From contig NZ_SJPI01000003.1 in assembly GCF_007859865.1 (NCBI RefSeq), forward strand, positions 868,001-932,000: a stretch of 64,000 nt of DNA, read 5' to 3'. This stretch comes from Rubripirellula amarantea (GTDB taxonomy: Bacteria; Planctomycetota; Planctomycetia; Pirellulales; Pirellulaceae). Shown here piece by piece: positions 1 to 64,000 of the stretch (position 1 is the stretch's first letter; the number at the start of each line of letters is the position of its first letter). The notes under the pieces are model-generated. The model worked only from the letters and a program-made list of their open reading frames with translations, did not search any database and was not told the origin of the DNA. Both the position numbers and the translations under genes were made by a program.

Positions 1-837
1 GAACTCAGGTCGTTGATGAGCGAAGATGATGTTTCGCGAATTGTTCACTACGGCTCCGAGTCCCGAATCGTCAAAGCCGGCCTTCACATCGTCTGCACCG
101 CCGCCTTGGGCACCGAAGCCTGGAATCAAAATCCAGCTTGTCGGCATCGCTGCACGCAGTTCCGCCAATTGATCTGGATAGGTCGCGCCGACAACCGCAC
201 CAACGGGCCCGTAGCCGCACTTACCCAGTCGCGTTTCATTCAAACGGCGCACCAAACTAGCGACTGACTGATACACCGTTTCATCACCGGTTTTGCGATC
301 CTGTAGAAAGCCACCCCCGGGGTTCGATGTCTTGACGAGTACGAATATGCCCGCGTTTCGCTCGTCACACACCTTCACAAAGGGCTCTAGGCTGTCTTCA
401 CCAAGATAGGGACTAACCGTTAGCGAATCGCCACCCCATGGGCTCGCCGCGCCCATGTAAGCATCCGCATAGGCCTCGGCGGTGCTACCAATGTCGTTGC
501 GTTTGGCGTCAACAATGACTAGCAACTCCTTCGAACGTGCATAGCGAATCACCTCGCCCAGCGCAATGCAGCCCGCTGGTCCAAGCTGCTCAAAGAACGC
601 GACCTGTGGTTTGACGCACGCGACCTTGCCAGCGACAACGTCAATGATTTCGGTGCAAAATTGCGTGTAGGCGGCTGCCCACGCGTCCGCCGATCCAGCG
701 CCCGAAGTCACGAGGTCTTTCGTGATCGCAGGTGGAAGACTTGCCTTGCGAGGATCAAGCCCCACGCAAGTGACCGAACGAGTAGCTTGGACGGCTTGGG
801 CCAACGAATCGGCAAAGGTCGAATCAGCGAGCGACAT
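1..837 (-). CDS. pyrF: Orotidine 5'-phosphate decarboxylase, 3' end cut by window edge
   Basis: Last step of UMP synthesis, decarboxylating OMP in the cytoplasm. Reading from the ATG at 837 on the minus strand gives MSLADSTFADSLAQ, followed by the VGLDPR element and the active-site motif VDAKRNDIGSTA, in which the Asp-Lys-Asp triad (DxKxxDI) is intact. Further on come KTSNPGG, the loop IPGFGAQGG and, near the edge, NNSRNIIFA, which matches the phosphate-binding end of the long (type 2) PyrF family. The frame stays open to base 1, so only the extreme C-terminus is missing. The gene is transcribed off the left edge. The identification is firm; the type 2 assignment rests on the motif spacing I remember for that group. 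Confidence 0.93.
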   Translation of the reverse strand, partial: MSLADSTFADSLAQAVQATRSVTCVGLDPRKASLPPAITKDLVTSGAGSADAWAAAYTQFCTEIIDVVAGKVACVKPQVAFFEQLGPAGCIALGEVIRYARSKELLVIVDAKRNDIGSTAEAYADAYMGAASPWGGDSLTVSPYLGEDSLEPFVKVCDERNAGIFVLVKTSNPGGGFLQDRKTGDETVYQSVASLVRRLNETRLGKCGYGPVGAVVGATYPDQLAELRAAMPTSWILIPGFGAQGGGADDVKAGFDDSGLGAVVNNSRNIIFAHQRPEF

Positions 838-1002
838 GGTGAGATTCCAGCGTGAACAGACAACATTTGCCTCCAATCTGAAGCCCTGCAAGCCGCATCG
901 TCAATGTCACCTAGCGAACCGCCGACGCGTTGATTAGCATCTGGATTGTGAGAGAAAAACTCGGACGGATTTTCGTTCCGGACAGTGAGTTTGCCTTACA
1001 AA

Positions 1003-1077
1003 CGGGCCGTAGCGCAGTCTGGCTAGCGCGCCACCTTGGGGTGGTGGAGGTCGCAGGTTCAAGTCCTGTCGGCCCGA
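1003..1077 (+). tRNA. tRNA-Pro (anticodon GGG)
   Basis: A full cloverleaf can be folded: acceptor stem CGGGCCG with CGGCCCG, anticodon stem CCACC/GGTGG enclosing the loop TTGGGGT (anticodon GGG, codon CCC), and T-arm GCAGG-TTCAAGT-CCTGT. The CCA end is not encoded (TCA follows). A strong terminator lies directly downstream, so the tRNA is probably a single-gene unit. Confidence 0.95.
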
Positions 1078-1084
1078 TCAATCT

Positions 1085-1126
1085 AAAAAGCCTCTTGGTG
1101 AACTCGATCACTAAGAGGCTTTTTTT
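1085..1126 (+). terminator. Rho-independent terminator of tRNA-Pro
   Basis: AAAAAGCCTCTTGGTGA (1085-1101) pairs with TCACTAAGAGGCTTTTT (1108-1124) with a single G-T pair, and the 3' side runs into seven T. The 8-base distance from the tRNA end ties it to tRNA-Pro. The A-run on the 5' side means it could also work for minus-strand transcripts coming from 1265. Confidence 0.9.
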
Positions 1127-1264
1127 GTGAAATGGCTGGTGTTGGCAAAGCGAAAGACCACGCGGCACCAAAGCCTACACGGCACCAGAGCCTAAAACGG
1201 GCGTTTAGAAAGCGCACGGCGAAATGGCGTTTGAACCATCCCGCCGGAACCAACTCGTCCCCGC

Positions 1265-2656
1265 TCAATAGCGTCGCACACGGGCAATCAAAACGGTCCC
1301 GATTGCGCCTAGGATGATGTTTCCCAACCACACCCCGTAGGGCGGAACATTACCATCCTTGGCTTGCTCAAGCCCCAAAATGAAGAGCGGGTAGTACAGG
1401 ATCAGGGTCGGCAAAAAGCAAAGCCCAAACGTCGTCCAGTAGTCACTGGTCTTGGCGATCATCGCCAGCGGGGCTCCTACGACCACAAAGAAAAAGCAAC
1501 TGAACCCCCACGCCCAACGACGCCAAGGTTCCGTTTGCAACTTCGTCAGCCGGCGTTTGCTTTGATGCAACTCGTTGGTGATCAAGCGTCCGCCAGGCCC
1601 CTCAATTTCTTCGCTGCGGGACGTCAGGATGGCGAAGCCTGTGTGAGCCGCCAATCGTCCCGTCGCCGCATGCGTGCGACTTTCTTGACGGATTCGTTCA
1701 CTGCTAATCAATCGCAGCGGCAATTCGCTAGGACTGCGAGTGCTGATGTCCCGTTCCGCCATCGCTTCGGCCAGCGGGATGCGAATGACTTCCTCACCAG
1801 GCATGATGCTTTGAAACGACGTTCCCGCGGTGACCTGGCTGTCGACGACTCGAAGCAGCAACATTTGCGTGTCTGGATCAAGACTTAACTCGCCCTCGCG
1901 AGCCGTCAATTTCATCGGCCCATTCTTGCTGCCATTGTGCAGCGTCACCTCAGGCTGGATTAGACGTCTGCCCACCACTTCGCGAACGTGGATCGAAAAA
2001 CCGTGGTCCGAGCGATAAACATGGTCCGATTGAAGTACGCGATAGGCGATGTCTTCGATCGACAACATCACGACGCGGTTGACCCCCGGACGTCCCCAGG
2101 AAACCGCCAAATCCGAAACTCCAACCGCAATCGGGCTCAGTAACGCTGCAAAAACTAAGGCTGGCTGCAACAATTTCAGCGGTGAAATGCCAGAAGACTT
2201 CACCGTTGCGACCTCGCCATCGGAAGCCATTCGGCCATAAACGCAGCATACCGAGAACAAAGCAGTCGCTGGAAACGCAAACTGCAGCGATATCGGAAGC
2301 ACAAATGGCAGAAGCTGCAGAACGGCCATCGCGCCGAGTCCACGACGAATCAATTCCCGCCCCACACCAATCAGCAAGATCAGTAGCGTCAGCGCAACCA
2401 AGGACACCACAAAGATCTTAAGGATCTCGAGCAACACGTATCGCGTCAGACGGGTGGGCACGATGGCAGTGGACCAATAGTTAAGTGGTAGAGGGAGCGA
2501 AAGTTTCGTGAAACTCGCGTTGGAAAACCACCGCGAACTTTTGCTCGTCTCGGGCACTCTTACCAACTCCGCGGCCTTCAGCGGTAGGCCTTTCCCAATT
2601 TTCGGCCCTCCCGGCACTGCAAGTTCGCTGCTAAACTCCAGTCCTAGCAAAACCAC
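1265..2656 (-). CDS. LptF/LptG (YjgP/YjgQ) family permease
   Basis: Probable inner-membrane component of the lipopolysaccharide export bridge; these proteins pair with the LptB ATPase. The N-terminal core ([21 protein letters not shown]) followed by several hydrophobic segments, a soluble beta-rich middle region and a C-terminal block of three membrane helices fits the family (about 350-390 residues). The product from 2656 has 463 residues, so some 65 N-terminal residues are extra. The start is uncertain. GTG at 2656 has a good AGGAG at 2663-2667 with 6-base spacing, whereas GTG at 2461 gives a normal-length protein of 398 residues and leaves room for a promoter before dapA. LptF and LptG cannot be told apart here, and no lptA, lptB or lptC neighbour is present. 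Confidence 0.85.
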
Positions 2657-2662
2657 TTAAAA

Positions 2663-2667
2663 CTCCT
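2663..2667 (-). promoter_or_regulatory. Shine-Dalgarno AGGAG supporting the long LptF/G start
   Basis: CTCCT on the plus strand reads AGGAG on the minus strand, six bases before the GTG at 2656. It is the main evidence for the longer form of the permease; the family length argues for the shorter one. Confidence 0.45.
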
Positions 2668-2691
2668 ATCATCCGTTCTCAGGCTGCTTCC

Positions 2692-3600
2692 ATGACTCAG
2701 CGTAAAGGGTCCGACTACGCCGGATTATCCGTCGCCATTATCACGCCGTTCGCCGACGGTGAAGTCGATTATTCCCGTCTTCGGGAACAACTCGAGTTCC
2801 AGATCGAAGCGGGTACCAAATGCATCGTTCCTGTGGGCACTACCGGCGAATCGCCAACCCTGTCGCACGATGAACATGAGCGCGTGATATCGGAAGTCAT
2901 CCAATGCGTCGCTGGCCGAGCCAAGGTGATGGCGGGAACCGGCAGCAACAGCACTGCGGAAGCATTGCGATTGACTCAGCGGGCTGCCAAAGAAGGCGCC
3001 GACGCTACGCTGCAAGTGGCTCCGTACTACAACAAGCCCACTCAGGAAGGCTTTTACCAGCACTTCAAAGCGATTGCCGAAGACGTCGACATTCCAGTTT
3101 GCGTCTACAACATTCCTGGACGTTCAGCCAAAGAAATTGATGTGGAAACGATCCAACGCTTGTCGGATCTTGCTGGCATTACGATGGTCAAGGAAGCGAC
3201 CGGCAAGCTTGACCAGTGCTCCGCTATCCTAAGCACAACGAACCTGACGGTCCTTAGCGGAGACGACTCGTTGACTTTGCCCATGATGAGCGTGGGAGCC
3301 GAAGGCGTGATTTCGGTGGTCGGTAACGTTGCTCCCAAGCCAATGATCGAACTGGTCAATGCGGCCACCCAAGGCGATTTCGAAACCGCGCGTAACATCC
3401 ACCACCGCATGTACAAGCTATGCAGCAACATGCTAGGTATTGCGACCAACCCGATCCCGATCAAAGCAGCAATGCAAATGGTCGGACGCGACACCGGTGA
3501 ATTGCGTTTACCGATGACACCATTGGACGAAAATCAAATGGAATTTCTGCGTGAAACTCTGTTTGCATTTGGTCTAGAAGAAGCTGTGGCAACGACCTAG
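2692..3600 (+). CDS. dapA: 4-hydroxy-tetrahydrodipicolinate synthase
   Basis: Condenses pyruvate with aspartate semialdehyde in the lysine/diaminopimelate pathway. The 302-residue product is full length for the family. Visible motifs are GTTGESPTL (substrate loop), the YYNKPTQEG segment, VYNIPGRS with the catalytic Tyr, and TMVKEATG with the Schiff-base Lys, followed by [20 protein letters not shown]. It starts at ATG 2692 and is divergent from the permease gene. Its presence suggests a DAP supply in an organism group where the peptidoglycan question was long debated. No other lysine gene is in the window. Assignment among DapA, NanA and KDG-aldolase relatives favours DapA because of GTTGES and the overall similarity. 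Confidence 0.95.
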
Positions 3601-3860
3601 TTTCGAGCGACTCCGAATGGTTTTGATCGAGTCTCTTTTTGCCCGGTAATTTGCCCACCCTGCAGATTTCGGATCGGTTGGCTGCTGTCCGACCGGTTAC
3701 TTTTGCGCAGTTTGCGTTATTCCCGGACGACTGACGACTCGATCGGATCGATTCCTGCGGATCGCCGTTGAGCCTACACACTTTACTCAAGCCGCAAGGT
3801 TTACCTAGCCGATAAAGAGGGAGTACGGAAACTCCTTTCAGCCAGGGTCACCAGAAGCTC

Positions 3861-4730
3861 GTGTCAGAATCGGCCGCCTCCATATCGAGCCTCCCGCGTA
3901 ATCAGCGTGGTACTGCGTTGACGCGCTGGATCACCGACTGGGGATCCGCGGTTGTCGACGGGGTCATGACGATCGGTGACTTGGCCATGTTCACCTACCG
4001 CATGCTCGGTTGGATGTTCACGCGATTGCCTAGCCGCGGGACGGTGATGATCAACTTCTACCAAGTTGGCGCACTCAGTTTGCCAGTCGTTGCGTTAACG
4101 GGCACATTCATCGGCATGGTCTTGGCTGTGCAAAGCTACGCTCAATTTCATGCGATCGGACTCGACACTCGACTCGGTGCCGTCATCAATAGCACGCTGG
4201 TCAAAGAACTCGGCCCGGTGCTCGCGGCAACCATGCTCGCTGGTCGCGTTGGCAGTGCCATGGCGGCAGTTCTGGGCACCATGCGCGTGACTGAACAAAT
4301 CGACGCGTTGACGACGATGGGTGCCGACCCGATTCACTACCTTGTCGTGCCTCGGTTCTTGGCATGCATTCTGCTGATACCTGCCCTCACGATTATGGCA
4401 GACTTCATGGGCATCGTCGGTGGCTATTTTTACAGCGTGATCATCTTGGGCATCGATCACGCAGCGTACTTGAACCACTCTCGCGAGGGCGTAGCGGGAT
4501 TCGATTTGTTCAGCGGCATCTTTAAGAGCATATTCTTTGGCGGCATCATTGCCATCGTCAGTTGTTATCGAGGATTCCACTGCCAACCCGGTGCCGAAGG
4601 CGTCGGCAAGGCGGCAACGACCGCGTTCGTGTACTCGTTCGTTTTGATCCTAGCTGTCGACTTGTTTTTGACCATCGTGCTCAATTCCATCTACTACACC
4701 TTCTATCCGTCGGGAGCGTCATTCCTGTGA
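3861..4730 (+). CDS. mlaE: MlaE-type ABC transporter permease
   Basis: Inner-membrane permease of an MCE (Mla-type) phospholipid transport system. The 289-residue protein has a cytoplasmic N-terminus and about five hydrophobic segments. It carries the family stretch GTFIGMVLAVQSYAQF, then VKELGPVLAATMLAGRVGSAMAA, EQIDALTTMGADPIHYLVVPR and, at the C-terminus, GFHCQPGAEGVGKAATTAFV, all typical of MlaE/YrbE. The start is GTG 3861. Its stop overlaps the GTG start of the ATPase gene by GTGA (4727-4730), so translation is probably coupled. A 260-base gap with no gene separates it from dapA. Confidence 0.93.
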   Translation: MSESAASISSLPRNQRGTALTRWITDWGSAVVDGVMTIGDLAMFTYRMLGWMFTRLPSRGTVMINFYQVGALSLPVVALTGTFIGMVLAVQSYAQFHAIGLDTRLGAVINSTLVKELGPVLAATMLAGRVGSAMAAVLGTMRVTEQIDALTTMGADPIHYLVVPRFLACILLIPALTIMADFMGIVGGYFYSVIILGIDHAAYLNHSREGVAGFDLFSGIFKSIFFGGIIAIVSCYRGFHCQPGAEGVGKAATTAFVYSFVLILAVDLFLTIVLNSIYYTFYPSGASFL

Positions 4731-5560
4731 GCGACAATCAGCCGACTGCAACGAACCCTAGCAACGGAAACTTGATCGAGGTCGACGATGTTTCCGTGGG
4801 CTTCGATGGACAATGGGTTCTTCGAGATATCAACCTTCATATTCCTCGTGGGCAAACTCTCGCGATCATCGGGGAAAGCGGATGCGGCAAAACCGTGTTC
4901 ATGAAAACGCTCGTTGGCTTGGTCACGCCTTCTTCGGGTACTGTTCAATTCGATCATCAAGACCTTGCAAAAATGAACGGCTCGGAACTTGCGAAGTTTC
5001 GACGCAGGATTGGGTTCGTGTTTCAGAATGCGGCTTTGTTCGACAGTATGTCTATCTTTGACAACGTGGCATTCCCACTTCGTCAAAGCGACCGCAGCGT
5101 CAAAGAGAGCGAGGTGAAAGAACGCGTCATGCAACACCTATCGGAAGTCGGGCTTCCCAGTGACGTAACACGCAAACGGCCGGCCGAACTTTCCGGAGGG
5201 ATGCGAAAGCGGGTTGGCCTAGCTCGCGCGTTGATCCTACGCCCCGAACTTGTTGTATACGATGAACCAACGACGGGACTTGATCCAATCATGAGCGACG
5301 TCATCAACGAACTCATTCTCGATACGCGACGTCGATATCCCGTCACCAGTGTGGTTGTAACTCACGACATGCACACCGCTCGCAAGGTTTCCGACCGCGT
5401 GCTTATGTTTTTCCCACGACGACGCTTGGATCCTCACGAATCTCAAGTCATTTTTGATGGGCCTCCCAGCGATCTCGAACACGCCGAAGAGCGACGTGTT
5501 CGACAATTTGTCCGCGGTGAAGCGGGCGATCGCATTCGTGAATTGGCAAGCCAAGGATAA
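4727..5560 (+). CDS. mlaF: MlaF-type ABC transporter ATP-binding protein
   Basis: ATPase that powers the MCE lipid transporter encoded on either side. From the GTG at 4727 the product is 277 residues: LIEVDDVSVGFDG, Walker A GESGCGKT, Q-loop FVFQNAALFDSM, ABC signature LSGGMRKRVGLARAL, Walker B LVVYDEPTTGLDP and the switch His in VVVTHDMH. LSGGMRKRVGLARA and the ALFDSM element after the Q-loop are characteristic of the MlaF branch. The reading frame extends upstream to 4562 inside the permease gene, but that part is out-of-frame overlap with no family similarity. Confidence 0.94.
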   Translation: MSDNQPTATNPSNGNLIEVDDVSVGFDGQWVLRDINLHIPRGQTLAIIGESGCGKTVFMKTLVGLVTPSSGTVQFDHQDLAKMNGSELAKFRRRIGFVFQNAALFDSMSIFDNVAFPLRQSDRSVKESEVKERVMQHLSEVGLPSDVTRKRPAELSGGMRKRVGLARALILRPELVVYDEPTTGLDPIMSDVINELILDTRRRYPVTSVVVTHDMHTARKVSDRVLMFFPRRRLDPHESQVIFDGPPSDLEHAEERRVRQFVRGEAGDRIRELASQG

Positions 5561-5577
5561 GTGCAGGCGGCACACTC

Positions 5578-6822
5578 ATGGACGAGAACAAACTACGATT
5601 CGGTGTTGGCGTGCTGGTGATTTCGTCGATCGGAATCGGCATCATCTTGACGTTTCTCTTCGGCGCCTTCCCCAGCGTCCTTAGCAGCGAATACCCACTT
5701 TCGGTGGTCTTTCCTTCTGCTGAAGGCATTGGACTAAACACATCGGTGGTGCGGGACGGGGTCCGTATTGGCCGAGTCTCTGATATTGCGTTGCGTCCCG
5801 AAGGCGGCGTGCTCGTATCGCTTTCGATGGATAGCGACAAGCCGCTAACGCATCAATACATTCCTCGAATCGGGTCGGCCAATCTTGTTACCGGTGATGC
5901 CAAACTAGAATTTGTGCAAGCCAGCGAGCGTGAACTCACGTCGTTGTTTGGTGAAGACAGGCAATTGATCGAGAGTCCGTATTCGCCGGGTGAGTTCTTA
6001 AAATCCAGAGCCAAGTCCGAGAGCATTTTCGAAATGCAGGATGATTTGCAAAGCACTTTCGAATCCATTCGAGTCGCCGGCGAATCGATCGCATCGGCTG
6101 GCGAAAGCGTTGATCAACTCGCTCGCGAAGTTCGTGAAGTGGTGGGCGGAACGGACGGGCGGATCGACGAGGTCGCAATTGAAGCCAAGAAAGCACTCGA
6201 AGAATTCCAAGGGGCGATGCGCGACGTTCGTGCAATCGTGGGCAATCCCAAGCTTCAGCAAAACCTAGAAGCCTCGCTCGAACAGCTCCCCCTACTGCTT
6301 CAGAACGCCCAAGAGGCACTCAGCAGAACTGAGAAGACGTTCGATTCTATCGATCGAGCAGGTCAGCAATTTGAACGAGTAGGCGTAGCCGCTGAAGAAA
6401 CCGTGAAGTCAGCAAGGTCAGCCGTCGAACGTACTGAGCAACGGCTCGGCAACACGGTCAAGAACGCCGAAAAGACGTTTGCAAACCTCGAACAATTTAC
6501 TCGCCCGTTTGCCAATCGCGGCGACGAATTTGCCAGCCAAGTGCTAACCACATTGGCCAGTTTAGAACGCACACTTACTGAGGTTGAGCAGTTTGGAAAA
6601 ACGCTGAACAACAGTGATGGTTCGCTTAGACGCTTCCTCGAAGACGATGACATCTACTTCCAAGTACGCCGCTCTGTCGAAAACATCGAAGAGGCGACCG
6701 CACGTGTGCGACCCATTTTGGACGACGTTCGAATCTTCACCGATAAGATCGCTCGTGATCCACGCGAACTTGGGATACGCGGGGCACTTTCGAAACGCCC
6801 CAGCGGATCAGGCCTCAAATAG
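5578..6822 (+). CDS. mlaD: MlaD-like MCE-domain protein with long coiled coil
   Basis: Membrane-anchored, periplasmic lipid-binding subunit of the MCE transporter. The 414-residue product has one N-terminal membrane helix (about residues 10-32), an MCE domain (about 38-115, with PSAEGIGLNTSVVRDGVRIG), and about 230 residues of predicted alpha-helical, coiled-coil sequence rich in Glu, Gln and Ala. The end is the helical VRRSVENIEEATARVRP region. It begins 17 bases after mlaF. E. coli MlaD is only about 180 residues, so the long helical tail is closer to PqiB/YebT or Mce proteins that build a periplasm-spanning tube. No MlaC or MlaB gene follows. Confidence 0.88.
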   Translation: MDENKLRFGVGVLVISSIGIGIILTFLFGAFPSVLSSEYPLSVVFPSAEGIGLNTSVVRDGVRIGRVSDIALRPEGGVLVSLSMDSDKPLTHQYIPRIGSANLVTGDAKLEFVQASERELTSLFGEDRQLIESPYSPGEFLKSRAKSESIFEMQDDLQSTFESIRVAGESIASAGESVDQLAREVREVVGGTDGRIDEVAIEAKKALEEFQGAMRDVRAIVGNPKLQQNLEASLEQLPLLLQNAQEALSRTEKTFDSIDRAGQQFERVGVAAEETVKSARSAVERTEQRLGNTVKNAEKTFANLEQFTRPFANRGDEFASQVLTTLASLERTLTEVEQFGKTLNNSDGSLRRFLEDDDIYFQVRRSVENIEEATARVRPILDDVRIFTDKIARDPRELGIRGALSKRPSGSGLK

Positions 6823-6874
6823 TGTCCACATAGGGACCTGATCCATAATCCAGAAAGATAGACTTAACCGCGAA

Positions 6875-7261
6875 CTAGCGAGAAGCTCGTAGTTGGCCGC
6901 GTGCCCGAGCGATGGCGATGTTCTTCGCATCCGCTTCTTCGGGTTTGCTTCCGGACATCTCGCGTGCCGTTTCCAAGGCAGCGCGAGCTTCGTCTCCATT
7001 GATCAAGTCCGCCGGAATGAGCTTGCCGGTAAGGATGCTGATCTCGTTGTCTTCCACCTGCGCGAAGCCACCGTCGACATAATACTTCTCTGGACCAGCA
7101 GCAGTATTTAGCCGTAGCACTCCATAGCCTAGACGACCGATCATCGGCGCTCGACCTTTCAAGACACCTAATTCACCGTCGTTCATCGGCAGCGAAACAT
7201 AATCCGCCTCGCGATCAAGCTCGGTCCGTTCAGGTGTGACAACAATGCAGCGAATCGCCAT
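6875..7261 (-). CDS. atpC: ATP synthase epsilon subunit
   Basis: Central-stalk subunit of F1 that couples rotation and can inhibit ATP hydrolysis. The 128-residue product has the N-terminal beta-barrel (IRCIVVTPERTELDREADYVSLPMNDGELGVL, VDGGFAQVEDNEISIL) and a helical C-terminal hairpin with EARAALETAREM. It is last in the operon, two bases after atpD. Nothing unusual is visible apart from a slightly short C-terminal helix. Confidence 0.94.
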   Translation of the reverse strand: MAIRCIVVTPERTELDREADYVSLPMNDGELGVLKGRAPMIGRLGYGVLRLNTAAGPEKYYVDGGFAQVEDNEISILTGKLIPADLINGDEARAALETAREMSGSKPEEADAKNIAIARARGQLRASR

Positions 7262-7263
7262 GC

Positions 7264-8733
<1,470 letters not shown>

Positions 8734-8771
8734 TTAGGGGTTAGGTTGAGGTGTTAGATTATTTATTGAAA

Positions 8772-9656
8772 CTATTTTTTGAGAGCTTCAACTCCGCCGA
8801 TGATCTCCATGATCTCGCCGGTAATTTGACTTTGACGGGCACGGTTGTAAGTCATGGAAAGCTGCTTGATCATGTCGCCCGCACTCTCGGTAGCACCCTT
8901 CATGGCGATCATTCGTGCAACTTGTTCGCTGACGGCGGAATCCAGGAAACACTTAAATAGCTTCGCCTTAAAGCTTGTCGGCACCACTTCTTCCAAGATG
9001 CTTTCAGCCGATGGCAAGAACTCGTATTCCTTATTGGGGCCTACCGTGACCGGTTGATCATCACCGTCGGCAAGCGATCCAAGCGGTAACAGCGTTTCGA
9101 TTGTGGGAATCTGTTTGCTGGTGCTGACAAACTTGGTGTAAACAACGTCCAAACGATCAATCTTTCCGGAAATGAAAAGATCCAAGTACATCGAAGCGAT
9201 CTTCTCGACTTCGGCATAAGCAGGTTGATCTTCAAACTGCATGTACTCTTCTTGAACCTTCAACCCGCGGAACTTCAAACCGTTGATGCCTCGCTTCCCG
9301 CTGACATCAATATCAACCTTAGGAATTGAAGCTGACAGCTCTTTCACTAGCGGCATCGTGGCACGAAGGATGCCTGCGTTGTACCCACCGCACAATCCAC
9401 GATTACTCGAAAGCACCAAAATCCGTGCCGCTTTGGTTTCGTCGCGAGGTTGAAGCAGCGGATGCTGGACCTCGGTTCCGCTCGCGGCCAAGCTTTTCAC
9501 AATGTGAGAAAGTCGATCCGTGTAAGCGGTTACAGCGGCGGCGCGATCCATGGCTTTCTTGTAGCGCGCCGTAGCGATCAATTCCATCGTCCGCGTGATC
9601 TTGCGAATGTTGCGAATGGACTTGCGTCGTTTATCGAGAGCGCGAGCGTTGGCCAT
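8772..9656 (-). CDS. atpG: ATP synthase gamma subunit
   Basis: Rotary shaft of F1. The 294 residues begin with the typical MANARALDKRRKSIRNIRKITRTMELIATAR helix, include LSSNRGLCGGYN, and end with the second long helix MKGATESAGDMIKQLSMTYNRARQSQITGEIMEIIGG, which matches the family C-terminus. It follows atpA after 116 bases, one of the larger spacings in the operon. Confidence 0.96.
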   Translation of the reverse strand: MANARALDKRRKSIRNIRKITRTMELIATARYKKAMDRAAAVTAYTDRLSHIVKSLAASGTEVQHPLLQPRDETKAARILVLSSNRGLCGGYNAGILRATMPLVKELSASIPKVDIDVSGKRGINGLKFRGLKVQEEYMQFEDQPAYAEVEKIASMYLDLFISGKIDRLDVVYTKFVSTSKQIPTIETLLPLGSLADGDDQPVTVGPNKEYEFLPSAESILEEVVPTSFKAKLFKCFLDSAVSEQVARMIAMKGATESAGDMIKQLSMTYNRARQSQITGEIMEIIGGVEALKK

Positions 9657-9772
9657 GGTCTTCTTCGTGTTCCGAAATCAGGATTGCGGTGCGATCGCGG
9701 ATTGGAGGGGAATACTGTCAAACAAATCTTGCTCAAGCATCAATCTTCTTGAGCAAGACAAAAACGGATCTA

Positions 9773-11296
9773 CTAAGCGATGTGCTCAACAATCTTGTAG
9801 CCACTCTTGAAGTCATTGATCGCAGCTTCGATCTTCTCTACGACTTCGTCAGTCAGGTCCATCTTATCGTCGATGAGACTGACCGTAGCGGAATGCTTAT
9901 CGTGAACGAACTGCAAGAAGTCTTTTTCCCACTGAGGAACGGACTTCACTGGCACGTCGTCAAGGAAACCTCGTGTACCGGCATAAAGGCTTAGGACTTG
10001 GTCGGTCACACTCATCGGTTGATACTGAGGCTGCTTCAACAGCTCAACCATGCGATATCCACGATCGAGTTGCTGCTGGGTAGCATCGTCGAGATCAGTA
10101 CCCAATTGAGCAAAAGCTTCCAAAGCACGGAAAGCTGCGAGGTCAAGACGCAAGCCGCCCGACACCTTTTTCATCGCTTTCACTTGAGCAGCACCACCCA
10201 CGCGGGACACCGAGATACCGGCGTTCATAGCGGGACGAATCCCTGCGAAGAACAAGTCGGGTTGCAGGTAGATTTGACCATCAGTGATCGAAATCACGTT
10301 GGTGGGGATATAAGCGGAAACTTCGCCTTCAAGCGTCTCGATGATTGGCAAGCTCGTGATCGAACCGCCACCGAGTGCATCCGATAGCTTCGCGGAACGT
10401 TCCAACAAACGGCTGTGACAATAGAACACGTCACCAGGGTAAGCTTCACGACCTGGTGGGCGACGCATCAACAAGCTCATCTGACGATAAGCGGTAGCTT
10501 GCTTCGACAAATCGTCGTAGACCACCAACGCATGTCCGCCATTGAACATGAAGTGTTCGGCCATCGCGGTACCGGCGTATGGAGCAACATATTGCAATGG
10601 AGCAGGGGACGAAGCGCCGGCGACGACGACGGTTGTGTATTCCATCGCACCATTCTTCTCGAGCACGTCTACGATCGAAGCAACCGCAGAGTCCTTTTGA
10701 CCGATCGCGACATAGAAGCACTTAACGCCCTTGCCCTTCTGGTTCAAAATCGCGTCAATCGCGATCGCAGTCTTACCAGTCTTGCGGTCACCAATGATCA
10801 ATTCACGTTGGCCGCGTCCGATCGGTGTCATGGCATCAATCGCCTTGACGCCGGTTTGCATCGGCTCGGTAACGGGTTGACGCTCGGCCACGCCCGTCGC
10901 GATGACTTCGACCGGACGAGTTAAGTCCGTCTGAACAGGCCCCTTGCCATCGAGAGGGTTGCCAAGTGGGTCGAGAACTCGTCCCATCACGGCATCGCCG
11001 CATGGTACTGCGAGAAGAGTCCCGAGAGCCTTGACTTCTTCGCCTTCTTTAATGGTGAGGTAGTTACCAAGAATGATAACCCCGACGGAGTTTTCTTCGA
11101 GGTTGAACGCCAGCCCGATCGCTCCGTTCTGGAACTCTACCATCTCACCAGCCATAACGCCGGAGAGACCGTAAACGCGTGCGATACCGTCACCGACTTC
11201 GAGGACGGTGCCGACTTCACGAACGTCGATCTTGCTGTCGAATTGTTCGATCTCTTGTTGCAAGACCGATGCGATTTCGTCGCTGCTAAATTTCAT
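9773..11296 (-). CDS. atpA: ATP synthase alpha subunit
   Basis: Non-catalytic nucleotide-binding subunit of F1. The 507-residue product has the P-loop [11 protein letters not shown] (usually GDRQTGKT), the GMVMGRV-like segment replaced by [18 protein letters not shown], and the arginine-finger region [17 protein letters not shown]. The N-terminal sequence [39 protein letters not shown] is typical. It lies 24 bases after atpH. Confidence 0.97.
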
Positions 11297-11320
11297 GACT
11301 GTGTCTGATGCAAAACGATT

Positions 11321-11950
11321 TTATTGGGATGTGAACTGCTCAAATCGCTCAAGCAACTTGCTGGAGAAACCCGCTCGTGCTCGATGAGCCATTGCGTCAA
11401 GTCGGTTGGCGACGCTGCTGTCGAAAACCTTATCTCCAACGCGAATGACCATTCCACCGATCAATGCTGGATCGACGGATTCAATCAAACGCACTTGGCG
11501 ATTCATGGTAAAAGAAAGACGATCAACAATCTGGGCACGCAGGTTGTCGTCCAATGGCACCGCGGTGCGAACCGAGGCGACCATTCGCCCCATCATATCG
11601 TCAAGAATTGAGTCCGCAGCGGTGCGTACCGCAGCGATGAACCCAAGGCGATCGCGAGTAGCCATCACCTTTAAGAACTTGATCAACAACGGATGGAATT
11701 CGCCGCCAAGTAATCGATCAATCACGCGAACCTTTTCGTTCTCGGATACGCGAGGTGATCGCAGGGCGGCGGCCAACTTGGGATTGCCGGCGATGTACTC
11801 ATCGACCAAGCGGCCAAGTTGTTCGACCACGGTGTCGGCAACACCATGGCCTTCATTCTGAGCCGCACCGATCAGAGCCCGTGCATAGGTCTTCCCAAGC
11901 TGTTCGGCTCCGGTGTCTAGCACGGTGTCGTGTTTGATAGGTTCAGTCAT
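11321..11950 (-). CDS. atpH: ATP synthase delta subunit
   Basis: Connects the peripheral stalk to the top of F1. Starting at ATG 11950 the product is 209 residues (MTEPIKHDTVLDTGAEQLGKTYARAL), with the family features YARALIGAA near the start, LRSPRVSENEKVRVIDRL in the middle and the C-terminal IGGMVIRVGDKVFDSSVANRLDAM motif. The frame extends to 12040, but that N-terminus (a TTG or GTG start in the spacer) lacks family similarity, so 11950 is preferred. Confidence 0.93.
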   Translation of the reverse strand: MTEPIKHDTVLDTGAEQLGKTYARALIGAAQNEGHGVADTVVEQLGRLVDEYIAGNPKLAAALRSPRVSENEKVRVIDRLLGGEFHPLLIKFLKVMATRDRLGFIAAVRTAADSILDDMMGRMVASVRTAVPLDDNLRAQIVDRLSFTMNRQVRLIESVDPALIGGMVIRVGDKVFDSSVANRLDAMAHRARAGFSSKLLERFEQFTSQ

Positions 11951-12060
11951 CAGTGATGATGGCGATGAGGAGGAAATATATAAGAACGTTACAAATCGAA
12001 GTGACAGGCAATCGCCCGCCACACATGACCGAGTCCACAAGAGAACTCGGTCGACTAGAC

Positions 12061-12813
12061 CTAGTTGTTGCTAGGCATTCGCTCGATGGAACTGCGAATC
12101 AATTCCGAGTGATCTTCGGGGCGGAGTTCACGACCGACAACTTGACCAGCAATGGCCATGGCCATGTCCGAGGTTGAACCGGCCAACTCAGACAACGCAA
12201 CCTTCTTAGCGGTTTCGATATCAGACAAGGCACGCTGACGCTGAGCGTCGGCTTCGGCCTTTGCTTCTTCGACAATCCGCTTGCCGCTTGCCTCGGCGTC
12301 AATTCGTGCACCCGCGAGCATTGTTTGCACTTGGCCGGATGCCTCGTCCAACTTGACTTGGTATTCAGCCAGCAAAGCCCGCGCTTCAGCGTTTGCTTTT
12401 TCAGCTGCAATCAAGTCACCGTGAATCTTCTGCTCGCGAGCCTTCAATCCATCGAGAATCACTGGCCAGACAAACTTAGCAAGAATCGCGAACACACCCA
12501 GGAAAATTGCCAGGTTGCAAAGCGCCGAACCGAAGTCAAATTGCAAAAGCGGCGGAACGCCTTCCTCGCCATCGTGTCCGGAACCGTGTTCTGCATCGCC
12601 ATGGGCATCGCCGTCATGACCGGCCGCAAGGCCTGTCAACGAATCAGCGTGATCATGATCTGCATCAGCATGGTCGTCTGCGTGAGCAGCATCGACCACT
12701 GCGGCCTCATCAGCCGTCACGACAACATGGGTGCCAGCAACGAAACCCATCATCGCGAGCAAAGCCACGAGATGACGCAATCGGTTCATAGCGGACGAAT
12801 CAACGAAACTCAT
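12061..12813 (-). CDS. atpF: ATP synthase b subunit with His/Asp-rich N-terminal extension
   Basis: Peripheral-stalk subunit of Fo. The C-terminal 150 residues are ordinary: one membrane helix (about 98-118, SALCNLAIFLGVFAILAKFVW), then a long polar helix (LKAREQKIHGDLIAAEKANAEARALLAEYQ). Ahead of these sits a second hydrophobic stretch (about 14-33) that looks like a signal peptide. After it comes a low-complexity segment (about 43-85) rich in Asp, Ala and Gly with eight His (44, 48, 53, 55, 66, 71, 76, 80). The usual b subunit is about 160 residues; this one is 250. M9 (12789) is an alternative start that keeps the signal-like segment. The extension should face the periplasm. Confidence 0.92.
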   Translation of the reverse strand: MSFVDSSAMNRLRHLVALLAMMGFVAGTHVVVTADEAAVVDAAHADDHADADHDHADSLTGLAAGHDGDAHGDAEHGSGHDGEEGVPPLLQFDFGSALCNLAIFLGVFAILAKFVWPVILDGLKAREQKIHGDLIAAEKANAEARALLAEYQVKLDEASGQVQTMLAGARIDAEASGKRIVEEAKAEADAQRQRALSDIETAKKVALSELAGSTSDMAMAIAGQVVGRELRPEDHSELIRSSIERMPSNN

Positions 12814-12885
12814 CGGAATTCCTTTTAGGACCGAGACGACAAACAGACCGAAATCATGCCGAGCCGCAACGGTTGGCCTGCGGAT

Positions 12886-13137
<252 letters not shown>

Positions 13138-13285
13138 TCATCTACTCCTGAGAATTCTTCTCGGTGGTCCCATCCAAGTGCGGATGAGTTAAGGGTCTAA
13201 GGGAAATAGGGGAACAGTAAACTCTTGAACTTCTATCGTTGCCAAGGACGCTTTGATCCCAGGCAACATGTTTTATCGAAAAACA

Positions 13286-14302
13286 CTAGCTGGCGGGGTC
13301 AGCCATCGGTGTTATCCGCTCAGGCGAAATCAATTTGTCGAGGTCCATCTGACCTTCGTCGCTGAACGGATCTTCTTCTTCGTGATGCTCGTGGTCATGG
13401 TGACTGGCCACCAACGAGATGAACAACACGGTCAAAAATGTAAATATGAACGCTTGCAGGAAGCAGATAAACAGCTCCAGCAACGTTAACACGATGCCGC
13501 CACCAATGACCGAAAGCTGCACACCGTAAGCTAGCCCATTGGAAACTTCACGGGCCATGTATATCAGCCCGATGAACGCGGCGATGACCAAGTGACCTGC
13601 CATCATGGTTCCAAAAAGCCGCATCGCAAGCACGACGCACTTGATACCCAAACCCAACCATTCCAAGAAGTAGAGCAGGATACCGATTGGAAGCATGGCA
13701 GGATTATCCCAGCCAATCGGATTGAAGTGCGAGAAGAACGCCTTGGCACCCGTTTCGCGAATGCCGATGAACACGATGGCGATAAAGCTGCCCATCGCCA
13801 ACACAAGGTTCAACGACAAGTTGCCTGTCGCGGTTCCACCAAGGTGCGTGTGATGCGGGTTCCCGGTGATCATGTAGATGATCGAACCAAAAGGAATTAG
13901 CCCGAGCACATTGGCGAACAGGACAAAGAAAAAGATCGTCCAAATGTAATAGATGTACTTGTCGGTCAGCCCGTGCAAGTTTGGCCGTGCCACTTCGTCC
14001 CGAATGAATGAACACATCGTTTCGAACAACTGGGAAAAACGACCACGCGTCTGATAGGACGAAAGATCATCGCCCTTGACGCGAACTCGCCGCGAAACGA
14101 ACCAGAAAACCAAAATCACGGCGATCGCGGAGACCAGCGACATGATCAGGTGATTGGTGACAAAGAAACGATAAACACCGTCATAGATGTTCAGCGCAGG
14201 AATATCACCGCCCCCGGTATTTACCGAAAAGACTTCGTCGCCGATCCGATGCGGGACCGCGTGAGTGACCGGGTTTCCGGCCGAGGCGATTATCGAAAGC
14301 AT
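13286..14302 (-). CDS. atpB: ATP synthase a subunit
   Basis: Stator channel subunit of Fo. About five to six membrane helices are visible. The essential Arg is in VVLAMRLFGTMMAGH, preceded by EWLGLGIKC, and LELFICFLQAFIFTFLT closes the last helix. From the ATG at 14302 the length is 338 residues; a TTG at 14311 would add three residues. It is longer than E. coli AtpB (271) because of a 50-residue N-terminal part and a charged C-terminal tail with HHDHEHHEEED followed by about 30 residues. The tail should lie on the cytoplasmic side if topology is as in E. coli. Confidence 0.95.
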   Translation of the reverse strand: MLSIIASAGNPVTHAVPHRIGDEVFSVNTGGGDIPALNIYDGVYRFFVTNHLIMSLVSAIAVILVFWFVSRRVRVKGDDLSSYQTRGRFSQLFETMCSFIRDEVARPNLHGLTDKYIYYIWTIFFFVLFANVLGLIPFGSIIYMITGNPHHTHLGGTATGNLSLNLVLAMGSFIAIVFIGIRETGAKAFFSHFNPIGWDNPAMLPIGILLYFLEWLGLGIKCVVLAMRLFGTMMAGHLVIAAFIGLIYMAREVSNGLAYGVQLSVIGGGIVLTLLELFICFLQAFIFTFLTVLFISLVASHHDHEHHEEEDPFSDEGQMDLDKLISPERITPMADPAS

Positions 14303-14312
14303 CCCAGACAAT

Positions 14313-15059
14313 TTATCTCAACCACTCTACGAAGAAATTTGACGGTGAGCTGACTCGGCTTGCGGGCCCAAAACAGCCTGTCGAAGTGACGGGCAAGTCC
14401 GTGTTGGCCAGTGTTCGGCGATCATGACTGTTCACCGCGAAGGTATCAAGCACAGCCGCACCGCGACTGAGGCTGACAACCTCGGTGACCGTCAAGAGCA
14501 CGTACCAACCAATCACCAGAAAAGCGACTTGATTCACGACTTCGGCAAATTGATAACGGCACACTGCAAACAGTGCAACGGTGCCTAGCGAACGAATTGC
14601 CATCGCGGCGGTCCCACCAACCATTGCGACTTGCGACAGCTTGCCCAATGCCTGACGCACATGCCCTACATATTTGGCTTTGGCGGCTTCGTCTTTTTCA
14701 TCTTTATCTTGGCTAAACGCTGCAGCCACCGAATCGGGAATCACGCGATTAGCAATCGAATTGGCGATCGAATATCCCGGAATCAACGCTGCGATGGATG
14801 TCGCGACGCTTAGCAGCGAAATAATCACTACGGCAAGCTGCGACAGTTGCCAATTCAGCAGCGGATACGTCGCCACCAACACCGCGAGCCCGACAGCCGA
14901 AACCATCACCACTCGCACTGCAGCTCGCCCGAACAAACGCATTGCCACTACTGGCAAGCGATCGACCGGCGGAAGTGGAGTGACGTTGGACATCAAGAAC
15001 AGTGACAAAAAGATCGAAGACAAAATTAAAAGCGGCGAACTCGCGGATGCCGTCAACAC
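14313..15059 (-). CDS. Unknown membrane protein in the AtpI position of the atp operon
   Basis: I do not recognise a family. The 248-residue product has about five hydrophobic segments (roughly 9-24, 48-66, 74-95, 143-168, 172-194) and a polar loop with a charged run (SQDKDEKDEAAKAKY, 116-130). It sits between the AtpZ-like gene (its GTG start at 15059 directly follows that gene's TGA) and atpB (10 bases to the ATG), so it is clearly part of the atp operon. In most bacteria AtpI, a four-helix protein of about 130 residues, is encoded here. This protein is nearly twice as long and shows no clear AtpI motif by eye. Inference: an assembly or ion-supply factor for Fo. ATG 14993 (MSNVTPLPPVDRL) is an alternative start. 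Confidence 0.8.
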   Translation of the reverse strand: MLTASASSPLLILSSIFLSLFLMSNVTPLPPVDRLPVVAMRLFGRAAVRVVMVSAVGLAVLVATYPLLNWQLSQLAVVIISLLSVATSIAALIPGYSIANSIANRVIPDSVAAAFSQDKDEKDEAAKAKYVGHVRQALGKLSQVAMVGGTAAMAIRSLGTVALFAVCRYQFAEVVNQVAFLVIGWYVLLTVTEVVSLSRGAAVLDTFAVNSHDRRTLANTDLPVTSTGCFGPASRVSSPSNFFVEWLR

Positions 15060-15290
15060 TCACAAGGCAGTTGCCTTTTGAATGAATCTGAACATCGCGA
15101 AGCTAAATCCTACCAGAGCCCCGAACGCAGATCCGTACAAGGTTTGAGCCTCGAGGTAATAGTCGACCAAATAACCAAGCCCTAAACAGGCGATGGTCAT
15201 TCCAGCTAACTCAACGCCCATCGCAGCGAACTGCATCCATCGCGACCGATCCTCTCTAGATTGGGGTGAATCAGGTTCTTGGTCGGACAT
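15060..15290 (-). CDS. AtpZ-like small membrane protein, first gene of atp operon
   Basis: A 76-residue protein from ATG 15290 (MSDQEPDSPQSREDRSRWMQF). Two membrane helices follow: FAAMGVELAGMTIACLGLGYLVDYYLE, with the GYLVD motif typical of AtpZ/AtpI-family proteins, and SAFGALVGFSFAMFRFI. Family knowledge: AtpZ and AtpI are Fo accessory proteins, implicated in c-ring assembly and in magnesium/calcium uptake. The frame extends upstream to 15398, but that part shows no similarity and lies in the upstream spacer. It is probably the first gene transcribed from a promoter in the repeat-rich region to the right. Confidence 0.82.
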   Translation of the reverse strand: MSDQEPDSPQSREDRSRWMQFAAMGVELAGMTIACLGLGYLVDYYLEAQTLYGSAFGALVGFSFAMFRFIQKATAL

Positions 15291-15494
15291 CTCAACTCGC
15301 TCTTCGGGAAGGGCAACGTCGAACTTGGACGGGCGTAGTTTGATCGGACGATTGCCAACCGCCAGAGGCAGCGACGGATAGCCGCACCTAAAAAGCAATC
15401 TTTTTGCCCAGCGATCTCCATTGCAACCGGTGCCGCTTCACCCTCGATGCGTGAATCACCAGTTTGATGACCGGATGCCCATCGACACAACATC

Positions 15495-15559
15495 GGTGAC
15501 GCGTGCCGGTGACGCGTGCCGGTGACGCGTGCCGGTGACGAATGCCGGTGACGAATGCC
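15495..15559. repeat. Minisatellite, five 13-bp units
   Basis: Three copies of GGTGACGCGTGCC followed by two copies of GGTGACGAATGCC, perfectly head to tail (start positions 15495, 15508, 15521, 15534, 15547). The two variants are grouped rather than mixed, as expected from recent unit duplication. Confidence 0.97.
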
Positions 15560-15603
15560 ATGCAACGACAAAATCACCGCAGATGCTAAACGTCATCAGC
15601 TTC

Positions 15604-15660
15604 GGGCGAAGCGGGCGTTCGACGACTCCCACCTGCCGCTTCCCACCTGCCGCTTCGCCC
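15604..15660. repeat. 14-bp tandem duplication inside an 11-bp inverted repeat
   Basis: TCCCACCTGCCGCT occurs twice in a row (15627-15640, 15641-15654). The outer arms GGGCGAAGCGG (15604-15614) and CCGCTTCGCCC (15650-15660) are exact reverse complements, so the RNA or single-stranded DNA could form a hairpin with a 35-base loop. There is no T-run, so it is not a standard terminator. Confidence 0.85.
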
Positions 15661-15765
15661 AATCGCCTTCCCTGAATCACCCACCTATGGATTCACCTTG
15701 GCCGCCGAGGTGCCATCTAGATGTCATCGTGCCATGGTGCCTTGATGCCATCGGACCGAAGGTTC

Positions 15766-15822
15766 ATTGCCCAGAAAATCATTGGCAGAAAATCATTGGC
15801 AGAAAATCATTGGCAGAAGATC
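15766..15822. repeat. Minisatellite, 14-bp units
   Basis: Two exact copies of ATTGGCAGAAAATC (15781-15794, 15795-15808) and a third with one change (ATTGGCAGAAGATC, 15809-15822). They are preceded by a 15-base diverged unit (ATTGCCCAGAAAATC, 15766-15780) and followed by weaker relatives up to about 15875. The unit differs in sequence from the other two arrays. Confidence 0.93.
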
Positions 15823-15994
15823 ATTGCGCTGAGATTCATTTAGCAGGGGGTCCATCGGGCAGAAATGCATTGGATCGAGATGTTTGGGATCGAGGTGTCA
15901 TCGGGGCCTCATCACGGGTCGCGTTCACGTCAGTCACGTGCCCTGGCCCCCTCTGCTGTTTGGCAAATCCTGCTTGGCAAATCACAGTGTCCTG

Positions 15995-16014
15995 CTGATA
16001 TGGCAGGATATCAG
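15995..16014. other. Short inverted repeat
   Basis: CTGATAT and ATATCAG (7 bp) separated by GGCAGG. It could be an operator or chance; it lies about 470 bases before the DUF4912 start. Confidence 0.4.
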
Positions 16015-16467
16015 TTGCGTAATTGCGAAGCCGGTCCAAACCTGAATCCATGTCAGCAACGCCCAAAAGATGTAGCAATGCGGCCGAGAGTACCGTCTGA
16101 TCTGGGTTGTTTTCCGGCGAATGTGACCAAAACCACAAAAGGGCAACTAGAACAAACCGGCCCCCCTTGGCATAATGTTTCAGGTGACGATTATGCCATT
16201 ACCGATCACCTGCACGCTGAACACAATTCCACCTCAAGTCGCCTTGGCTAGCTGGTTTGCATTGTGCAAATGCTCGACGTGCGGGAGTCCGCAATGCTAT
16301 TGCATCGCTCCCTAAAGTCATCGAGATGACTGGGGGGTGTGGATTTCATCGCCTGCCATGGATGCCATTTTGACGGGGTCTTGAGGTCGAACCAGGAAGG
16401 TTTGCATCTCAAATTATTAGTTGTTTCAAAACGCTCAGCGAACCAATCGCCTGATGCGACAAATCCT

Positions 16468-16474
16468 GGGAGGT
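16468..16474 (+). promoter_or_regulatory. Ribosome binding site GGGAGGT fixing the DUF4912 start
   Basis: A near-consensus site eight bases before GTG 16483. It argues against the longer frame that begins at 16339. Confidence 0.8.
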
Positions 16475-16482
16475 GCCTGCAA

Positions 16483-17913
16483 GTGATTACTACTGCCGAT
16501 CTAAAAGCCCAAACTCGACGAGAATTAGCCGACTTGGCCAAAAACTACGGAGTTGTTGGCTGGCATGGACTCAAAAAGGATGAGCTAATCGACGAAATCA
16601 AAAAGGTTCAGCGAAAAGCGAGACGCAAGTCCAGCAGCACGACCAAAACCGCTGCATCCAAGACTTCGACGACCAGGGCTACGGCATCCAAAACCACTTC
16701 CAAGGCCGTATCTTCTAAATCGGTGACAACCAAAGCCGCGTCGTCACCGACCGCCAAATCGGCACCCTCAAAATCAAAGCAAGTCAAATCCGCTGAACTT
16801 CGACAGTCCAGCCGCAACGGGAGCTCCGCTTCCTCCGCCAAATCGACGGCGGCGGCAAGCTTGAAAGCCCGAACGTCGGATGACGACGACATCAAGCCAG
16901 CACGCAAGCCCATCAAAACGGCTGCTCAAAAGGCTGACCAAAAACGCCTGAACAAACCGATGCCAAAGCTGCCCGAGCCACGGATCGACCCCAAGACCGC
17001 TCGCATCCGAGCACAGATCCGTCGCCGCCGCGAAACCATGCAAAAGAACCGCGACCTTTCGACGGGAACTCTCGTCGCAGGCGCGGCTGTCGAAAATGGG
17101 GCCAATCGTGTCAAAGGCAACCAACCTCACCAAGATCGAATTGTGCTATTGGTTCGCGATGCGTTCTGGTTGCAAGCGACTTGGGAAATCACGCGTGCTT
17201 CGGTTCAACGAGCCCAGTCGTCGTTGGCCGAACGTTGGCACACTGCGATTCCCACACTGCGAGTCCTAAGTGTGGGCGAAGTAGACAGCAACGCGGCCGA
17301 AAGCATCGCCCGAGACATTCCCATTCATGGTGGCGTCAACAATTGGTACATCGACGTTGACGAGCCACCATCGCGTTTCCGCGTCCTGGTTGGATACGCT
17401 GTGCCAAACGGTGAGTTCTACACACTGTGCCGCAGCAACGTCGTTGAAACACCCCGACCAGGTGAATGCGAACGACTCGACGAACATTGGCATGACATCG
17501 CCGAAGATTACGAGCGTATCTACTCACTTAGTGGTGGTTACGACACGGACTGTGGCGATCTAAAGGAAGTATTCGAGGAACGACTTCGCCGAAGCATGCC
17601 ACTACGTGGCGAACAAGGCCAAACGGTCACCGAACCTTCACTGCTTCGTCAAGTTAGCCTGCCGTTCGAAGTTGACGCTGAACTCATCGTGTTCGGAAAA
17701 ACGGTTCCTTCGGCATCGGTGCAAATCGGCGGTAATCCCGTCAAACTTCAAGCCGATGGCTCATTCACCGTTCGTATGGAGTTGGCCGACAAACGGCAAG
17801 TACTTCCGGTTACGGCGGAAAGCCGTGATGGCCTGCGTCAACGCACCACCGTGATTGCCGTCGAGCGGAACACGAAGGTCATGGAAGCTGTTGAACTAGA
17901 AGACCGGCTCTAA
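16483..17913 (+). CDS. DUF4912 protein with SAP/Rho_N-like head and histone-H1-like linker
   Basis: The 476-residue product has four parts. Residues 5-42 (LKAQTRRELADLAKNYGVVGWHGLKKDELIDEI) resemble the Rho N-terminal/SAP helix-turn-helix family, which binds nucleic acid. Residues 43-155 are a linker made almost only of Ser, Thr, Ala and Lys, like eukaryotic H1 or bacterial H1-like tails. About residues 218-375 form the DUF4912 domain (DRIVLLVRDAFWLQATWEI, FYTLCRSN, YSLSGGYDTDCGD). Residues 392-470 form a beta-rich domain (ELIVFGKTVPSASVQIGGNPV). DUF4912 proteins have no established function. The head and basic linker suggest DNA or RNA binding; that is inference. It is convergent with the flippase gene, 10 bases away. 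Confidence 0.88.
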   Translation: MITTADLKAQTRRELADLAKNYGVVGWHGLKKDELIDEIKKVQRKARRKSSSTTKTAASKTSTTRATASKTTSKAVSSKSVTTKAASSPTAKSAPSKSKQVKSAELRQSSRNGSSASSAKSTAAASLKARTSDDDDIKPARKPIKTAAQKADQKRLNKPMPKLPEPRIDPKTARIRAQIRRRRETMQKNRDLSTGTLVAGAAVENGANRVKGNQPHQDRIVLLVRDAFWLQATWEITRASVQRAQSSLAERWHTAIPTLRVLSVGEVDSNAAESIARDIPIHGGVNNWYIDVDEPPSRFRVLVGYAVPNGEFYTLCRSNVVETPRPGECERLDEHWHDIAEDYERIYSLSGGYDTDCGDLKEVFEERLRRSMPLRGEQGQTVTEPSLLRQVSLPFEVDAELIVFGKTVPSASVQIGGNPVKLQADGSFTVRMELADKRQVLPVTAESRDGLRQRTTVIAVERNTKVMEAVELEDRL

Positions 17914-17923
17914 CGACGAGTCT

Positions 17924-19264
17924 CTATCGTTCTTGGGAAGCTGCAGTAGCCCGGTAAGCCCAGACCTTGGCGGCGAGTCCGCCAATCTGGGCAGTAAGCA
18001 ACCCAATGGCCGCGCCAATCAGGCCATACATCGATCCCAGTGCCAACGAGCAACCGACGATCCCGGCCAACACCCCCGCTTGAATTAAAAAGATGTGGTG
18101 GGGACGCTCGAGAATCACGATTGCTTTAGTGATTGCCATCGAGATAACGGAAACGCAAACGACGCCCGCGAGAACAATCAACAAACTGGTGGGGCGCGGG
18201 TATTGATCTCCGTAGGCAAACTGAAATAGCTCAGGCCCGACGATCGCGATGGCTATCAGATAGACGATCGAGGCGCCCAGTGCCGCCATCGTTAAATGTC
18301 GCGTCGTTTTGCGAAGTTGAACGCTTCCATGATCGGCAAACGCGCGAGCAAGTGATGGCCCCATGGCATTGCCCGCACCTTGCGCAAACGGGCTCGCCAA
18401 TTGGACTATCGACCAAGTCGCTGCATAGAAACCGGCCGCTTCGAATCCGCTTGAGATCGCAAGGATCCACGAAAGGACGTAACCCTGAAGCACTTGGCAG
18501 GTTTGCCCCAGTGCTTCCCAGCGACCAAACCGCCAAGTGGTCGACCACCGCCGAATCGTTTCGGAAACGTCAATCCCGTTGTTCAGTGGTATTCGGATCC
18601 ACCACCCCGCGCTGGCTATCCACCCCGCAGTGCCGACTGCAACGAGCGCCAGTGCTGGAGTGAGCCGCTCGAAGTACCAAAGCCCGGCAATGCCCCCGAT
18701 GGTGAGCAACGACGAGACGACGTCTCCTCCCATGGCCGAGGCAAAGCGAAGCTCAGCGAAACAAGCTTGGCGCGCGATCTCTCTGGCCATCATGCCCGTG
18801 ACGATACAGGTCACCGCCATCAACATCTTTCCCGAGATGCTGACATCGAAAAGCTCAACGGCTACTGACGCGAGCATTCCCAAGACAACAGTAAGTGCGA
18901 TCACACTTCCCGCTTGCAACCACATGGCCGAACGCATGACGCAGCGGTCCGCCTCGGGTGCTCGAAAGATAAACACGCCAAACGGAGCCACGATCAACGC
19001 ACGCACAAGACAACTAAACGTTACCGCGATCGAAAAACCGACGACGTATTGCCCGAGTGATTCTGCCCCTGCGAATCGACCGATCACGACCGTGGCCAAC
19101 AAACTGGAAAGACTGATAACTGCCTGATCGGCGATCGCCCATACCCCCCGACTCACTCCACCGCGGACCTGAAGTGTTTTTCGAGAGAGTGAACCACGTT
19201 CTTTGACGCTAACGGAAGAATGCGCCTCCAAGGGTTCGCTTGACGATGAAGGAGCATCGTTCAT
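17924..19264 (-). CDS. Polysaccharide flippase (Wzx/MATE-like)
   Basis: A 446-residue membrane protein with about 12 hydrophobic segments, starting at ATG 19264 after a polar N-terminal tail of about 35 residues. Features of the oligosaccharide flippase branch of the MOP superfamily are visible: GVWAIADQAVISLSSLLATVVIGRFAG near the start and FAQGAGNAMGPSLARAFAD in the middle. It would move lipid-linked sugar units across the inner membrane for the polymer made by the divergent cluster at 19534-25224. The assignment as flippase is from topology and motif feel; the substrate is unknown. Confidence 0.85.
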   Translation of the reverse strand: MNDAPSSSSEPLEAHSSVSVKERGSLSRKTLQVRGGVSRGVWAIADQAVISLSSLLATVVIGRFAGAESLGQYVVGFSIAVTFSCLVRALIVAPFGVFIFRAPEADRCVMRSAMWLQAGSVIALTVVLGMLASVAVELFDVSISGKMLMAVTCIVTGMMAREIARQACFAELRFASAMGGDVVSSLLTIGGIAGLWYFERLTPALALVAVGTAGWIASAGWWIRIPLNNGIDVSETIRRWSTTWRFGRWEALGQTCQVLQGYVLSWILAISSGFEAAGFYAATWSIVQLASPFAQGAGNAMGPSLARAFADHGSVQLRKTTRHLTMAALGASIVYLIAIAIVGPELFQFAYGDQYPRPTSLLIVLAGVVCVSVISMAITKAIVILERPHHIFLIQAGVLAGIVGCSLALGSMYGLIGAAIGLLTAQIGGLAAKVWAYRATAASQER

Positions 19265-19533
19265 CGTCGGGTTGCTAACTATGAAGAAGGATTCGGAAAA
19301 CGTTCAACGGAACACCCCAAGTGCTCACGAACAGCAATAACTTATGAAATTCATCGCCCGCCATTACTGCAAAAAATTACCAAAAACGCATTCGGGTTTC
19401 GATCTGTCCGATGGTTCAGTGACTAGCCTAGACCCGTGGTCGTCCAGGGTACTTGCTTAATCGATTGAGTCGAGCTTGTTCCCCGAAAGTCGAATTGCTG
19501 TTTCAGAAAAATGCTTCCCTTACTGCCTCGATT

Positions 19534-21198
19534 ATGACGCGCTCGCCTTCTCCTGATACCACTGGCGAACTTCCTGAACCGCCGCCCGGCCTACTGGTAC
19601 GATTCGACGCAAGCGTCTGGACTCGACTGCTTCGTGCCACTTGGCTCCCCACGTTGCTGGCCGCCGGAACGATCGCGTTGCTGACGATCGTAGTCTTACT
19701 TACTTACCCACGAGTCTATCGTTCGCACGCCAAACTGTTACTGCAACTCGGTCGCGAGAGCGTGACCTTGGACCCAACCGCCGCGGCAACCGGACAAATG
19801 ATGCCGCTGCATCAAACTCGAGACCATGAGATTGAAACCGCACTCAACGTGATGCAAAGCCGGTCGCTGCTTGCTGCGGTCGTCGATGAAGTCGGCGAGT
19901 CTGCGATCTTGAAAGGACTTCCGCACTCAGCAGACGGTAACGAAAGCACAGGTGGCGTATTGTCATCGCTGAAGTCGGTCGTCAAGGCACCCTTAACATG
20001 GGTCGATCCTGTGCCGTCGGACCAACGAGCCATTCGGCAGTTAGGTAAGTCGCTACAAATATCTGCTGGACGAGATTCAAGTGTCGTTGACATTGAATAT
20101 CGCACCAAGTCACCGGAACTAGCGCAGTCGGTTGTCGATTGTTGGGTCGAAAACTACATCTCGCACCACAACGACTTTCACCGCAGCAAAGGGACCTACG
20201 CTTTCTTTAAGGCGGAACTCAGCAAACTTCATCAACAACTAAGCGTAGCCCAAGCGAAGCTGCGTGAGGAAAAGAACCGAGTCGGTTTGCTTTCTCTCGA
20301 AGGTGAACGACTGCTTTTAGAAGGTGAGATGGCAGCAGTTCGCAATCAACTCCATGAGGTCGAAGGAGCGTTGGCCGCCAGCGAGTCGCGTCGAAAGAAA
20401 TTGAGTCAAGAGCTCACTCGACTTAGTCGCAACGCGGTCGTTGAAGAAACTTCGAGCACAAGTGATTCGCTCGAAACGATGCGTTCCAAATTATTCGAGC
20501 TCGAAGTGATCGAACAAGAACTCGCCAGCCGTTACACGCAAGATCACCCGCGTTTGGTTAGCACGCGACGCCAGCTCGACGAAACTCGCCAACTGCTCAA
20601 CGGGCAAAGTAATCGACGCGACGAAGTCACCACCGGGCTCAATCCCACTTATCAACGCATCGAAACTGAGCTAGCTCTTGAGAATGCTTCCAGTGATGCA
20701 TTGTCAAAGAAACACGAGGTCGTACAGGAACAACTCAAGTCGCTGGCCGACGACGTGCAATTGCTCAACTCGCAATCTGAAACGATCGCAAACCTTGAGC
20801 GTGATTTGAAGATCCTCGATGCGCAATATCTGCTGCAGAGCGAACGCTTGGAACAGTCTCGCCTCGAGCAAGTCCTTCAGGAACAACGAATCACAAGTGT
20901 GCGAGTCATCCAACCGGCAAGCTTGGAAAACCGCCCTGTTTCCCCCAACAAACTGCTTTGCGTATTTGCGGGCGGACTTGCAACCTTGGGTGCCCTGGTC
21001 GGAATTCCCCTATTGTTGGGCCCGGGACGTGTAGCGAAAAAGGATCTCGAGCCCAAGGACAAGGACGACTTCTATCGTCCAAGCGATTGGGACTCGGGCG
21101 ATACCGATGAACGATCCGATCGCGATCACGTCGACTCGCCTAACGCACTGGGATCGCGACGTGACGTGGCCGCCTCGTCCGGAGGATCGGTTCGATGA
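19534..21198 (+). CDS. Polysaccharide chain-length/export protein (GumC/Wzz family, no kinase domain)
   Basis: The product of 554 residues from ATG 19534 has membrane helices near residues 32-55 and 470-495. Between them is a periplasmic part with the Wzz fold start (TYPRVYRSHAKLLLQLGRES) and extended coiled coils (KLREEKNRVGLLSLEGERLLLEGEM, YLLQSERLEQSRLEQV). The Pro-rich stretch PASLENRPVSPNKLL before the second helix is the co-polymerase hallmark. The C-terminal 60 residues are hydrophilic, acidic and lack Walker motifs or a Tyr cluster, so no BY-kinase is fused. A TTG at 19453 would add 27 residues. Its stop overlaps the next start (ATGA). Confidence 0.9.
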   Translation: MTRSPSPDTTGELPEPPPGLLVRFDASVWTRLLRATWLPTLLAAGTIALLTIVVLLTYPRVYRSHAKLLLQLGRESVTLDPTAAATGQMMPLHQTRDHEIETALNVMQSRSLLAAVVDEVGESAILKGLPHSADGNESTGGVLSSLKSVVKAPLTWVDPVPSDQRAIRQLGKSLQISAGRDSSVVDIEYRTKSPELAQSVVDCWVENYISHHNDFHRSKGTYAFFKAELSKLHQQLSVAQAKLREEKNRVGLLSLEGERLLLEGEMAAVRNQLHEVEGALAASESRRKKLSQELTRLSRNAVVEETSSTSDSLETMRSKLFELEVIEQELASRYTQDHPRLVSTRRQLDETRQLLNGQSNRRDEVTTGLNPTYQRIETELALENASSDALSKKHEVVQEQLKSLADDVQLLNSQSETIANLERDLKILDAQYLLQSERLEQSRLEQVLQEQRITSVRVIQPASLENRPVSPNKLLCVFAGGLATLGALVGIPLLLGPGRVAKKDLEPKDKDDFYRPSDWDSGDTDERSDRDHVDSPNALGSRRDVAASSGGSVR

Positions 21199-22607
21199 CC
21201 GAAGCGGTTACGCATCAACCGCATCACAGCCATTGGCATCACCCTTTGCTAAGCCGCGTCAGTGCTCGCGAGCCATTGATGTGGATTGCGCTGGCGATAT
21301 TCGCCTCGGGCTGGATTACCTTCTCGCTGCCCAATCGCGCGATGCCAGGAACCGGCGGCGGCGGGTTGGACGCGATCGCACTGATGAAGCTTGCGACTCG
21401 CGGGGCTATATGGATCATCGCTGGATGGCTGATGACTCGGGTCATCTATCATCGCGATTCGCTAAGTCAACTTTTCGAAGTGCGGTTAATGAAGACTTTG
21501 CGTTTGCTGACGCCCTGGATCGCTTTCTTCGGCTGGGCAGTTTGTTCGTTCCTTTGGTCGCCACTGAAATCGGTGTCTATCGGCCAAGCAATCGGTCTAG
21601 GATCCATGCTGCTGCTAACCACTGCCGTGGCAGTATTCGCGACCACACGCGAAATGCGAGAACAGATTCTCGTTTGCCTGAATGTGATGTTTGTGGGCTA
21701 CACCGGATTCGTTCTCGTTTGCCACCTCATTGCCCCCGATAGCTCAGGCTTGCTGCGCGACTACAGCAACGTCGGCGCAATCGGAATCGTGCACCCTACT
21801 GCTGCCGGAGCCAATGCATCACTAGGACTCATGTTCGCCGTGTGGAACTGGCTTAGGTTACCTCGTTCACGCTCACGTACATTCTGCAGCGTAGCCATCG
21901 TGATGCACGTGTCTCTGCTGTTGCTAGCGCAAAGCCGAACATCGCTCGCGATGGGACTGATAACCGTAGCCATTGCTTTGGCTTGGGGCTTATCGCTTCA
22001 AGCAAAGGGGAAGTGGGTTATCGCTATCGCCACCGGAATGCTTGCGATGGTGCTGGTGGATCCCGGCTTTGTTCTTTTTGGAGACGCGATAGATAAGGCG
22101 ATCGAGTTTGTATCCCGAGGGCAGTCTAGCGAAGACCTGAAAGAGGTTTCCGGGCGCGCCGAGATGTGGTCGGCGATATGGCACGAATTCCAATCCTCCA
22201 TTTGGATTGGGCACGGCTACTTCGTGACCAGTGCTGCTGGAAAACTAGACGTTTGGCATTCGGAAACGAACTACACCGCTCACAACATTTACTTACAGCT
22301 ACTCGTTTCGACCGGGATTGTGGGAACGGCCATATTTGCTTGGGGTGCTATTCGATTACTTCGCGAACTGCTTTGGCCGCCCACCCAAGTACAACGGCAA
22401 CCCCACGCGTCCATCGCCCGCGAGCTTGGCTGGCTTCGCTATCTAATGGTGCTAGCGGCGTTCTGGTATGCCGGTTGGACGATCACATGCATTTCGTTCC
22501 TGGGCCCCGTCAGCACCGACTCTGTGTTTTTCTTTAGCCTGGTGGGACTCTGTATCGCCACTCATCTGAGCTGCGAGAGCACCGAGGCAGGAGCACTCGC
22601 AATATGA
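21195..22607 (+). CDS. O-antigen ligase/polymerase-like membrane protein (Wzy)
   Basis: A 470-residue protein with about 11 membrane segments and a periplasmic loop late in the protein containing the family-type pattern VSGRAEMWSAIWHEFQ, then IGHGYFVTSAAG and HNIYLQLLVSTGIVG. This H-N-x-Y-L-Q-L pattern is the mark of the Wzy/WaaL (O-antigen ligase) family. It probably polymerises repeat units. It starts at ATG 21195 within the ATGA overlap and has a good GGAGG at 21181-21185. Confidence 0.9.
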   Translation: MTEAVTHQPHHSHWHHPLLSRVSAREPLMWIALAIFASGWITFSLPNRAMPGTGGGGLDAIALMKLATRGAIWIIAGWLMTRVIYHRDSLSQLFEVRLMKTLRLLTPWIAFFGWAVCSFLWSPLKSVSIGQAIGLGSMLLLTTAVAVFATTREMREQILVCLNVMFVGYTGFVLVCHLIAPDSSGLLRDYSNVGAIGIVHPTAAGANASLGLMFAVWNWLRLPRSRSRTFCSVAIVMHVSLLLLAQSRTSLAMGLITVAIALAWGLSLQAKGKWVIAIATGMLAMVLVDPGFVLFGDAIDKAIEFVSRGQSSEDLKEVSGRAEMWSAIWHEFQSSIWIGHGYFVTSAAGKLDVWHSETNYTAHNIYLQLLVSTGIVGTAIFAWGAIRLLRELLWPPTQVQRQPHASIARELGWLRYLMVLAAFWYAGWTITCISFLGPVSTDSVFFFSLVGLCIATHLSCESTEAGALAI

Positions 22608-23911
22608 AGATCCTATTCCTGCACAACTATTATCAGTTCCTTGGTGGTGAAGACCTTTCGTTCAATTCAGAGGTTCGCCAGCTTCGCGGGCATGGCCACG
22701 AAGTCGTGACGTTAACTCGCGATAACCGCGACATGAACCCGCCAGCTTTGCATCAGATCGGGCTGGGAAAAGCGGGAATGGCGGCCCGGACTCTTTGGAG
22801 TCACTCTGCGAGTCGTGAAATTGATCGGGCAATTAAATTGCATCGTCCCGACATCATGCACTGCAACAACTTGTTTCCCCAGCTATCGGCGTCGGTCTAT
22901 CGACCGGCTCGATTGGCAGGTGTTCCGGTCGTCCAAGCGCTTCGCAACTATCGCTACTTCTGCGCTAACTCGTTCTTGTTCCGGGATGGAAAAGTTTGTG
23001 AAGATTGTCTTTCCAAGTCGTTCCCAACATCGGGAATCCGACATGCCTGTTATCGCGATGACCGCTTGGCTACCTCAACGGTGGTGGCGATGCAGTGGAC
23101 TCACCGAACGATAGGAACATGGCGACGAGCCGTTGACGCTTACTTCACGCCATCGGAATTTGCGCGCAGTGTTTATGTTCGTGGCGGCTTTGATCCGAAC
23201 CAAGTGCACGTCAAACCCAACTTCATTGATCCGGATCCCGGTCCAGGCCCTGGCCAGAGCGGCGACGCGATTTTCGTCGGACGCTTGAGTCAAGAGAAAG
23301 GACTCGACGTGATCTTGCGGGCTTGGAAACGTTTGCCAGATCCACCCACCATCCAAATCGTCGGCGATGGCCCGTTGCGTGAACAAGTCATCACGATGGC
23401 GAATGAGAATCCACGAATCAATTACGTTGGCCATCTTTCGCACGCTGACTTGCTGCAGCGAATTGGCGACGCGAAATTCCTAGTCATGCCTTCGGTGTGG
23501 TACGAAACCTTTGGACGAACCATCGCAGAGTCCTTTTCGCGAGGCACCCCCGTGCTAGCCTCACGTCTAGGTGCGATGGAAGAATTGGTCGACGATGGTG
23601 TCAACGGATTCCTGTTTACCGCGGGCGTTGATGACGACTTGGCGAAACAAGTGCTCAAAATTCAAGCACTCAGTCGCAAAGATGAGATGGAAATGCGTCA
23701 ATCCGCTCGTGATCGTTATTTGCAGCATTATACTGAACCAGCGACCTATACCAAATTGATGGAAATCTACGACGCCGCTGAAACTCGATCACGCAAACGT
23801 CGCGGCAGAACCACAGTGGGTGATCATCGCTGGCTTGCCAACGAGGTCGTTAAGCCGGCACCGGCAATAGTAAATGATCTGACCCAATCGTCCCACGGGC
23901 AGTCTCAATGA
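22604..23911 (+). CDS. Glycosyltransferase, GT4 family
   Basis: A 435-residue cytoplasmic enzyme with two Rossmann domains. The C-terminal half has the GT-B motifs IFVGRLSQEKGLDVILRAW, IVGDGPLRE, YVGHLSHADLL and the E-x7-E region SVWYETFGRTIAESFSRGTPVLASRLGAMEELV. The N-terminal half starts MKILFLHNYYQFLGGEDLSFN and has a Cys-rich insertion (VCEDCLSKS, ACYRDD). The retaining sugar-transfer mechanism follows from the family; donor and acceptor are unknown. The start overlaps the previous stop (ATGA). Confidence 0.93.
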   Translation: MKILFLHNYYQFLGGEDLSFNSEVRQLRGHGHEVVTLTRDNRDMNPPALHQIGLGKAGMAARTLWSHSASREIDRAIKLHRPDIMHCNNLFPQLSASVYRPARLAGVPVVQALRNYRYFCANSFLFRDGKVCEDCLSKSFPTSGIRHACYRDDRLATSTVVAMQWTHRTIGTWRRAVDAYFTPSEFARSVYVRGGFDPNQVHVKPNFIDPDPGPGPGQSGDAIFVGRLSQEKGLDVILRAWKRLPDPPTIQIVGDGPLREQVITMANENPRINYVGHLSHADLLQRIGDAKFLVMPSVWYETFGRTIAESFSRGTPVLASRLGAMEELVDDGVNGFLFTAGVDDDLAKQVLKIQALSRKDEMEMRQSARDRYLQHYTEPATYTKLMEIYDAAETRSRKRRGRTTVGDHRWLANEVVKPAPAIVNDLTQSSHGQSQ

Positions 23912-25224
23912 ATACATTGCACTGGCTACCCCGCTTTCGAGCAGCTAGACGCTCGCTCGACACGCTTGCAAGTCGCGAAAGTTGGTCGCGATCTGACATT
24001 GAATCGTTTCAACTGGAACGATTAAATCACGTTTGGAACTCGGCGCGCGTATCGGTTCCATATTGCCAAAGGCTCTTTAGATCTGGCGAGGTACCGGCAC
24101 GCTTCGAAAGCCTTGACGAATTTCGTGCGACCGTACCTCTGCTGCCGAAATCTGCCGTTCGAGGATGCCCGGCTGATTTCATGTCGCGAAATCCAGCCCC
24201 CGGCCGATGGCACCGAACCGGCGGTTCCACCGGAGACCCGACCCGTGTGTATTGGTCGCACGAGGCTCATCGAGAAATGTTGCGCGCCAAATACCGAATG
24301 GAACAATCCTTCGATGTTGATTTTTTGGACCGGAAAGCGTTTCTTTGGGGGCACCACGGCAGCTTCGCCCCCGGTTGGTCAGGACGAATGCAGCGATGGA
24401 GCCAATCCGCGTCCGATAAGTTTCGGTCCCGCTTACGACTAAGCGCGTACCGCCTTGGCAACGATGAATTGGACGAGCACTTGGCGCGAATGCAATCGTT
24501 TCAACCCATCAGCCTATATGGATACAGCTCAGCGATTTACACGCTGGCCCGACACGCCGCGATGCGGCAAGTAAAAGTCGACTCGTTACGATTGTGCGTT
24601 CTAACGGCTGAACCGGCGCCTGAGTTCTTCCTGGACACTGCCAGTGCTGCTTTGGGTTGCCAGGCAACGATCGAGTACGGATCGGTGGAGTGCGGGTTGA
24701 TCGCGAGCGGCTACCCCGATGCAACTTTGCGTATACGTGAAGACATGGTCTTGGTGGAAACCATTGCTCAACCTTCAGGCCTCCATGCGATTGTTGTTAC
24801 GGTCCTTAACAACCCGTCTTTTCCATTGCTGCGTTACCAAATCGATGACATGGCGTGCAGTCCGATCGTCGCACCGGAGTCGGGATTCACACCGATTTCT
24901 TGCGTACAGGGCCGTGATAACGATGGCTTGATTAGCCGCACGGGAAAGCACATTCATTCAATGGCAATCAAACACGTTCTTGAAGCCGATCACCGCATTC
25001 GTCGCTTTCAGGTCATTCAACAAGAATCAGGTGATCTAGACGTTCAGATCGAACCGTTCGACCTAAATGAAAAGATCAATACGGATCGAATCGAGCAACT
25101 TCTATCTCAGCTTGTTGACGGATTTGCGGTTCGCACAACGCTAACGAAACAACTGGCCGGCAACCTGGCCGGGAAGCATCGATGGATTGTTTCCAAACGA
25201 CTTTCGCGTCCCGCCCTTGCCTAG
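23908..25224 (+). CDS. CapK/phenylacetate-CoA ligase-like adenylate-forming enzyme
   Basis: The 438-residue product belongs to the ANL superfamily by the P-loop-like HRTGGSTGDPTRVYWSHE and the YGSVECGLIASG motif, with HHGSFAPG and LYGYSSAIYTLARH between them. CapK-type members occur in capsule and exopolysaccharide clusters, where they are thought to activate an acid that decorates the sugar. It is the last gene of the ATGA-linked run, which supports such a role here. There is no carrier-protein gene next to it, so the acceptor (CoA or a carrier elsewhere) is open. Confidence 0.85.
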   Translation: MNTLHWLPRFRAARRSLDTLASRESWSRSDIESFQLERLNHVWNSARVSVPYCQRLFRSGEVPARFESLDEFRATVPLLPKSAVRGCPADFMSRNPAPGRWHRTGGSTGDPTRVYWSHEAHREMLRAKYRMEQSFDVDFLDRKAFLWGHHGSFAPGWSGRMQRWSQSASDKFRSRLRLSAYRLGNDELDEHLARMQSFQPISLYGYSSAIYTLARHAAMRQVKVDSLRLCVLTAEPAPEFFLDTASAALGCQATIEYGSVECGLIASGYPDATLRIREDMVLVETIAQPSGLHAIVVTVLNNPSFPLLRYQIDDMACSPIVAPESGFTPISCVQGRDNDGLISRTGKHIHSMAIKHVLEADHRIRRFQVIQQESGDLDVQIEPFDLNEKINTDRIEQLLSQLVDGFAVRTTLTKQLAGNLAGKHRWIVSKRLSRPALA

Positions 25225-25307
25225 CAAACGGCTTTGCGAAACGCCAGCGATGCCAAGGGCAATCGTCGCAAACAACAACTTAACGATACGGGCACGAAGT
25301 CAACCGC

Positions 25308-26441
25308 TTATGCCGACGCTACTTCGCCCCAACCACGTTTCTTTTCGGCAAGATAAGCGTCAAATTCACCTCGCTCGATTGCCGCACGAGCGCCCTGCAT
25401 GATTGTTTGGTAATAAGTCAAGTTGTGAATCGAAAGCAGAATAGGGCCAAGCATTTCCTTCGCGTTGAACAAATGCCGTAGATAGCCTCGGGAATGTTTG
25501 CATGCCAAACATGGGCACGTTTCGTCAATCGGACGATTGTCTTCGCGGTGGATAGCGTTCTTAAATTTGAGCGAGCCACCGTCCGTGAATGCCAGTCCGT
25601 TACGTCCATTACGAGTGGGCATCACACAATCGAACAAGTCGATGCCACGAGCGACGCTTTCGAGCAAATCGATTGGCCGCCCCACGCCCATCAAGTAGCG
25701 AGGCTTGTCCTCAGGCAGTTCGGGGCAGGTGGCCGCCGTGATCCGGTACATTTCCGACGGTGCTTCACCAACACTCAATCCGCCGACCGCATAGCCTTGA
25801 AAATCCATCGACGCGAGTTCGCGTGCGCACTGAGTTCGCAATTCCACATCGAGCCCGCCCTGCACGATCGCAAACTTGGCTTGGTCTTCGCGAGTGGCAG
25901 CGTTAAGGCAACGACCAGCCCATCGAATGGACCGCTCCATTGCATCTTGAACCAAGTCTCGCTCCGCCGGCAGTGCGACCACATGATCGAGGACCATGGC
26001 GACATCGCTGCCCAACGACTCTTGGATCTCAATCGAATGCTCGGGTGTCAACCGAATCACTGCTCCATCGAGATGACTTCGAAACGTCGCCGCCTCTTCG
26101 CTGATGTCATTGATCGCATCGAGGCTGAAAATCTGGAACCCGCCACTGTCAGTTAGGATCGGTCCATCCCAACCGGTCATGCCATGCAGACCACCCAGTT
26201 TTCGAACGGTTTCGTGGCCAGGCCGAAGCGCTAAGTGATAGGTGTTCCCCAAAATCATATGGGCACCGGTGGCTCGAACCTGATCGATGGTCAAACCCTT
26301 CACCGTGGCCTGGGTGCCGACGGGCATGAAGCCTGGCGTCTGCACGGGACCGTGAGGCGTAACAAAAACACCGCGACGCGCCGAAGTGGTCGCGTCGCGG
26401 TGACTGAGTTCAAATTTGAAGGAGCTCACAGCGGTGATCAA
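25308..26441 (-). CDS. tgt: tRNA-guanine (queuine) transglycosylase
   Basis: Swaps guanine 34 for preQ1 in tRNAs with GUN anticodons. The 377-residue protein has [47 protein letters not shown] (with the catalytic Asp), [17 protein letters not shown] (second catalytic Asp region) and the zinc motif [16 protein letters not shown]. The TTG start at 26441 overlaps the stop of the upstream TPR gene (TTGA), suggesting translational coupling. A GTG at 26429 is the alternative start. Confidence 0.96.
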
Positions 26442-27769
26442 TCACCACGCATCTTGAGACCAAGATCCGTGAGCTTTTCGCGAACCTCGTTGAGGCTTGT
26501 CACTCCGAAGTTCTTGCATTCAAGCATATCGTCACCCGTCTTGCGGATCAGTTCGCCGATCGTGTTGAGTTGCAAGCGATTCATACACTTGCGAGCACGG
26601 ACGGAAAGGTTCAGATCGGAAATCGGTCGATCGAGCAACGCTTGCTCGTCGGGCGACATGTGCGAGGTGTCGATCGGTGGATCGCTGCTCTTCTTTTCGT
26701 GAGCAAATTGCCCCAGCGAGAGTCCCTTGCTGGTTAGCATTTCTCGAATTTCCACGAGGCTGGTTTCGCCGAAATTCTTGCTGCTTAATAGTTCAGCTTC
26801 GCTCGTACGAGTCAGGTCACCGATCGTTTCGATGCCCATCTTCTGAAGGCAATTGCGACTGCGAACACTGAGCTCAAAGTTGGTGACCTGCATATTGAGG
26901 ATTTGAGCCAGACGATCGTTACGACGCTGAGCTTCCTCGTCATAAAGCATGTTGCCAGTCGCGGCAGCATCCTTCATGTAAAGCTGGGCCTGAGGATGGT
27001 CAGGATAGCAATCAAGGATTCGCTTGTAGCAGATCTGGGCCTTATCGAATTGGTTATTGTCTTCGTAAACCAAACCCAAATTGATCAATGCACCGATGCC
27101 GGTGGGAAACGTCTTGGCAGCTCGTTCGTAAAGCGCCAATGATTCTTCATCGTTGCCCATACGGTCGTTTTCAAGAGCCAAGCCGAACAAAGCACCTGCG
27201 TGATGTTCGTCCGTTTGAACGGCCCGTTGATACAACTTCAACGCTTCGTCCATACGTCCACCGACGGCAGCAACGGTTGCCGCGCGTTGGTACATGTAGT
27301 CAGCAGTTTGCTCAGCGGGGCCAAAGATGTTGTCTAAGATTGCCAGGGCTTCTTCGATGCGACCGGCATAGCGATGAGCTTCGGCAATTCCAATCTTGCA
27401 TTGGTCTTCGTTGTAGCCCGAAGTTTGGGCTTGTTCGTAGACCTTAATGGCATCTTCGTAGCGACCAAGTTCGAAATTGCAACGAGCTTGATAGAACAGA
27501 GCCATGGCACTGCCATCGGCGGCCTGAAGCGTTTCGTGCGAGTCCTTGAATCGTCCCAGCAAAAACTGGCACACACCCATCTTCGTCTTGCCAGCGGGAC
27601 TTAGTGATTCGTCCTCTTCCATTTCGCCAACGGCGTCACGAAGCTCACCAAAGTGACCGTAGTTTTCCGAAATCGCACCGCGGATTTCACCCACGTCTGC
27701 GGGACCGAACGAGTTGTTGGAAAGGATCATTTCCTTCAAGTCGAGAACGTCGAGTTCGACTTCACTCAT
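26438..27769 (-). CDS. TPR protein with two tandem RNA polymerase alpha-CTD-like domains
   Basis: From ATG 27769 the product is 443 residues ([20 protein letters not shown]). Residues about 60-270 form TPR repeats ([47 protein letters not shown]). Residues 297-352 ([22 protein letters not shown]) and 383-440 ([22 protein letters not shown]) each match the C-terminal domain of the RNA polymerase alpha subunit. Counterparts of E. coli R265 are kept in both copies (SVRSRNC, SVRARKC), N268 only in the first, and K298 in neither (NFGETSL, NFGVTSL). The frame running up to 28027 includes tRNA sequence and is not the start. The N-terminal half of RpoA is absent, so it cannot act as a core subunit. 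Confidence 0.9.
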
Positions 27770-27916
27770 CGACAAAGAACTCCCGCCTGAGCTTACCGCC
27801 CAAGCAATGTGGTTTAACAAAAGGATGCAAAGTTTTGATTCAGTAGCGTCACCGAAAAACGTCGGCGGGACGCACTGGTTCGCCCTATCCAAGGACAGGT
27901 CGCGGTCAAAAGTAAA

Positions 27917-27990
27917 AGCCAGCGGCCGGATTTGAACCGGCAACCCTCGCATTACGAATGCGATGCTCTGCCAATTGAAGCTACGCTGGC
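27917..27990 (-). tRNA. tRNA-Thr (anticodon CGT)
   Basis: On the minus strand the acceptor GCCAGCG pairs with CGCTGGC, the anticodon stem TCGCA/TGCGA encloses TTCGTAA (anticodon CGT, codon ACG), and the T-arm is GCCGG-TTCAAAT-CCGGC. The D-arm GCTT/GAGC has one weak pair. The CCA end is not encoded. It lies 148 bases upstream of the TPR/alpha-CTD gene on the same strand and may be cotranscribed with it. Confidence 0.95.
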
Positions 27991-28421
27991 GTTCGAGGCG
28001 TACGCCGGCATCGCCGCCGTGCCCCATCTTTTGGTCTCATGGCCGCGAACGGCCCCCTCTTCAGTGGTAAAACTGAAACGAAAGGGAAATGTACATTTCG
28101 CGAGCCTTAGAAAATACGTAAGAAAGGCGTTTTTCGTCAAGAGGCACGGTATTTGATGTGGTGGGTGCCATGCTGGCTTGCGCAATCCCGTTGATGGCCT
28201 AATTGCGGTTTTTGGGGGCTCGCGTCATGCATAGGTTCATAGCTTGGACGGGTGGCCGGACGCTTCGAAAATCGCGAGATTGGAAATAATAAGCAACGAA
28301 CTCGTTCGTGGTTGTGGCGTCTCTTGGGGCTCATCGCCATTTCGGCCAGGCACCGGGATCGCTTGTGTGTTGTTTTTGTGACCATGTCAGTTTGGTAGCA
28401 GGCGACTTTCGCTGTGGTCTC
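27991..28421. other. Gene-free spacer between tRNA-Thr and the cyclophilin gene
   Basis: No supported gene. Short open frames on both strands have no recognisable sequence. The stretch holds a possible promoter for the minus-strand tRNA (28111-28140). Nothing else is seen. Confidence 0.6.
28111..28140 (-). promoter_or_regulatory. Possible sigma-70-like promoter for tRNA-Thr
   Basis: On the minus strand TTGACG (28140-28135), an 18-base spacer and TATTTT (28116-28111). A transcript would run about 115 bases before the tRNA. The match is fair but single, and the leader is long. Confidence 0.3.
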
Positions 28422-29216
28422 TTAGGGTTCTTCCGTCGTTTGGCTGGGCTCATTGGTTGCCGTGCTGGGCTCGCTGGTTGCAGGACTGGGCTGGTTGGTT
28501 GCCGTGCTGGGCTCTTTCGTTGCGGGGGAGGGATCGTTGAGTACGTCGCTGGAATCTATTGCTTCCGGGCTAGGCTCGACCACTGTGACACGATGGATGA
28601 CGATCGGCTCGATTGGAACATTCCCCAAAGCGATCGCTGGAAAGTGCGGATCCACAACACTGCGAGTGGCAACGGACTCAATCAAATCCACCACTTCTTT
28701 CCCGGCAATCACTTCGCCAAAGACGGTGTAGCCAACCCCATCGGGGCATTGGTCACGGTCCAAACTGTGGTTATCGCCAGCGGTATTGATGAAAAACTGG
28801 CTCGTCGCGCTATCAGGATCGGTTTTGCGAGCCATTGCGATCGAATACTCATCATTCTTCAGTCCGTTGTCCGATTCGTTGGCAATGGCGGCTTGGGTGT
28901 CCTTGAGGCGAAGATCGGTTCCACGTCCGCCCCCTTGAATAACAAAATCTTTGATCACGCGATGAAAGACAGTGCCCTCGTAGAAGCCGCTTTCCACGTA
29001 GGCCATGAAGTTCTTAACAGTTTGAGGGGCCCGATCAGAGTCAAGCTGAACCCGGATCTTGCCAAGCGACGTGTCCAGTTCAACCTGCACCAGAGGGTTT
29101 TCGGATGGTTCATCCGCACCCGCAACAACGGCTGCGACAAACATCAGTAGGCACGAGCCAAATGATCGAACAAACCATCGAGACTTACGTGATTGTGGAA
29201 GGGGATCTAACACCAT
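28422..29216 (-). CDS. Secreted cyclophilin-type peptidyl-prolyl isomerase with heptad-repeat tail
   Basis: The 264-residue product has a signal peptide (about 1-33, FGSCLLMFVAAVVAGA) and a cyclophilin domain (about 43-215). The domain shows DRAPQTVKNFMAYVESGFYEGTVFHRVI, DFVIQGGG, SIAMARKTDPDSATSQFFIN and YTVFGEVIAG, and the catalytic Arg of FHRV and the Phe/Gln of QFFIN are kept. The last 36 residues are five copies of a seven-residue Pro/Ser/Thr/Glu repeat (types PSPATKE and PSTATNQ). It should catalyse proline isomerisation outside the cytoplasm; the tail looks disordered. Confidence 0.92.
   Translation of the reverse strand: MVLDPLPQSRKSRWFVRSFGSCLLMFVAAVVAGADEPSENPLVQVELDTSLGKIRVQLDSDRAPQTVKNFMAYVESGFYEGTVFHRVIKDFVIQGGGRGTDLRLKDTQAAIANESDNGLKNDEYSIAMARKTDPDSATSQFFINTAGDNHSLDRDQCPDGVGYTVFGEVIAGKEVVDLIESVATRSVVDPHFPAIALGNVPIEPIVIHRVTVVEPSPEAIDSSDVLNDPSPATKEPSTATNQPSPATSEPSTATNEPSQTTEEP
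28425..28532. repeat. 21-bp repeats encoding the cyclophilin tail
   Basis: Five imperfect 21-base units in frame inside the 3' end of the cyclophilin gene, encoding PSPATKE, PSTATNQ, PSPATSE, PSTATNE and PSQTTEE. Units 1 and 3 and units 2 and 4 are most alike, which suggests a two-unit duplication. Confidence 0.85.
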
Positions 29217-29602
29217 AAAAGCTCACGCTCGTAGCGGAATCAGTCGCGAAAGTGCAGACTGGGGGACACTGAAAGCGAACAAGGAGCAACTCACTCGCGA
29301 AGTCGTCAAGCCTGGGCGTCGATCATGCCAAGATTACCCTGCCTTTCCCACGTTTAGTCAGTAGCAAACGAGGACTATTAGGAATCTAGCTAAGAGCTAT
29401 CGACACTAAAGGATTGCTTCAACGTTTCAGATTAGTTGACGTTCGTACGTTCGTTGATTCAAAAGGCCTACCGAAACAGATCGTTTCAAAGTGCCGTCCG
29501 CACGGTTGACCGCACCGTCAAAATTAGCACGAACGAATTATCTGATATCTACATTCTCGTTCTTCTCTGCCATCATCACTCATCGACGAACCACTAGATT
29601 CC
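29217..29602. other. Gene-free divergent spacer
   Basis: Lies between the divergently oriented cyclophilin and phosphodiesterase genes, so it should contain both promoters. No convincing -35/-10 pair, repeat or RNA structure was found by eye. Confidence 0.6.
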
Positions 29603-30409
29603 ATGAAAATACTGTTCTTAGGAGACCTAGTGGGAAAACCAGGCTTCACAGCTGCGGTTAAGAAGGTCCCGGCTCTGCGTAAGGAATTGTCGCTCGATGC
29701 CGTTGTGGTAAATGCAGAAAACGCCGCCGATGGCTCCGGTCTAACGCCTCGACAATTCCAACGCCTAACCGACGCCGGCGTGGATGCAATCACCATGGGT
29801 GACCACATCTACAAAAACAAAGATATCATCGAGGTGCTGGCGAAAAGTTCCCGGATAGTCAAACCCGCAAACTATCCATTGGATTCTCCCGGACGCTGCT
29901 GGACAATTGTGGATACCGAAGCTGGGCCTCTGGTGGTCATCTCGATAATGGGACGCGTGTTCATGCGCCCAGTCGACTGTCCCTTTGACGCTCTAGATCG
30001 CGTGCTCGCGGAAGTATCCGCGGATGATCGATTCCAGGGGACGGCAACCGGCGGTCCACCGCCAATCCTGGTAGACGTGCATGCCGAGGCGACGAGCGAC
30101 AAACAAGTTCTAGGTCGATACCTCGATGGAAAAGTCACCGCGGTGCTCGGAACCCATACACATGTCCCGACTGCGGATGCAACTGTACTGCCGGGCGGTA
30201 CAGCGTTTCAGTGCGATGTAGGGATGTGCGGTCCATACGAAAGCATCATCGGACGCGACATCAGTCGAGTGATGAGTACGTCGAGAACGTTTGAACCAAC
30301 TCACTTCTATGTAGCCACTCAAGACGTACGACTTTGCGGTGCAATTGTCGAAAGCAATCCACAGGGCTTGGCTACCTCGATTGTGCGTTTCGAACAGAAG
30401 ATCAAGTAG
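29603..30409 (+). CDS. YmdB-type (TIGR00282) metallophosphoesterase
   Basis: A 268-residue cytoplasmic enzyme with the metal-binding motifs of the YmdB family: FLGDLVGKPG, NAENAADGSGL, ITMGDHIYKN, VDVHAEATSDK and GTHTHVPTADA, followed by DVGMCGPYES. In Bacillus the homologue hydrolyses cyclic 2',3'- and 3',5'-nucleotides and influences biofilm and sporulation choices. Starts at ATG 29603. No rny (RNase Y) gene, its common neighbour elsewhere, is present here. Confidence 0.93.
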   Translation: MKILFLGDLVGKPGFTAAVKKVPALRKELSLDAVVVNAENAADGSGLTPRQFQRLTDAGVDAITMGDHIYKNKDIIEVLAKSSRIVKPANYPLDSPGRCWTIVDTEAGPLVVISIMGRVFMRPVDCPFDALDRVLAEVSADDRFQGTATGGPPPILVDVHAEATSDKQVLGRYLDGKVTAVLGTHTHVPTADATVLPGGTAFQCDVGMCGPYESIIGRDISRVMSTSRTFEPTHFYVATQDVRLCGAIVESNPQGLATSIVRFEQKIK

Positions 30410-30552
30410 CTGCGAAGCGGTGGACCAACGGAAGGGTGCCAATGCCTCCATCGAAACCCATTCAACAGCGAGCTAACGGCCACAAAGGGCCTGCTGACCA
30501 CCCCCTATCAAGAGCAGTGGACAAATCGCTTAGAAAAGACGTCAAAGCATGC

Positions 30553-30579
30553 GATATTTGGCAGATAATGCCAAATATC
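30553..30579 (+). promoter_or_regulatory. Perfect 11-bp inverted repeat ahead of the first Gly-rich gene
   Basis: GATATTTGGCA (30553-30563) and TGCCAAATATC (30569-30579) flank the 5-base loop GATAA. There is no T-run, so a terminator is unlikely. It lies 88 bases before the ATG at 30667 and could be an operator or a 5' UTR hairpin. Confidence 0.5.
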
Positions 30580-30666
30580 TGGATGAAAGGGACTGGCCTC
30601 ACTGCTTACCTATCTTTACTATAGACCTACTATCTATGGACTCAGAATTACTCCGAGAGGTTTCCC

Positions 30667-31923
30667 ATGCGACGTATCACTTCATTCATTTGCTCCGCTA
30701 TTATTCTGCTGACATGTACGTCAGCGCAAGCTGTCGACACACCCTCAAGCGACCAAAGCCAAGTGGTTAATCACTTGACGATGAATCAGTGGGTCCGCCT
30801 TACAGCGGACGGTAATCTGAGCGGTCGAGTTTTCCTGCCTAAGTCAGGCGGTCAGTCGGAAGCTCTCGAAAATGTCTCGGTCGCAGTCCTTGCCCGTGAC
30901 GGTGAAGTCCTCCGCGCTAAGACGGACAGTGAAGGCCGGTTCGAAATCGAGGACATCAAGAGTGGTGTCTATGCACTAACCGCTCGTGGCAAAGACGTGT
31001 TCGCATGCTGTGCTATGCACGTCGTTGATTCACAACAAGCCGAAACAATTGACTTCCCACAAGTGGCTGACATCGCAATGGCGAACGTCGACTACACCGT
31101 TGTGAACACTGCGGTGATTCGATACCTGCCACCAACTGTCAAGCAACAGAACGTGAACTTCCAAGAACTCAACTTTAATGGGTTGAAGGACCGCGTTTGT
31201 GGTCAGGACTTGTTCCGCGTCGCTCAAGCAGGCAACGGCATGAAGGGTCATCTTCACGTTGCTGGTGCCGTTTCCGATGAACTTTCCGGTGCTGGGATGA
31301 CCAATGTCTTCCTGTTTAAGGATGCCATGGAAATCGACCGTACACTCAGTGGCGATAGTGGCGAGTTTGAATTCGAAACTGTCGAGCCTGGCTTTTATTC
31401 GTTGCTTGCCATTGGTCCAAACGGTATTGGCTTAATCGGCTTTGAGCTTGTTGACGCAACTGAGCTTCAAGCAACCGCATCATCCAACGTTGGAACCGAC
31501 GGAACTCAATTGGTTGGTTTCGGGCACCATCGCAAGAATTGCTGCAACTGCTGCACCGAGTTTGCTATGCAAATTGCTCCTATGCCAGAAGTTTGCAGCA
31601 TCGTCGAAGAAGTAATCATCGAGCAACCGATCGTTGAAGATGCTTGCGGCGTTTGCGGCGAAGAAATCATCGAAGGCGAATTCATTGATGGCGAAGTAAT
31701 CTTGGACAGCGGATTTGGAACGCCTCTCGCAGGTGGTGGATTCGCTCCTGGATACGGTGGCGGCTATGGTGGCGGCGGCGGATTTGGTGGCGGTGGTGGA
31801 TTCGGCGGCGGAATCGGTGGCTTGGCTGCCTTGGCTCCTCTTGCCTTGATCCCAGCACTTATCGACGACGACAACAACTCGATCCGTGCTCCGGTTATCG
31901 TTAGCCCATCCGGTGCAAACTAG
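30667..31923 (+). CDS. Gly-rich secreted protein with two carboxypeptidase-regulatory-like domains (paralogue A)
   Basis: A 418-residue protein with a signal peptide (1-22, cut after TSAQA). Two beta-sandwich domains of the carboxypeptidase regulatory-like type follow (about 48-120, GNLSGRVFLP...GRFEIEDIKSGVYALTARG; about 192-265, SGEFEFETVEPGFYSLLAIG). Then come a Cys/Glu-rich segment (290-345, with CCNCC and CGVC) and a Gly-rich run (357-386). The end is GGLAALAPLALIPAL, then DDDNN and PVIVSPS. The same end occurs in paralogue B at 44158-45393. A good GAGAGG lies 6 bases before the ATG at 30667, and a terminator follows. The function is unknown; a cell-surface role is inferred from the signal peptide and domains. 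Confidence 0.85.
   Translation: MRRITSFICSAIILLTCTSAQAVDTPSSDQSQVVNHLTMNQWVRLTADGNLSGRVFLPKSGGQSEALENVSVAVLARDGEVLRAKTDSEGRFEIEDIKSGVYALTARGKDVFACCAMHVVDSQQAETIDFPQVADIAMANVDYTVVNTAVIRYLPPTVKQQNVNFQELNFNGLKDRVCGQDLFRVAQAGNGMKGHLHVAGAVSDELSGAGMTNVFLFKDAMEIDRTLSGDSGEFEFETVEPGFYSLLAIGPNGIGLIGFELVDATELQATASSNVGTDGTQLVGFGHHRKNCCNCCTEFAMQIAPMPEVCSIVEEVIIEQPIVEDACGVCGEEIIEGEFIDGEVILDSGFGTPLAGGGFAPGYGGGYGGGGGFGGGGGFGGGIGGLAALAPLALIPALIDDDNNSIRAPVIVSPSGAN
31726..31825. repeat. Gly-codon repeat (GGA/GGC, GGT-GGC)
   Basis: Short tandem units of the type GGTGGCGGCGGATTTGGTGG encode GFGGG and GYGGG repeats. The array is purine-rich and of low complexity. A matching array lies at 44262-44330 in paralogue B on the other strand. 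Confidence 0.8.
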
Positions 31924-31983
31924 GCACCCTACGTAAGGAATCGCCATCCTGGATAGTCCTAAGGCGATTCAATACCTCTCATC

Positions 31984-32015
31984 AAACCACGGTCGTTTTC
32001 GGCCGTGGTTTTTTT
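31984..32015 (+). terminator. Rho-independent terminator of the first Gly-rich gene
   Basis: AAACCACGG (31984-31992) pairs with CCGTGGTTT (32003-32011), followed by a further run of T to 32015. It lies 61 bases after the stop and separates this gene from the ligase/dehydrogenase pair. Confidence 0.92.
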
Positions 32016-32119
32016 GTTTCGTGATTCAATGCTTCCTCTGGCCGGATGGGGGCATGATGCAATCTTCCCCAGCGTGCATAATAAGTCATTCATCCATGCA
32101 AACGAGTTGAAAGGAAACC

Positions 32120-33253
32120 ATGAGCACTGCCGATACTGCGATCAGCGACGAAGTCAAGCAAAAGGCCGCTGAGGCCAAAGATAGTCTTAATGAGCACACG
32201 CTTAAGACTGTTCATTGGCATTTCAGTGACGAAACGGGCAGCCCTTTTTGGTTGGCAAAAAAGTCAGAGCTCAAGTTTGACCCCTTGAAGGACGTTAAGA
32301 GCTTTGACGATCTGAAAAAGTTTCCTGAGTTCGAGGACGAATGGTTGAGGGGTGGCCCCGTCGATCGCTGGATCCCTAAAGGGCACCAGGGCAAGCCGAC
32401 CTACGTTTTCGAAACCGGCGGCACAACGGGAATTCCTAAGAGTCGTGTTGTGATTGAAGATCACTGGAAAGACTACGAACTCTTCAGCGACACGCTTCCC
32501 GATGAGTATTTTCCTAAGGGTTCAAATTGGCTGATGCTCGGCCCAAGCGGACCTCGTCGACTTAGATTGGCGGTTGAGCACTTGGCCCAGCACCGAGGTG
32601 GAATCTGTTTCTGCATCGACCTCGACCCACGTTGGGTTGTGAAGTTGATCAAGAAAGGCTGGATGGAACATCTTGAAGAGTACAAGAAGCATTGCGTCGA
32701 CCAAGCCGTGACGGTCCTGACGGCCGGGCACGATATTAAGTGCATGTTCGCGACTCCCAAACTTCTTGAATCGCTTGGTGAGGCGTTAGAAGAGAAGGGC
32801 ACATCGCTTCAAGAAGTGGGCATCAAAGGTATCTTCTCGGGTGGAACAGAGTTCACGCCTCAGTGGACAAAATTTTGCGTGGAAGAGATGCTTGGCGGCC
32901 CAGCGTCCGAAGGCGGCATCTACATGACGCCAACCTATGGAAACACATTGATGGGCTTGGCATGCAGCAAACCGATCACTGCTGAACAGGGCTATAAGAT
33001 TTCGTATTACGCGCCTCAACCTCGGGCGGCAACCGAAGTGGTTTCATTCGACGATTACAACCAAGTGGTAGGTTACGGTGAGACCGGTCGCGTCAAACTG
33101 TACACGCTAACGGATGAATTCTTCGTACCCGGGTTCATGGAACGTGACGAAGGTGAACGTGAAGCACCGTTTGAAACCTATCCCTGGGATGGCGTAAGCG
33201 GTGTTCGCCCATTCCACGAATTGGCAACTTCAACGACGGTTGGTGTTTACTAA
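32120..33253 (+). CDS. ANL-superfamily ligase, LuxE/phenylacetate-CoA ligase-like
   Basis: A 377-residue cytoplasmic protein. The P-loop-like motif YVFETGGTTGIPKSRV (95-110) places it in the adenylate-forming superfamily, and the later YMTPTYGNTLMGLA fits the A5 motif. Both the length (about 370) and a missing classical C-terminal subdomain are like LuxE acyl-protein synthetases. The LuxE reaction activates a fatty acid as acyl-AMP and transfers it to a Cys. The aldehyde dehydrogenase gene follows at once, matching the partner of LuxE. Not all LuxE residues can be checked by eye, so an aryl- or acyl-CoA ligase is the alternative. AAGGAAACC precedes the ATG at 32120. Confidence 0.75.
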   Translation: MSTADTAISDEVKQKAAEAKDSLNEHTLKTVHWHFSDETGSPFWLAKKSELKFDPLKDVKSFDDLKKFPEFEDEWLRGGPVDRWIPKGHQGKPTYVFETGGTTGIPKSRVVIEDHWKDYELFSDTLPDEYFPKGSNWLMLGPSGPRRLRLAVEHLAQHRGGICFCIDLDPRWVVKLIKKGWMEHLEEYKKHCVDQAVTVLTAGHDIKCMFATPKLLESLGEALEEKGTSLQEVGIKGIFSGGTEFTPQWTKFCVEEMLGGPASEGGIYMTPTYGNTLMGLACSKPITAEQGYKISYYAPQPRAATEVVSFDDYNQVVGYGETGRVKLYTLTDEFFVPGFMERDEGEREAPFETYPWDGVSGVRPFHELATSTTVGVY

Positions 33254-33322
33254 GACGAATTGCGGTCCGCTGTCAAAGCGAACTTTGTTCCTCCGCCTCC
33301 TTTCCAAGATAGATTAGAAACG

Positions 33323-34765
33323 ATGATCACACTGAGCCCGCTTCGTTGGGGTAAACCGTACGAGTCACTTGACCATACCAATGTGGTCCACTTTGACACC
33401 GGTGAGCCGATCGCCCGCATTGGAAACGTTGGCGGCGGAATTGTCGGCAAAGACATGCGTCAAGCGCACAAGGCGCGCGAAACGCTACTGCAGCATTCAA
33501 CCGACGATTTGATCGAGCGATGCAAGCGGGCCGCAGTGTTGTTCGAGTCAGCGGACCTGACCGTAGGTGACTCAACGCAATCAGTTGATCAGTTTGTGCA
33601 CCAGCAGTCCGCGAGCACCGGGTTGCCAGAGCACATGTGCCGATCAAACATGACGAAGAACAGTTTTGTTCTTAGCAACATTGATCAGATTCTTGATTGT
33701 CTTACACGGGGATTGGACCTGTCTATTCTTTCGCGTGGTTATGGCGAAGAGGGACGCGGCGTTACGGTCAGCTACCAGTGCCAAAGTCCGGTACTGGGCG
33801 CCGTCCTGCCGAATAACTCACCAGGGGTTCATACGCTTTGGCTGCCAGCGATTCCGCTTCAGATCGGCTTGGCCCTTAAGCCTGGATCGCAAGAACCTTG
33901 GACTCCTTATCGGATGGTTTCAGCTTTCATCGAAGCTGGAATTCCCAAGGAGGCTTTTGGCTTGTACCCAGGTGGTCACGACGCGGGTGGTGCGATCATG
34001 ACTAAGACGCCTCGAAGCATGATCTTTGGAAGCGCGCAAACGGTAGCGCAGCACGAAGGCAATCCGAAGGTCCAGGCTCATGGTCCCGGGTTTTCGAAAA
34101 TTTTGATCTGCGATGATGTCGTCGACGATTGGGAAAACTATCTCGACATGATGGTCGAAAGTGTTCTCAGTAACTCAGGCCGAAGTTGCATTAATTGCAG
34201 CGGCATTTGGGCGAGTCGTCATACCCGCGAAATTGCCGCGGCGATCGCTGATCGAATTGGCGAGGTCAACGTCCTTCCGCCTAGTGATCCAGATGCGGCT
34301 TTGGCTGCGTTCACGGTAAAAGCGATGGCGACTGGAACATGGTCGATGGTTGAACAAGATCTTGCGGAAAGTGGCGTCGAAGACATGACTGCTGCTTTTG
34401 GTGAGAAACTCATCGAACGAGACCATTGTGCTTATCTTCGACCGATGGTTGTTCACGCCAACTCGCCGGATCGCGCGGTCGCGGCCAAGGAGTACATGTT
34501 CCCGTTTGTCAGTGTTGTTGAATGCCCGCAAGCAGAAATGCTTAAACGGATCGGCCCGACTTTGGTGGGAACGGTGTTAACCGCCGACCAGTCGTTTATA
34601 GATGCGGCGGGCAGTTGCGTTGAGATTGACCGGTTGAATGTGGGCCCGATTCCAACAAACCGGTTGAATTGGTTGCAACCACACGAAGGGAACATCATTG
34701 AATTCTTGTTCCGTTCGCGAGCCTATCAAATGGCGGATCTGCCAGTGGCAGCGATGACTAAGTAG
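33323..34765 (+). CDS. Aldehyde dehydrogenase-fold acyl reductase, LuxC-like
   Basis: From ATG 33323 the product is 480 residues; a TTG at 33260 would add 21. Aldehyde dehydrogenase features are LPNNSPGVH (163-170), LALKPGSQEPWTP (183-195), IFGSAQTVAQ (234-243) and the catalytic Cys289 in SNSGRSCINCSG. The general-base Glu that follows the NAD fold in hydrolytic members (LELGG) is replaced: the aligned stretch reads AHGPG (252-256). Loss of that Glu is usual in enzymes that act on acyl thioesters, such as LuxC and CoA-acylating forms, and fits an acyl-to-aldehyde reduction. It is 69 bases after the ligase gene and likely cotranscribed. Confidence 0.8.
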   Translation: MITLSPLRWGKPYESLDHTNVVHFDTGEPIARIGNVGGGIVGKDMRQAHKARETLLQHSTDDLIERCKRAAVLFESADLTVGDSTQSVDQFVHQQSASTGLPEHMCRSNMTKNSFVLSNIDQILDCLTRGLDLSILSRGYGEEGRGVTVSYQCQSPVLGAVLPNNSPGVHTLWLPAIPLQIGLALKPGSQEPWTPYRMVSAFIEAGIPKEAFGLYPGGHDAGGAIMTKTPRSMIFGSAQTVAQHEGNPKVQAHGPGFSKILICDDVVDDWENYLDMMVESVLSNSGRSCINCSGIWASRHTREIAAAIADRIGEVNVLPPSDPDAALAAFTVKAMATGTWSMVEQDLAESGVEDMTAAFGEKLIERDHCAYLRPMVVHANSPDRAVAAKEYMFPFVSVVECPQAEMLKRIGPTLVGTVLTADQSFIDAAGSCVEIDRLNVGPIPTNRLNWLQPHEGNIIEFLFRSRAYQMADLPVAAMTK

Positions 34766-34926
34766 ACGCTGGAACGCGTGGATAGGAAATCGCGGAAAAC
34801 AGTTGATATCTCGGCGAAAAGATCTCGCCGTCAGCCAAAATTTCGAGGCAAACGGCAACTCGCATTAGCAGTTGCATTTCTACTGAGACCATATCGCAAG
34901 CTATAGTCGACTGTAGAGTTCTCTCG

Positions 34927-36591
34927 ATGAAGGTCCGCATAATCGCTACCACCGATAGCATCCCTCCGTCTTCCACGGATTCATCACCTCAACCGGTGAC
35001 GGGGGGCGATCGTGCGCGGTGGGCGGGAGTGCCGCCAACGCCTAAACGCGCAGAGGCACAGGAAAACTCATCGAGTGCTCAACCGGTCGAGCTTGGGGTT
35101 TCTTCCAACTCAGCTTCGCTCACGAGCGCTCCACTGAGCCAGAGAACGCGAGTTCCTGCTTTGTTGATCAGCATGATTGTACATACGTCGCTGCTTATCC
35201 TTTTGGCACTCGTCACGATTCCCAAAGGATCAGTCGTAGGCGTCAAGCTTCAGGGTCGCCAGACGGGTCCAAGCGAAACAGTCACATTGCAAGCCGTTGA
35301 TCTTGAGCAACAAGAGCTAAACCACAAGAGCCATGATACCGCGACGGTTCCTGTCGCGATTACTTTTGCGACGGACTTCAAACCTTCACTTCCGAATCCG
35401 GCCAGCGAACCTACCGAAGTGACGACTCCGCTTCCCAAAGTCGATCTATTAATCAAAGGTGGTGGCGGTGGTTCATCTGGTCAACAAGGACTCATGCAAA
35501 TCGCTACCGGTGGTGGACTGTCCGGTCGAACACCAGAACGTCGTAGCGAGCTTGCCAAGAAATACGGTGCGACGCCCGAAAGCGAAGATGCCGTCGAGGC
35601 GGCACTTGCCTACTTAGCAGCACATCAAAGACGAGACGGAAGTTGGTCCTTTGATCTTTCGAAAGATCCGTGCGATGGTAAGTGCCGTGATTCCAAGAAA
35701 AGCGGTGAAGATCCAACTCCGTCGACTGCAGCAACGGGACTCGCCCTCCTGGCGTTCTTGGGTGCCGGACACACTCATGAAAATGATGGGCCTTACACTC
35801 AAAACGTCCGCCGAGGTCTGTATTACTTGCGCGATGTCGTCTCTGAAACGGAATCAGGATTCGACTGGCAACACGGCAGCATGTACGGACATGGGATTGC
35901 TTTGATGGCGATGTCGGAAGCCATGGCAATGACGATGAACGAAAAAGAACCGTGGAATCATGAGTTCTATCAACTCGTTAGTGGCGGTACCGCGTTCTCG
36001 TGCATCGCACAGCATTCAAGCGGATCGTGGGGATACTATCCCAACAGCCCCGGCGACCTCACGGTGACCGGGTGGCAAGTCCTTTCGCTTATCGCAGCTA
36101 AGCGAAACAAGATGGTCTTGCAGACTCACACGCTTCGCGATGCCAAAGCCTTTGCACTGTCAACGTGCCCGGAGGATCGCAGGTATTGGTTTGGCTATAA
36201 AGGTCCTCCCGGACAACCAACAACAACTGCAGTGGGGCTCGCTTTAATGCTTTATTTGGGTGAGTCAATTCAGTTCACGCCGCTCAAGATCGCATTGACT
36301 GAAATGGCTGAACGCGGGCCGATGAAGACGAACGTCTATCACGATTACTACGCCACCCTCGCACTGCATCACGCTCGCCACCCCGACTGGGATCGTTGGA
36401 ACCAGCAGATGCGAGATCACCTGGTCTCCACCCAGGAGAAAACAGGCCATGAAAAAGGTTCATGGCACTTTAAAGATCGCTTCGGAGACGTTGGCGGTCG
36501 CCTTTACACGACCGCCATGTGCACGTTGACCTTAGAGGTCTACTACCGCTACTTGCCGCTCTACTCGGCAACAGACGAATTCGAGCTATAG
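34927..36591 (+). CDS. Membrane-anchored protein with prenyltransferase/squalene-cyclase-like toroid domain
   Basis: A 554-residue protein with a polar N-terminal region, one membrane helix (about 75-98, VPALLISMIVHTSLLILLALVTI), a Gly-rich spacer (about 178-195, GGGGGSSGQQGL) and an alpha-alpha toroid part (about 220-530). The toroid has VEAALAYLAAHQRRDGSWSFDL, AATGLALLAFLGAGHTHENDGPY, MYGHGIALMAMSEA and GSWGYYPNSPGD. These are repeats of the terpene cyclase/prenyltransferase fold found in many planctomycete proteins of unknown role. The DxDD motif of squalene-hopene cyclases is not seen, so it is probably not a cyclase. It is convergent with the TolC-family gene. Confidence 0.8.
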   Translation: MKVRIIATTDSIPPSSTDSSPQPVTGGDRARWAGVPPTPKRAEAQENSSSAQPVELGVSSNSASLTSAPLSQRTRVPALLISMIVHTSLLILLALVTIPKGSVVGVKLQGRQTGPSETVTLQAVDLEQQELNHKSHDTATVPVAITFATDFKPSLPNPASEPTEVTTPLPKVDLLIKGGGGGSSGQQGLMQIATGGGLSGRTPERRSELAKKYGATPESEDAVEAALAYLAAHQRRDGSWSFDLSKDPCDGKCRDSKKSGEDPTPSTAATGLALLAFLGAGHTHENDGPYTQNVRRGLYYLRDVVSETESGFDWQHGSMYGHGIALMAMSEAMAMTMNEKEPWNHEFYQLVSGGTAFSCIAQHSSGSWGYYPNSPGDLTVTGWQVLSLIAAKRNKMVLQTHTLRDAKAFALSTCPEDRRYWFGYKGPPGQPTTTAVGLALMLYLGESIQFTPLKIALTEMAERGPMKTNVYHDYYATLALHHARHPDWDRWNQQMRDHLVSTQEKTGHEKGSWHFKDRFGDVGGRLYTTAMCTLTLEVYYRYLPLYSATDEFEL

Positions 36592-36596
36592 CGAGC

Positions 36597-39500
36597 TTAT
36601 TCTTCGCTCGGTAAGTCTGTCGGCTCGAGTCCTGATTCGATCGACTCCCGGAGTGCGTCACTATCAACTTCGATGCTAGGATCGCTGAGCTCACCGATTG
36701 ATTCATTCGCTTCCAACATGCGAAGCTCATCTCCAAAATCGGTAGTTTCAAAATCAGTCGCATTGACCTCGCCAAGCACCATCGGTTCGAAGTAGACCGG
36801 TGCTTGTGGTAGCGGCCTGTTTGGCAAGCAGCATTCATTGCATGCGTTCTGCATCATGCCACCTTCGGTGGTCCCCACCAACGAGATCAGCGAATCGGAT
36901 GTCAGCTTACCCGGATCGATCCACAAACCATCCGGAGTCAATTCCATGGTTCCCAAATCGAAGTCCAGTCCTCGTCGCGTCACTTCGTAACCAACAAAGA
37001 TATCTAGCAGATCATTCTGGGCTTGAAGCAAAGCATCAAGAGCACGAATGGCGTCAATAGCAGCCGTGGGACCAGCACCTTGACCACGAGCATCATTGAG
37101 AGCACGAATGTCGGCGTTAAGTTCGATCTGCGAAGCAGCAATCCGGATAGCTTGGCGACCTAGTTCGAACGTTAAACGATTCGCTTGCAACTGGCGAACC
37201 TCGCCACGAAGCAATTGCCACAAACTGTCTTCAAACTGATAGAAATCTCGCTTGATCTGTTCGAACCGAATCAATCGTTCTCGATACGTGTTTCGTTCGG
37301 TCAACCGTGTGATAGGAGCGTCCCATTGCAGACCGATCCTTAGCTGACTTGTGCTTGACCTTAGGTCGAGCGGGTTGTTCCCGACGTTTTGCACGTCCCC
37401 GTTAACAACCAAGTCGAGCTGACTTTCCAAATCATCTGCGGCAACTTCGATCGAACGCCAAGCGTCGACGATTCTGGCTTTCGCATTGGCATAGTCTCGT
37501 CGATTGCGGCGTGCGATATAGAACGCCGTTTGCGGGTCCATTTCAACTTCCGGCAATAACAAGCTCTCGGTTCGAGCACGGGCTTGGATCAGTTGCAGTG
37601 CAAGTACGTCGTCGCCAAGGTCGGTAAGGACCTGTTGAGTCTCGAGAATAATATCGTCTCTTAACGTCTTCGCAAGCTCACGATTATTGAGCTCAGCCGC
37701 TCGTCCATCCGTGAAGCTTTCAAGGGTTGCTTGCAGCTTAGAGATTGTTTCTTCGTAGCTTTCAAATCGTTTCTCGAGCAGAACGTACGATTGCCGGAGG
37801 CCGTCACTAAGCTCGTCGAGTTCTTCGAGAGCGAAGATCGAGTCATCAATGTCTGTGACATTGAGCAACCCGCAAATGCCTTCTTTTTCCTGTTCGTAGA
37901 GATCAAGAAGTTTGACTCCGTCTCGTCGTCGTTTGGGCAATGCCTTTTCATAGGCATCGATGTCTTCTGCGATTCGCGGAATTTCTTCATCGATCAGCGT
38001 ACGATTGAATTCCTTCAAAGGTGCAATTTCGTCGCGAAGTCGCTTGAGCGTCTGTGAAATTTCCTCGGACCATTCCACTTCCGATACAGGAAGCCCCGAC
38101 TCCTCATCAATCTTGTATCGGGCAGTTTCAAACAGCTTGACGTTGAGTTCGCCCACGGAACTGCGGAGTGCACTCAGTTCCTGACGACGCGTGAGCAGTC
38201 TACGATCGATCAACTCAAATCGGTTCAAAATCGGGTCGTCAAGTCGGATACACAAGTACGGCGGCAAACCCATTGTGATCAAGAAAGCGTCGACGGATTG
38301 CTGATATGACGCCTGCTGATTGACCAGGTTTCGCTGGGCGGTCAAAAGGCTTTGCCTGGTTTGTGCCACTAGCAATCGCTGCCGAACAATTGACCCCGCA
38401 TCATCGGGAATAGTGGTGAGCAATTCGATTAGTGAATCTTCAAGAATCAATAAGTTCTCTGCTTGTCGAGCAATGTTCTCTTCGAGGTTGCGAATCCTTA
38501 GTTGGCTTTGCAGCAATCCCAAGAAACCATTTGCATTGCCGAAGCCACCTTGTCCAGCAACGTTAATGTTTAGGTTCCCGCTGGCCTCATTGACAACGGA
38601 TTGCGGCTGGCCTTCAAGTTGTCTCCCCACGGTGATGTTCAAGAAGAAACTGCGACGAAATCGTTCGAACGAGCGTACGTCCGCGAGCAAGGCGCGTTCG
38701 GCTTGAGTCAAGTCTTCCATGACCACGTCACGCCCCGCACCTCGCAGCAAAGGCTGCAGGAAGGCAAAGTCGAGCGTAGTCGATGCGGACTGAGTGTTAG
38801 GACCGCTGACGTTCCAAACGATGTTGTTCGCCAGCCCGACGATCAACTGACTGCCGCTAGCGAATCTTCGCTCAAGGGAAAAGTCGCGATTGCCAGCGGC
38901 GCTTGTACTATCCGGACCAACAGAGAAGGCAGATTGACTTCGTCCGTTAGCGCCGGATCGTCGTCTGCCGGCAAGAGTAAAGAACGTATCTGCACCACCA
39001 AAGAACTGCGTATCGAACACAAAGCGTTGGCTGCTGACGGCGAGCGCTGATAGATACAACTGCTCAATTTGTTGTTGGTATTCGGGCGAATGAAGCAACG
39101 CGATCTTGACCGAGTTTTCCATGTTGAGTGACAACACACCGTCTTCGTCCAAAGGCAAAAACTGCCACCAATCCGGACTTTCCACAGTGTTAGTAAACCC
39201 AGCCGCTTCCCACATCGGATAGCCGCGACGTCCATCGACGCACTGCATGTATTGATAGGACGCAGGATCGTCGAGCGGCATCGGTTGGAAGTCGAGGTCA
39301 AACGGATTGAACATCCGGCTGCGACGATCCACGTCGATTCGAAGCGGTTGATTCGGTGGACGTGCCACGCGCAATGCATTCTGGTCGATCAATTGATGAG
39401 CTTCCATGTCCGCCTGTTTTCGATAGTACTGGCGATGACAGCCAATCGAGCCCAGCAACATCAGGATCCCCATCAGGGCCAAAGTGATTTGCAGAACCAC

Positions 39501-39623
39501 GTTGCCTGAAGAGCAGCCATCCCTAGTTTCAAGGTGCTCGGTATGCACCCCAAGATCCAAAGTTGACTGATGTTCACCAGATCTGGTCATTGACTTCTTT
39601 GGCACCATCAAAAGGCTTCCCAT
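36597..39623 (-). CDS. TolC-family outer-membrane protein with large helical insertion
   Basis: The 1008-residue product is more than twice the length of TolC. It has a hydrophobic segment (44-61) ending in LGSIGC, a possible but atypical lipobox with Cys62. Two outer-membrane-efflux repeats follow, the first about 165-475 (NMENSVKIALLHSPEYQQQIEQLYLSAL, LDFAFLQPLLRGAGRDVV) and the second about 690-900 (AFYIARRNRRDYANAKARIVDAW, LRIGLQWDAPITRL). Between them lies an extra block of about 210 residues (478-690) that is strongly helical and charged. ATG 39623 is one of several possible starts; M12 (MTRSGEHQ) is another. No MFP or inner-membrane pump gene is adjacent. Confidence 0.85.
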   Translation of the reverse strand: MGSLLMVPKKSMTRSGEHQSTLDLGVHTEHLETRDGCSSGNVVLQITLALMGILMLLGSIGCHRQYYRKQADMEAHQLIDQNALRVARPPNQPLRIDVDRRSRMFNPFDLDFQPMPLDDPASYQYMQCVDGRRGYPMWEAAGFTNTVESPDWWQFLPLDEDGVLSLNMENSVKIALLHSPEYQQQIEQLYLSALAVSSQRFVFDTQFFGGADTFFTLAGRRRSGANGRSQSAFSVGPDSTSAAGNRDFSLERRFASGSQLIVGLANNIVWNVSGPNTQSASTTLDFAFLQPLLRGAGRDVVMEDLTQAERALLADVRSFERFRRSFFLNITVGRQLEGQPQSVVNEASGNLNINVAGQGGFGNANGFLGLLQSQLRIRNLEENIARQAENLLILEDSLIELLTTIPDDAGSIVRQRLLVAQTRQSLLTAQRNLVNQQASYQQSVDAFLITMGLPPYLCIRLDDPILNRFELIDRRLLTRRQELSALRSSVGELNVKLFETARYKIDEESGLPVSEVEWSEEISQTLKRLRDEIAPLKEFNRTLIDEEIPRIAEDIDAYEKALPKRRRDGVKLLDLYEQEKEGICGLLNVTDIDDSIFALEELDELSDGLRQSYVLLEKRFESYEETISKLQATLESFTDGRAAELNNRELAKTLRDDIILETQQVLTDLGDDVLALQLIQARARTESLLLPEVEMDPQTAFYIARRNRRDYANAKARIVDAWRSIEVAADDLESQLDLVVNGDVQNVGNNPLDLRSSTSQLRIGLQWDAPITRLTERNTYRERLIRFEQIKRDFYQFEDSLWQLLRGEVRQLQANRLTFELGRQAIRIAASQIELNADIRALNDARGQGAGPTAAIDAIRALDALLQAQNDLLDIFVGYEVTRRGLDFDLGTMELTPDGLWIDPGKLTSDSLISLVGTTEGGMMQNACNECCLPNRPLPQAPVYFEPMVLGEVNATDFETTDFGDELRMLEANESIGELSDPSIEVDSDALRESIESGLEPTDLPSEE

Positions 39624-39961
39624 GAGTTGTTTTCAGTTCATTGGGGAAAATCGACACAAGACGCAAAAGCGGCATCTCCCTCTTTCGGATTCGGGTGTTA
39701 CCGGCTTGGACTCCACGTGCTTGCCCTCCTGAACCGTCAAATCACACCAAGGCGCCCTCCGGTGGTGCAGGTCGCGCAGACCTTGGCGATTACAACGGTG
39801 GCTCCACCCCCGCGAGAGCTGCTCGTATGACCAGTAGCTTTGGGTTTCATGTAGCGAATCGTGGTATTTCCTTGACGGCGCAACTTGCCCAACTTAGTAT
39901 TCATTGAGGCATTTGAGCCTCTTCTCTTGACCGATTCCGCCGTGGTGCGCTCGAAACAATC
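39624..39961. other. Gene-free divergent spacer
   Basis: Between the divergent TolC-family and coiled-coil genes. Short frames here show no recognisable sequence. Promoters for both genes are expected; none stands out. Confidence 0.6.
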
Positions 39962-41395
39962 ATGAAGTTTGTCATCATTGGCGTTCTGCTGCTCTTTCTG
40001 ATCGGCTTCGGTGTTCTGATTTGGAAAGCTTCCAAAAATTGGCGCTGGTACCAAATCGTTCCCGTCGTGATCACGATGTTGTTAGCGATTGCCTTGCTAT
40101 TCCCAACTGCCGGCGTTCTTAAGAGCCGCGCAGCTTGGCACAAAGTAAAAGAGAAGCTTGAGGTTCAGGCCGCCCAGGTCGAAAGCGAATATCAATCGCT
40201 CAAGTATGGCGATGCGTCAGGCACGGAAGGCGTTACCAGCTTGGCCACCAAACTATCCAAAATCGGACTTGAAGCTGGACGTAGTTGGCGGAACCTCAGA
40301 CTCCAAGGTGGCACTAGCCAATCTCTTATCCTGGTGAATCCGCAAGCTCCGGCCGTAGCACCAGCTGAACCCGCCGAAGATGGGGCTGCAGCGGCAGCTC
40401 CGCCATTGATTCCCGAAGGACTGGTGGTTTACGGATTTGCCGAGTTCATTGATCCCAATACACAAATAGCGGTGCCAACCTTTTACCTTGGCGAATTTAT
40501 CGTTAAGGCATCAACGGAAGCTCAGGTCACTCTTGAGCCCACGTCGGCACTAGCACCGGCCCAGGCGCAAGCGATCGATTCTCAGCAAGCGATCAGTTGG
40601 TCCGTTTACGAATTATTGCCCCTTGATGGGCACGAACCGTTCATCGCCGACGGTAGCTCACCCAATGACGACAACATCCTCGGACGCGTGGATGATGCAT
40701 TGGTTAATTCAGTCTTGTCCAACACCACACCCGAAACTCGACAATCCTATCTCGGAGACGGCCGTCGTCTTCGAGACAACGATCCTCCGCTGAGCCGGTG
40801 GGCGAAGATTGAATTCACGCAAAACCATGCCATCCAGGTGGATAGCCCCGAACAGCGTGGTGCTGTCGATGGCGGATTCTTCGACGGCAACGGCCGCGCC
40901 GTCGATGGTCGGTTGCAACGTGGAGAGGACGGTTCGGTCAAATTTAAGAAGACTGATCAAATCGTGATGCAGGAGGAAGCAGCAGAACAGCTCGTTGATT
41001 CCGGTGTTGCTAAATTGATTGACCGATACTACTTGCGTCCATTGAACGATTACCGGTTCGTCCTCAGACACATTCAGCTTCGTTTGGCCAACTTAGCTAA
41101 CCGAAGCGAGGAACTGGTCGACCAAAAAGCAGTGCTCCAAGAAGCGATTGACCGCAGCAACACCATGCTGGTTGCCAATGCCGAAATTAAGATCAAGCTG
41201 GAAGCCGACTTGAAACAATTCCGAGTCGAAACCGAAGCGATTCGGGAATACACCGACACGCTCACAAAAGACTTGGCGGCGATGAAAAAAGAAATGGCTC
41301 GCCTGCACAAGCAAAACGTTGCCCTTGAACAGCGTTTAGATCAAATTCACCAATCGGTCGAGCGCAGCGTCAATGCTGTGACGATGGTTCCGTAG
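39962..41395 (+). CDS. Two-helix membrane protein with C-terminal coiled coil, unknown function
   Basis: I do not recognise a family. The 477-residue product starts with two hydrophobic helices (about 1-20 and 28-50). After them come a region around 60-125 containing AAQVESEYQSLKYGDASGTEG, an Ala/Pro-rich linker (about 126-150), a beta-rich stretch (150-330, with VVYGFAEFI and TFYLGEFIVKA) and a coiled coil (about 360-470, LVDQKAVLQEAIDRSNTMLV, EMARLHKQNVALEQRLDQI). It has the look of a planctomycete-specific envelope protein, and the two helices suggest a membrane anchor. The start is ATG 39962. No operon partner on the same strand lies within 250 bases. Confidence 0.8.
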   Translation: MKFVIIGVLLLFLIGFGVLIWKASKNWRWYQIVPVVITMLLAIALLFPTAGVLKSRAAWHKVKEKLEVQAAQVESEYQSLKYGDASGTEGVTSLATKLSKIGLEAGRSWRNLRLQGGTSQSLILVNPQAPAVAPAEPAEDGAAAAAPPLIPEGLVVYGFAEFIDPNTQIAVPTFYLGEFIVKASTEAQVTLEPTSALAPAQAQAIDSQQAISWSVYELLPLDGHEPFIADGSSPNDDNILGRVDDALVNSVLSNTTPETRQSYLGDGRRLRDNDPPLSRWAKIEFTQNHAIQVDSPEQRGAVDGGFFDGNGRAVDGRLQRGEDGSVKFKKTDQIVMQEEAAEQLVDSGVAKLIDRYYLRPLNDYRFVLRHIQLRLANLANRSEELVDQKAVLQEAIDRSNTMLVANAEIKIKLEADLKQFRVETEAIREYTDTLTKDLAAMKKEMARLHKQNVALEQRLDQIHQSVERSVNAVTMVP

Positions 41396-41662
41396 ATCGC
41401 GGACGCTTTTTCTAGACTCGTCCCATCACAATGCCGCGTGCATATCGCTCACTATTCGTGATCGCGTGCAAAATTATCAGCGATAGATTGTGAAATGAGG
41501 CTATCCGCGACGCGGCGTAAGTCAGAAAATAGGCGTCGTCTCTTTCACCGTCTGACTAGCTCACCATCTGACTAGCGGCTGTGAACAAATGCCAATCAGC
41601 GAGGCGGTATGTCGGTGCCGATATGGATCGCGACGCACGGCCTTGAGGAGTGAACTATTGGG

Positions 41663-42982
41663 ATGGCGATCCACCGTACCCTGCTATGTCTATGTCTGCT
41701 GTGGTCTAGCTGTTTGCCGACGATATCGTTGAGCGGATACGCAGCGGAGACAACTTCTACCCGCTTGGTTGCACGCCTTGCCGGTCGCAGCGACGAGGCA
41801 CGCATCCGAGCAATCGCTGAAGTCAGTCGCACTGTTCAGCGGAAGTACCAGGCACTTCCGGAATTGAAGGAGGCGGCCGAATTGCTGATCGCTGAACTTT
41901 CCCCAGAAGATCAACTAAGCATTGGCACGGTGACTTTGATCTACACACTCGGAACGATCGACCGAAAAGAAGCTGAAGAATCTCTGATCAGCATGCTAGA
42001 TTCACGACACACCGACGTTGTCCTGATCGCTGCGGATGTGCTGGGAAAGAACAAGTTTCACAATTCGATTGAAACGATCTACCAACTTAAAGACCATCCG
42101 GCATTTACAGAAAACTATGGGTTTCGATTCAACCTCATACGTGCGCTGGCTCAGATGCAACACCCTCGCGCTATTGAACTATTGACTCAATGGCGTCACG
42201 AATTCGACGGACAGCTCCGACACGAAATCAAAAAGCTACTTACTGAAGTCGACGTCAGAGATTTTGGCGGAGACGAAAAGAGGTTTAACGCCTGGCAGCG
42301 GTCGATGTCCCTCGAGGGTTCGGTGTCCCCTGATGAAGATGACATGGACGCTATGGACGAGAATCTCAAAGCAACAAACCCAGCACAGATCAAACTCTAT
42401 CCCGCGAGTCATGCGTCCGACTCTCCTAACCGTGTTGAGTTGTCGAAGTCGTCGCAGTACTACGGAATTGACATTCACGCGAAACGATTGATGTTCATCA
42501 TCGACCATTCCGGCAGCATGGAAGAATACTGGGATGGCCTTAGCCGATTGCAGCGAGCAAAGTCCGAGCTCATCAAAACGATAGAGGAACTCGATCCAAG
42601 AAGCGAATTCGCGCTGATGTTCTATGCGACGGACGTGCATGTGTGGAAATCAACACTGCTTCTAGCGAATGATCAAAACAAGCGTGAAGCGATAGCGTTC
42701 GTAAAACGGCTTCAATACGGAGATCGAACTAACACCTACGGTGCACTGAAGAACGCGATCGAATTTGACCAGCAGCTCGAAGCCGTTTTTCTGCTAACCG
42801 ATGGTCAGCCGACTATTGGTGACTTCGTTAAGCCAGCAGAGATTGTTCAGGACATCATGCAACGAAATCGCTTTCGTCACCTTAAATTCAACACCATCGG
42901 AATTGCGATCAACCGTTCTACTGAAGCGTTCTTAAGTGCAATCGCGGAACAATCCGGTGGAGAGTATCGCGCGGCCAATTGA
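41663..42982 (+). CDS. VWA-domain protein with HEAT-like repeats
   Basis: A 439-residue secreted protein with a signal peptide (1-28, LCLCLLWSSCLPTISLSGYA). Residues about 40-200 are helical repeats of HEAT type (LISMLDSRHTDVVLIAADVLGKN). The C-terminal half (about 275-430) is a von Willebrand factor A domain with a full MIDAS: DHSGS, a Thr in TNTYGAL and the Asp of LLTDGQPT. Such proteins bind partner proteins or metal ions in the periplasm or on the surface. GAGGAG lies 14 bases before the ATG. No MoxR or other VWA partner is adjacent. Confidence 0.85.
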   Translation: MAIHRTLLCLCLLWSSCLPTISLSGYAAETTSTRLVARLAGRSDEARIRAIAEVSRTVQRKYQALPELKEAAELLIAELSPEDQLSIGTVTLIYTLGTIDRKEAEESLISMLDSRHTDVVLIAADVLGKNKFHNSIETIYQLKDHPAFTENYGFRFNLIRALAQMQHPRAIELLTQWRHEFDGQLRHEIKKLLTEVDVRDFGGDEKRFNAWQRSMSLEGSVSPDEDDMDAMDENLKATNPAQIKLYPASHASDSPNRVELSKSSQYYGIDIHAKRLMFIIDHSGSMEEYWDGLSRLQRAKSELIKTIEELDPRSEFALMFYATDVHVWKSTLLLANDQNKREAIAFVKRLQYGDRTNTYGALKNAIEFDQQLEAVFLLTDGQPTIGDFVKPAEIVQDIMQRNRFRHLKFNTIGIAINRSTEAFLSAIAEQSGGEYRAAN

Positions 42983-43088
42983 CAAGCTTTGTGAGCACAA
43001 ACTCTGCTGATCACACTTTGTTATCGAACGCTGACAATTAAACGTTGGCGTTCAAATGATGCACGTCAAAAGAAAACTCTCGGAAGAA

Positions 43089-44009
43089 TCACTGGCGAAG
43101 GTCTTCAATACGAGGATCTTCCGTTTTGAAAAGTTGCCAATGAACCACTAGCGATACCTCTTCGTTCGGTGCCAGCGATTCATAGGGTCCCTGTAGCTCT
43201 AATTCAGCGAAATCGCTTTGAGGCGCGAGATAAATTTCCAGTGGCGTTTGCCCGGGCGCCGTATCGGCCAGCAATTCGCATCGTTTGATCAGTACGAGAT
43301 CATGACGATGGTAACGGTTCCAGACCGACGATTGTCTTTCGCCCTTGCTGTTAGTCACCTCAGCGGGCGTGACAAAAACCTTTTGAGCATGAGGCTGCAT
43401 TCCATTGAACGCTAGCCTTGTCACCCCGTTTCGGTCTTCAGTAACGACTGCTTTTTCTGGATGACTTAGCCGGATTTGGCTACCTGCAGAAAACTCGGTG
43501 AAGCCACCCCAATCAACTCGAGTGTTTTCCCAGACCGCGACCTTTGTATCGACTAATCCCCGGTTGGCAATCCGGTAGCTTACGACAGCAAGCGGCGCAC
43601 CGTTGCTTCCCATCCTCATCTGGAAATGCTTGATCATCTGCAGCTTAGTTGTTTCGTCGATGCCGCTAGCGAGTTCGATCGCATCTGCCGTGTGGGAGCG
43701 GACGACGTAAGGCTCGCTGTCCAAAGATTCTAACGGTGGCCAGTTCCAGTCACTTTGCGGGCTCGACCACGCAGTACTTCCCCACTGCAAATTTTTCTCA
43801 TCTCGGGTCGTGCGAAGCACCTCAATGCCATCAAGTGAGAATGAAACTATCCTGCCGCCCAGGTTTGGATCCACAGCAAGCCTGAGATTGTTTAGCTGTA
43901 GCGTTAAGTACTGACTTTGCTCGTCAGCCAATACTTTCGACTTCTCCCATCCAACTGTGGTCGAAACTAACGCAACCCACAGGCAGGCTATCGTTATCTT
44001 TTTCATCAT
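43089..44009 (-). CDS. DUF4380 secreted protein
   Basis: A 306-residue protein with a signal peptide (about 1-28) and a galactose-mutarotase-like beta-sandwich carrying DUF4380 hallmarks: LRLAVDPNLGGRIVSFSLDGIEVL, WGSTAWSSPQSDWNWPP and EVSLVVHWQLF. Enzymatic activity is not established for the family, although the fold is shared with aldose epimerases. It is convergent with the VWA gene (106 bases apart). It could be cotranscribed with nothing else because a terminator and a Gly-rich gene lie just upstream. Confidence 0.85.
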   Translation of the reverse strand: MMKKITIACLWVALVSTTVGWEKSKVLADEQSQYLTLQLNNLRLAVDPNLGGRIVSFSLDGIEVLRTTRDEKNLQWGSTAWSSPQSDWNWPPLESLDSEPYVVRSHTADAIELASGIDETTKLQMIKHFQMRMGSNGAPLAVVSYRIANRGLVDTKVAVWENTRVDWGGFTEFSAGSQIRLSHPEKAVVTEDRNGVTRLAFNGMQPHAQKVFVTPAEVTNSKGERQSSVWNRYHRHDLVLIKRCELLADTAPGQTPLEIYLAPQSDFAELELQGPYESLAPNEEVSLVVHWQLFKTEDPRIEDLRQ

Positions 44010-44080
44010 TGCCCCGCTAATGCGTGAAGAGCCTAGTAAAAATCAAACGGTACAAAGCGGGCATTGTATGTCTAAGAAAA

Positions 44081-44107
44081 AAGCACCGCAGTAAATCTGC
44101 GGTGCTT
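44081..44107 (-). terminator. Rho-independent terminator of the second Gly-rich gene
   Basis: AAGCACCGCAG (44081-44091) and CTGCGGTGCTT (44097-44107) form a perfect 11-bp stem with a 5-base loop. On the minus strand it is followed by TTTTTT (plus-strand A-run at 44076-44082). It lies about 50 bases after the stop of paralogue B. Confidence 0.92.
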
Positions 44108-44157
44108 CAGGATTTGCTTGCGAACCAACCGTCTAACGTTGGTCAGTCGATTCAGGC

Positions 44158-45393
44158 TTAAGGGCTCGAAGGAGAAACGATGACAGGTTGTTGAACTGAG
44201 TTGTCATCGTCTGTCAGAGCAGGAATCAGAGCCAAGGGAGCTAGAGCGGCCAAACCACCTAGTCCGCCACCGAAACCACCGCCGCCGCCAAATCCGCCAC
44301 CGTACCCGCCGCCATAACCGCCGGGAGCTGATGCGGTAAGACCCGACGTAGGTGAGAACGATGCCATCGGAGAATTAGCAAGAGGTGCTCCTGCGGTGCC
44401 TAACGGTGCAGGATCCGCTGGGATGCCACTAGGATCGCTTGATCGAGCGATTTCGGGATAGCTCTTTTCAACAGCCTTGATCAAAGGCTCTGACATTTGA
44501 GGTGGAACCAACACCACGGGCAGCGTGTCGCCCGCCGCCAACTTGGTAACAAAGGTTTGAGTGACAACTGAAGCAGTCTGAGCAATCTCGGACGATGGAA
44601 CCGCATTGAATGCGAACGCCGAATATCCAGCTCGTCCCGAAGCGACCAACCCGTGAACACCACCACGTAGACCGGTGATTTGGAAGCTGCCATCGTCACC
44701 AGCTTGTGTCGAACCCACGACGACACCGTTGTGGAAGATTTTGACTTGAGTACCGCCGAGTGGTGCCGATTCGTTCACGCTCATGACGCGACCAACAAGC
44801 TCGCCGTTAGGACCAAGTGTGACGTCGTAACCAAAAGTCTCGCCGACGCGAATATCGCTACTGCGACTACTTGCAAACGTTGTGATGTCTCGGATGCGAT
44901 CAATCGACTCTCGCAAGTCGGATGCATTGACTTGCAACATTGTCATTTTCTTGGTCGCTGCTACTTGGCCAAGGCCAGCATCCAGGCCGTCAGCATCTGC
45001 CACTTTTTCATCGAAGTAATAAAGCATTGCGCCGTGAACATTATCGCCCGAAGCGACTATCGCATGGGGCCCACGTTCCACATTATCAATGGTGAACTCG
45101 CCATTTTCATCAACCGCCAACTCTTCCGATTCGCCATCAGGACGAACGACGGTGACAACGGTTTCCGATAGGCTCGATACATCCTCGAGAGCAGCCAGCA
45201 AATCAAGCTGAATCTTGACTTCGCGAGCTTCCGTGAAGAACGCAGTGTTGTCTTCAGGCAACTCATCTAGCTCATCCTGCATGTATCGGTTAGTCAACCG
45301 ACTCGCCGAATCGTCAGAAACAGCAACGTTTGAAAGAACAAGACAACTCAGCAGCACAATGCCGAACTTCGAGAATCTAAAGCAGCGATTCAT
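44158..45393 (-). CDS. Gly-rich secreted protein with carboxypeptidase-regulatory-like domains (paralogue B)
   Basis: The product is 411 residues from ATG 45393 (a GTG at 45405 is the alternative). It has a signal peptide (about 1-26, FGIVLLSCLVLSNVAVS) and two regulatory-like beta domains (about 58-125, GEFTIDNVERGPHAIVASG; about 196-262, GRVMSVNESAPLGGTQVKIF and GSFQITGLRGGVHGLVASG). A Ser/Pro/Ala-rich linker (about 312-358) leads to a Gly-rich run (358-380). The end reads GGLAALAPLALIPAL, DDDNS and PVIVSPSSP, nearly the same as in paralogue A at 30667-31923. The Cys-rich segment of A is absent. It was probably formed by duplication; the function is unknown. Confidence 0.85.
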   Translation of the reverse strand: MNRCFRFSKFGIVLLSCLVLSNVAVSDDSASRLTNRYMQDELDELPEDNTAFFTEAREVKIQLDLLAALEDVSSLSETVVTVVRPDGESEELAVDENGEFTIDNVERGPHAIVASGDNVHGAMLYYFDEKVADADGLDAGLGQVAATKKMTMLQVNASDLRESIDRIRDITTFASSRSSDIRVGETFGYDVTLGPNGELVGRVMSVNESAPLGGTQVKIFHNGVVVGSTQAGDDGSFQITGLRGGVHGLVASGRAGYSAFAFNAVPSSEIAQTASVVTQTFVTKLAAGDTLPVVLVPPQMSEPLIKAVEKSYPEIARSSDPSGIPADPAPLGTAGAPLANSPMASFSPTSGLTASAPGGYGGGYGGGFGGGGGFGGGLGGLAALAPLALIPALTDDDNSVQQPVIVSPSSP

Positions 45394-45687
45394 TATGGGT
45401 CTCACGGGGTCTTTTCTAGACTACCAGGGGGCAACAAAGTGGAGGGAGACACGCCCGGAAACATACACTTCCGCCACATTGAGCTTCGACTGAAAGCCCT
45501 AAACAGCATTCATCCGGTTGTATCCACGCGAACTCCAGACTTGGCGCACTTTAAATGCTACCAATCCAGATTGCAGATTAACTACCACTCAACGTCAGTC
45601 AAGCAAACTATGGGTAAGGATTGTCAAGTTTGTGACGGTTTTGACATCAGGCGACCGAAGCGTGTCCTGACTGGTCGTATCAGGTGA

Positions 45688-46752
45688 TCATTCGTGCGCA
45701 TAATGAACCTTGCCGGTCCCGCTGACGACCTTGCCAATGACTCGACAATCCACTCCCGAGGCGGCTAACTGCGCAACAACATTGGCTGCGTAGTATTCGT
45801 TCACTACAGCAATCATTCCGATGCCCATATTGAACACGCGACGCATCTCGCTCGTTTCGATTTCGCCAGTTTCTTGGAGCCAACGAAAAATCGCGGGCAC
45901 TTCCCATGAACTAGCATCAATCACCGCGTCGACCTTCGACGGCAAAATCCGATCGAGGTTTTCTTCGATACCGCCACCGGTAATGTGAGCGAGTCCGTGA
46001 AGAACTTGCTTGACTCGGTAGTGTGTCTGCACGCTTCGAATGGCTTCGGTATAGATTCGTGTCGGACGTAAACAAACCTCCGCGAGCGAGTGACCACCAA
46101 AGACTTCAGGGCAATCATCCCAATTCAAACCGGCATCGGATATGACTTTTCGAACAAGTGAGTAACCGTTGCTGTGCAGACCATCGGATGCCAATCCCAG
46201 GACCACGTCTCCCTCTTCGATCTGCTTGCCGTCGATCAATCTCTTTCGCTCAACAACGCCGACGGCGAAACCTGCCAAGTCATAGTCCTCTTCGCCGTAC
46301 TGGTCAGGCATGATCGCTGTTTCGCCACCAAGCAACGCCATGCCGCCTGCCACGCAGCCGTCACTAATGCCCTGAACAATTCTTTCAAGTCGTGATGGAT
46401 CATCTTTTCCCATCGCCACATAGTCGAGGAAGAAAAGTGGTTCGGCTCCGGTGCATAGCAAGTCATTCACGCACATGCCAACCAAGTCAATTCCAACGGT
46501 GTCATGACGTCCGGTTTGCTGAGCAATGATGAGCTTGGTGCCGACCCCATCAGTGCCGCTTACCAAAACGGGCTCCTGATAGTTGCGAGCGAACAACTTG
46601 CCCGCAAAATCGAGCTTGAAGAGCCCCGCAAATCCACCGTCGCTTGGAATCACGCGAGGCGTGAAGGTACGGTGCATCAGTTTGGGCAATCGACTCATCG
46701 ACTCGGCATATACGTCCAAGTCCACGCCAGCGTCTTTGTACGTCGCAGCCAT
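45688..46752 (-). CDS. purM: Phosphoribosylformylglycinamidine cyclo-ligase (AIR synthetase)
   Basis: Makes 5-aminoimidazole ribonucleotide in purine synthesis. The 354-residue product has the family motifs [58 protein letters not shown] and [20 protein letters not shown]. It overlaps aspS by one base (TAATG), so the two are an operon. Length and residues are normal. Confidence 0.97.
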
Positions 46753-48530
46753 TACTTCGAGACCTTTGCGATTCTCAAGAACAGTTCTTCTAGTTGAGCT
46801 TTGTCCACGTTGCCGGGAGCCTCAGTCATCATATCGGCTGCCTTCTGCGTTTTGGGGAACGCAATGACTTCGCGGATGTTGTCCAGCCCAGCAAATAGCA
46901 TCACCCAGCGGTCGACACCCAACGCAATTCCACCGTGCGGTGGAGCACCGTACTTCAGAGCGTTAAGTAGAAAACCAAAGCGATCTTCCGCGGTTTCATC
47001 GTCAATTCCTAACAACCCAAACACTTTAGATTGTGTTTCGGCGTCGTGAATCCGGATGGTGCCCCCGCCCGCTTCGCTACCGTTGATGACCAAGTCATAC
47101 GCCTGGGCACGGCACTGAGTCGGATCGGTATCGAGCTTTTCCAGATCTTCTGCCAGAGGTGCGGTAAACGGATGGTGCATCGCATTCCATTGACCAGATT
47201 CCTCGTCTTTTTCGAACATCGGAAACTCGGTCACCCAACTGCAATTGAGTTCTTCCGGATCGATCAACTTCAGTTCGGCTGCCAAACGTCGACGTAGTCC
47301 CGACAAACCTTTGCACGTCACTTCCCATGTATCCGCCAAAATCATTAGCAAATCGCCGGGTTCGCCAGACATCAACGTCTTGATCTCGTCGAGGTGTTCC
47401 GCTTCGAGATTCTTGCTAGTCGGGCTCCAAAGCGTTCCGTCATCTTCAACTCGGAACCATGCCAAACCTTTGGCACCGAAGTCATTCTTTACGTACTCGG
47501 TTAGCTCATCGATTTGCCGACGAGAGTACTTCATAGCGGCATCTTTGACGTTGATCCCGCGAACGAAGTTGCCCGCATCGGCAACACCGCGAAAGACTCG
47601 GAACTCGGTCTTCTTGGCGACGGACGTGATGTCGACCAGCTCCATGCCAAAGCGAAGATCGGGCGCGTCATGACCAAACCGACGCATTGCCTCGGCATAG
47701 GTGATTCGCGGAAGAGGCAACGAGATTTCTTTGCCGAGGATCTCTTTGGCGCTTCGTTTGACCAAACCATCGATCATTCCGATCACGTCTTCAGCATCGA
47801 CAAAAGACATTTCTAAATCGAGCTGAGTAAATTCAGGTTGGCGGTCGGCTCTTAGGTCCTCGTCACGAAAGCACTTGGCAACTTGCACGTAGCGATCGAA
47901 TCCCGCCACCATCAGAATCTGTTTGTAGAGCTGCGGCGATTGAGGCAACGCGTAAAACTTGCCTGCGTGAACACGACTGGGCACCAAATAGTCACGTGCT
48001 CCTTCAGGCGTGCTGCGACCAAGAATCGGCGTTTCGACATCGATGAAGTCATTCTCGGCGAAGTAGTCTCGCATGACCTTGATGATCGAACTTCGCAGCA
48101 CAAGGGCTCGCAACATCGCAGGCCGACGGAGATCCAAGAAGCGATACTTCAACCGCAAATCTTCCCCTGGCAAATCTGACTGGCTAGGAGTAAACGGCGG
48201 TGTCTGGCACGCATTGAGAATTTGGAAGTGTTCGCCCCGAACTTCGATGTCGCCGGTGGCAAGCTTGTCGTTGGTCTTGCCTTCAAGTCGATCGGCAACC
48301 TTTCCTCGGATAAGCACGACGCTCTCGGTGGGTACCCGGCCTGCCTCGTCAATCATCGCTGCCCCGGCTTCGGGCGGCCCAATTACTACCTGGGTCAACC
48401 CATATCTATCTCGCAGATCAATAAAAACCGCTCCGCCGTGGTCGCGTTTGCTTTCCACCCAGCCGCAGAGGGTGACTTCATTTCCAACGTCGTCTTTACG
48501 GAGTTGTCCGCAGGTGTGAGTGCGTAGCAC
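46752..48530 (-). CDS. aspS: Aspartyl-tRNA synthetase (bacterial type)
   Basis: A class II synthetase of 592 residues with an OB-fold ([31 protein letters not shown]), [13 protein letters not shown], motif 2 [24 protein letters not shown], a GAD-type insertion and motif 3 [16 protein letters not shown]. The length and insertion identify the bacterial rather than the archaeal form. The start is GTG 48530. Whether it also charges Asn cannot be decided from the motifs. Confidence 0.97.
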
Positions 48531-48760
48531 GAATGATTCGGGGGCTTAGGAAGGATTTTGGACCATAGGGCGACGCGCGGCCAGATTGAACCAAGCGGCG
48601 CCACCTTTCAACAGTCGGGATTCTAGCCCACATCGACCGGTTTGCTGGAGGGGAGGCACAACCGGCTTGCCACAGAAATTGCCAGGAAACACAAGTTGGA
48701 AAGCTGCCCCACTTACCCTCGGGCGATTCCATGCGCCAATAGCCAGGAAAAACGGCTTGG

Positions 48761-49723
48761 TTACGCCAACGATAACCGTGTCGTGAGCTCGTCAAGTGAG
48801 TCGATCCACGGCGTTTTGGCATCCGAACAGTCGTTCCACCAATCTCTTACCTTTTTCGCCGACGCAGGCGAACCAATGCCCCACAAACGCATGGCGGTTT
48901 CTATCGGCAGCGGCTCGCTTTGACAAAGACCAAGCTCCATTCCCGCGGTCAGAACGACGGGAACACTCGCCAACGCTCGTACATCACGATCGCTTGCCTC
49001 CTTACGATCCCCGGCGCGAAGATCCAATCCTAGCCCCAACATCAGCCACGCGACTCGCAGAACCTCGGGGACCAAAGGATCAGCATCGGTCAGCATCGCT
49101 TCAATCCAAATCAATTCTGCATCGGCATCCCAACCCCCATCGCCGCCACGCGAAGGTTGAATCAGATGAGCTTGAACGCGATTGGACCAAAATGCTTGAT
49201 CGGCCGCAGGATCCCGAACCAACTTTTCCATCTGCAGCAACAATCCGGCTCCAAAAGAGTCCCATTGTTGTCGCAGCGGTTGGCCTCGCAGTTCTAATTG
49301 TTCCACCAGACGCGGAAATCGACGTAGGTAAACCTCTCGTGCATCACTCAATCGTTTGGCAATCGCGCCAGCGGTTTGGTCAAGCTGCAGCTCACTGCAC
49401 CCGGCGAATGCAAGCGACGCCTTAGTAGCGTTGGCTACCGGAATTCGCGATGCAATTTGCCGAATGTATTCATTCCAGAATGGCCCCATTTCCAAAGATT
49501 CGGTTGCTAATCGCGTGTTGATCTGTACGACGAAATCAATCAACAACGCTTCTAACTTCGGATCGTTGCATTGGCCACCGGTGGCGACGATATAGGTCGC
49601 GTGCGCAGCACTCAATTCATCGGACACCGACCACAAAACCGAAACTCGATTGGCTCTCTCGGATCGCGGCAAGAACTCGTTCCTTAAAGTTGCTGGGATT
49701 TGACTAGTTGCTGGGGCTAACAA
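48761..49723 (-). CDS. Unknown protein downstream of aroH
   Basis: No family recognised. The 320-residue product has no signal peptide and no membrane helix. It is mostly helical, with LLLQMEKLVRDPAADQAFWSNRV and SAKKVRDWWNDCSDAKTPWID, and has three Trp-rich stretches near the C-terminus. Its start is a TTG at 49723, since no ATG or GTG is well placed. Only 6 bases separate it from the end of aroH, on the same strand, so the two genes are likely cotranscribed. It is probably cytoplasmic. Composition is like its neighbours. Confidence 0.7.
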   Translation of the reverse strand: MLAPATSQIPATLRNEFLPRSERANRVSVLWSVSDELSAAHATYIVATGGQCNDPKLEALLIDFVVQINTRLATESLEMGPFWNEYIRQIASRIPVANATKASLAFAGCSELQLDQTAGAIAKRLSDAREVYLRRFPRLVEQLELRGQPLRQQWDSFGAGLLLQMEKLVRDPAADQAFWSNRVQAHLIQPSRGGDGGWDADAELIWIEAMLTDADPLVPEVLRVAWLMLGLGLDLRAGDRKEASDRDVRALASVPVVLTAGMELGLCQSEPLPIETAMRLWGIGSPASAKKVRDWWNDCSDAKTPWIDSLDELTTRLSLA

Positions 49724-49729
49724 GGGAGA

Positions 49730-50185
49730 TCATGACTTTGCAGCCGGCATCTGTGACGCAATCCATTGTTCCAACTCGTCAAAGTCAACAGGCGGAAGCT
49801 TCGTCAGATCAGGGCGCAGTCGCTGAGCCTCGTGCAAATAAACGTGCTGAATTTCGCTCTGGGCTCGTGTCGTGTTCCAGTGCAACAGAACGCGAATGCA
49901 TCGCGGCAACGATCCCGGCACTGATATCTCATATCCGCAAAGCAACGGGACTTCCAACCAACCGAGCTGCCGAGCCGCCAAAGCAGGGAACTCCATCGTT
50001 AAATCTTTGGTCACCGTAAACTGAGCACTGGCAATGTCCGCGGGGTCCATTTCATTGCGGCGAATCATCAAAGCAATCATTTGCCTTGTCGCGGCCAAAA
50101 TTTGGTCACGGTCGTCGGTTTCTACGGTGGTGGCGCCACGCACACCACGACAATAGACGGAACCTTCGTTCTTGCGGGCTTCCAT
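49730..50185 (-). CDS. aroH: Chorismate mutase, AroH (monofunctional) type
   Basis: Converts chorismate to prephenate for Phe/Tyr synthesis. From ATG 50185 the product has 151 residues ([22 protein letters not shown]). It matches the B. subtilis AroH trimer family: [56 protein letters not shown] and [14 protein letters not shown]. The active-site Arg7 (GVRGATT), Glu78 (YEIS), Arg90 (CIRV) and Tyr108 (HVYL) equivalents are present. The frame is open to 50263, but that part is not conserved. An extra N-terminal 12 residues and a C-terminal tail (about 25) lengthen it. Confidence 0.93.
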
Positions 50186-50410
50186 GACAGATTTATCAAG
50201 CAGGGGAGGAGGCGGAATCGTCGACAACTTGACGATTCCGAAAGTAACTGATTGTTCTAACAACCATGACTATAGAAAAAATGGGTGCTTTAGAATACGC
50301 GGCAGATCGCCGATAATCGAGGCACTGCCATTCTCGCCCGTGGCATATCGAACCAATCATCGCGTTCCCAGCAACCATCACTTCTCTTTTCCACTCCAAA
50401 CGAGTCCAGC

Positions 50411-50665
50411 ATGCCCGCCGATCGATCTGCTCATCAAGAAAAAATCATCAAGAACTATTACCAAAACCGTGATGCCATTGGGCTGCAGAAGGCCCAGGAA
50501 GCGATTACGGAATTGTACCTCAGCGAGGGCAAAAAGCGGGAAACCGTTTGGAAACGTCTGACCAGTCATCTCGAAAAGGTGGGCCTGTCGGCGGCTCAGA
50601 TCGAGAAGCTTCGCAAAGACGACGATCCCGCCAAGGTCGCTGAAGCGATCCAGAAGTTTCTCTGA
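50411..50665 (+). CDS. Small conserved-looking helical protein
   Basis: An 84-residue, highly charged, helix-forming protein (KIIKNYYQNRDAIGLQKAQEAITELYLSEGKKRETVWKRL, then LSAAQIEKLRKDDDPAKVAEAI). No signal peptide, no Cys and no family known to me. It starts at ATG 50411 and precedes floA by 120 bases on the same strand. Regular charge patterning and a full-length codon-biased frame support that it is real. Confidence 0.75.
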   Translation: MPADRSAHQEKIIKNYYQNRDAIGLQKAQEAITELYLSEGKKRETVWKRLTSHLEKVGLSAAQIEKLRKDDDPAKVAEAIQKFL

Positions 50666-50786
50666 AAGACCGTTTGGGGAAACACGACTGTGGGATGTGG
50701 GCTCTCTGCTTGCGGTGGCCGACGTGACCCTTATCATTGAGTCTGGTTCATGCACGTTTTCAGACTGGTAATCGCGGACTTCCACC

Positions 50787-51842
50787 ATGTCGCTCTTCCT
50801 CTACGAACTCGTTTCACACAATTTGACGGTTGAGGATCAGTTCTTGCCGACTGGATTGGTATCGGGAAGCTTGTTTGCGCAAAGTCCCACCAGCATCGCC
50901 TTGCTAGCCGCTGGGCTGTTCTTGCTTGCGATTATCTCATTCGCGTTCATCTTCCTGATCAAGTACTTCAAGCTTTGGTTCCAGGCTTACATGTCGGTCG
51001 CCGATGTGAGCTTGATTAGTCTGATCCGAATGCACTTTACCAAGGTGAACCCCAACGTCGTCGTGCAGGCGAAAGTGATGTCGGCACAAGCAGGCCTCGA
51101 CATCGACCGAGAGCACGGAATCAGTACTCGACGTCTGGAAGCTCACTACTTGGCCGGCGGCAATGTGATGAACGTGATCCATGCGATCATTGCTGCCCAC
51201 CGTGCCGAAATCCCGCTCGACTTTGACCAAGCCGCAGCAATCGACTTGGCCGGTCGCGATGTTCTCGATGCGGTGCAAACCAGTGTGTACCCCAAAGTGA
51301 TTGATTGCCCCGATCCGGCTCGCAGTGGTAAGACGACGCTTAGTGCCATCACTAAAAATGGAATCGAGCTTCGTGTTCGTGCACGCGTCACCGTGCGAAC
51401 CAATATCTCTCAACTGATCGGCGGGGCTACCGAGGATACGATCATCGCTCGCGTTGGCGAGGCCATCATCAGTTCAATTGGTTCTGCTGATACGCATTTT
51501 CATGTTCTGGAGAACCCAGACATGATTACCCGCAAGGTCCTGTCCCGCGGATTAGATGCGCAGACCGCCTTCGAGATTGTTTCGATCGACATTGCCGACA
51601 TTGATGTCGGTGAAAATATCGGTGCTCGCCTGCAAACCGATCAAGCCGAAGCCGATACTCGTGTCGCCCGTGCCCAAGCCGAGCGCCGACGCGCCGAAGC
51701 GATCGCGGAAGAACAACAGATGAAAGCGAAAGTCACCGATAACCGCTCTCAATTGGTTTTGGCCGAAGCTGAAGTCCCCCGTGCAATGGCTGAGGCGTTT
51801 AAGGCTGGTCGAATCGCCGCGCCGACAGCACTCGACAACTAA
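50787..51842 (+). CDS. floA: Flotillin-like protein FloA
   Basis: A 351-residue membrane-associated scaffold protein. Near the N-terminus is one hydrophobic segment (about 40-62, ALLAAGLFLLAIISFAFIFLI), then the FloA/UPF0365 stretches VSLISLIRMHFTKVNP, AQAGLDIDREHGISTRRLEAHYLAGGNVMNVIHAIIAAHRA and VRARVTVRTNISQLIGGATEDTIIARVGEAI. A C-terminal coiled coil rich in Ala/Glu (ADTRVARAQAERRRAEAIAEEQ) completes it. It differs from the large eukaryotic-type flotillins. Functional membrane microdomain scaffolding follows from the family. Confidence 0.95.
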   Translation: MSLFLYELVSHNLTVEDQFLPTGLVSGSLFAQSPTSIALLAAGLFLLAIISFAFIFLIKYFKLWFQAYMSVADVSLISLIRMHFTKVNPNVVVQAKVMSAQAGLDIDREHGISTRRLEAHYLAGGNVMNVIHAIIAAHRAEIPLDFDQAAAIDLAGRDVLDAVQTSVYPKVIDCPDPARSGKTTLSAITKNGIELRVRARVTVRTNISQLIGGATEDTIIARVGEAIISSIGSADTHFHVLENPDMITRKVLSRGLDAQTAFEIVSIDIADIDVGENIGARLQTDQAEADTRVARAQAERRRAEAIAEEQQMKAKVTDNRSQLVLAEAEVPRAMAEAFKAGRIAAPTALDN

Positions 51843-51887
51843 CTTGCCGACCAAACCATCGGCTGCAAATAGAAAGTCTCTTTAGCC

Positions 51888-52688
51888 TTGAACGTCACAC
51901 CCCGCCGCTCATATCGAGTCAACTTTCCCGGCGGCGATGGCGACTCGCTCGCAGGAATTATTGATCTGCCAGCGGGTTCTGGTGATGCACCAAGCCCGGT
52001 CGCTGTTTTCAGTCATTGCTTTACTTGCAATAAAGACCTCAAAGCAATCGTTCGTATCTCGCGATCCCTGGCTGAACAGGGCATCGCAGTACTGCGTTTT
52101 GACATGACCGGCTTGGGCGGAAGCGAAGGTGACTTTGCTCGCACCAACTTTACTTCCAATTGCAACGATCTCCGCCAAGCGATTCGTTTCGCATCTGGGG
52201 AAATCGGCCCCGTAGCAGCATTGATAGGGCATAGCTTTGGCGGCGCAGCATCGCTTGCTGTTGGATCAGAATTTTCCGCCGGATCATCGCTGTCGGCAAT
52301 CATCACGCTAGCAGCACCAAGCGATACCGCTCAATTGGCCAAGTTGCTCGAACGCATGAATCCGAGTATTCCGCGAGACGGATTGGGCACGGTCACGATC
52401 GGAGGTCGCACGTGGTCGATTTCAAAAGAGATGCTCGATGACTTCCGGAGTCACGACCTGCCCTCACTCATTGGCAAAATTGGATTGCCCACACTCGTGC
52501 TTCATTCCCCAGAAGACCAAACCGTGGGATACGACCATGCAATTCGCATCATGGGTTTGATCAACCCGAACGCCAGCTTGGTTACGCTCCATGGGGCGGA
52601 TCATCTTCTCGCTAAGAATGCGGACGATCTGACTTACGTTTCGGCAAGCATTGCTGCGTTTGTCCATCGCTACGCCGCGAGCCAATAG
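51888..52688 (+). CDS. Alpha/beta hydrolase of the OsmC-linked type, OsmC part absent
   Basis: The 266-residue product starts at TTG 51888. HCFTCNKDLKAIVRISRSLAEQGIAVLRFDMTGLGGSEGDF and the nucleophile elbow GHSFGGAASLAVG match the hydrolase half of alpha/beta hydrolase-OsmC fusion proteins. The catalytic Asp is in HSPEDQTVGYDHA and the His in HGADHLL. The typical fusion protein continues with about 140 residues of OsmC domain; here the frame stops at 52688 and the next 360 bases have no OsmC-like sequence. It could be a natural single-domain form. Substrate unknown. Confidence 0.85.
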   Translation: MNVTPRRSYRVNFPGGDGDSLAGIIDLPAGSGDAPSPVAVFSHCFTCNKDLKAIVRISRSLAEQGIAVLRFDMTGLGGSEGDFARTNFTSNCNDLRQAIRFASGEIGPVAALIGHSFGGAASLAVGSEFSAGSSLSAIITLAAPSDTAQLAKLLERMNPSIPRDGLGTVTIGGRTWSISKEMLDDFRSHDLPSLIGKIGLPTLVLHSPEDQTVGYDHAIRIMGLINPNASLVTLHGADHLLAKNADDLTYVSASIAAFVHRYAASQ

Positions 52689-53051
52689 TTACTCGTTCCC
52701 TGGCGCGAGTCACCATCGCAATTTGCGGGGCCTCACGTCATTGCACTTTCCGCTTCAAAACACAAAGAGCGAGACGAGATTCAAAGGCACAGCTCCAGCC
52801 CCTGTTCAGAGTTCTGACTTGAAACGCTGAGCACAGCGTTCGGTAGCCGAGCTTTCCCAACTGGCTTGGCGATCTTACTTAGCACCCTGGCTGGGTCTTA
52901 TACGGATAATCGGAATATCCAACACTGCCGGAACGGCTCTTGTTGCTCCATCAACGATGAGATCCAAATCGTGGCGTTGTCAGATGGATCGGCGACCTAG
53001 GTTCTTTGTAGATGCAATTCAATCTCGAACTTCGCTCTACCTAATCTGTTC
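52689..53051. other. Gene-free spacer before the TadE-like set
   Basis: No gene, repeat array or tRNA is visible. The 3' part should contain the promoter of the TadE-like genes. The frames are short and broken by stops, and no OsmC remnant was found. Confidence 0.6.
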
Positions 53052-53459
53052 ATGCTTTTATCTCGACCTCGTGCCACTCGAATTCGCCAGGGCACCGCCG
53101 TCACCGAGTTGGCAGTATGTCTTCCCGTGCTCGTAATCATCATGCTCGCGACGATCGAAGCTTGCACCATGATGCACGTGCAACAGCGTTTGAAAACAAC
53201 AGCGTTTGAAGGTGCTCGAGTGGGCATTGTCCCCGGCTCTAAGCAGGTCAACGTCGAATATCAGTGCGAGCTATTGCTCGATGGGCACAAAGTTCATCAA
53301 TACTCCGTTGCGATGGACCCGGCCGATCCGAGCACGCTGAATCAAGGTGACTGGTTTACGGTCACCGTCGAAGCACCATGCGGCCCCAACTCGCTCGTGG
53401 GTGGATGGCTCTACGCCGACAAAGTCCTTTCTAGATCAGTCGCTCTGAGAGCTGAATAA
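53052..53459 (+). CDS. TadE-like pseudopilin
   Basis: A 135-residue protein with an Arg-rich N-terminus, then GTAVTELAVCLPVLVIIMLATIEACTMM, the short TadE leader/hydrophobic helix with a Glu at the fifth residue after the Thr/Ala site. It then has a Cys-containing soluble part (YQCELLL, APCGPNS). TadE/TadF-type minor pilins are known from Flp pilus machines. It lies two bases before the VWA gene. Confidence 0.85.
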   Translation: MLLSRPRATRIRQGTAVTELAVCLPVLVIIMLATIEACTMMHVQQRLKTTAFEGARVGIVPGSKQVNVEYQCELLLDGHKVHQYSVAMDPADPSTLNQGDWFTVTVEAPCGPNSLVGGWLYADKVLSRSVALRAE

Positions 53460-53461
53460 CC

Positions 53462-54604
53462 ATGCATACATCCGTTCCTTCACCGCATCATTCTTCCAAC
53501 GCAAACCGAAATCGTAGCGGTGCTACGATCGCGTTGGTTGTTATCTTGCTTCCCGTTCTGTTCGCGATATCCGCATTGGCTATCAACGTAGCGTACATCG
53601 AATCGGCCAATACCGAGATCCAAATCGCTACCGATGCGGCGGTCCGAGCAGCAGGGCGGACCTATGCTCTGACCGGTGACCAGGACGCATCGCTAGTCGC
53701 AGCCCAGGAAGCCGCCGCGCGAAACCCGATCGGTGATTACGTTCTACCGATCTCTGCGGGTGACCTCGACTTTGGTGTGAGTGATCGAGACGACGTTGAT
53801 TCGGCTTATCAGTTCACGAACTCGGGTTCGGGTAACTCTGTTCGTTTAACAACGCGGGCACTTTCAAGCGGCGCTGTTGCGGGTATGCCAACCGTCTTCC
53901 CGTTTTTCGGCGATAGCTTTGTGATCCGACCTGAGCGTACCGCGATTTGTACACAGGGTGTGATTGACATCGCTCTCGTCGTCGACCGTAGCGGATCGAT
54001 GGCCTACTCGGCTGACGAAGTTGCTGTCTACCCTCCCGCTCCCGCATCGGCTCCGGCGGATTGGGACTTTGGCGACCCCGTTCCGCCCAATGCCAGGTGG
54101 ATCGACCTGATTGCGTCAGTGCAGGCATTCATTGACGAACTTGATGCCAGCCCGCAAACGGAACTGCTGTCTTTATCGACTTACAACAACAGCAGCGCCA
54201 CGCCGACGAAACTTGGCGACAACTATGCGGACGTCGTTGCTGCCCTCAATACCATCTCGATGAACTTCGAAGCTGGTGGCACCAATATCGGACAAGGCAT
54301 GTACGAAGCGTTAGCCGCCGTCAACGATTCGACCCATGGCCGAGATCACGCCTCTAAAGTTGTACTGCTAATGACCGATGGAGTTCACAACTATGGCACC
54401 CATCCCAAATCGGCTGCCTATAGCTTGGCGAATAGCGGAGTCACCTTGTTCGCAATCACGTTCAGTGACGAAGCGGACCAAGCCACGATGCAGGACGTAG
54501 CAGAAATGTGCGGTGGCGAACACTTTCACGCCATCAACGCAGCTCAGCTCAAAGAGGCATTCCAGAAGATCGCACGTCGACTCCCCACACTGATCACTCA
54601 GTAA
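53462..54604 (+). CDS. TadG-like protein with VWA domain
   Basis: The 380-residue product has a basic leader, the hydrophobic helix GATIALVVILLPVLFAISALAINVAYIES and a Tad-type region. A VWA domain (about 165-365) follows, with IALVVDRSGSMAYS (MIDAS DxSGS), AGGTNIGQGMYEAL and LLMTDGVHNYG. TadG proteins carrying a VWA domain are common in planctomycetes and are thought to act at the base or surface of the Flp-type fibre. It overlaps neither neighbour; the third gene starts 92 bases after its stop. Confidence 0.87.
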   Translation: MHTSVPSPHHSSNANRNRSGATIALVVILLPVLFAISALAINVAYIESANTEIQIATDAAVRAAGRTYALTGDQDASLVAAQEAAARNPIGDYVLPISAGDLDFGVSDRDDVDSAYQFTNSGSGNSVRLTTRALSSGAVAGMPTVFPFFGDSFVIRPERTAICTQGVIDIALVVDRSGSMAYSADEVAVYPPAPASAPADWDFGDPVPPNARWIDLIASVQAFIDELDASPQTELLSLSTYNNSSATPTKLGDNYADVVAALNTISMNFEAGGTNIGQGMYEALAAVNDSTHGRDHASKVVLLMTDGVHNYGTHPKSAAYSLANSGVTLFAITFSDEADQATMQDVAEMCGGEHFHAINAAQLKEAFQKIARRLPTLITQ

Positions 54605-54695
54605 CCCAGCGCAGGCGGTCAACGTAACTCAGCCTCGGCGGTGAACCGTTTTGCAAATCCACATCGCTGTTTCGCTAACTCGTTTCCAATCAATC

Positions 54696-55298
54696 ATGAA
54701 TTGCAACTTCGTCGCTTCGCAAGTCCGTCGCCCCCATCACAGAACCGGTGCCGCTGCCGTCGAATTCGCCATGGCCATGCTTGTGCTTGTGGTCACTGTT
54801 TTCGGGGGTATCGAGATTACTCGTGTCGCCATGCTTCGGCATAGCATCGATCACGCTGCCTACGTCGCATCTCGAGCAGCGATAGTCCCTGGCGCTAGCT
54901 CTGCCGAGGTCATCGATTCCGCTCACGCTCACCTTTCTAAACTTGGCATTGTCAACGGAGATGTAACGGTCAATCCAGCCGTCATCGGCGAAGATACGTC
55001 CGAAGTCCAGGTGATCGTCACCATCCCCGTCGCGGATAACTCGTTTGTCTTGCCGAGGTACGTGACGGGAAACCTAAGCGGCCAAAGTACGCTGATGACC
55101 GAGCGATCACCGATGCAAATGGCAAGCACGCTGCCCACACCGCCGCCTCCGCCACCAGCGGATCCACCATCGGAAGACCCACCGTCCGACGACCCGCCAT
55201 CGGGTGACCCGCCCTCTGACGATCCACCGGCCGATGACCCGCCCGCCGAAGAGCCATCTCCTCCGCCACCGCCGCCACCACCACCGCCAATGCTCTAA
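54696..55298 (+). CDS. TadE-like protein with Pro/Asp-rich repeat tail
   Basis: From ATG 54696 the product is 200 residues. The head HRTGAAAVEFAMAMLVLVVTVFGGIEITRV is the TadE hydrophobic helix. A soluble domain of about 90 residues follows, and the end is a low-complexity tail with a five-residue repeat (types DPPSE, DPPSD, DPPSG and DPPAD) and a final run of ten Pro. The frame extends upstream to 54651, but ATG 54696 places the leader correctly. The tail is unusual for a minor pilin and could project from the cell. Confidence 0.82.
   Translation: MNCNFVASQVRRPHHRTGAAAVEFAMAMLVLVVTVFGGIEITRVAMLRHSIDHAAYVASRAAIVPGASSAEVIDSAHAHLSKLGIVNGDVTVNPAVIGEDTSEVQVIVTIPVADNSFVLPRYVTGNLSGQSTLMTERSPMQMASTLPTPPPPPPADPPSEDPPSDDPPSGDPPSDDPPADDPPAEEPSPPPPPPPPPPML
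55135..55293. repeat. 15-bp repeats coding for DPPSD-type units and poly-Pro
   Basis: Imperfect 15-base units of the type GACGACCCGCCATCG, read in frame at the end of the TadE-like gene, followed by a CCGCCACCG-type run of Pro codons. Units differ by a few bases, so the array is not recent throughout. Confidence 0.8.
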
Positions 55299-55347
55299 CG
55301 ATCAGGCATTTGCACGATGATCAAACGAGAGGGTGATCAAACGAGAT

Positions 55348-56760
55348 TTAGCCCAACTCGGTCAGGCGACCGCTGCTATCACCGATCGATTCGGCGGGTG
55401 TTCCCATCACGTCAAGCATGGACAAGAACAGGTTACCCATAGGACGTTCGTGCTCAGGTCGAATCAGGCGGCCGGTTTCGACCCTTCCACCGCCACCACC
55501 TGCTAACACAATCGGTAGATCACCGTGCTGGTGCCGATTACCGTCGCTGATTCCACTGCCATAAAGCACCAAGGACTGATCGAGGATTGATCCGCCTTCG
55601 CCATCCTTCATGGCATCGAGTTTTTCGAGGAAGTAGGCAAATTGCTCGACCAAGTAGTGGTCAACTTTTCGAATTTGAGCCACTGTTTCTTCGCGATTGC
55701 GATGATGACTCATCTCGTGGTGCGCATCTTTCACACCAACCTCGGTGTAGCGACGATTACCCCCGGCGTTGTCCAACATCAACGTGGCGACCCGCATCGT
55801 ATCGGTTTGAAAACCAATGGCCATCAAGTCGTACATCAATCTTGCGTGCTCACGAAACGATTCAACTCGGCCAAACGGGACTTCAATGTCAGGTAGAGCT
55901 TGCTGGTCGAGCTTTTCAGCTCTTTCAATCCGCATTTCGATCTCACGCACGCTTGTAAAGTACTCGTCAAGCTTCCGTTGATCGGTTTGCCCCACTTGCT
56001 TCATCAACTTCTTCGCGTCGCCAGCCACCACATCTAGAATGCTCTGACGCACCAAGTCGCGTTTGCGACGTTCGCCTCCGTCACCGCTACCAAACATTCG
56101 CTCAAAAGCCATGCGTGGCGTCGTTTCTTTTGGCATTGGCCGAGTCGCATCACGCCACGAAATGTTCGACGAATAGGCGCAACTGTATCCCGAGTCGCAA
56201 CTGCCGCCGTTTCGGCTTCCCTCAAGCCCGAGTTCAACCGAGGGCAAGCGAGTCTTGCCGATCAACTGTTGCGCCGCCACTTGGTCGACGGAAATACCGA
56301 TCTTGATATTCCCACTAGTCTTTAGCGGACGCGCAGCGGTCAGGAACGTCGCTGCACATCGAGCGTGGTCACCCGCGCCGTCGCCATTGGCCCTTCCGTT
56401 GTCGTGCGCCAAATTTTCGATCACGTTGATCTTCGATTTCACCCCGGCAAGAGGTCGAAGCGTGTTGGACAACTCCCAATCCCGTGAGACAACCCCTTCT
56501 TCCTTTGACGTAGGTTTCCAGTCAGGCATGATCGCGCCATTGGGAAAGAAGATCATTGCCATGCGGCAAGGCTTCTCGATCGCATCGGCCGCAAACGCAC
56601 TTTTGGCGAACGGTGTCATTGCCTCAAGCAGTGGCAATCCAAGCGTGAGGCCTGTGCCTCGTAGCAACGAACGACGACTCAACAGCCCAGACACTTCACC
56701 TGTTGCCGGCACACCATTGGGACGTTGCATGTCGATCTCTTGTGCTTTGTTCGGTTTCAT
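55348..56760 (-). CDS. DUF1552 protein with Tat-like signal
   Basis: A 470-residue exported protein. SRRSLLRGTGLTLGLPLLEAMTPFAKSAFA has the twin-Arg followed by a hydrophobic stretch expected of a Tat signal. The rest has DUF1552 landmarks: MAMIFFPNGAIMPDW, AHDNGRANGDGAGDHARCAATFLTA, YGSGISDGNRHQHGDLPIVLAGG and RLIRPEHERPMGNLFLSMLD. DUF1552 resembles DUF1501 and sulfatase-like hydrolases, but the function is unknown. It starts at ATG 56760, directly after the DUF1592 gene's stop, so the two form a cotranscribed pair, as is common in planctomycetes. Confidence 0.93.
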   Translation of the reverse strand: MKPNKAQEIDMQRPNGVPATGEVSGLLSRRSLLRGTGLTLGLPLLEAMTPFAKSAFAADAIEKPCRMAMIFFPNGAIMPDWKPTSKEEGVVSRDWELSNTLRPLAGVKSKINVIENLAHDNGRANGDGAGDHARCAATFLTAARPLKTSGNIKIGISVDQVAAQQLIGKTRLPSVELGLEGSRNGGSCDSGYSCAYSSNISWRDATRPMPKETTPRMAFERMFGSGDGGERRKRDLVRQSILDVVAGDAKKLMKQVGQTDQRKLDEYFTSVREIEMRIERAEKLDQQALPDIEVPFGRVESFREHARLMYDLMAIGFQTDTMRVATLMLDNAGGNRRYTEVGVKDAHHEMSHHRNREETVAQIRKVDHYLVEQFAYFLEKLDAMKDGEGGSILDQSLVLYGSGISDGNRHQHGDLPIVLAGGGGGRVETGRLIRPEHERPMGNLFLSMLDVMGTPAESIGDSSGRLTELG

Positions 56761-59292
56761 CTATTTTCCCTCGGTTGACTGAACAGTACTTGGGCCATTC
56801 CATTCGTAGAACTGAAATGGACGACTCAAAATCACTTCGGTGATGATGTCTTGGAATCGGTAGTCGTTTGACGATGTTGATTGAACGATGGCGTCGATCA
56901 CACATCGATCTTGAGGCGACAATCCTCGACCAAGCGAGAACGCCATGAGCTGTTTGGTTACGTTCGTTGCAAAGGCTTTTGATTCCGTTGCCCCCAGCAC
57001 CGTTGTTAGTTCTGACGCACCATCGAAAAGTCGCCCTCCCGGCAATTCTCCGCTGGAATCGACTTTGTGTTTACCGTCCATTGTCCGCAACTGACCGATG
57101 GCATCGAATTGTTCCAACCCAAACCCGAGTTGGTCCATGACGCGATGGCATGCTGCACAAGACGCATCGGCACGGTGCAATTCAAGTTGCTCGCGCAATG
57201 TTGCATCCGCGTCGGCGGTTTTCGTTTCGTCTAGTTCTGGAACGCCCGCTGGTGGATCTGGCGGCGGTGTTCCCAACACATTCTCTAATATCCATTTCCC
57301 CCTTTTCACGGGGGAAGTACGACCGGGGTTACTGGTCAATGTCAAAACACTTGCATGCGATAGGACCCCGCGCCGAGGAGTGTTCTTAATCGACACCTTT
57401 TGGAAGTGATCGGCAGCACTGCTCAGTTCATTCGCGGCTTCATTTAACTCGTAATGTTTCGCCAACTCCTGATTCACAAAGGTGTAGTCGGCCGTCAATA
57501 AATCTCCGACCGGACGGTTGTCTTTTACCAACTGGGAAAACAACATCTGTGTCTCACGCAGCATTGCTGACTTCAGCGAGGGCGTGAACGCGGGAAAGCG
57601 ATCGGTGTCGGCTTCATGACTGGTCAAGTTTCTCAACCCAAGCCACTGCGACGCAAATTGAGTCGACAATGCATCGGCTTTTTCGTGCCGAAGCATTCGG
57701 TTGATTTGATGCTTTAACGTTGTGCCTTCAAGCCTTCCCTGTTCAGCCAGCTTCAATAATTCCTCATCCGGCATGCTGCTCCAAAGGAAGTAAGACATCC
57801 GCGACGCTAGCTGAAGCTGAGTCAGCGGAACCTCGTTGCCGCTTTCCTCGTCGGCAACCCAATCGGAAGGCGGGACTTCAATGCGGAACAAAAAGTGAGG
57901 TGACATCAAAACAGCCGTGACGGCAATCTGAACACCGCGATAGTACGATTCGCCGCGATCAGTCGCTTCCACTACGAGATTGACGTACGGTTGGACTTCG
58001 TCGTCAGTAACTGGCCTGCGGAAGGCGAGCCGCATCAGCGGCTTCATGCATTGTTCTGCCGCGGGCGCGACGTCCTTCCACTTGTCGCCCCGTTTCTTGG
58101 CCGTCTTACGAAGAATTCGATACTGACTCGGCGGCAGAGCACCTTCGGGAGTGCGAACTGGACCAGAAAGTTGCAGATTCCGAATCACCAATGCAAAGGC
58201 ATCGGCGTCTAGCTTGCGAGTTCGCTTGAGCGGATGTTTTGATCGCTCAATGGCATCAGCAAGTTGGTCATCGCTTAAAGCTATCCGCTCTGGTCTAACG
58301 CTCTCACCAACCTCGGCTTTCTGGTCGCTCTCGTCAGCCGCTCGAACAAAGAACTGATGCTTTCCTTTGACCAGATCTATTTCAAAATCAAATCGTTTGC
58401 TGCTTCCACCACCACCGAAATATTCTAACTCGGCCCGCTGGAGCAACTTTCCAGACTTGTCAAAGACGGCTACCGTTCGGGCATCTTTTGTGGCCGAGCC
58501 TCCGTAGAATCGTATGCGATACCGCCCATCGGTTGGAACTTCGTACTCGGCCCAAGCGATGGTTTCAGGTTTAATAAAGAGTCCGTTGAAACTGCCGACT
58601 CCGATAGGACCAACGGTCAGCAGTTGATCTGATGGACGAATCAGCTCTACGCGAGGAAGAGTGCCGGGGTCGACCAACACGGTGGCAGCCACTTCCTCGG
58701 CGGCGGAGATGTACTTTTCAATCTGCAACGGCGAAAGTGAAAGTACGTCACTGTTGTTGTCGAATCCGGCGCCCACTTCGTCCGAAGGGAAGCTGTCCGC
58801 AGGAGTTAGCTTCATTCCGAAGAGATCACTGACCGTACGGTTGTATTCAGCCCGATTGAGCCGTCGAGCTGTCACGCGTCCTGGACGTGGACGAAGATCG
58901 CATGAAACCGCATAGAGCGTTTGGTCTAGCGAGTCCGAAAGCAATTTCCGTTCTTCGTCTGTGGGAACTTCCGCGTCTTCAGGTGGCATGGCACCGAACC
59001 GAATCATTTCGAGAACGCGTTGCATTGTGCCCGCGCCGCCTTCCATGACTTCGAGTGAAGAATACGAAGACAGATCAAGTTCGCCTTCCGCAATGTCTTC
59101 GTTGTGGCAGTCCAAACAGAACCGTTCAAGCAACGGCCAACCTTGCTTTTCCCAACTCTCGGACGTCGCAATTAGATTCGATTCACTCTCGTTTGCCATT
59201 GCAGAGGCCGGCAAAAACATAATTCCTCCCGTCACGATTAACGCGTAACAGGCGGACAATAAAATCCGTGCAACGATTCTAAAATCGAACAC
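56761..59292 (-). CDS. DUF1592/DUF1588/DUF1585/DUF1587/DUF1595 planctomycete cytochrome
   Basis: An 843-residue exported protein with a signal peptide (about 1-34) and the haem c motif CLDCH of the PSCyt1 domain (LLERFCLDCHNEDIAEGELDL) near residue 60. Next come DUF1587 (RLNRAEYNRTVSDLFG), a beta domain, then DUF1595/1592 (MSYFLWSSMPDEELLKLAEQG, FASQWLGLRNL), DUF1588 (RRGVLSHASVLTLTSNPGRTSPVKRGKWILENVLG) and DUF1585 (YRFQDIITEVILSRPF). A second CxxCH-type site is CAACHRVMDQLGFG. Start GTG 59292. The pair with DUF1552 is thought to be involved in polymer degradation, but that is not proven. Confidence 0.94.
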   Translation of the reverse strand: MFDFRIVARILLSACYALIVTGGIMFLPASAMANESESNLIATSESWEKQGWPLLERFCLDCHNEDIAEGELDLSSYSSLEVMEGGAGTMQRVLEMIRFGAMPPEDAEVPTDEERKLLSDSLDQTLYAVSCDLRPRPGRVTARRLNRAEYNRTVSDLFGMKLTPADSFPSDEVGAGFDNNSDVLSLSPLQIEKYISAAEEVAATVLVDPGTLPRVELIRPSDQLLTVGPIGVGSFNGLFIKPETIAWAEYEVPTDGRYRIRFYGGSATKDARTVAVFDKSGKLLQRAELEYFGGGGSSKRFDFEIDLVKGKHQFFVRAADESDQKAEVGESVRPERIALSDDQLADAIERSKHPLKRTRKLDADAFALVIRNLQLSGPVRTPEGALPPSQYRILRKTAKKRGDKWKDVAPAAEQCMKPLMRLAFRRPVTDDEVQPYVNLVVEATDRGESYYRGVQIAVTAVLMSPHFLFRIEVPPSDWVADEESGNEVPLTQLQLASRMSYFLWSSMPDEELLKLAEQGRLEGTTLKHQINRMLRHEKADALSTQFASQWLGLRNLTSHEADTDRFPAFTPSLKSAMLRETQMLFSQLVKDNRPVGDLLTADYTFVNQELAKHYELNEAANELSSAADHFQKVSIKNTPRRGVLSHASVLTLTSNPGRTSPVKRGKWILENVLGTPPPDPPAGVPELDETKTADADATLREQLELHRADASCAACHRVMDQLGFGLEQFDAIGQLRTMDGKHKVDSSGELPGGRLFDGASELTTVLGATESKAFATNVTKQLMAFSLGRGLSPQDRCVIDAIVQSTSSNDYRFQDIITEVILSRPFQFYEWNGPSTVQSTEGK

Positions 59293-59558
59293 TAGCGATC
59301 ACCGGAATTTTGGGCGGGACCAAAACTCAATCAACACAAAAACGCTTGCAAGCCGCTGTTGAATGAGTTCGGCAATAAGGGAGGGAAGATCTCAAATGAG
59401 ACCACGTATCCATAATACCCCAATGGCGTCATTTGTGCCAACCTAAACCTAATGATTAGCATCCGTTCACTTCGCGATTGACCTCGTTCTCAAACGGTTG
59501 ATCTCAAATGACGGGGTCAGGCTAGACGGGGTAGGGCGGCTAGACCGCGGAACCGCAG

Positions 59559-59942
59559 CTAGCGACGAATGCCGCCCGACGCACCTGCAGTCGCGAATTG
59601 CCGCACCGGAGGCACCGTTAATCCTCGGCGGCTGGCTTCATAGCGAAAGGCTCGCTCAAAGAAAGGGAACGGCAAACTTGGATTTCGACGTAGTGCGTAT
59701 CGCTCGATTCCGACGACTAGCTTCACGTCAATCTTGCCTAATTCGACCTGCTTAACGACGTATTTCAGATAATTGCGTTGGTCTTCAGCGGAAGCACGCA
59801 ACCGATTGACCAACTGCTCCTCTAACGTTGCACTTCGCGATCCCGTTCCCGATGAGACTTGGCTTGCCGTAATCTGAGCGTGGCATTGGCCAACACATAC
59901 AATCAAAAGGCCAAGCGATAGCCATATTCGAAACATCATCAT
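59559..59942 (-). CDS. Small secreted protein of unknown function
   Basis: 127 residues with a signal peptide (about 1-23, LGLLIVCVGQCHAQ) and a helical, charged body (LRASAEDQRNYLKYVVKQVELGKIDVKLVVGIERYALRRNPSLPFPFFERAFRYEA) with no known motif. It starts at ATG 59942 and has no close partner. The regular helical pattern and the signal peptide argue for a real gene. Confidence 0.7.
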   Translation of the reverse strand: MMMFRIWLSLGLLIVCVGQCHAQITASQVSSGTGSRSATLEEQLVNRLRASAEDQRNYLKYVVKQVELGKIDVKLVVGIERYALRRNPSLPFPFFERAFRYEASRRGLTVPPVRQFATAGASGGIRR

Positions 59943-60123
59943 AGTTTCCCTACCAGTTTCACCCTGAGCGGACAGGTTTGCTCTTGCAACGAGACTACGA
60001 AGGGTTTGACGACGATGACAAGATGAATTCTGACGTCGTCATAGGTGGTTTGGCTCGGTGGACTCATCTGTATCCCCGCTCACTTTCGCCCCATTTCACC
60101 TAATCAAACACTGTGTCAATCAA

Positions 60124-60897
60124 ATGAACGACCGACGCGAAACCATAAGAATGTTGGCTGCATTGACCGTTTCCGCGAGCATCGGAGGTTCCACTGCCGC
60201 GAAAATCGCAAAGTCCGATGATCTTACTGCGGACGGCTCCGCAGCAGACGCCTTTGAAGTGGTGTCGGTAGAACCATCGAACTTCGTTCTGCACGGTCTG
60301 GAACTGCAAAGCTTGATCGACGCCGAACGCTCATGGACAAAGCTCCGGGGCCCTCGTTACTTTTCTCAGTCCGTTTCGAGGCCCAAGCACGTCTCAAGTC
60401 ACCCGAACGAATTTCAACTTTGGTACGAAATCTCAGATCCGAAACCTCCGTCCAAGAAAACGCTTCGCTTTCGTGACCCCCACAACTCTAACGAAGCGAT
60501 CACGGTGCAAGTCGGTGACCCGGCCTTTTTCCTTTCTCCTTCCCAGAAACTTACTTCGGGTCTCCCAACTAAGATCCCAGCAAATCTAAACCTGATGAAA
60601 GCCTATCGGGTAACCAACACCACGCCGGCGAAGAAGCAAACCGAGGTCGAAATTGAAACTTCCTGGGGACCAACAACACGTAAATTGGATCATCCGATCT
60701 TTGTTTGCATCGCGTGCGAGGAATGGCACCACGAACAACACATGCCTATTAAGGACGACACTCGATATCAACTTGTTTACGCGTCCAAGGAGGTTGAAAT
60801 TTCAGACCAAACGAGCGTTATCGACCAGTTTGGCTTGAACAAGTTAACGGTGTCATCCGCAGGATGGGTGTCATTTGAAGCGGCGCTAACGGAATAA
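60124..60897 (+). CDS. DUF7450-like exported protein
   Basis: From ATG 60124 the product is 257 residues (MNDRRETIRMLAALTVSAS), with a twin-Arg and hydrophobic head that may be a Tat or Sec signal. Two related blocks follow. LWYEISD...LRFRDPHNSNEAITVQVGDPAFFLSPSQK is matched by YQLVYAS...VIDQFGLNKLTVSSAGWVSFEA. CIACEEWHHEQHMPIKDDTRYQLVYASK has the look of DUF7450, in which a Cys-Pro-x-Glu-x-x-His motif precedes a His-Leu-x-Cys-Tyr motif. The second Cys is missing in both blocks. The family assignment is from memory of the pattern. A GTG at 60058 is a longer alternative start. Confidence 0.7.
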   Translation: MNDRRETIRMLAALTVSASIGGSTAAKIAKSDDLTADGSAADAFEVVSVEPSNFVLHGLELQSLIDAERSWTKLRGPRYFSQSVSRPKHVSSHPNEFQLWYEISDPKPPSKKTLRFRDPHNSNEAITVQVGDPAFFLSPSQKLTSGLPTKIPANLNLMKAYRVTNTTPAKKQTEVEIETSWGPTTRKLDHPIFVCIACEEWHHEQHMPIKDDTRYQLVYASKEVEISDQTSVIDQFGLNKLTVSSAGWVSFEAALTE

Positions 60898-60931
60898 AAA
60901 ATGTCGAAGTTGGAAAAACCAACTTCGACAT
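60895..60931 (-). terminator. Rho-independent terminator of the fasciclin gene
   Basis: ATGTCGAAGTTGG (60901-60913) and CCAACTTCGACAT (60919-60931) form a perfect 13-bp stem with an A5 loop; on the minus strand a run of T follows (plus-strand A at 60895-60900). It lies 75 bases after the end of the fasciclin gene and overlaps the stop of the DUF7450-like gene by a few bases. Confidence 0.9.
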
Positions 60932-61005
60932 GAGTGTTCGTATCGTATCGCAAGGTATTGTCGTGCTGAGTCATAGACTAAGAATCGACAATTGTTGTTC
61001 GACAC

Positions 61006-61503
61006 TTACTCTGGCATGATTACCTTGTCGATGACGTGGATGACTCCGTTCTTGCTATTGATGTCTGTCTTGATCACCTTCGCGTTGTTGATCATGACAT
61101 CACTACCTTCGACTTTGATGTCAATGGTTGAACCTTCTACCGTTTTGGCTTCGGTCAACCCAACGACGTCCTTCGCCATTACTTTTCCGGAAACGACGTG
61201 ATAGGTCAAAATCTTGACCAACTTCGCTTTATTCTCTGGCTTCAATAGGCTTTCCACCGTTCCATCAGGAAGCGCTGCGAACGCTTCGTTGGTTGGTGCG
61301 AACACGGTAAACGGACCTTCGCCCGACAACGTGTCCACCAACCCGGCTGCTTTGACGGCTGCCACCAAAGTCGTGAACTGTTCACCAGCAACCGCATTTT
61401 CCACAACTGTCTTGTCGCAGGTGCCACAACCAGCTTGTGCCGATTGAACACTCATCGAGACAACAACGAGAGCTGCCAACATCATCCCACCAAACTTACG
61501 CAT
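61006..61503 (-). CDS. Secreted fasciclin (FAS1) domain protein
   Basis: A 165-residue protein with a signal peptide (about 1-28, [14 protein letters not shown]) and one FAS1 domain. It has the H1/H2 motifs [36 protein letters not shown] and [11 protein letters not shown], and [22 protein letters not shown] at the end. Secreted FAS1 proteins of this size are usually involved in adhesion. The Cys pair CGTCDK follows the signal peptide. Confidence 0.94.
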
Positions 61504-61722
61504 CTTAGATTCTCCGAGTAAAACACTAACGTCACCGCTTTAGTTTCCCACGCTGGAAAGACACTCGAACTCGAAACAATCGAGTTCGCGAACGGCTCAG
61601 TGATAGAATTGTCTTCACGGATCAATTGTCAGAGGCTGGCAAGTGCTAAGTGAAATTTTTTTCCAGATGCATCTCAACCGTTCGCCGCTCTAACGGAAAG
61701 TTGAGCGTGCGAATCAACAGGC

Positions 61723-63906
61723 TTATTCCTTTGGCCATGCGGATTCGAGTTGATGGACTTGCAAGCTCGACAACGTTGCTTCACCACCGATGGCAAACGC
61801 TTCGAGCAACGAAAACGGCCCCACGGTCTTGTTGCGTTCGGTAATGGTTGTGGCTCCATCATTCACCCACACTTCAAGTTGAGATCGGTCAACGAGAACC
61901 CGCAACGTCACAGTCTTGTCCACCATGTTGGCGGTGACGCCCATGACCGTTTCGTCTTGGGCGTTGAACACAATTTCGTTGTTCCCCATTCGCAAGCCGA
62001 CCTGCTGCGAATTCCCGATTTCGAAGGTGGCCTCGACGTCATATAGCTCGCCATCAAGTTGCAACGAGAATGATTGCTCTGGTGTCAGTGACTTCGCGAC
62101 TGCGGTTTGCTTGCCCGTGTAGATGCTTTCGATTTCTTTGACGGGTTTCGAGAACAGCCGGATGCCCTCCGGGGTTGTTCGAAGAGTTAGTTCATGGGGG
62201 AACGTAAACGCTTGATTGAATGGCATGCCGGGCATCTCAATACGCGACCAACCAATCAGAATCCTTCGATTGTCCGGAGCATTGTCGAATGTCTGAGATG
62301 CATAGATGTTGCCATGGAACAATTGAAGCTTTGAATCGTCTTCCGGCGTGAACGACTTACCGTCGAAGTCGCCCAAGACGTATTTACCATCGGCGGCGAA
62401 GGTAACCCAGCGAGTGTTATTCGCATCTCCGTCCACGGCCAACTCAAACAATTCAGGACACTCGTAGTAACCCGACAAGTGACTTTGCGGAGACCAATCT
62501 TTCAAATTGGTGGACGTGTAAAACGACGTCCTTTGTCCCTGACCTTCGGTTTCGTCGTAGACCACCATCGCCCAATGTCCACCGAGTTGCTCGGCAGTCT
62601 CATCAAGTGGTCGATCGGTATCGTCATAGGCATACCAAATCACTTTCGGATCCCGGCCCTTGTGTTGGATAATCGGATTGCCCTCATACCACGAGAAGGT
62701 CCGTCCTCGATCTCGGCTGTACACAACAGCTTCACCTGCGCCGGTGTCGGTTAGAAACGCAACCAAGACATCTTCATCTCCCTCTTTCCATCCTGCGGTG
62801 TTCTTGAAGTCCACCGTCGCGCCGCCAGAAAAGCAGGCCCCGGTCGCCATCGTTTCAGGAAACAAAACGTTTGGCAATTGTTCCCAGTGAACCAAGTCTT
62901 TGCTAACAGCATGGCCCCACGTCATGTTTCCCCAGTTCCAACCAACGGGATTGTGCTGGAAATACAAGTGCCATTCGCCGTCAAGGAACACCATTCCGTT
63001 GGGATCATTGTTCCAGCCCACCTTTTGAGAGAAGTGAAACTGCGGCCTTAAGGGTTCTTTGTAGAACTGTTGACTCCCAGGCACTTCCGCTGACATGGCG
63101 ACTAAATCAAAGACATCTGGACGAACACGTTCCGCACGCACCACGGCTTCTTGTCCAGCGTACGCATCCATCGAGAAGTACGCGTACCAATCTACGGATT
63201 CGGGAGTCATCGCTAGCTCGGTGGTATAGTGCCGTACGGGCTTACCGTTGACTGAGACTTCGAGCGTCACCTTTTCGCCGCCGTTTTGGATTGGAATAAT
63301 CAGGTAGGGTTGATCCACCACAATCGACTTCTGCATCGGCACGCGACTCGGGCGATGATCCGATTGAACGATTTGGTCAACATTGATATGCCCCCAGCCG
63401 CCCACGGCATCGTCGATGATCTCAATCACTAGTGTCTGCCCCTGCAGGTCACTGACATCCCAGAACCCTTGCGACAATGCCTCGCTTCCTCCCGGTTCAA
63501 CATTAGTGCCGGTCGCTTCACGAACCACCTTACCGTCATGCAGAAGTCGCATCCCAGTCTTGCCAGGAAAACCGCCGCCGCCAATCAAGAATGTGATATA
63601 GGGCTGCGATAGTTTGAACTCTGCCGACGTCAGCGTGCCTTTGGACTTATCGCCGCCTAGAAACGAATTGACGAGTCCCTTTCCTTTAAATCCGCTGACC
63701 TTCATCTGACCCGGCAGCGTTCCCTTGGCCGGACCAGTTCCGAATGCGTTCCCCGTTACGGTCCAGTTGCCGTAGCTGTCTGTTTCAAAATCAGCAATCA
63801 CGAGGTCTTCGCCGGACACGCCCGCCGATAATAGGGGACTAGGCAGCAGCGTTAGCAATAGCAGCACGAACATTACAGGGTGCGTATTCATTGTAAAAAC
63901 ATCCAA
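61723..63906 (-). CDS. GH32 glycoside hydrolase (levanase/invertase-like) with N-terminal extra domain
   Basis: A 727-residue secreted enzyme that hydrolyses fructans or sucrose-like sugars. A signal peptide (about 1-28) is followed by a beta domain (about 33-180, IADFETDSYGNWTVTGNAFG and INVDQIV), a DUF4980-like part (about 195-275) and the GH32 catalytic propeller. The propeller has GWNNDPNGMVF (Asp301 nucleophile), RDPKVIWY and the acid/base Glu in YECPELFEL. A C-terminal beta-sandwich ends at 727. ATG 63906 is listed; ATG 63891 (MNTHPVMFV) is equally possible. The next gene on the same strand ends 40 bases upstream at 63946 and may be cotranscribed. Confidence 0.95.
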   Translation of the reverse strand: MDVFTMNTHPVMFVLLLLTLLPSPLLSAGVSGEDLVIADFETDSYGNWTVTGNAFGTGPAKGTLPGQMKVSGFKGKGLVNSFLGGDKSKGTLTSAEFKLSQPYITFLIGGGGFPGKTGMRLLHDGKVVREATGTNVEPGGSEALSQGFWDVSDLQGQTLVIEIIDDAVGGWGHINVDQIVQSDHRPSRVPMQKSIVVDQPYLIIPIQNGGEKVTLEVSVNGKPVRHYTTELAMTPESVDWYAYFSMDAYAGQEAVVRAERVRPDVFDLVAMSAEVPGSQQFYKEPLRPQFHFSQKVGWNNDPNGMVFLDGEWHLYFQHNPVGWNWGNMTWGHAVSKDLVHWEQLPNVLFPETMATGACFSGGATVDFKNTAGWKEGDEDVLVAFLTDTGAGEAVVYSRDRGRTFSWYEGNPIIQHKGRDPKVIWYAYDDTDRPLDETAEQLGGHWAMVVYDETEGQGQRTSFYTSTNLKDWSPQSHLSGYYECPELFELAVDGDANNTRWVTFAADGKYVLGDFDGKSFTPEDDSKLQLFHGNIYASQTFDNAPDNRRILIGWSRIEMPGMPFNQAFTFPHELTLRTTPEGIRLFSKPVKEIESIYTGKQTAVAKSLTPEQSFSLQLDGELYDVEATFEIGNSQQVGLRMGNNEIVFNAQDETVMGVTANMVDKTVTLRVLVDRSQLEVWVNDGATTITERNKTVGPFSLLEAFAIGGEATLSSLQVHQLESAWPKE

Positions 63907-63945
63907 GAAATAAACGGTCGTAAAACGGACTCAGCAAGAGAATGC

Positions 63946-64000
63946 TTAGGAAGCGAGTTCGCGAATCCCTAGCTTGGCTTCCATGTCCTCCAATGGAACG
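63946..64000 (-). CDS. C-terminal end of a gene truncated by the window edge
   Basis: On the minus strand the last 55 bases read VPLEDMEAKLGIRELAS followed by TAA (63948-63946). The frame runs open into the right edge. The same orientation and short spacing to the GH32 gene suggest cotranscription. The piece is too short to name a family. Confidence 0.5.
   Translation of the reverse strand, partial: VPLEDMEAKLGIRELAS

Follow-up and report, generated by a model that had tools for sequence, protein, structure and literature searches.

Modular architecture and class-wide conservation of a DUF4912 protein, a putative adaptor, in Planctomycetia

The 64,000-nucleotide stretch of Rubripirellula amarantea DNA analysed here (the window) encodes a DUF4912 protein with a modular architecture that is conserved across the class Planctomycetia: a Rho_N head and a basic disordered linker are followed by the DUF4912 domain and a C-terminal beta domain. 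Judging from sequence and predicted structure, we tentatively favour, at somewhat below even likelihood, a cytoplasmic one-copy adaptor of Planctomycetia whose head would bind polyanions and whose beta-domain half would hold a partner, the binding at both ends being putative. It adds a variant to a domain family already known and is not of a new kind.

Domain architecture of the window protein

The gene lies behind a Shine-Dalgarno-like box, GGGAGGTG, and the reading frame and the GTG start at 16483 given in the earlier note were confirmed (Table 1). The orthologues mostly share a start codon (GTG, TTG or ATG) and a purine-rich box upstream at the aligned position. A secreted protein was considered and rejected, since a Rho_N domain that begins at the start codon would leave no room for a signal peptide.

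Table 1 Features of the gene, its product and its conserved neighbour in the window
Feature	Position	Strand	Basis
atp operon genes, divergent conserved neighbour	9773..15398	-	frame list, class regions
Shine-Dalgarno-like box ahead of GTG	16468..16475	+	direct sequence reading
Complete gene, 476 aa, GTG start, TAA stop	16483..17913	+	frame and translation
Rho_N domain, residues 6-45	16498..16617	+	Pfam, AlphaFold2, profile matches to Rho chains
Disordered Ser/Thr/Ala/Lys/Arg linker, about residues 46-168	16618..16986	+	composition, AlphaFold2
Arg/Lys-rich helix, residues 170-190	16990..17052	+	AlphaFold2 secondary structure; block pLDDT 74-86
DUF4912, residues 217-334; predicted FN3/Ig-like sandwich with one inserted helix	17131..17484	+	Pfam, AlphaFold2, fold search
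Conserved helical segment, residues 329-369	17467..17589	+	alignment, AlphaFold2
C-terminal Ig-like beta domain, residues 400-460, glucodextranase domain B-like	17680..17862	+	model and fold search

Both Pfam domains passed their cut-offs, Rho_N (PF07498) with 30.3 bits against 24.9 (E 4.2e-7, residues 6-45) and DUF4912 (PF16258) with 95.6 bits against 29.4 (E 3.2e-27, residues 217-334). AlphaFold2, run on an alignment of 43 sequences (A1), returned three confident parts, namely Rho_N (mean pLDDT 86-96 per 10-residue block), DUF4912 and the C-terminal beta domain at residues 400-460, and gave the linker a pLDDT below 50 for most of residues 59-137. A1 leaves out L015, L023, L053, L055 and L059, whose start or length was unclear, as well as near-duplicate loci and L076; two of its rows, L066 and L073, do not belong to the class. 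The earlier note had read from the sequence a Rho_N/SAP-like head, a linker of Ser, Thr, Ala and Lys, a DUF4912 domain and a beta domain; all four were recovered, the head as a real Rho_N domain and the linker as a disordered stretch.

In the fold search the DUF4912 model matched 6x38 best (Z 8.8, rmsd 2.9 over 87), an FN3/Ig-like likeness that concerns the fold of the model only; tryptophans 229, 234 and 288 of the domain were invariant in the alignment. The C-terminal domain, modelled alone, reached a pLDDT of 91, and its top fold match was residues 707-774 of glucodextranase 1ug9 (Z 7.3, rmsd 1.8 over 64, 23% identity), FN3/Ig folds being generic and a Z below 8 such as may reflect a common arrangement. 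The same stretch of 1ug9 ranked second in a sequence-profile search with the C-terminal domain (E 0.15). Pfam Glucodextran_B (PF09136) scored 14.5 bits in the window protein, under its cut-off of 27, which leaves a likeness of fold only; it was matched at E ≤ 0.01 in 12 of 43 A1 members and in 7 of 22 proteins of other class families. Three weak signals agree on a likeness to glucodextranase domain B, which the model weakly suggests with a Z in the range of common arrangements. Unlike glucodextranase, the window protein has no catalytic domain attached.

The A1 profile matched Rho best among PDB entries: 7oqh was hit with E 3.9e-6 over positions 6-96, a match that reaches into the linker and is low-complexity past residue 46, and further Rho chains followed (3l0o, E 1.4e-4; 8hsj, E 5e-4). 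The sequence relatedness to the N-terminal helical subdomain of Rho covers window residues 3-46; unlike in Rho, Pfam found no match to the ATPase or the RNA-binding OB domain in the window protein. Rho_N was found by Pfam in 43 of 43 A1 members, a figure biased upward because A1 was picked partly by the Rho_N pattern, and at E ≤ 0.01 it was also present in 13 of the 22 proteins examined from other families of the class. The domain is akin to the SAP/HeH group, and one orthologue additionally matches SAP (L118, E 1.2e-4); the literature searched contained nothing that ties Rho_N to the SAP domain, plastids and DNA binding. By eye, three proteins have lost Rho_N and kept the basic tail (L130, L135 and L138), and one DUF4912 protein has two tandem Rho_N-like segments (L134:8068-9438).

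Residues 46-185 of the window protein hold 21 Lys, 15 Arg and 9 Asp plus Glu, and Ala, Ser and Thr make up 46%. Across the 43 A1 rows this region is 32-181 residues long (median 92) and net positive in 42, so that the linker proved present in the orthologues; its absence there was what the earlier note had named as refuting its reading. Its median identity to the window protein is 10%, as compared with 54% for DUF4912 and 53% for the C-terminal domain. The linker is kept as a property, in charge and composition, and not as a sequence, as expected for a disordered polycation. The architecture search that the note had proposed likewise found the modular plan, with its basic disordered linker, conserved across the class.

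Stretches of 100 residues with such a composition are rare among neighbouring genes: among 798 open reading frames (150 aa or longer) drawn from 71 neighbourhood regions, 36 contain one, and 35 of these are DUF4912 genes. They occur at 35 of 64 DUF4912 positions, a lower bound because the DUF4912 frames of L082 and L112 were picked in the wrong frame; the frame set contains no chosen DUF4912 frame for L055, L061, L106, L109, L111, L114 and L115. The 36th frame precedes the DUF4912 frame of L059 (frames around 2699-3697), which would suit a broken gene or a frame error in the assembly.

The region ahead of DUF4912 carries a net positive charge in 36 of 37 class proteins versus 9 of 19 outside the class, with L133 omitted from the comparison. 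Outside the class it can be acidic, with a net charge of -6 to -9 in L062, L063, L065 and L068 and of -17 in a fusion protein described below, so a basic tail is not firmly tied to the glucan role. Viewed by eye, the proteins L062-L065 and L068 of family f62, a family that has GH57 next door, begin with a hydrophobic or amphipathic helical stretch in place of Rho_N, perhaps a membrane anchor. Three further DUF4912 proteins from outside the class (L074, L077 and L113) carry very long Lys/Ala/Pro-rich tails and, by eye, a Gly/Ser/Trp-rich C-terminus with repeated 'GAS' words; Pfam gave no Rho_N match in L077 or L113.

Distribution and gene neighbourhood

DUF4912 was found in 55 of 60 relatives and in 170 of 198 genomes of the class Planctomycetia (at least 90% complete), mostly as one copy per genome; the 20 listed of the 28 class genomes without it all belong to family f21. 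Over the phylum, 49 of 149 sampled genomes matched. Among 14 named controls, Synechococcus elongatus and Thermotoga maritima matched both DUF4912 and BE_C, Bacillus subtilis DUF4912 alone and Thermus composti BE_C alone. A tree of the short DUF4912 domain, computed without L080 and L133, was poorly supported and placed the class member L136 outside the class clade. A tblastn search of plasmid records returned no DUF4912 relative of L101.

Upstream, 61 of the 72 class regions carry an atp gene, which is divergent in every one of them; of the 11 regions without one, 3 have less than 1.5 kb of upstream sequence. These counts go by position, and the wrongly picked frames of L082 and L112 do not affect them. 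The atp genes of the window were named by reading their sequences. The other flank varies and includes ThuA-like, UVR-motif, NAD synthase-like and FAD synthetase genes, and none of the neighbours in the regions examined was a conserved RNA-related gene. A function in the atp system, proposed from synteny alone, was rejected because the gene is divergent and its neighbours on the other side are variable. By eye, the genes downstream in the window look exopolysaccharide-related.

DUF4912 and branching enzymes

Outside the class, DUF4912 occurs together with the C-terminal domain of GH57 branching enzymes (BE_C). Among the 141 genomes of the phylum sample that lie outside the class, 41 held both, 2 DUF4912 only, 9 BE_C only and 89 neither (Fisher p 3e-24, a value that ignores the kinship of the genomes). 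BE_C lies 1.3-3.2 kb downstream on the same strand for 38 of 53 DUF4912 matches, in 34 genomes; L101 is an example in which a GH57 branching enzyme with BE_C comes right after DUF4912. One locus encodes DUF4912, GH57 and BE_C as a single protein (L108:9248-11614), whose N-terminal tail is acidic with a net charge of -17 (row L071). In G091, G117 and G153, the open-frame lengths for DUF4912 and BE_C are equal. The co-occurrence, the operon adjacency and the fusion, together with the predicted folds, show that the DUF4912 half is by descent a partner of the alpha-glucan branching enzyme, as operon neighbour or fused domain.

The head and tail of the window protein also occur beside these enzymes. 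In L066, a weak Rho_N match (E 0.002) is joined to DUF4912 and the C-terminal domain, and the gene lies upstream of a GH57 gene on the same contig; the three-part plan thus extends beyond the class. In L073 (larger region L110) and L078, Rho_N and a basic tail precede DUF4912 directly upstream of GH57. The window protein thus shares its domain with the GH57-operon proteins (PF16258 with PF03065/PF09210) and, with L066, the order Rho_N, DUF4912 and Ig-like domain; it differs from them in that its genome has no BE_C, its divergent neighbour is the atp operon and the basic linker is fixed in the class.

Within the class, GH57 BE_C passed its cut-off in none of 60 relatives, had no match in the window's genome (G000) and was seen beside DUF4912 in none of 72 class regions. 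GH13 GlgB was over its cut-off in 57 of the 60 relatives and the GlgA family was likewise found in 57. DUF4912 does not track glycogen synthase or the glycogen genes in the class: of the 4 class genomes that lack a GlgA-family match, 3 keep it; among the relatives it is present in G023 (99% complete), where GlgA-family and GlgB matches are absent; and GlgA is retained by most of the f21 genomes that lack DUF4912. Both the missing GH57 enzyme and this independence speak against a glucan role in the class. Since GH57 is absent and DUF4912 does not follow the glycogen genes, the protein has been freed from the GH57 enzyme and a new partner is possible. The GlgA-family match of the window's genome (G000:C1:1337190-1338035) is split, its pieces lying about 108 bases apart within one 548-aa open frame, which suggests an in-frame insertion.

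Possible functions and meaning

In the adaptor that we tentatively favour, Rho_N at the head, together with the disordered, polycationic linker, would bind nucleic acid or another polyanion, and the FN3-like DUF4912 and the glucodextranase-B-like domain would hold an alpha-glucan or a glucan enzyme. Such an adaptor would anchor a glucan-side partner on the nucleoid or on RNA, after the model of the AlgP/PhaF granule tethers. Because the GH57 enzyme is gone from the class, the partner would now be the GH13 GlgB system or would have changed altogether.

The available part of PMC9239181 links DNA binding and granule spacing to the H1-like tails that AlgP and PhaF carry in Pseudomonas. The two proteins are regarded as tethers between DNA and the polyphosphate and PHA granules. 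They join a lysine-rich, disordered, H1-like stretch to a storage-granule domain, as that part of the source describes them, and the window protein has such a stretch. The tails of AlgP/PhaF are C-terminal KPAA repeats, whereas the window stretch is Ser/Thr/Ala-rich and lies between Rho_N and DUF4912, and the translation of the window protein contains no KPAA repeats. With other domains and no such repeats, the window protein falls outside the AlgP/PhaF family; the claim, of low to moderate strength and drawn by analogy, is that it may work alike. That the class carries a glycogen counterpart of PhaF/AlgP, with alpha-glucan or its enzymes tied to the nucleoid or RNA through a DUF4912 recruited onto a Rho_N and H1-like polycation head, seems to us quite unlikely as a complete statement.

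The earlier note had proposed a chromatin-type factor. In such a protein, Rho_N and the H1-like linker would bind and bridge DNA, and the beta domains would serve for oligomerisation or to bring in partners. The architecture given in the note and the basic disordered linker, which is conserved, stood; nothing chromatin-specific was found. The one-copy conservation in 170 of 198 class genomes, a linker conserved in its basic, disordered character, the kinship of Rho_N with the SAP/HeH group, to which the SAP match of L118 belongs, and the decoupling of the gene from glycogen genes in the class are all consistent with a nucleoid-associated protein. However, DUF4912 is GH57-linked by origin, the same head and tail also adjoin GH57, and Pfam found no match at E ≤ 1 to the winged-helix globular domain of linker histones in the window protein, which resembles H1 in tail composition only. 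Part of family f21, in the same class, lacks DUF4912, and planctomycete nucleoids in general therefore do not depend on the protein. A condensed nucleoid has been described for Gemmata, with Pirellula staleyi and Blastopirellula also named, in the part of PMC3440768 that was available; this is a correlation across the group with no link to the window protein. The literature searched contained no lysine-rich, intrinsically disordered nucleoid-associated protein of planctomycetes. We consider a chromatin-type protein rather unlikely.

To judge by its composition, the linker could have RNA or a different polyanion as its ligand no less than DNA, and an RNA-binding protein that acts in transcription or translation through Rho_N and the basic stretch is, in our view, unlikely. 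Some Rho factors carry a basic insert and offer a model for it, and the best matches of the A1 profile are Rho chains; set against these, the Rho ATPase and OB domains are missing from the Pfam matches, the profile match beyond residue 46 is low-complexity and no RNA-related gene was seen as a conserved neighbour in the regions examined. Distinctly unlikely is a glucan-side scaffold or branching-enzyme accessory that does not bind nucleic acid, the linker serving as a flexible spacer or binding polyphosphate or membranes. The operon and fusion with the GH57 branching enzyme, the range of the tail from acidic to basic outside the class and the low sequence identity of the linker would fit such a protein, but a net positive charge in nearly all class proteins goes beyond a mere spacer's need, and the gene persists in G023 in the company of neither GlgA nor GlgB matches.

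In the literature searched, no function was described for DUF4912, the term was met only in an expression table of a cotton transcriptome and PF16258 was not found; the accessible part of the review PMC11046441 does not mention 'DUF'. The link to GH57 through operon and fusion gives the DUF4912 family a testable role. If true, the adaptor of Planctomycetia would illustrate cleanly how a partner domain from metabolism can be put to new use in an adaptor that binds polyanions.
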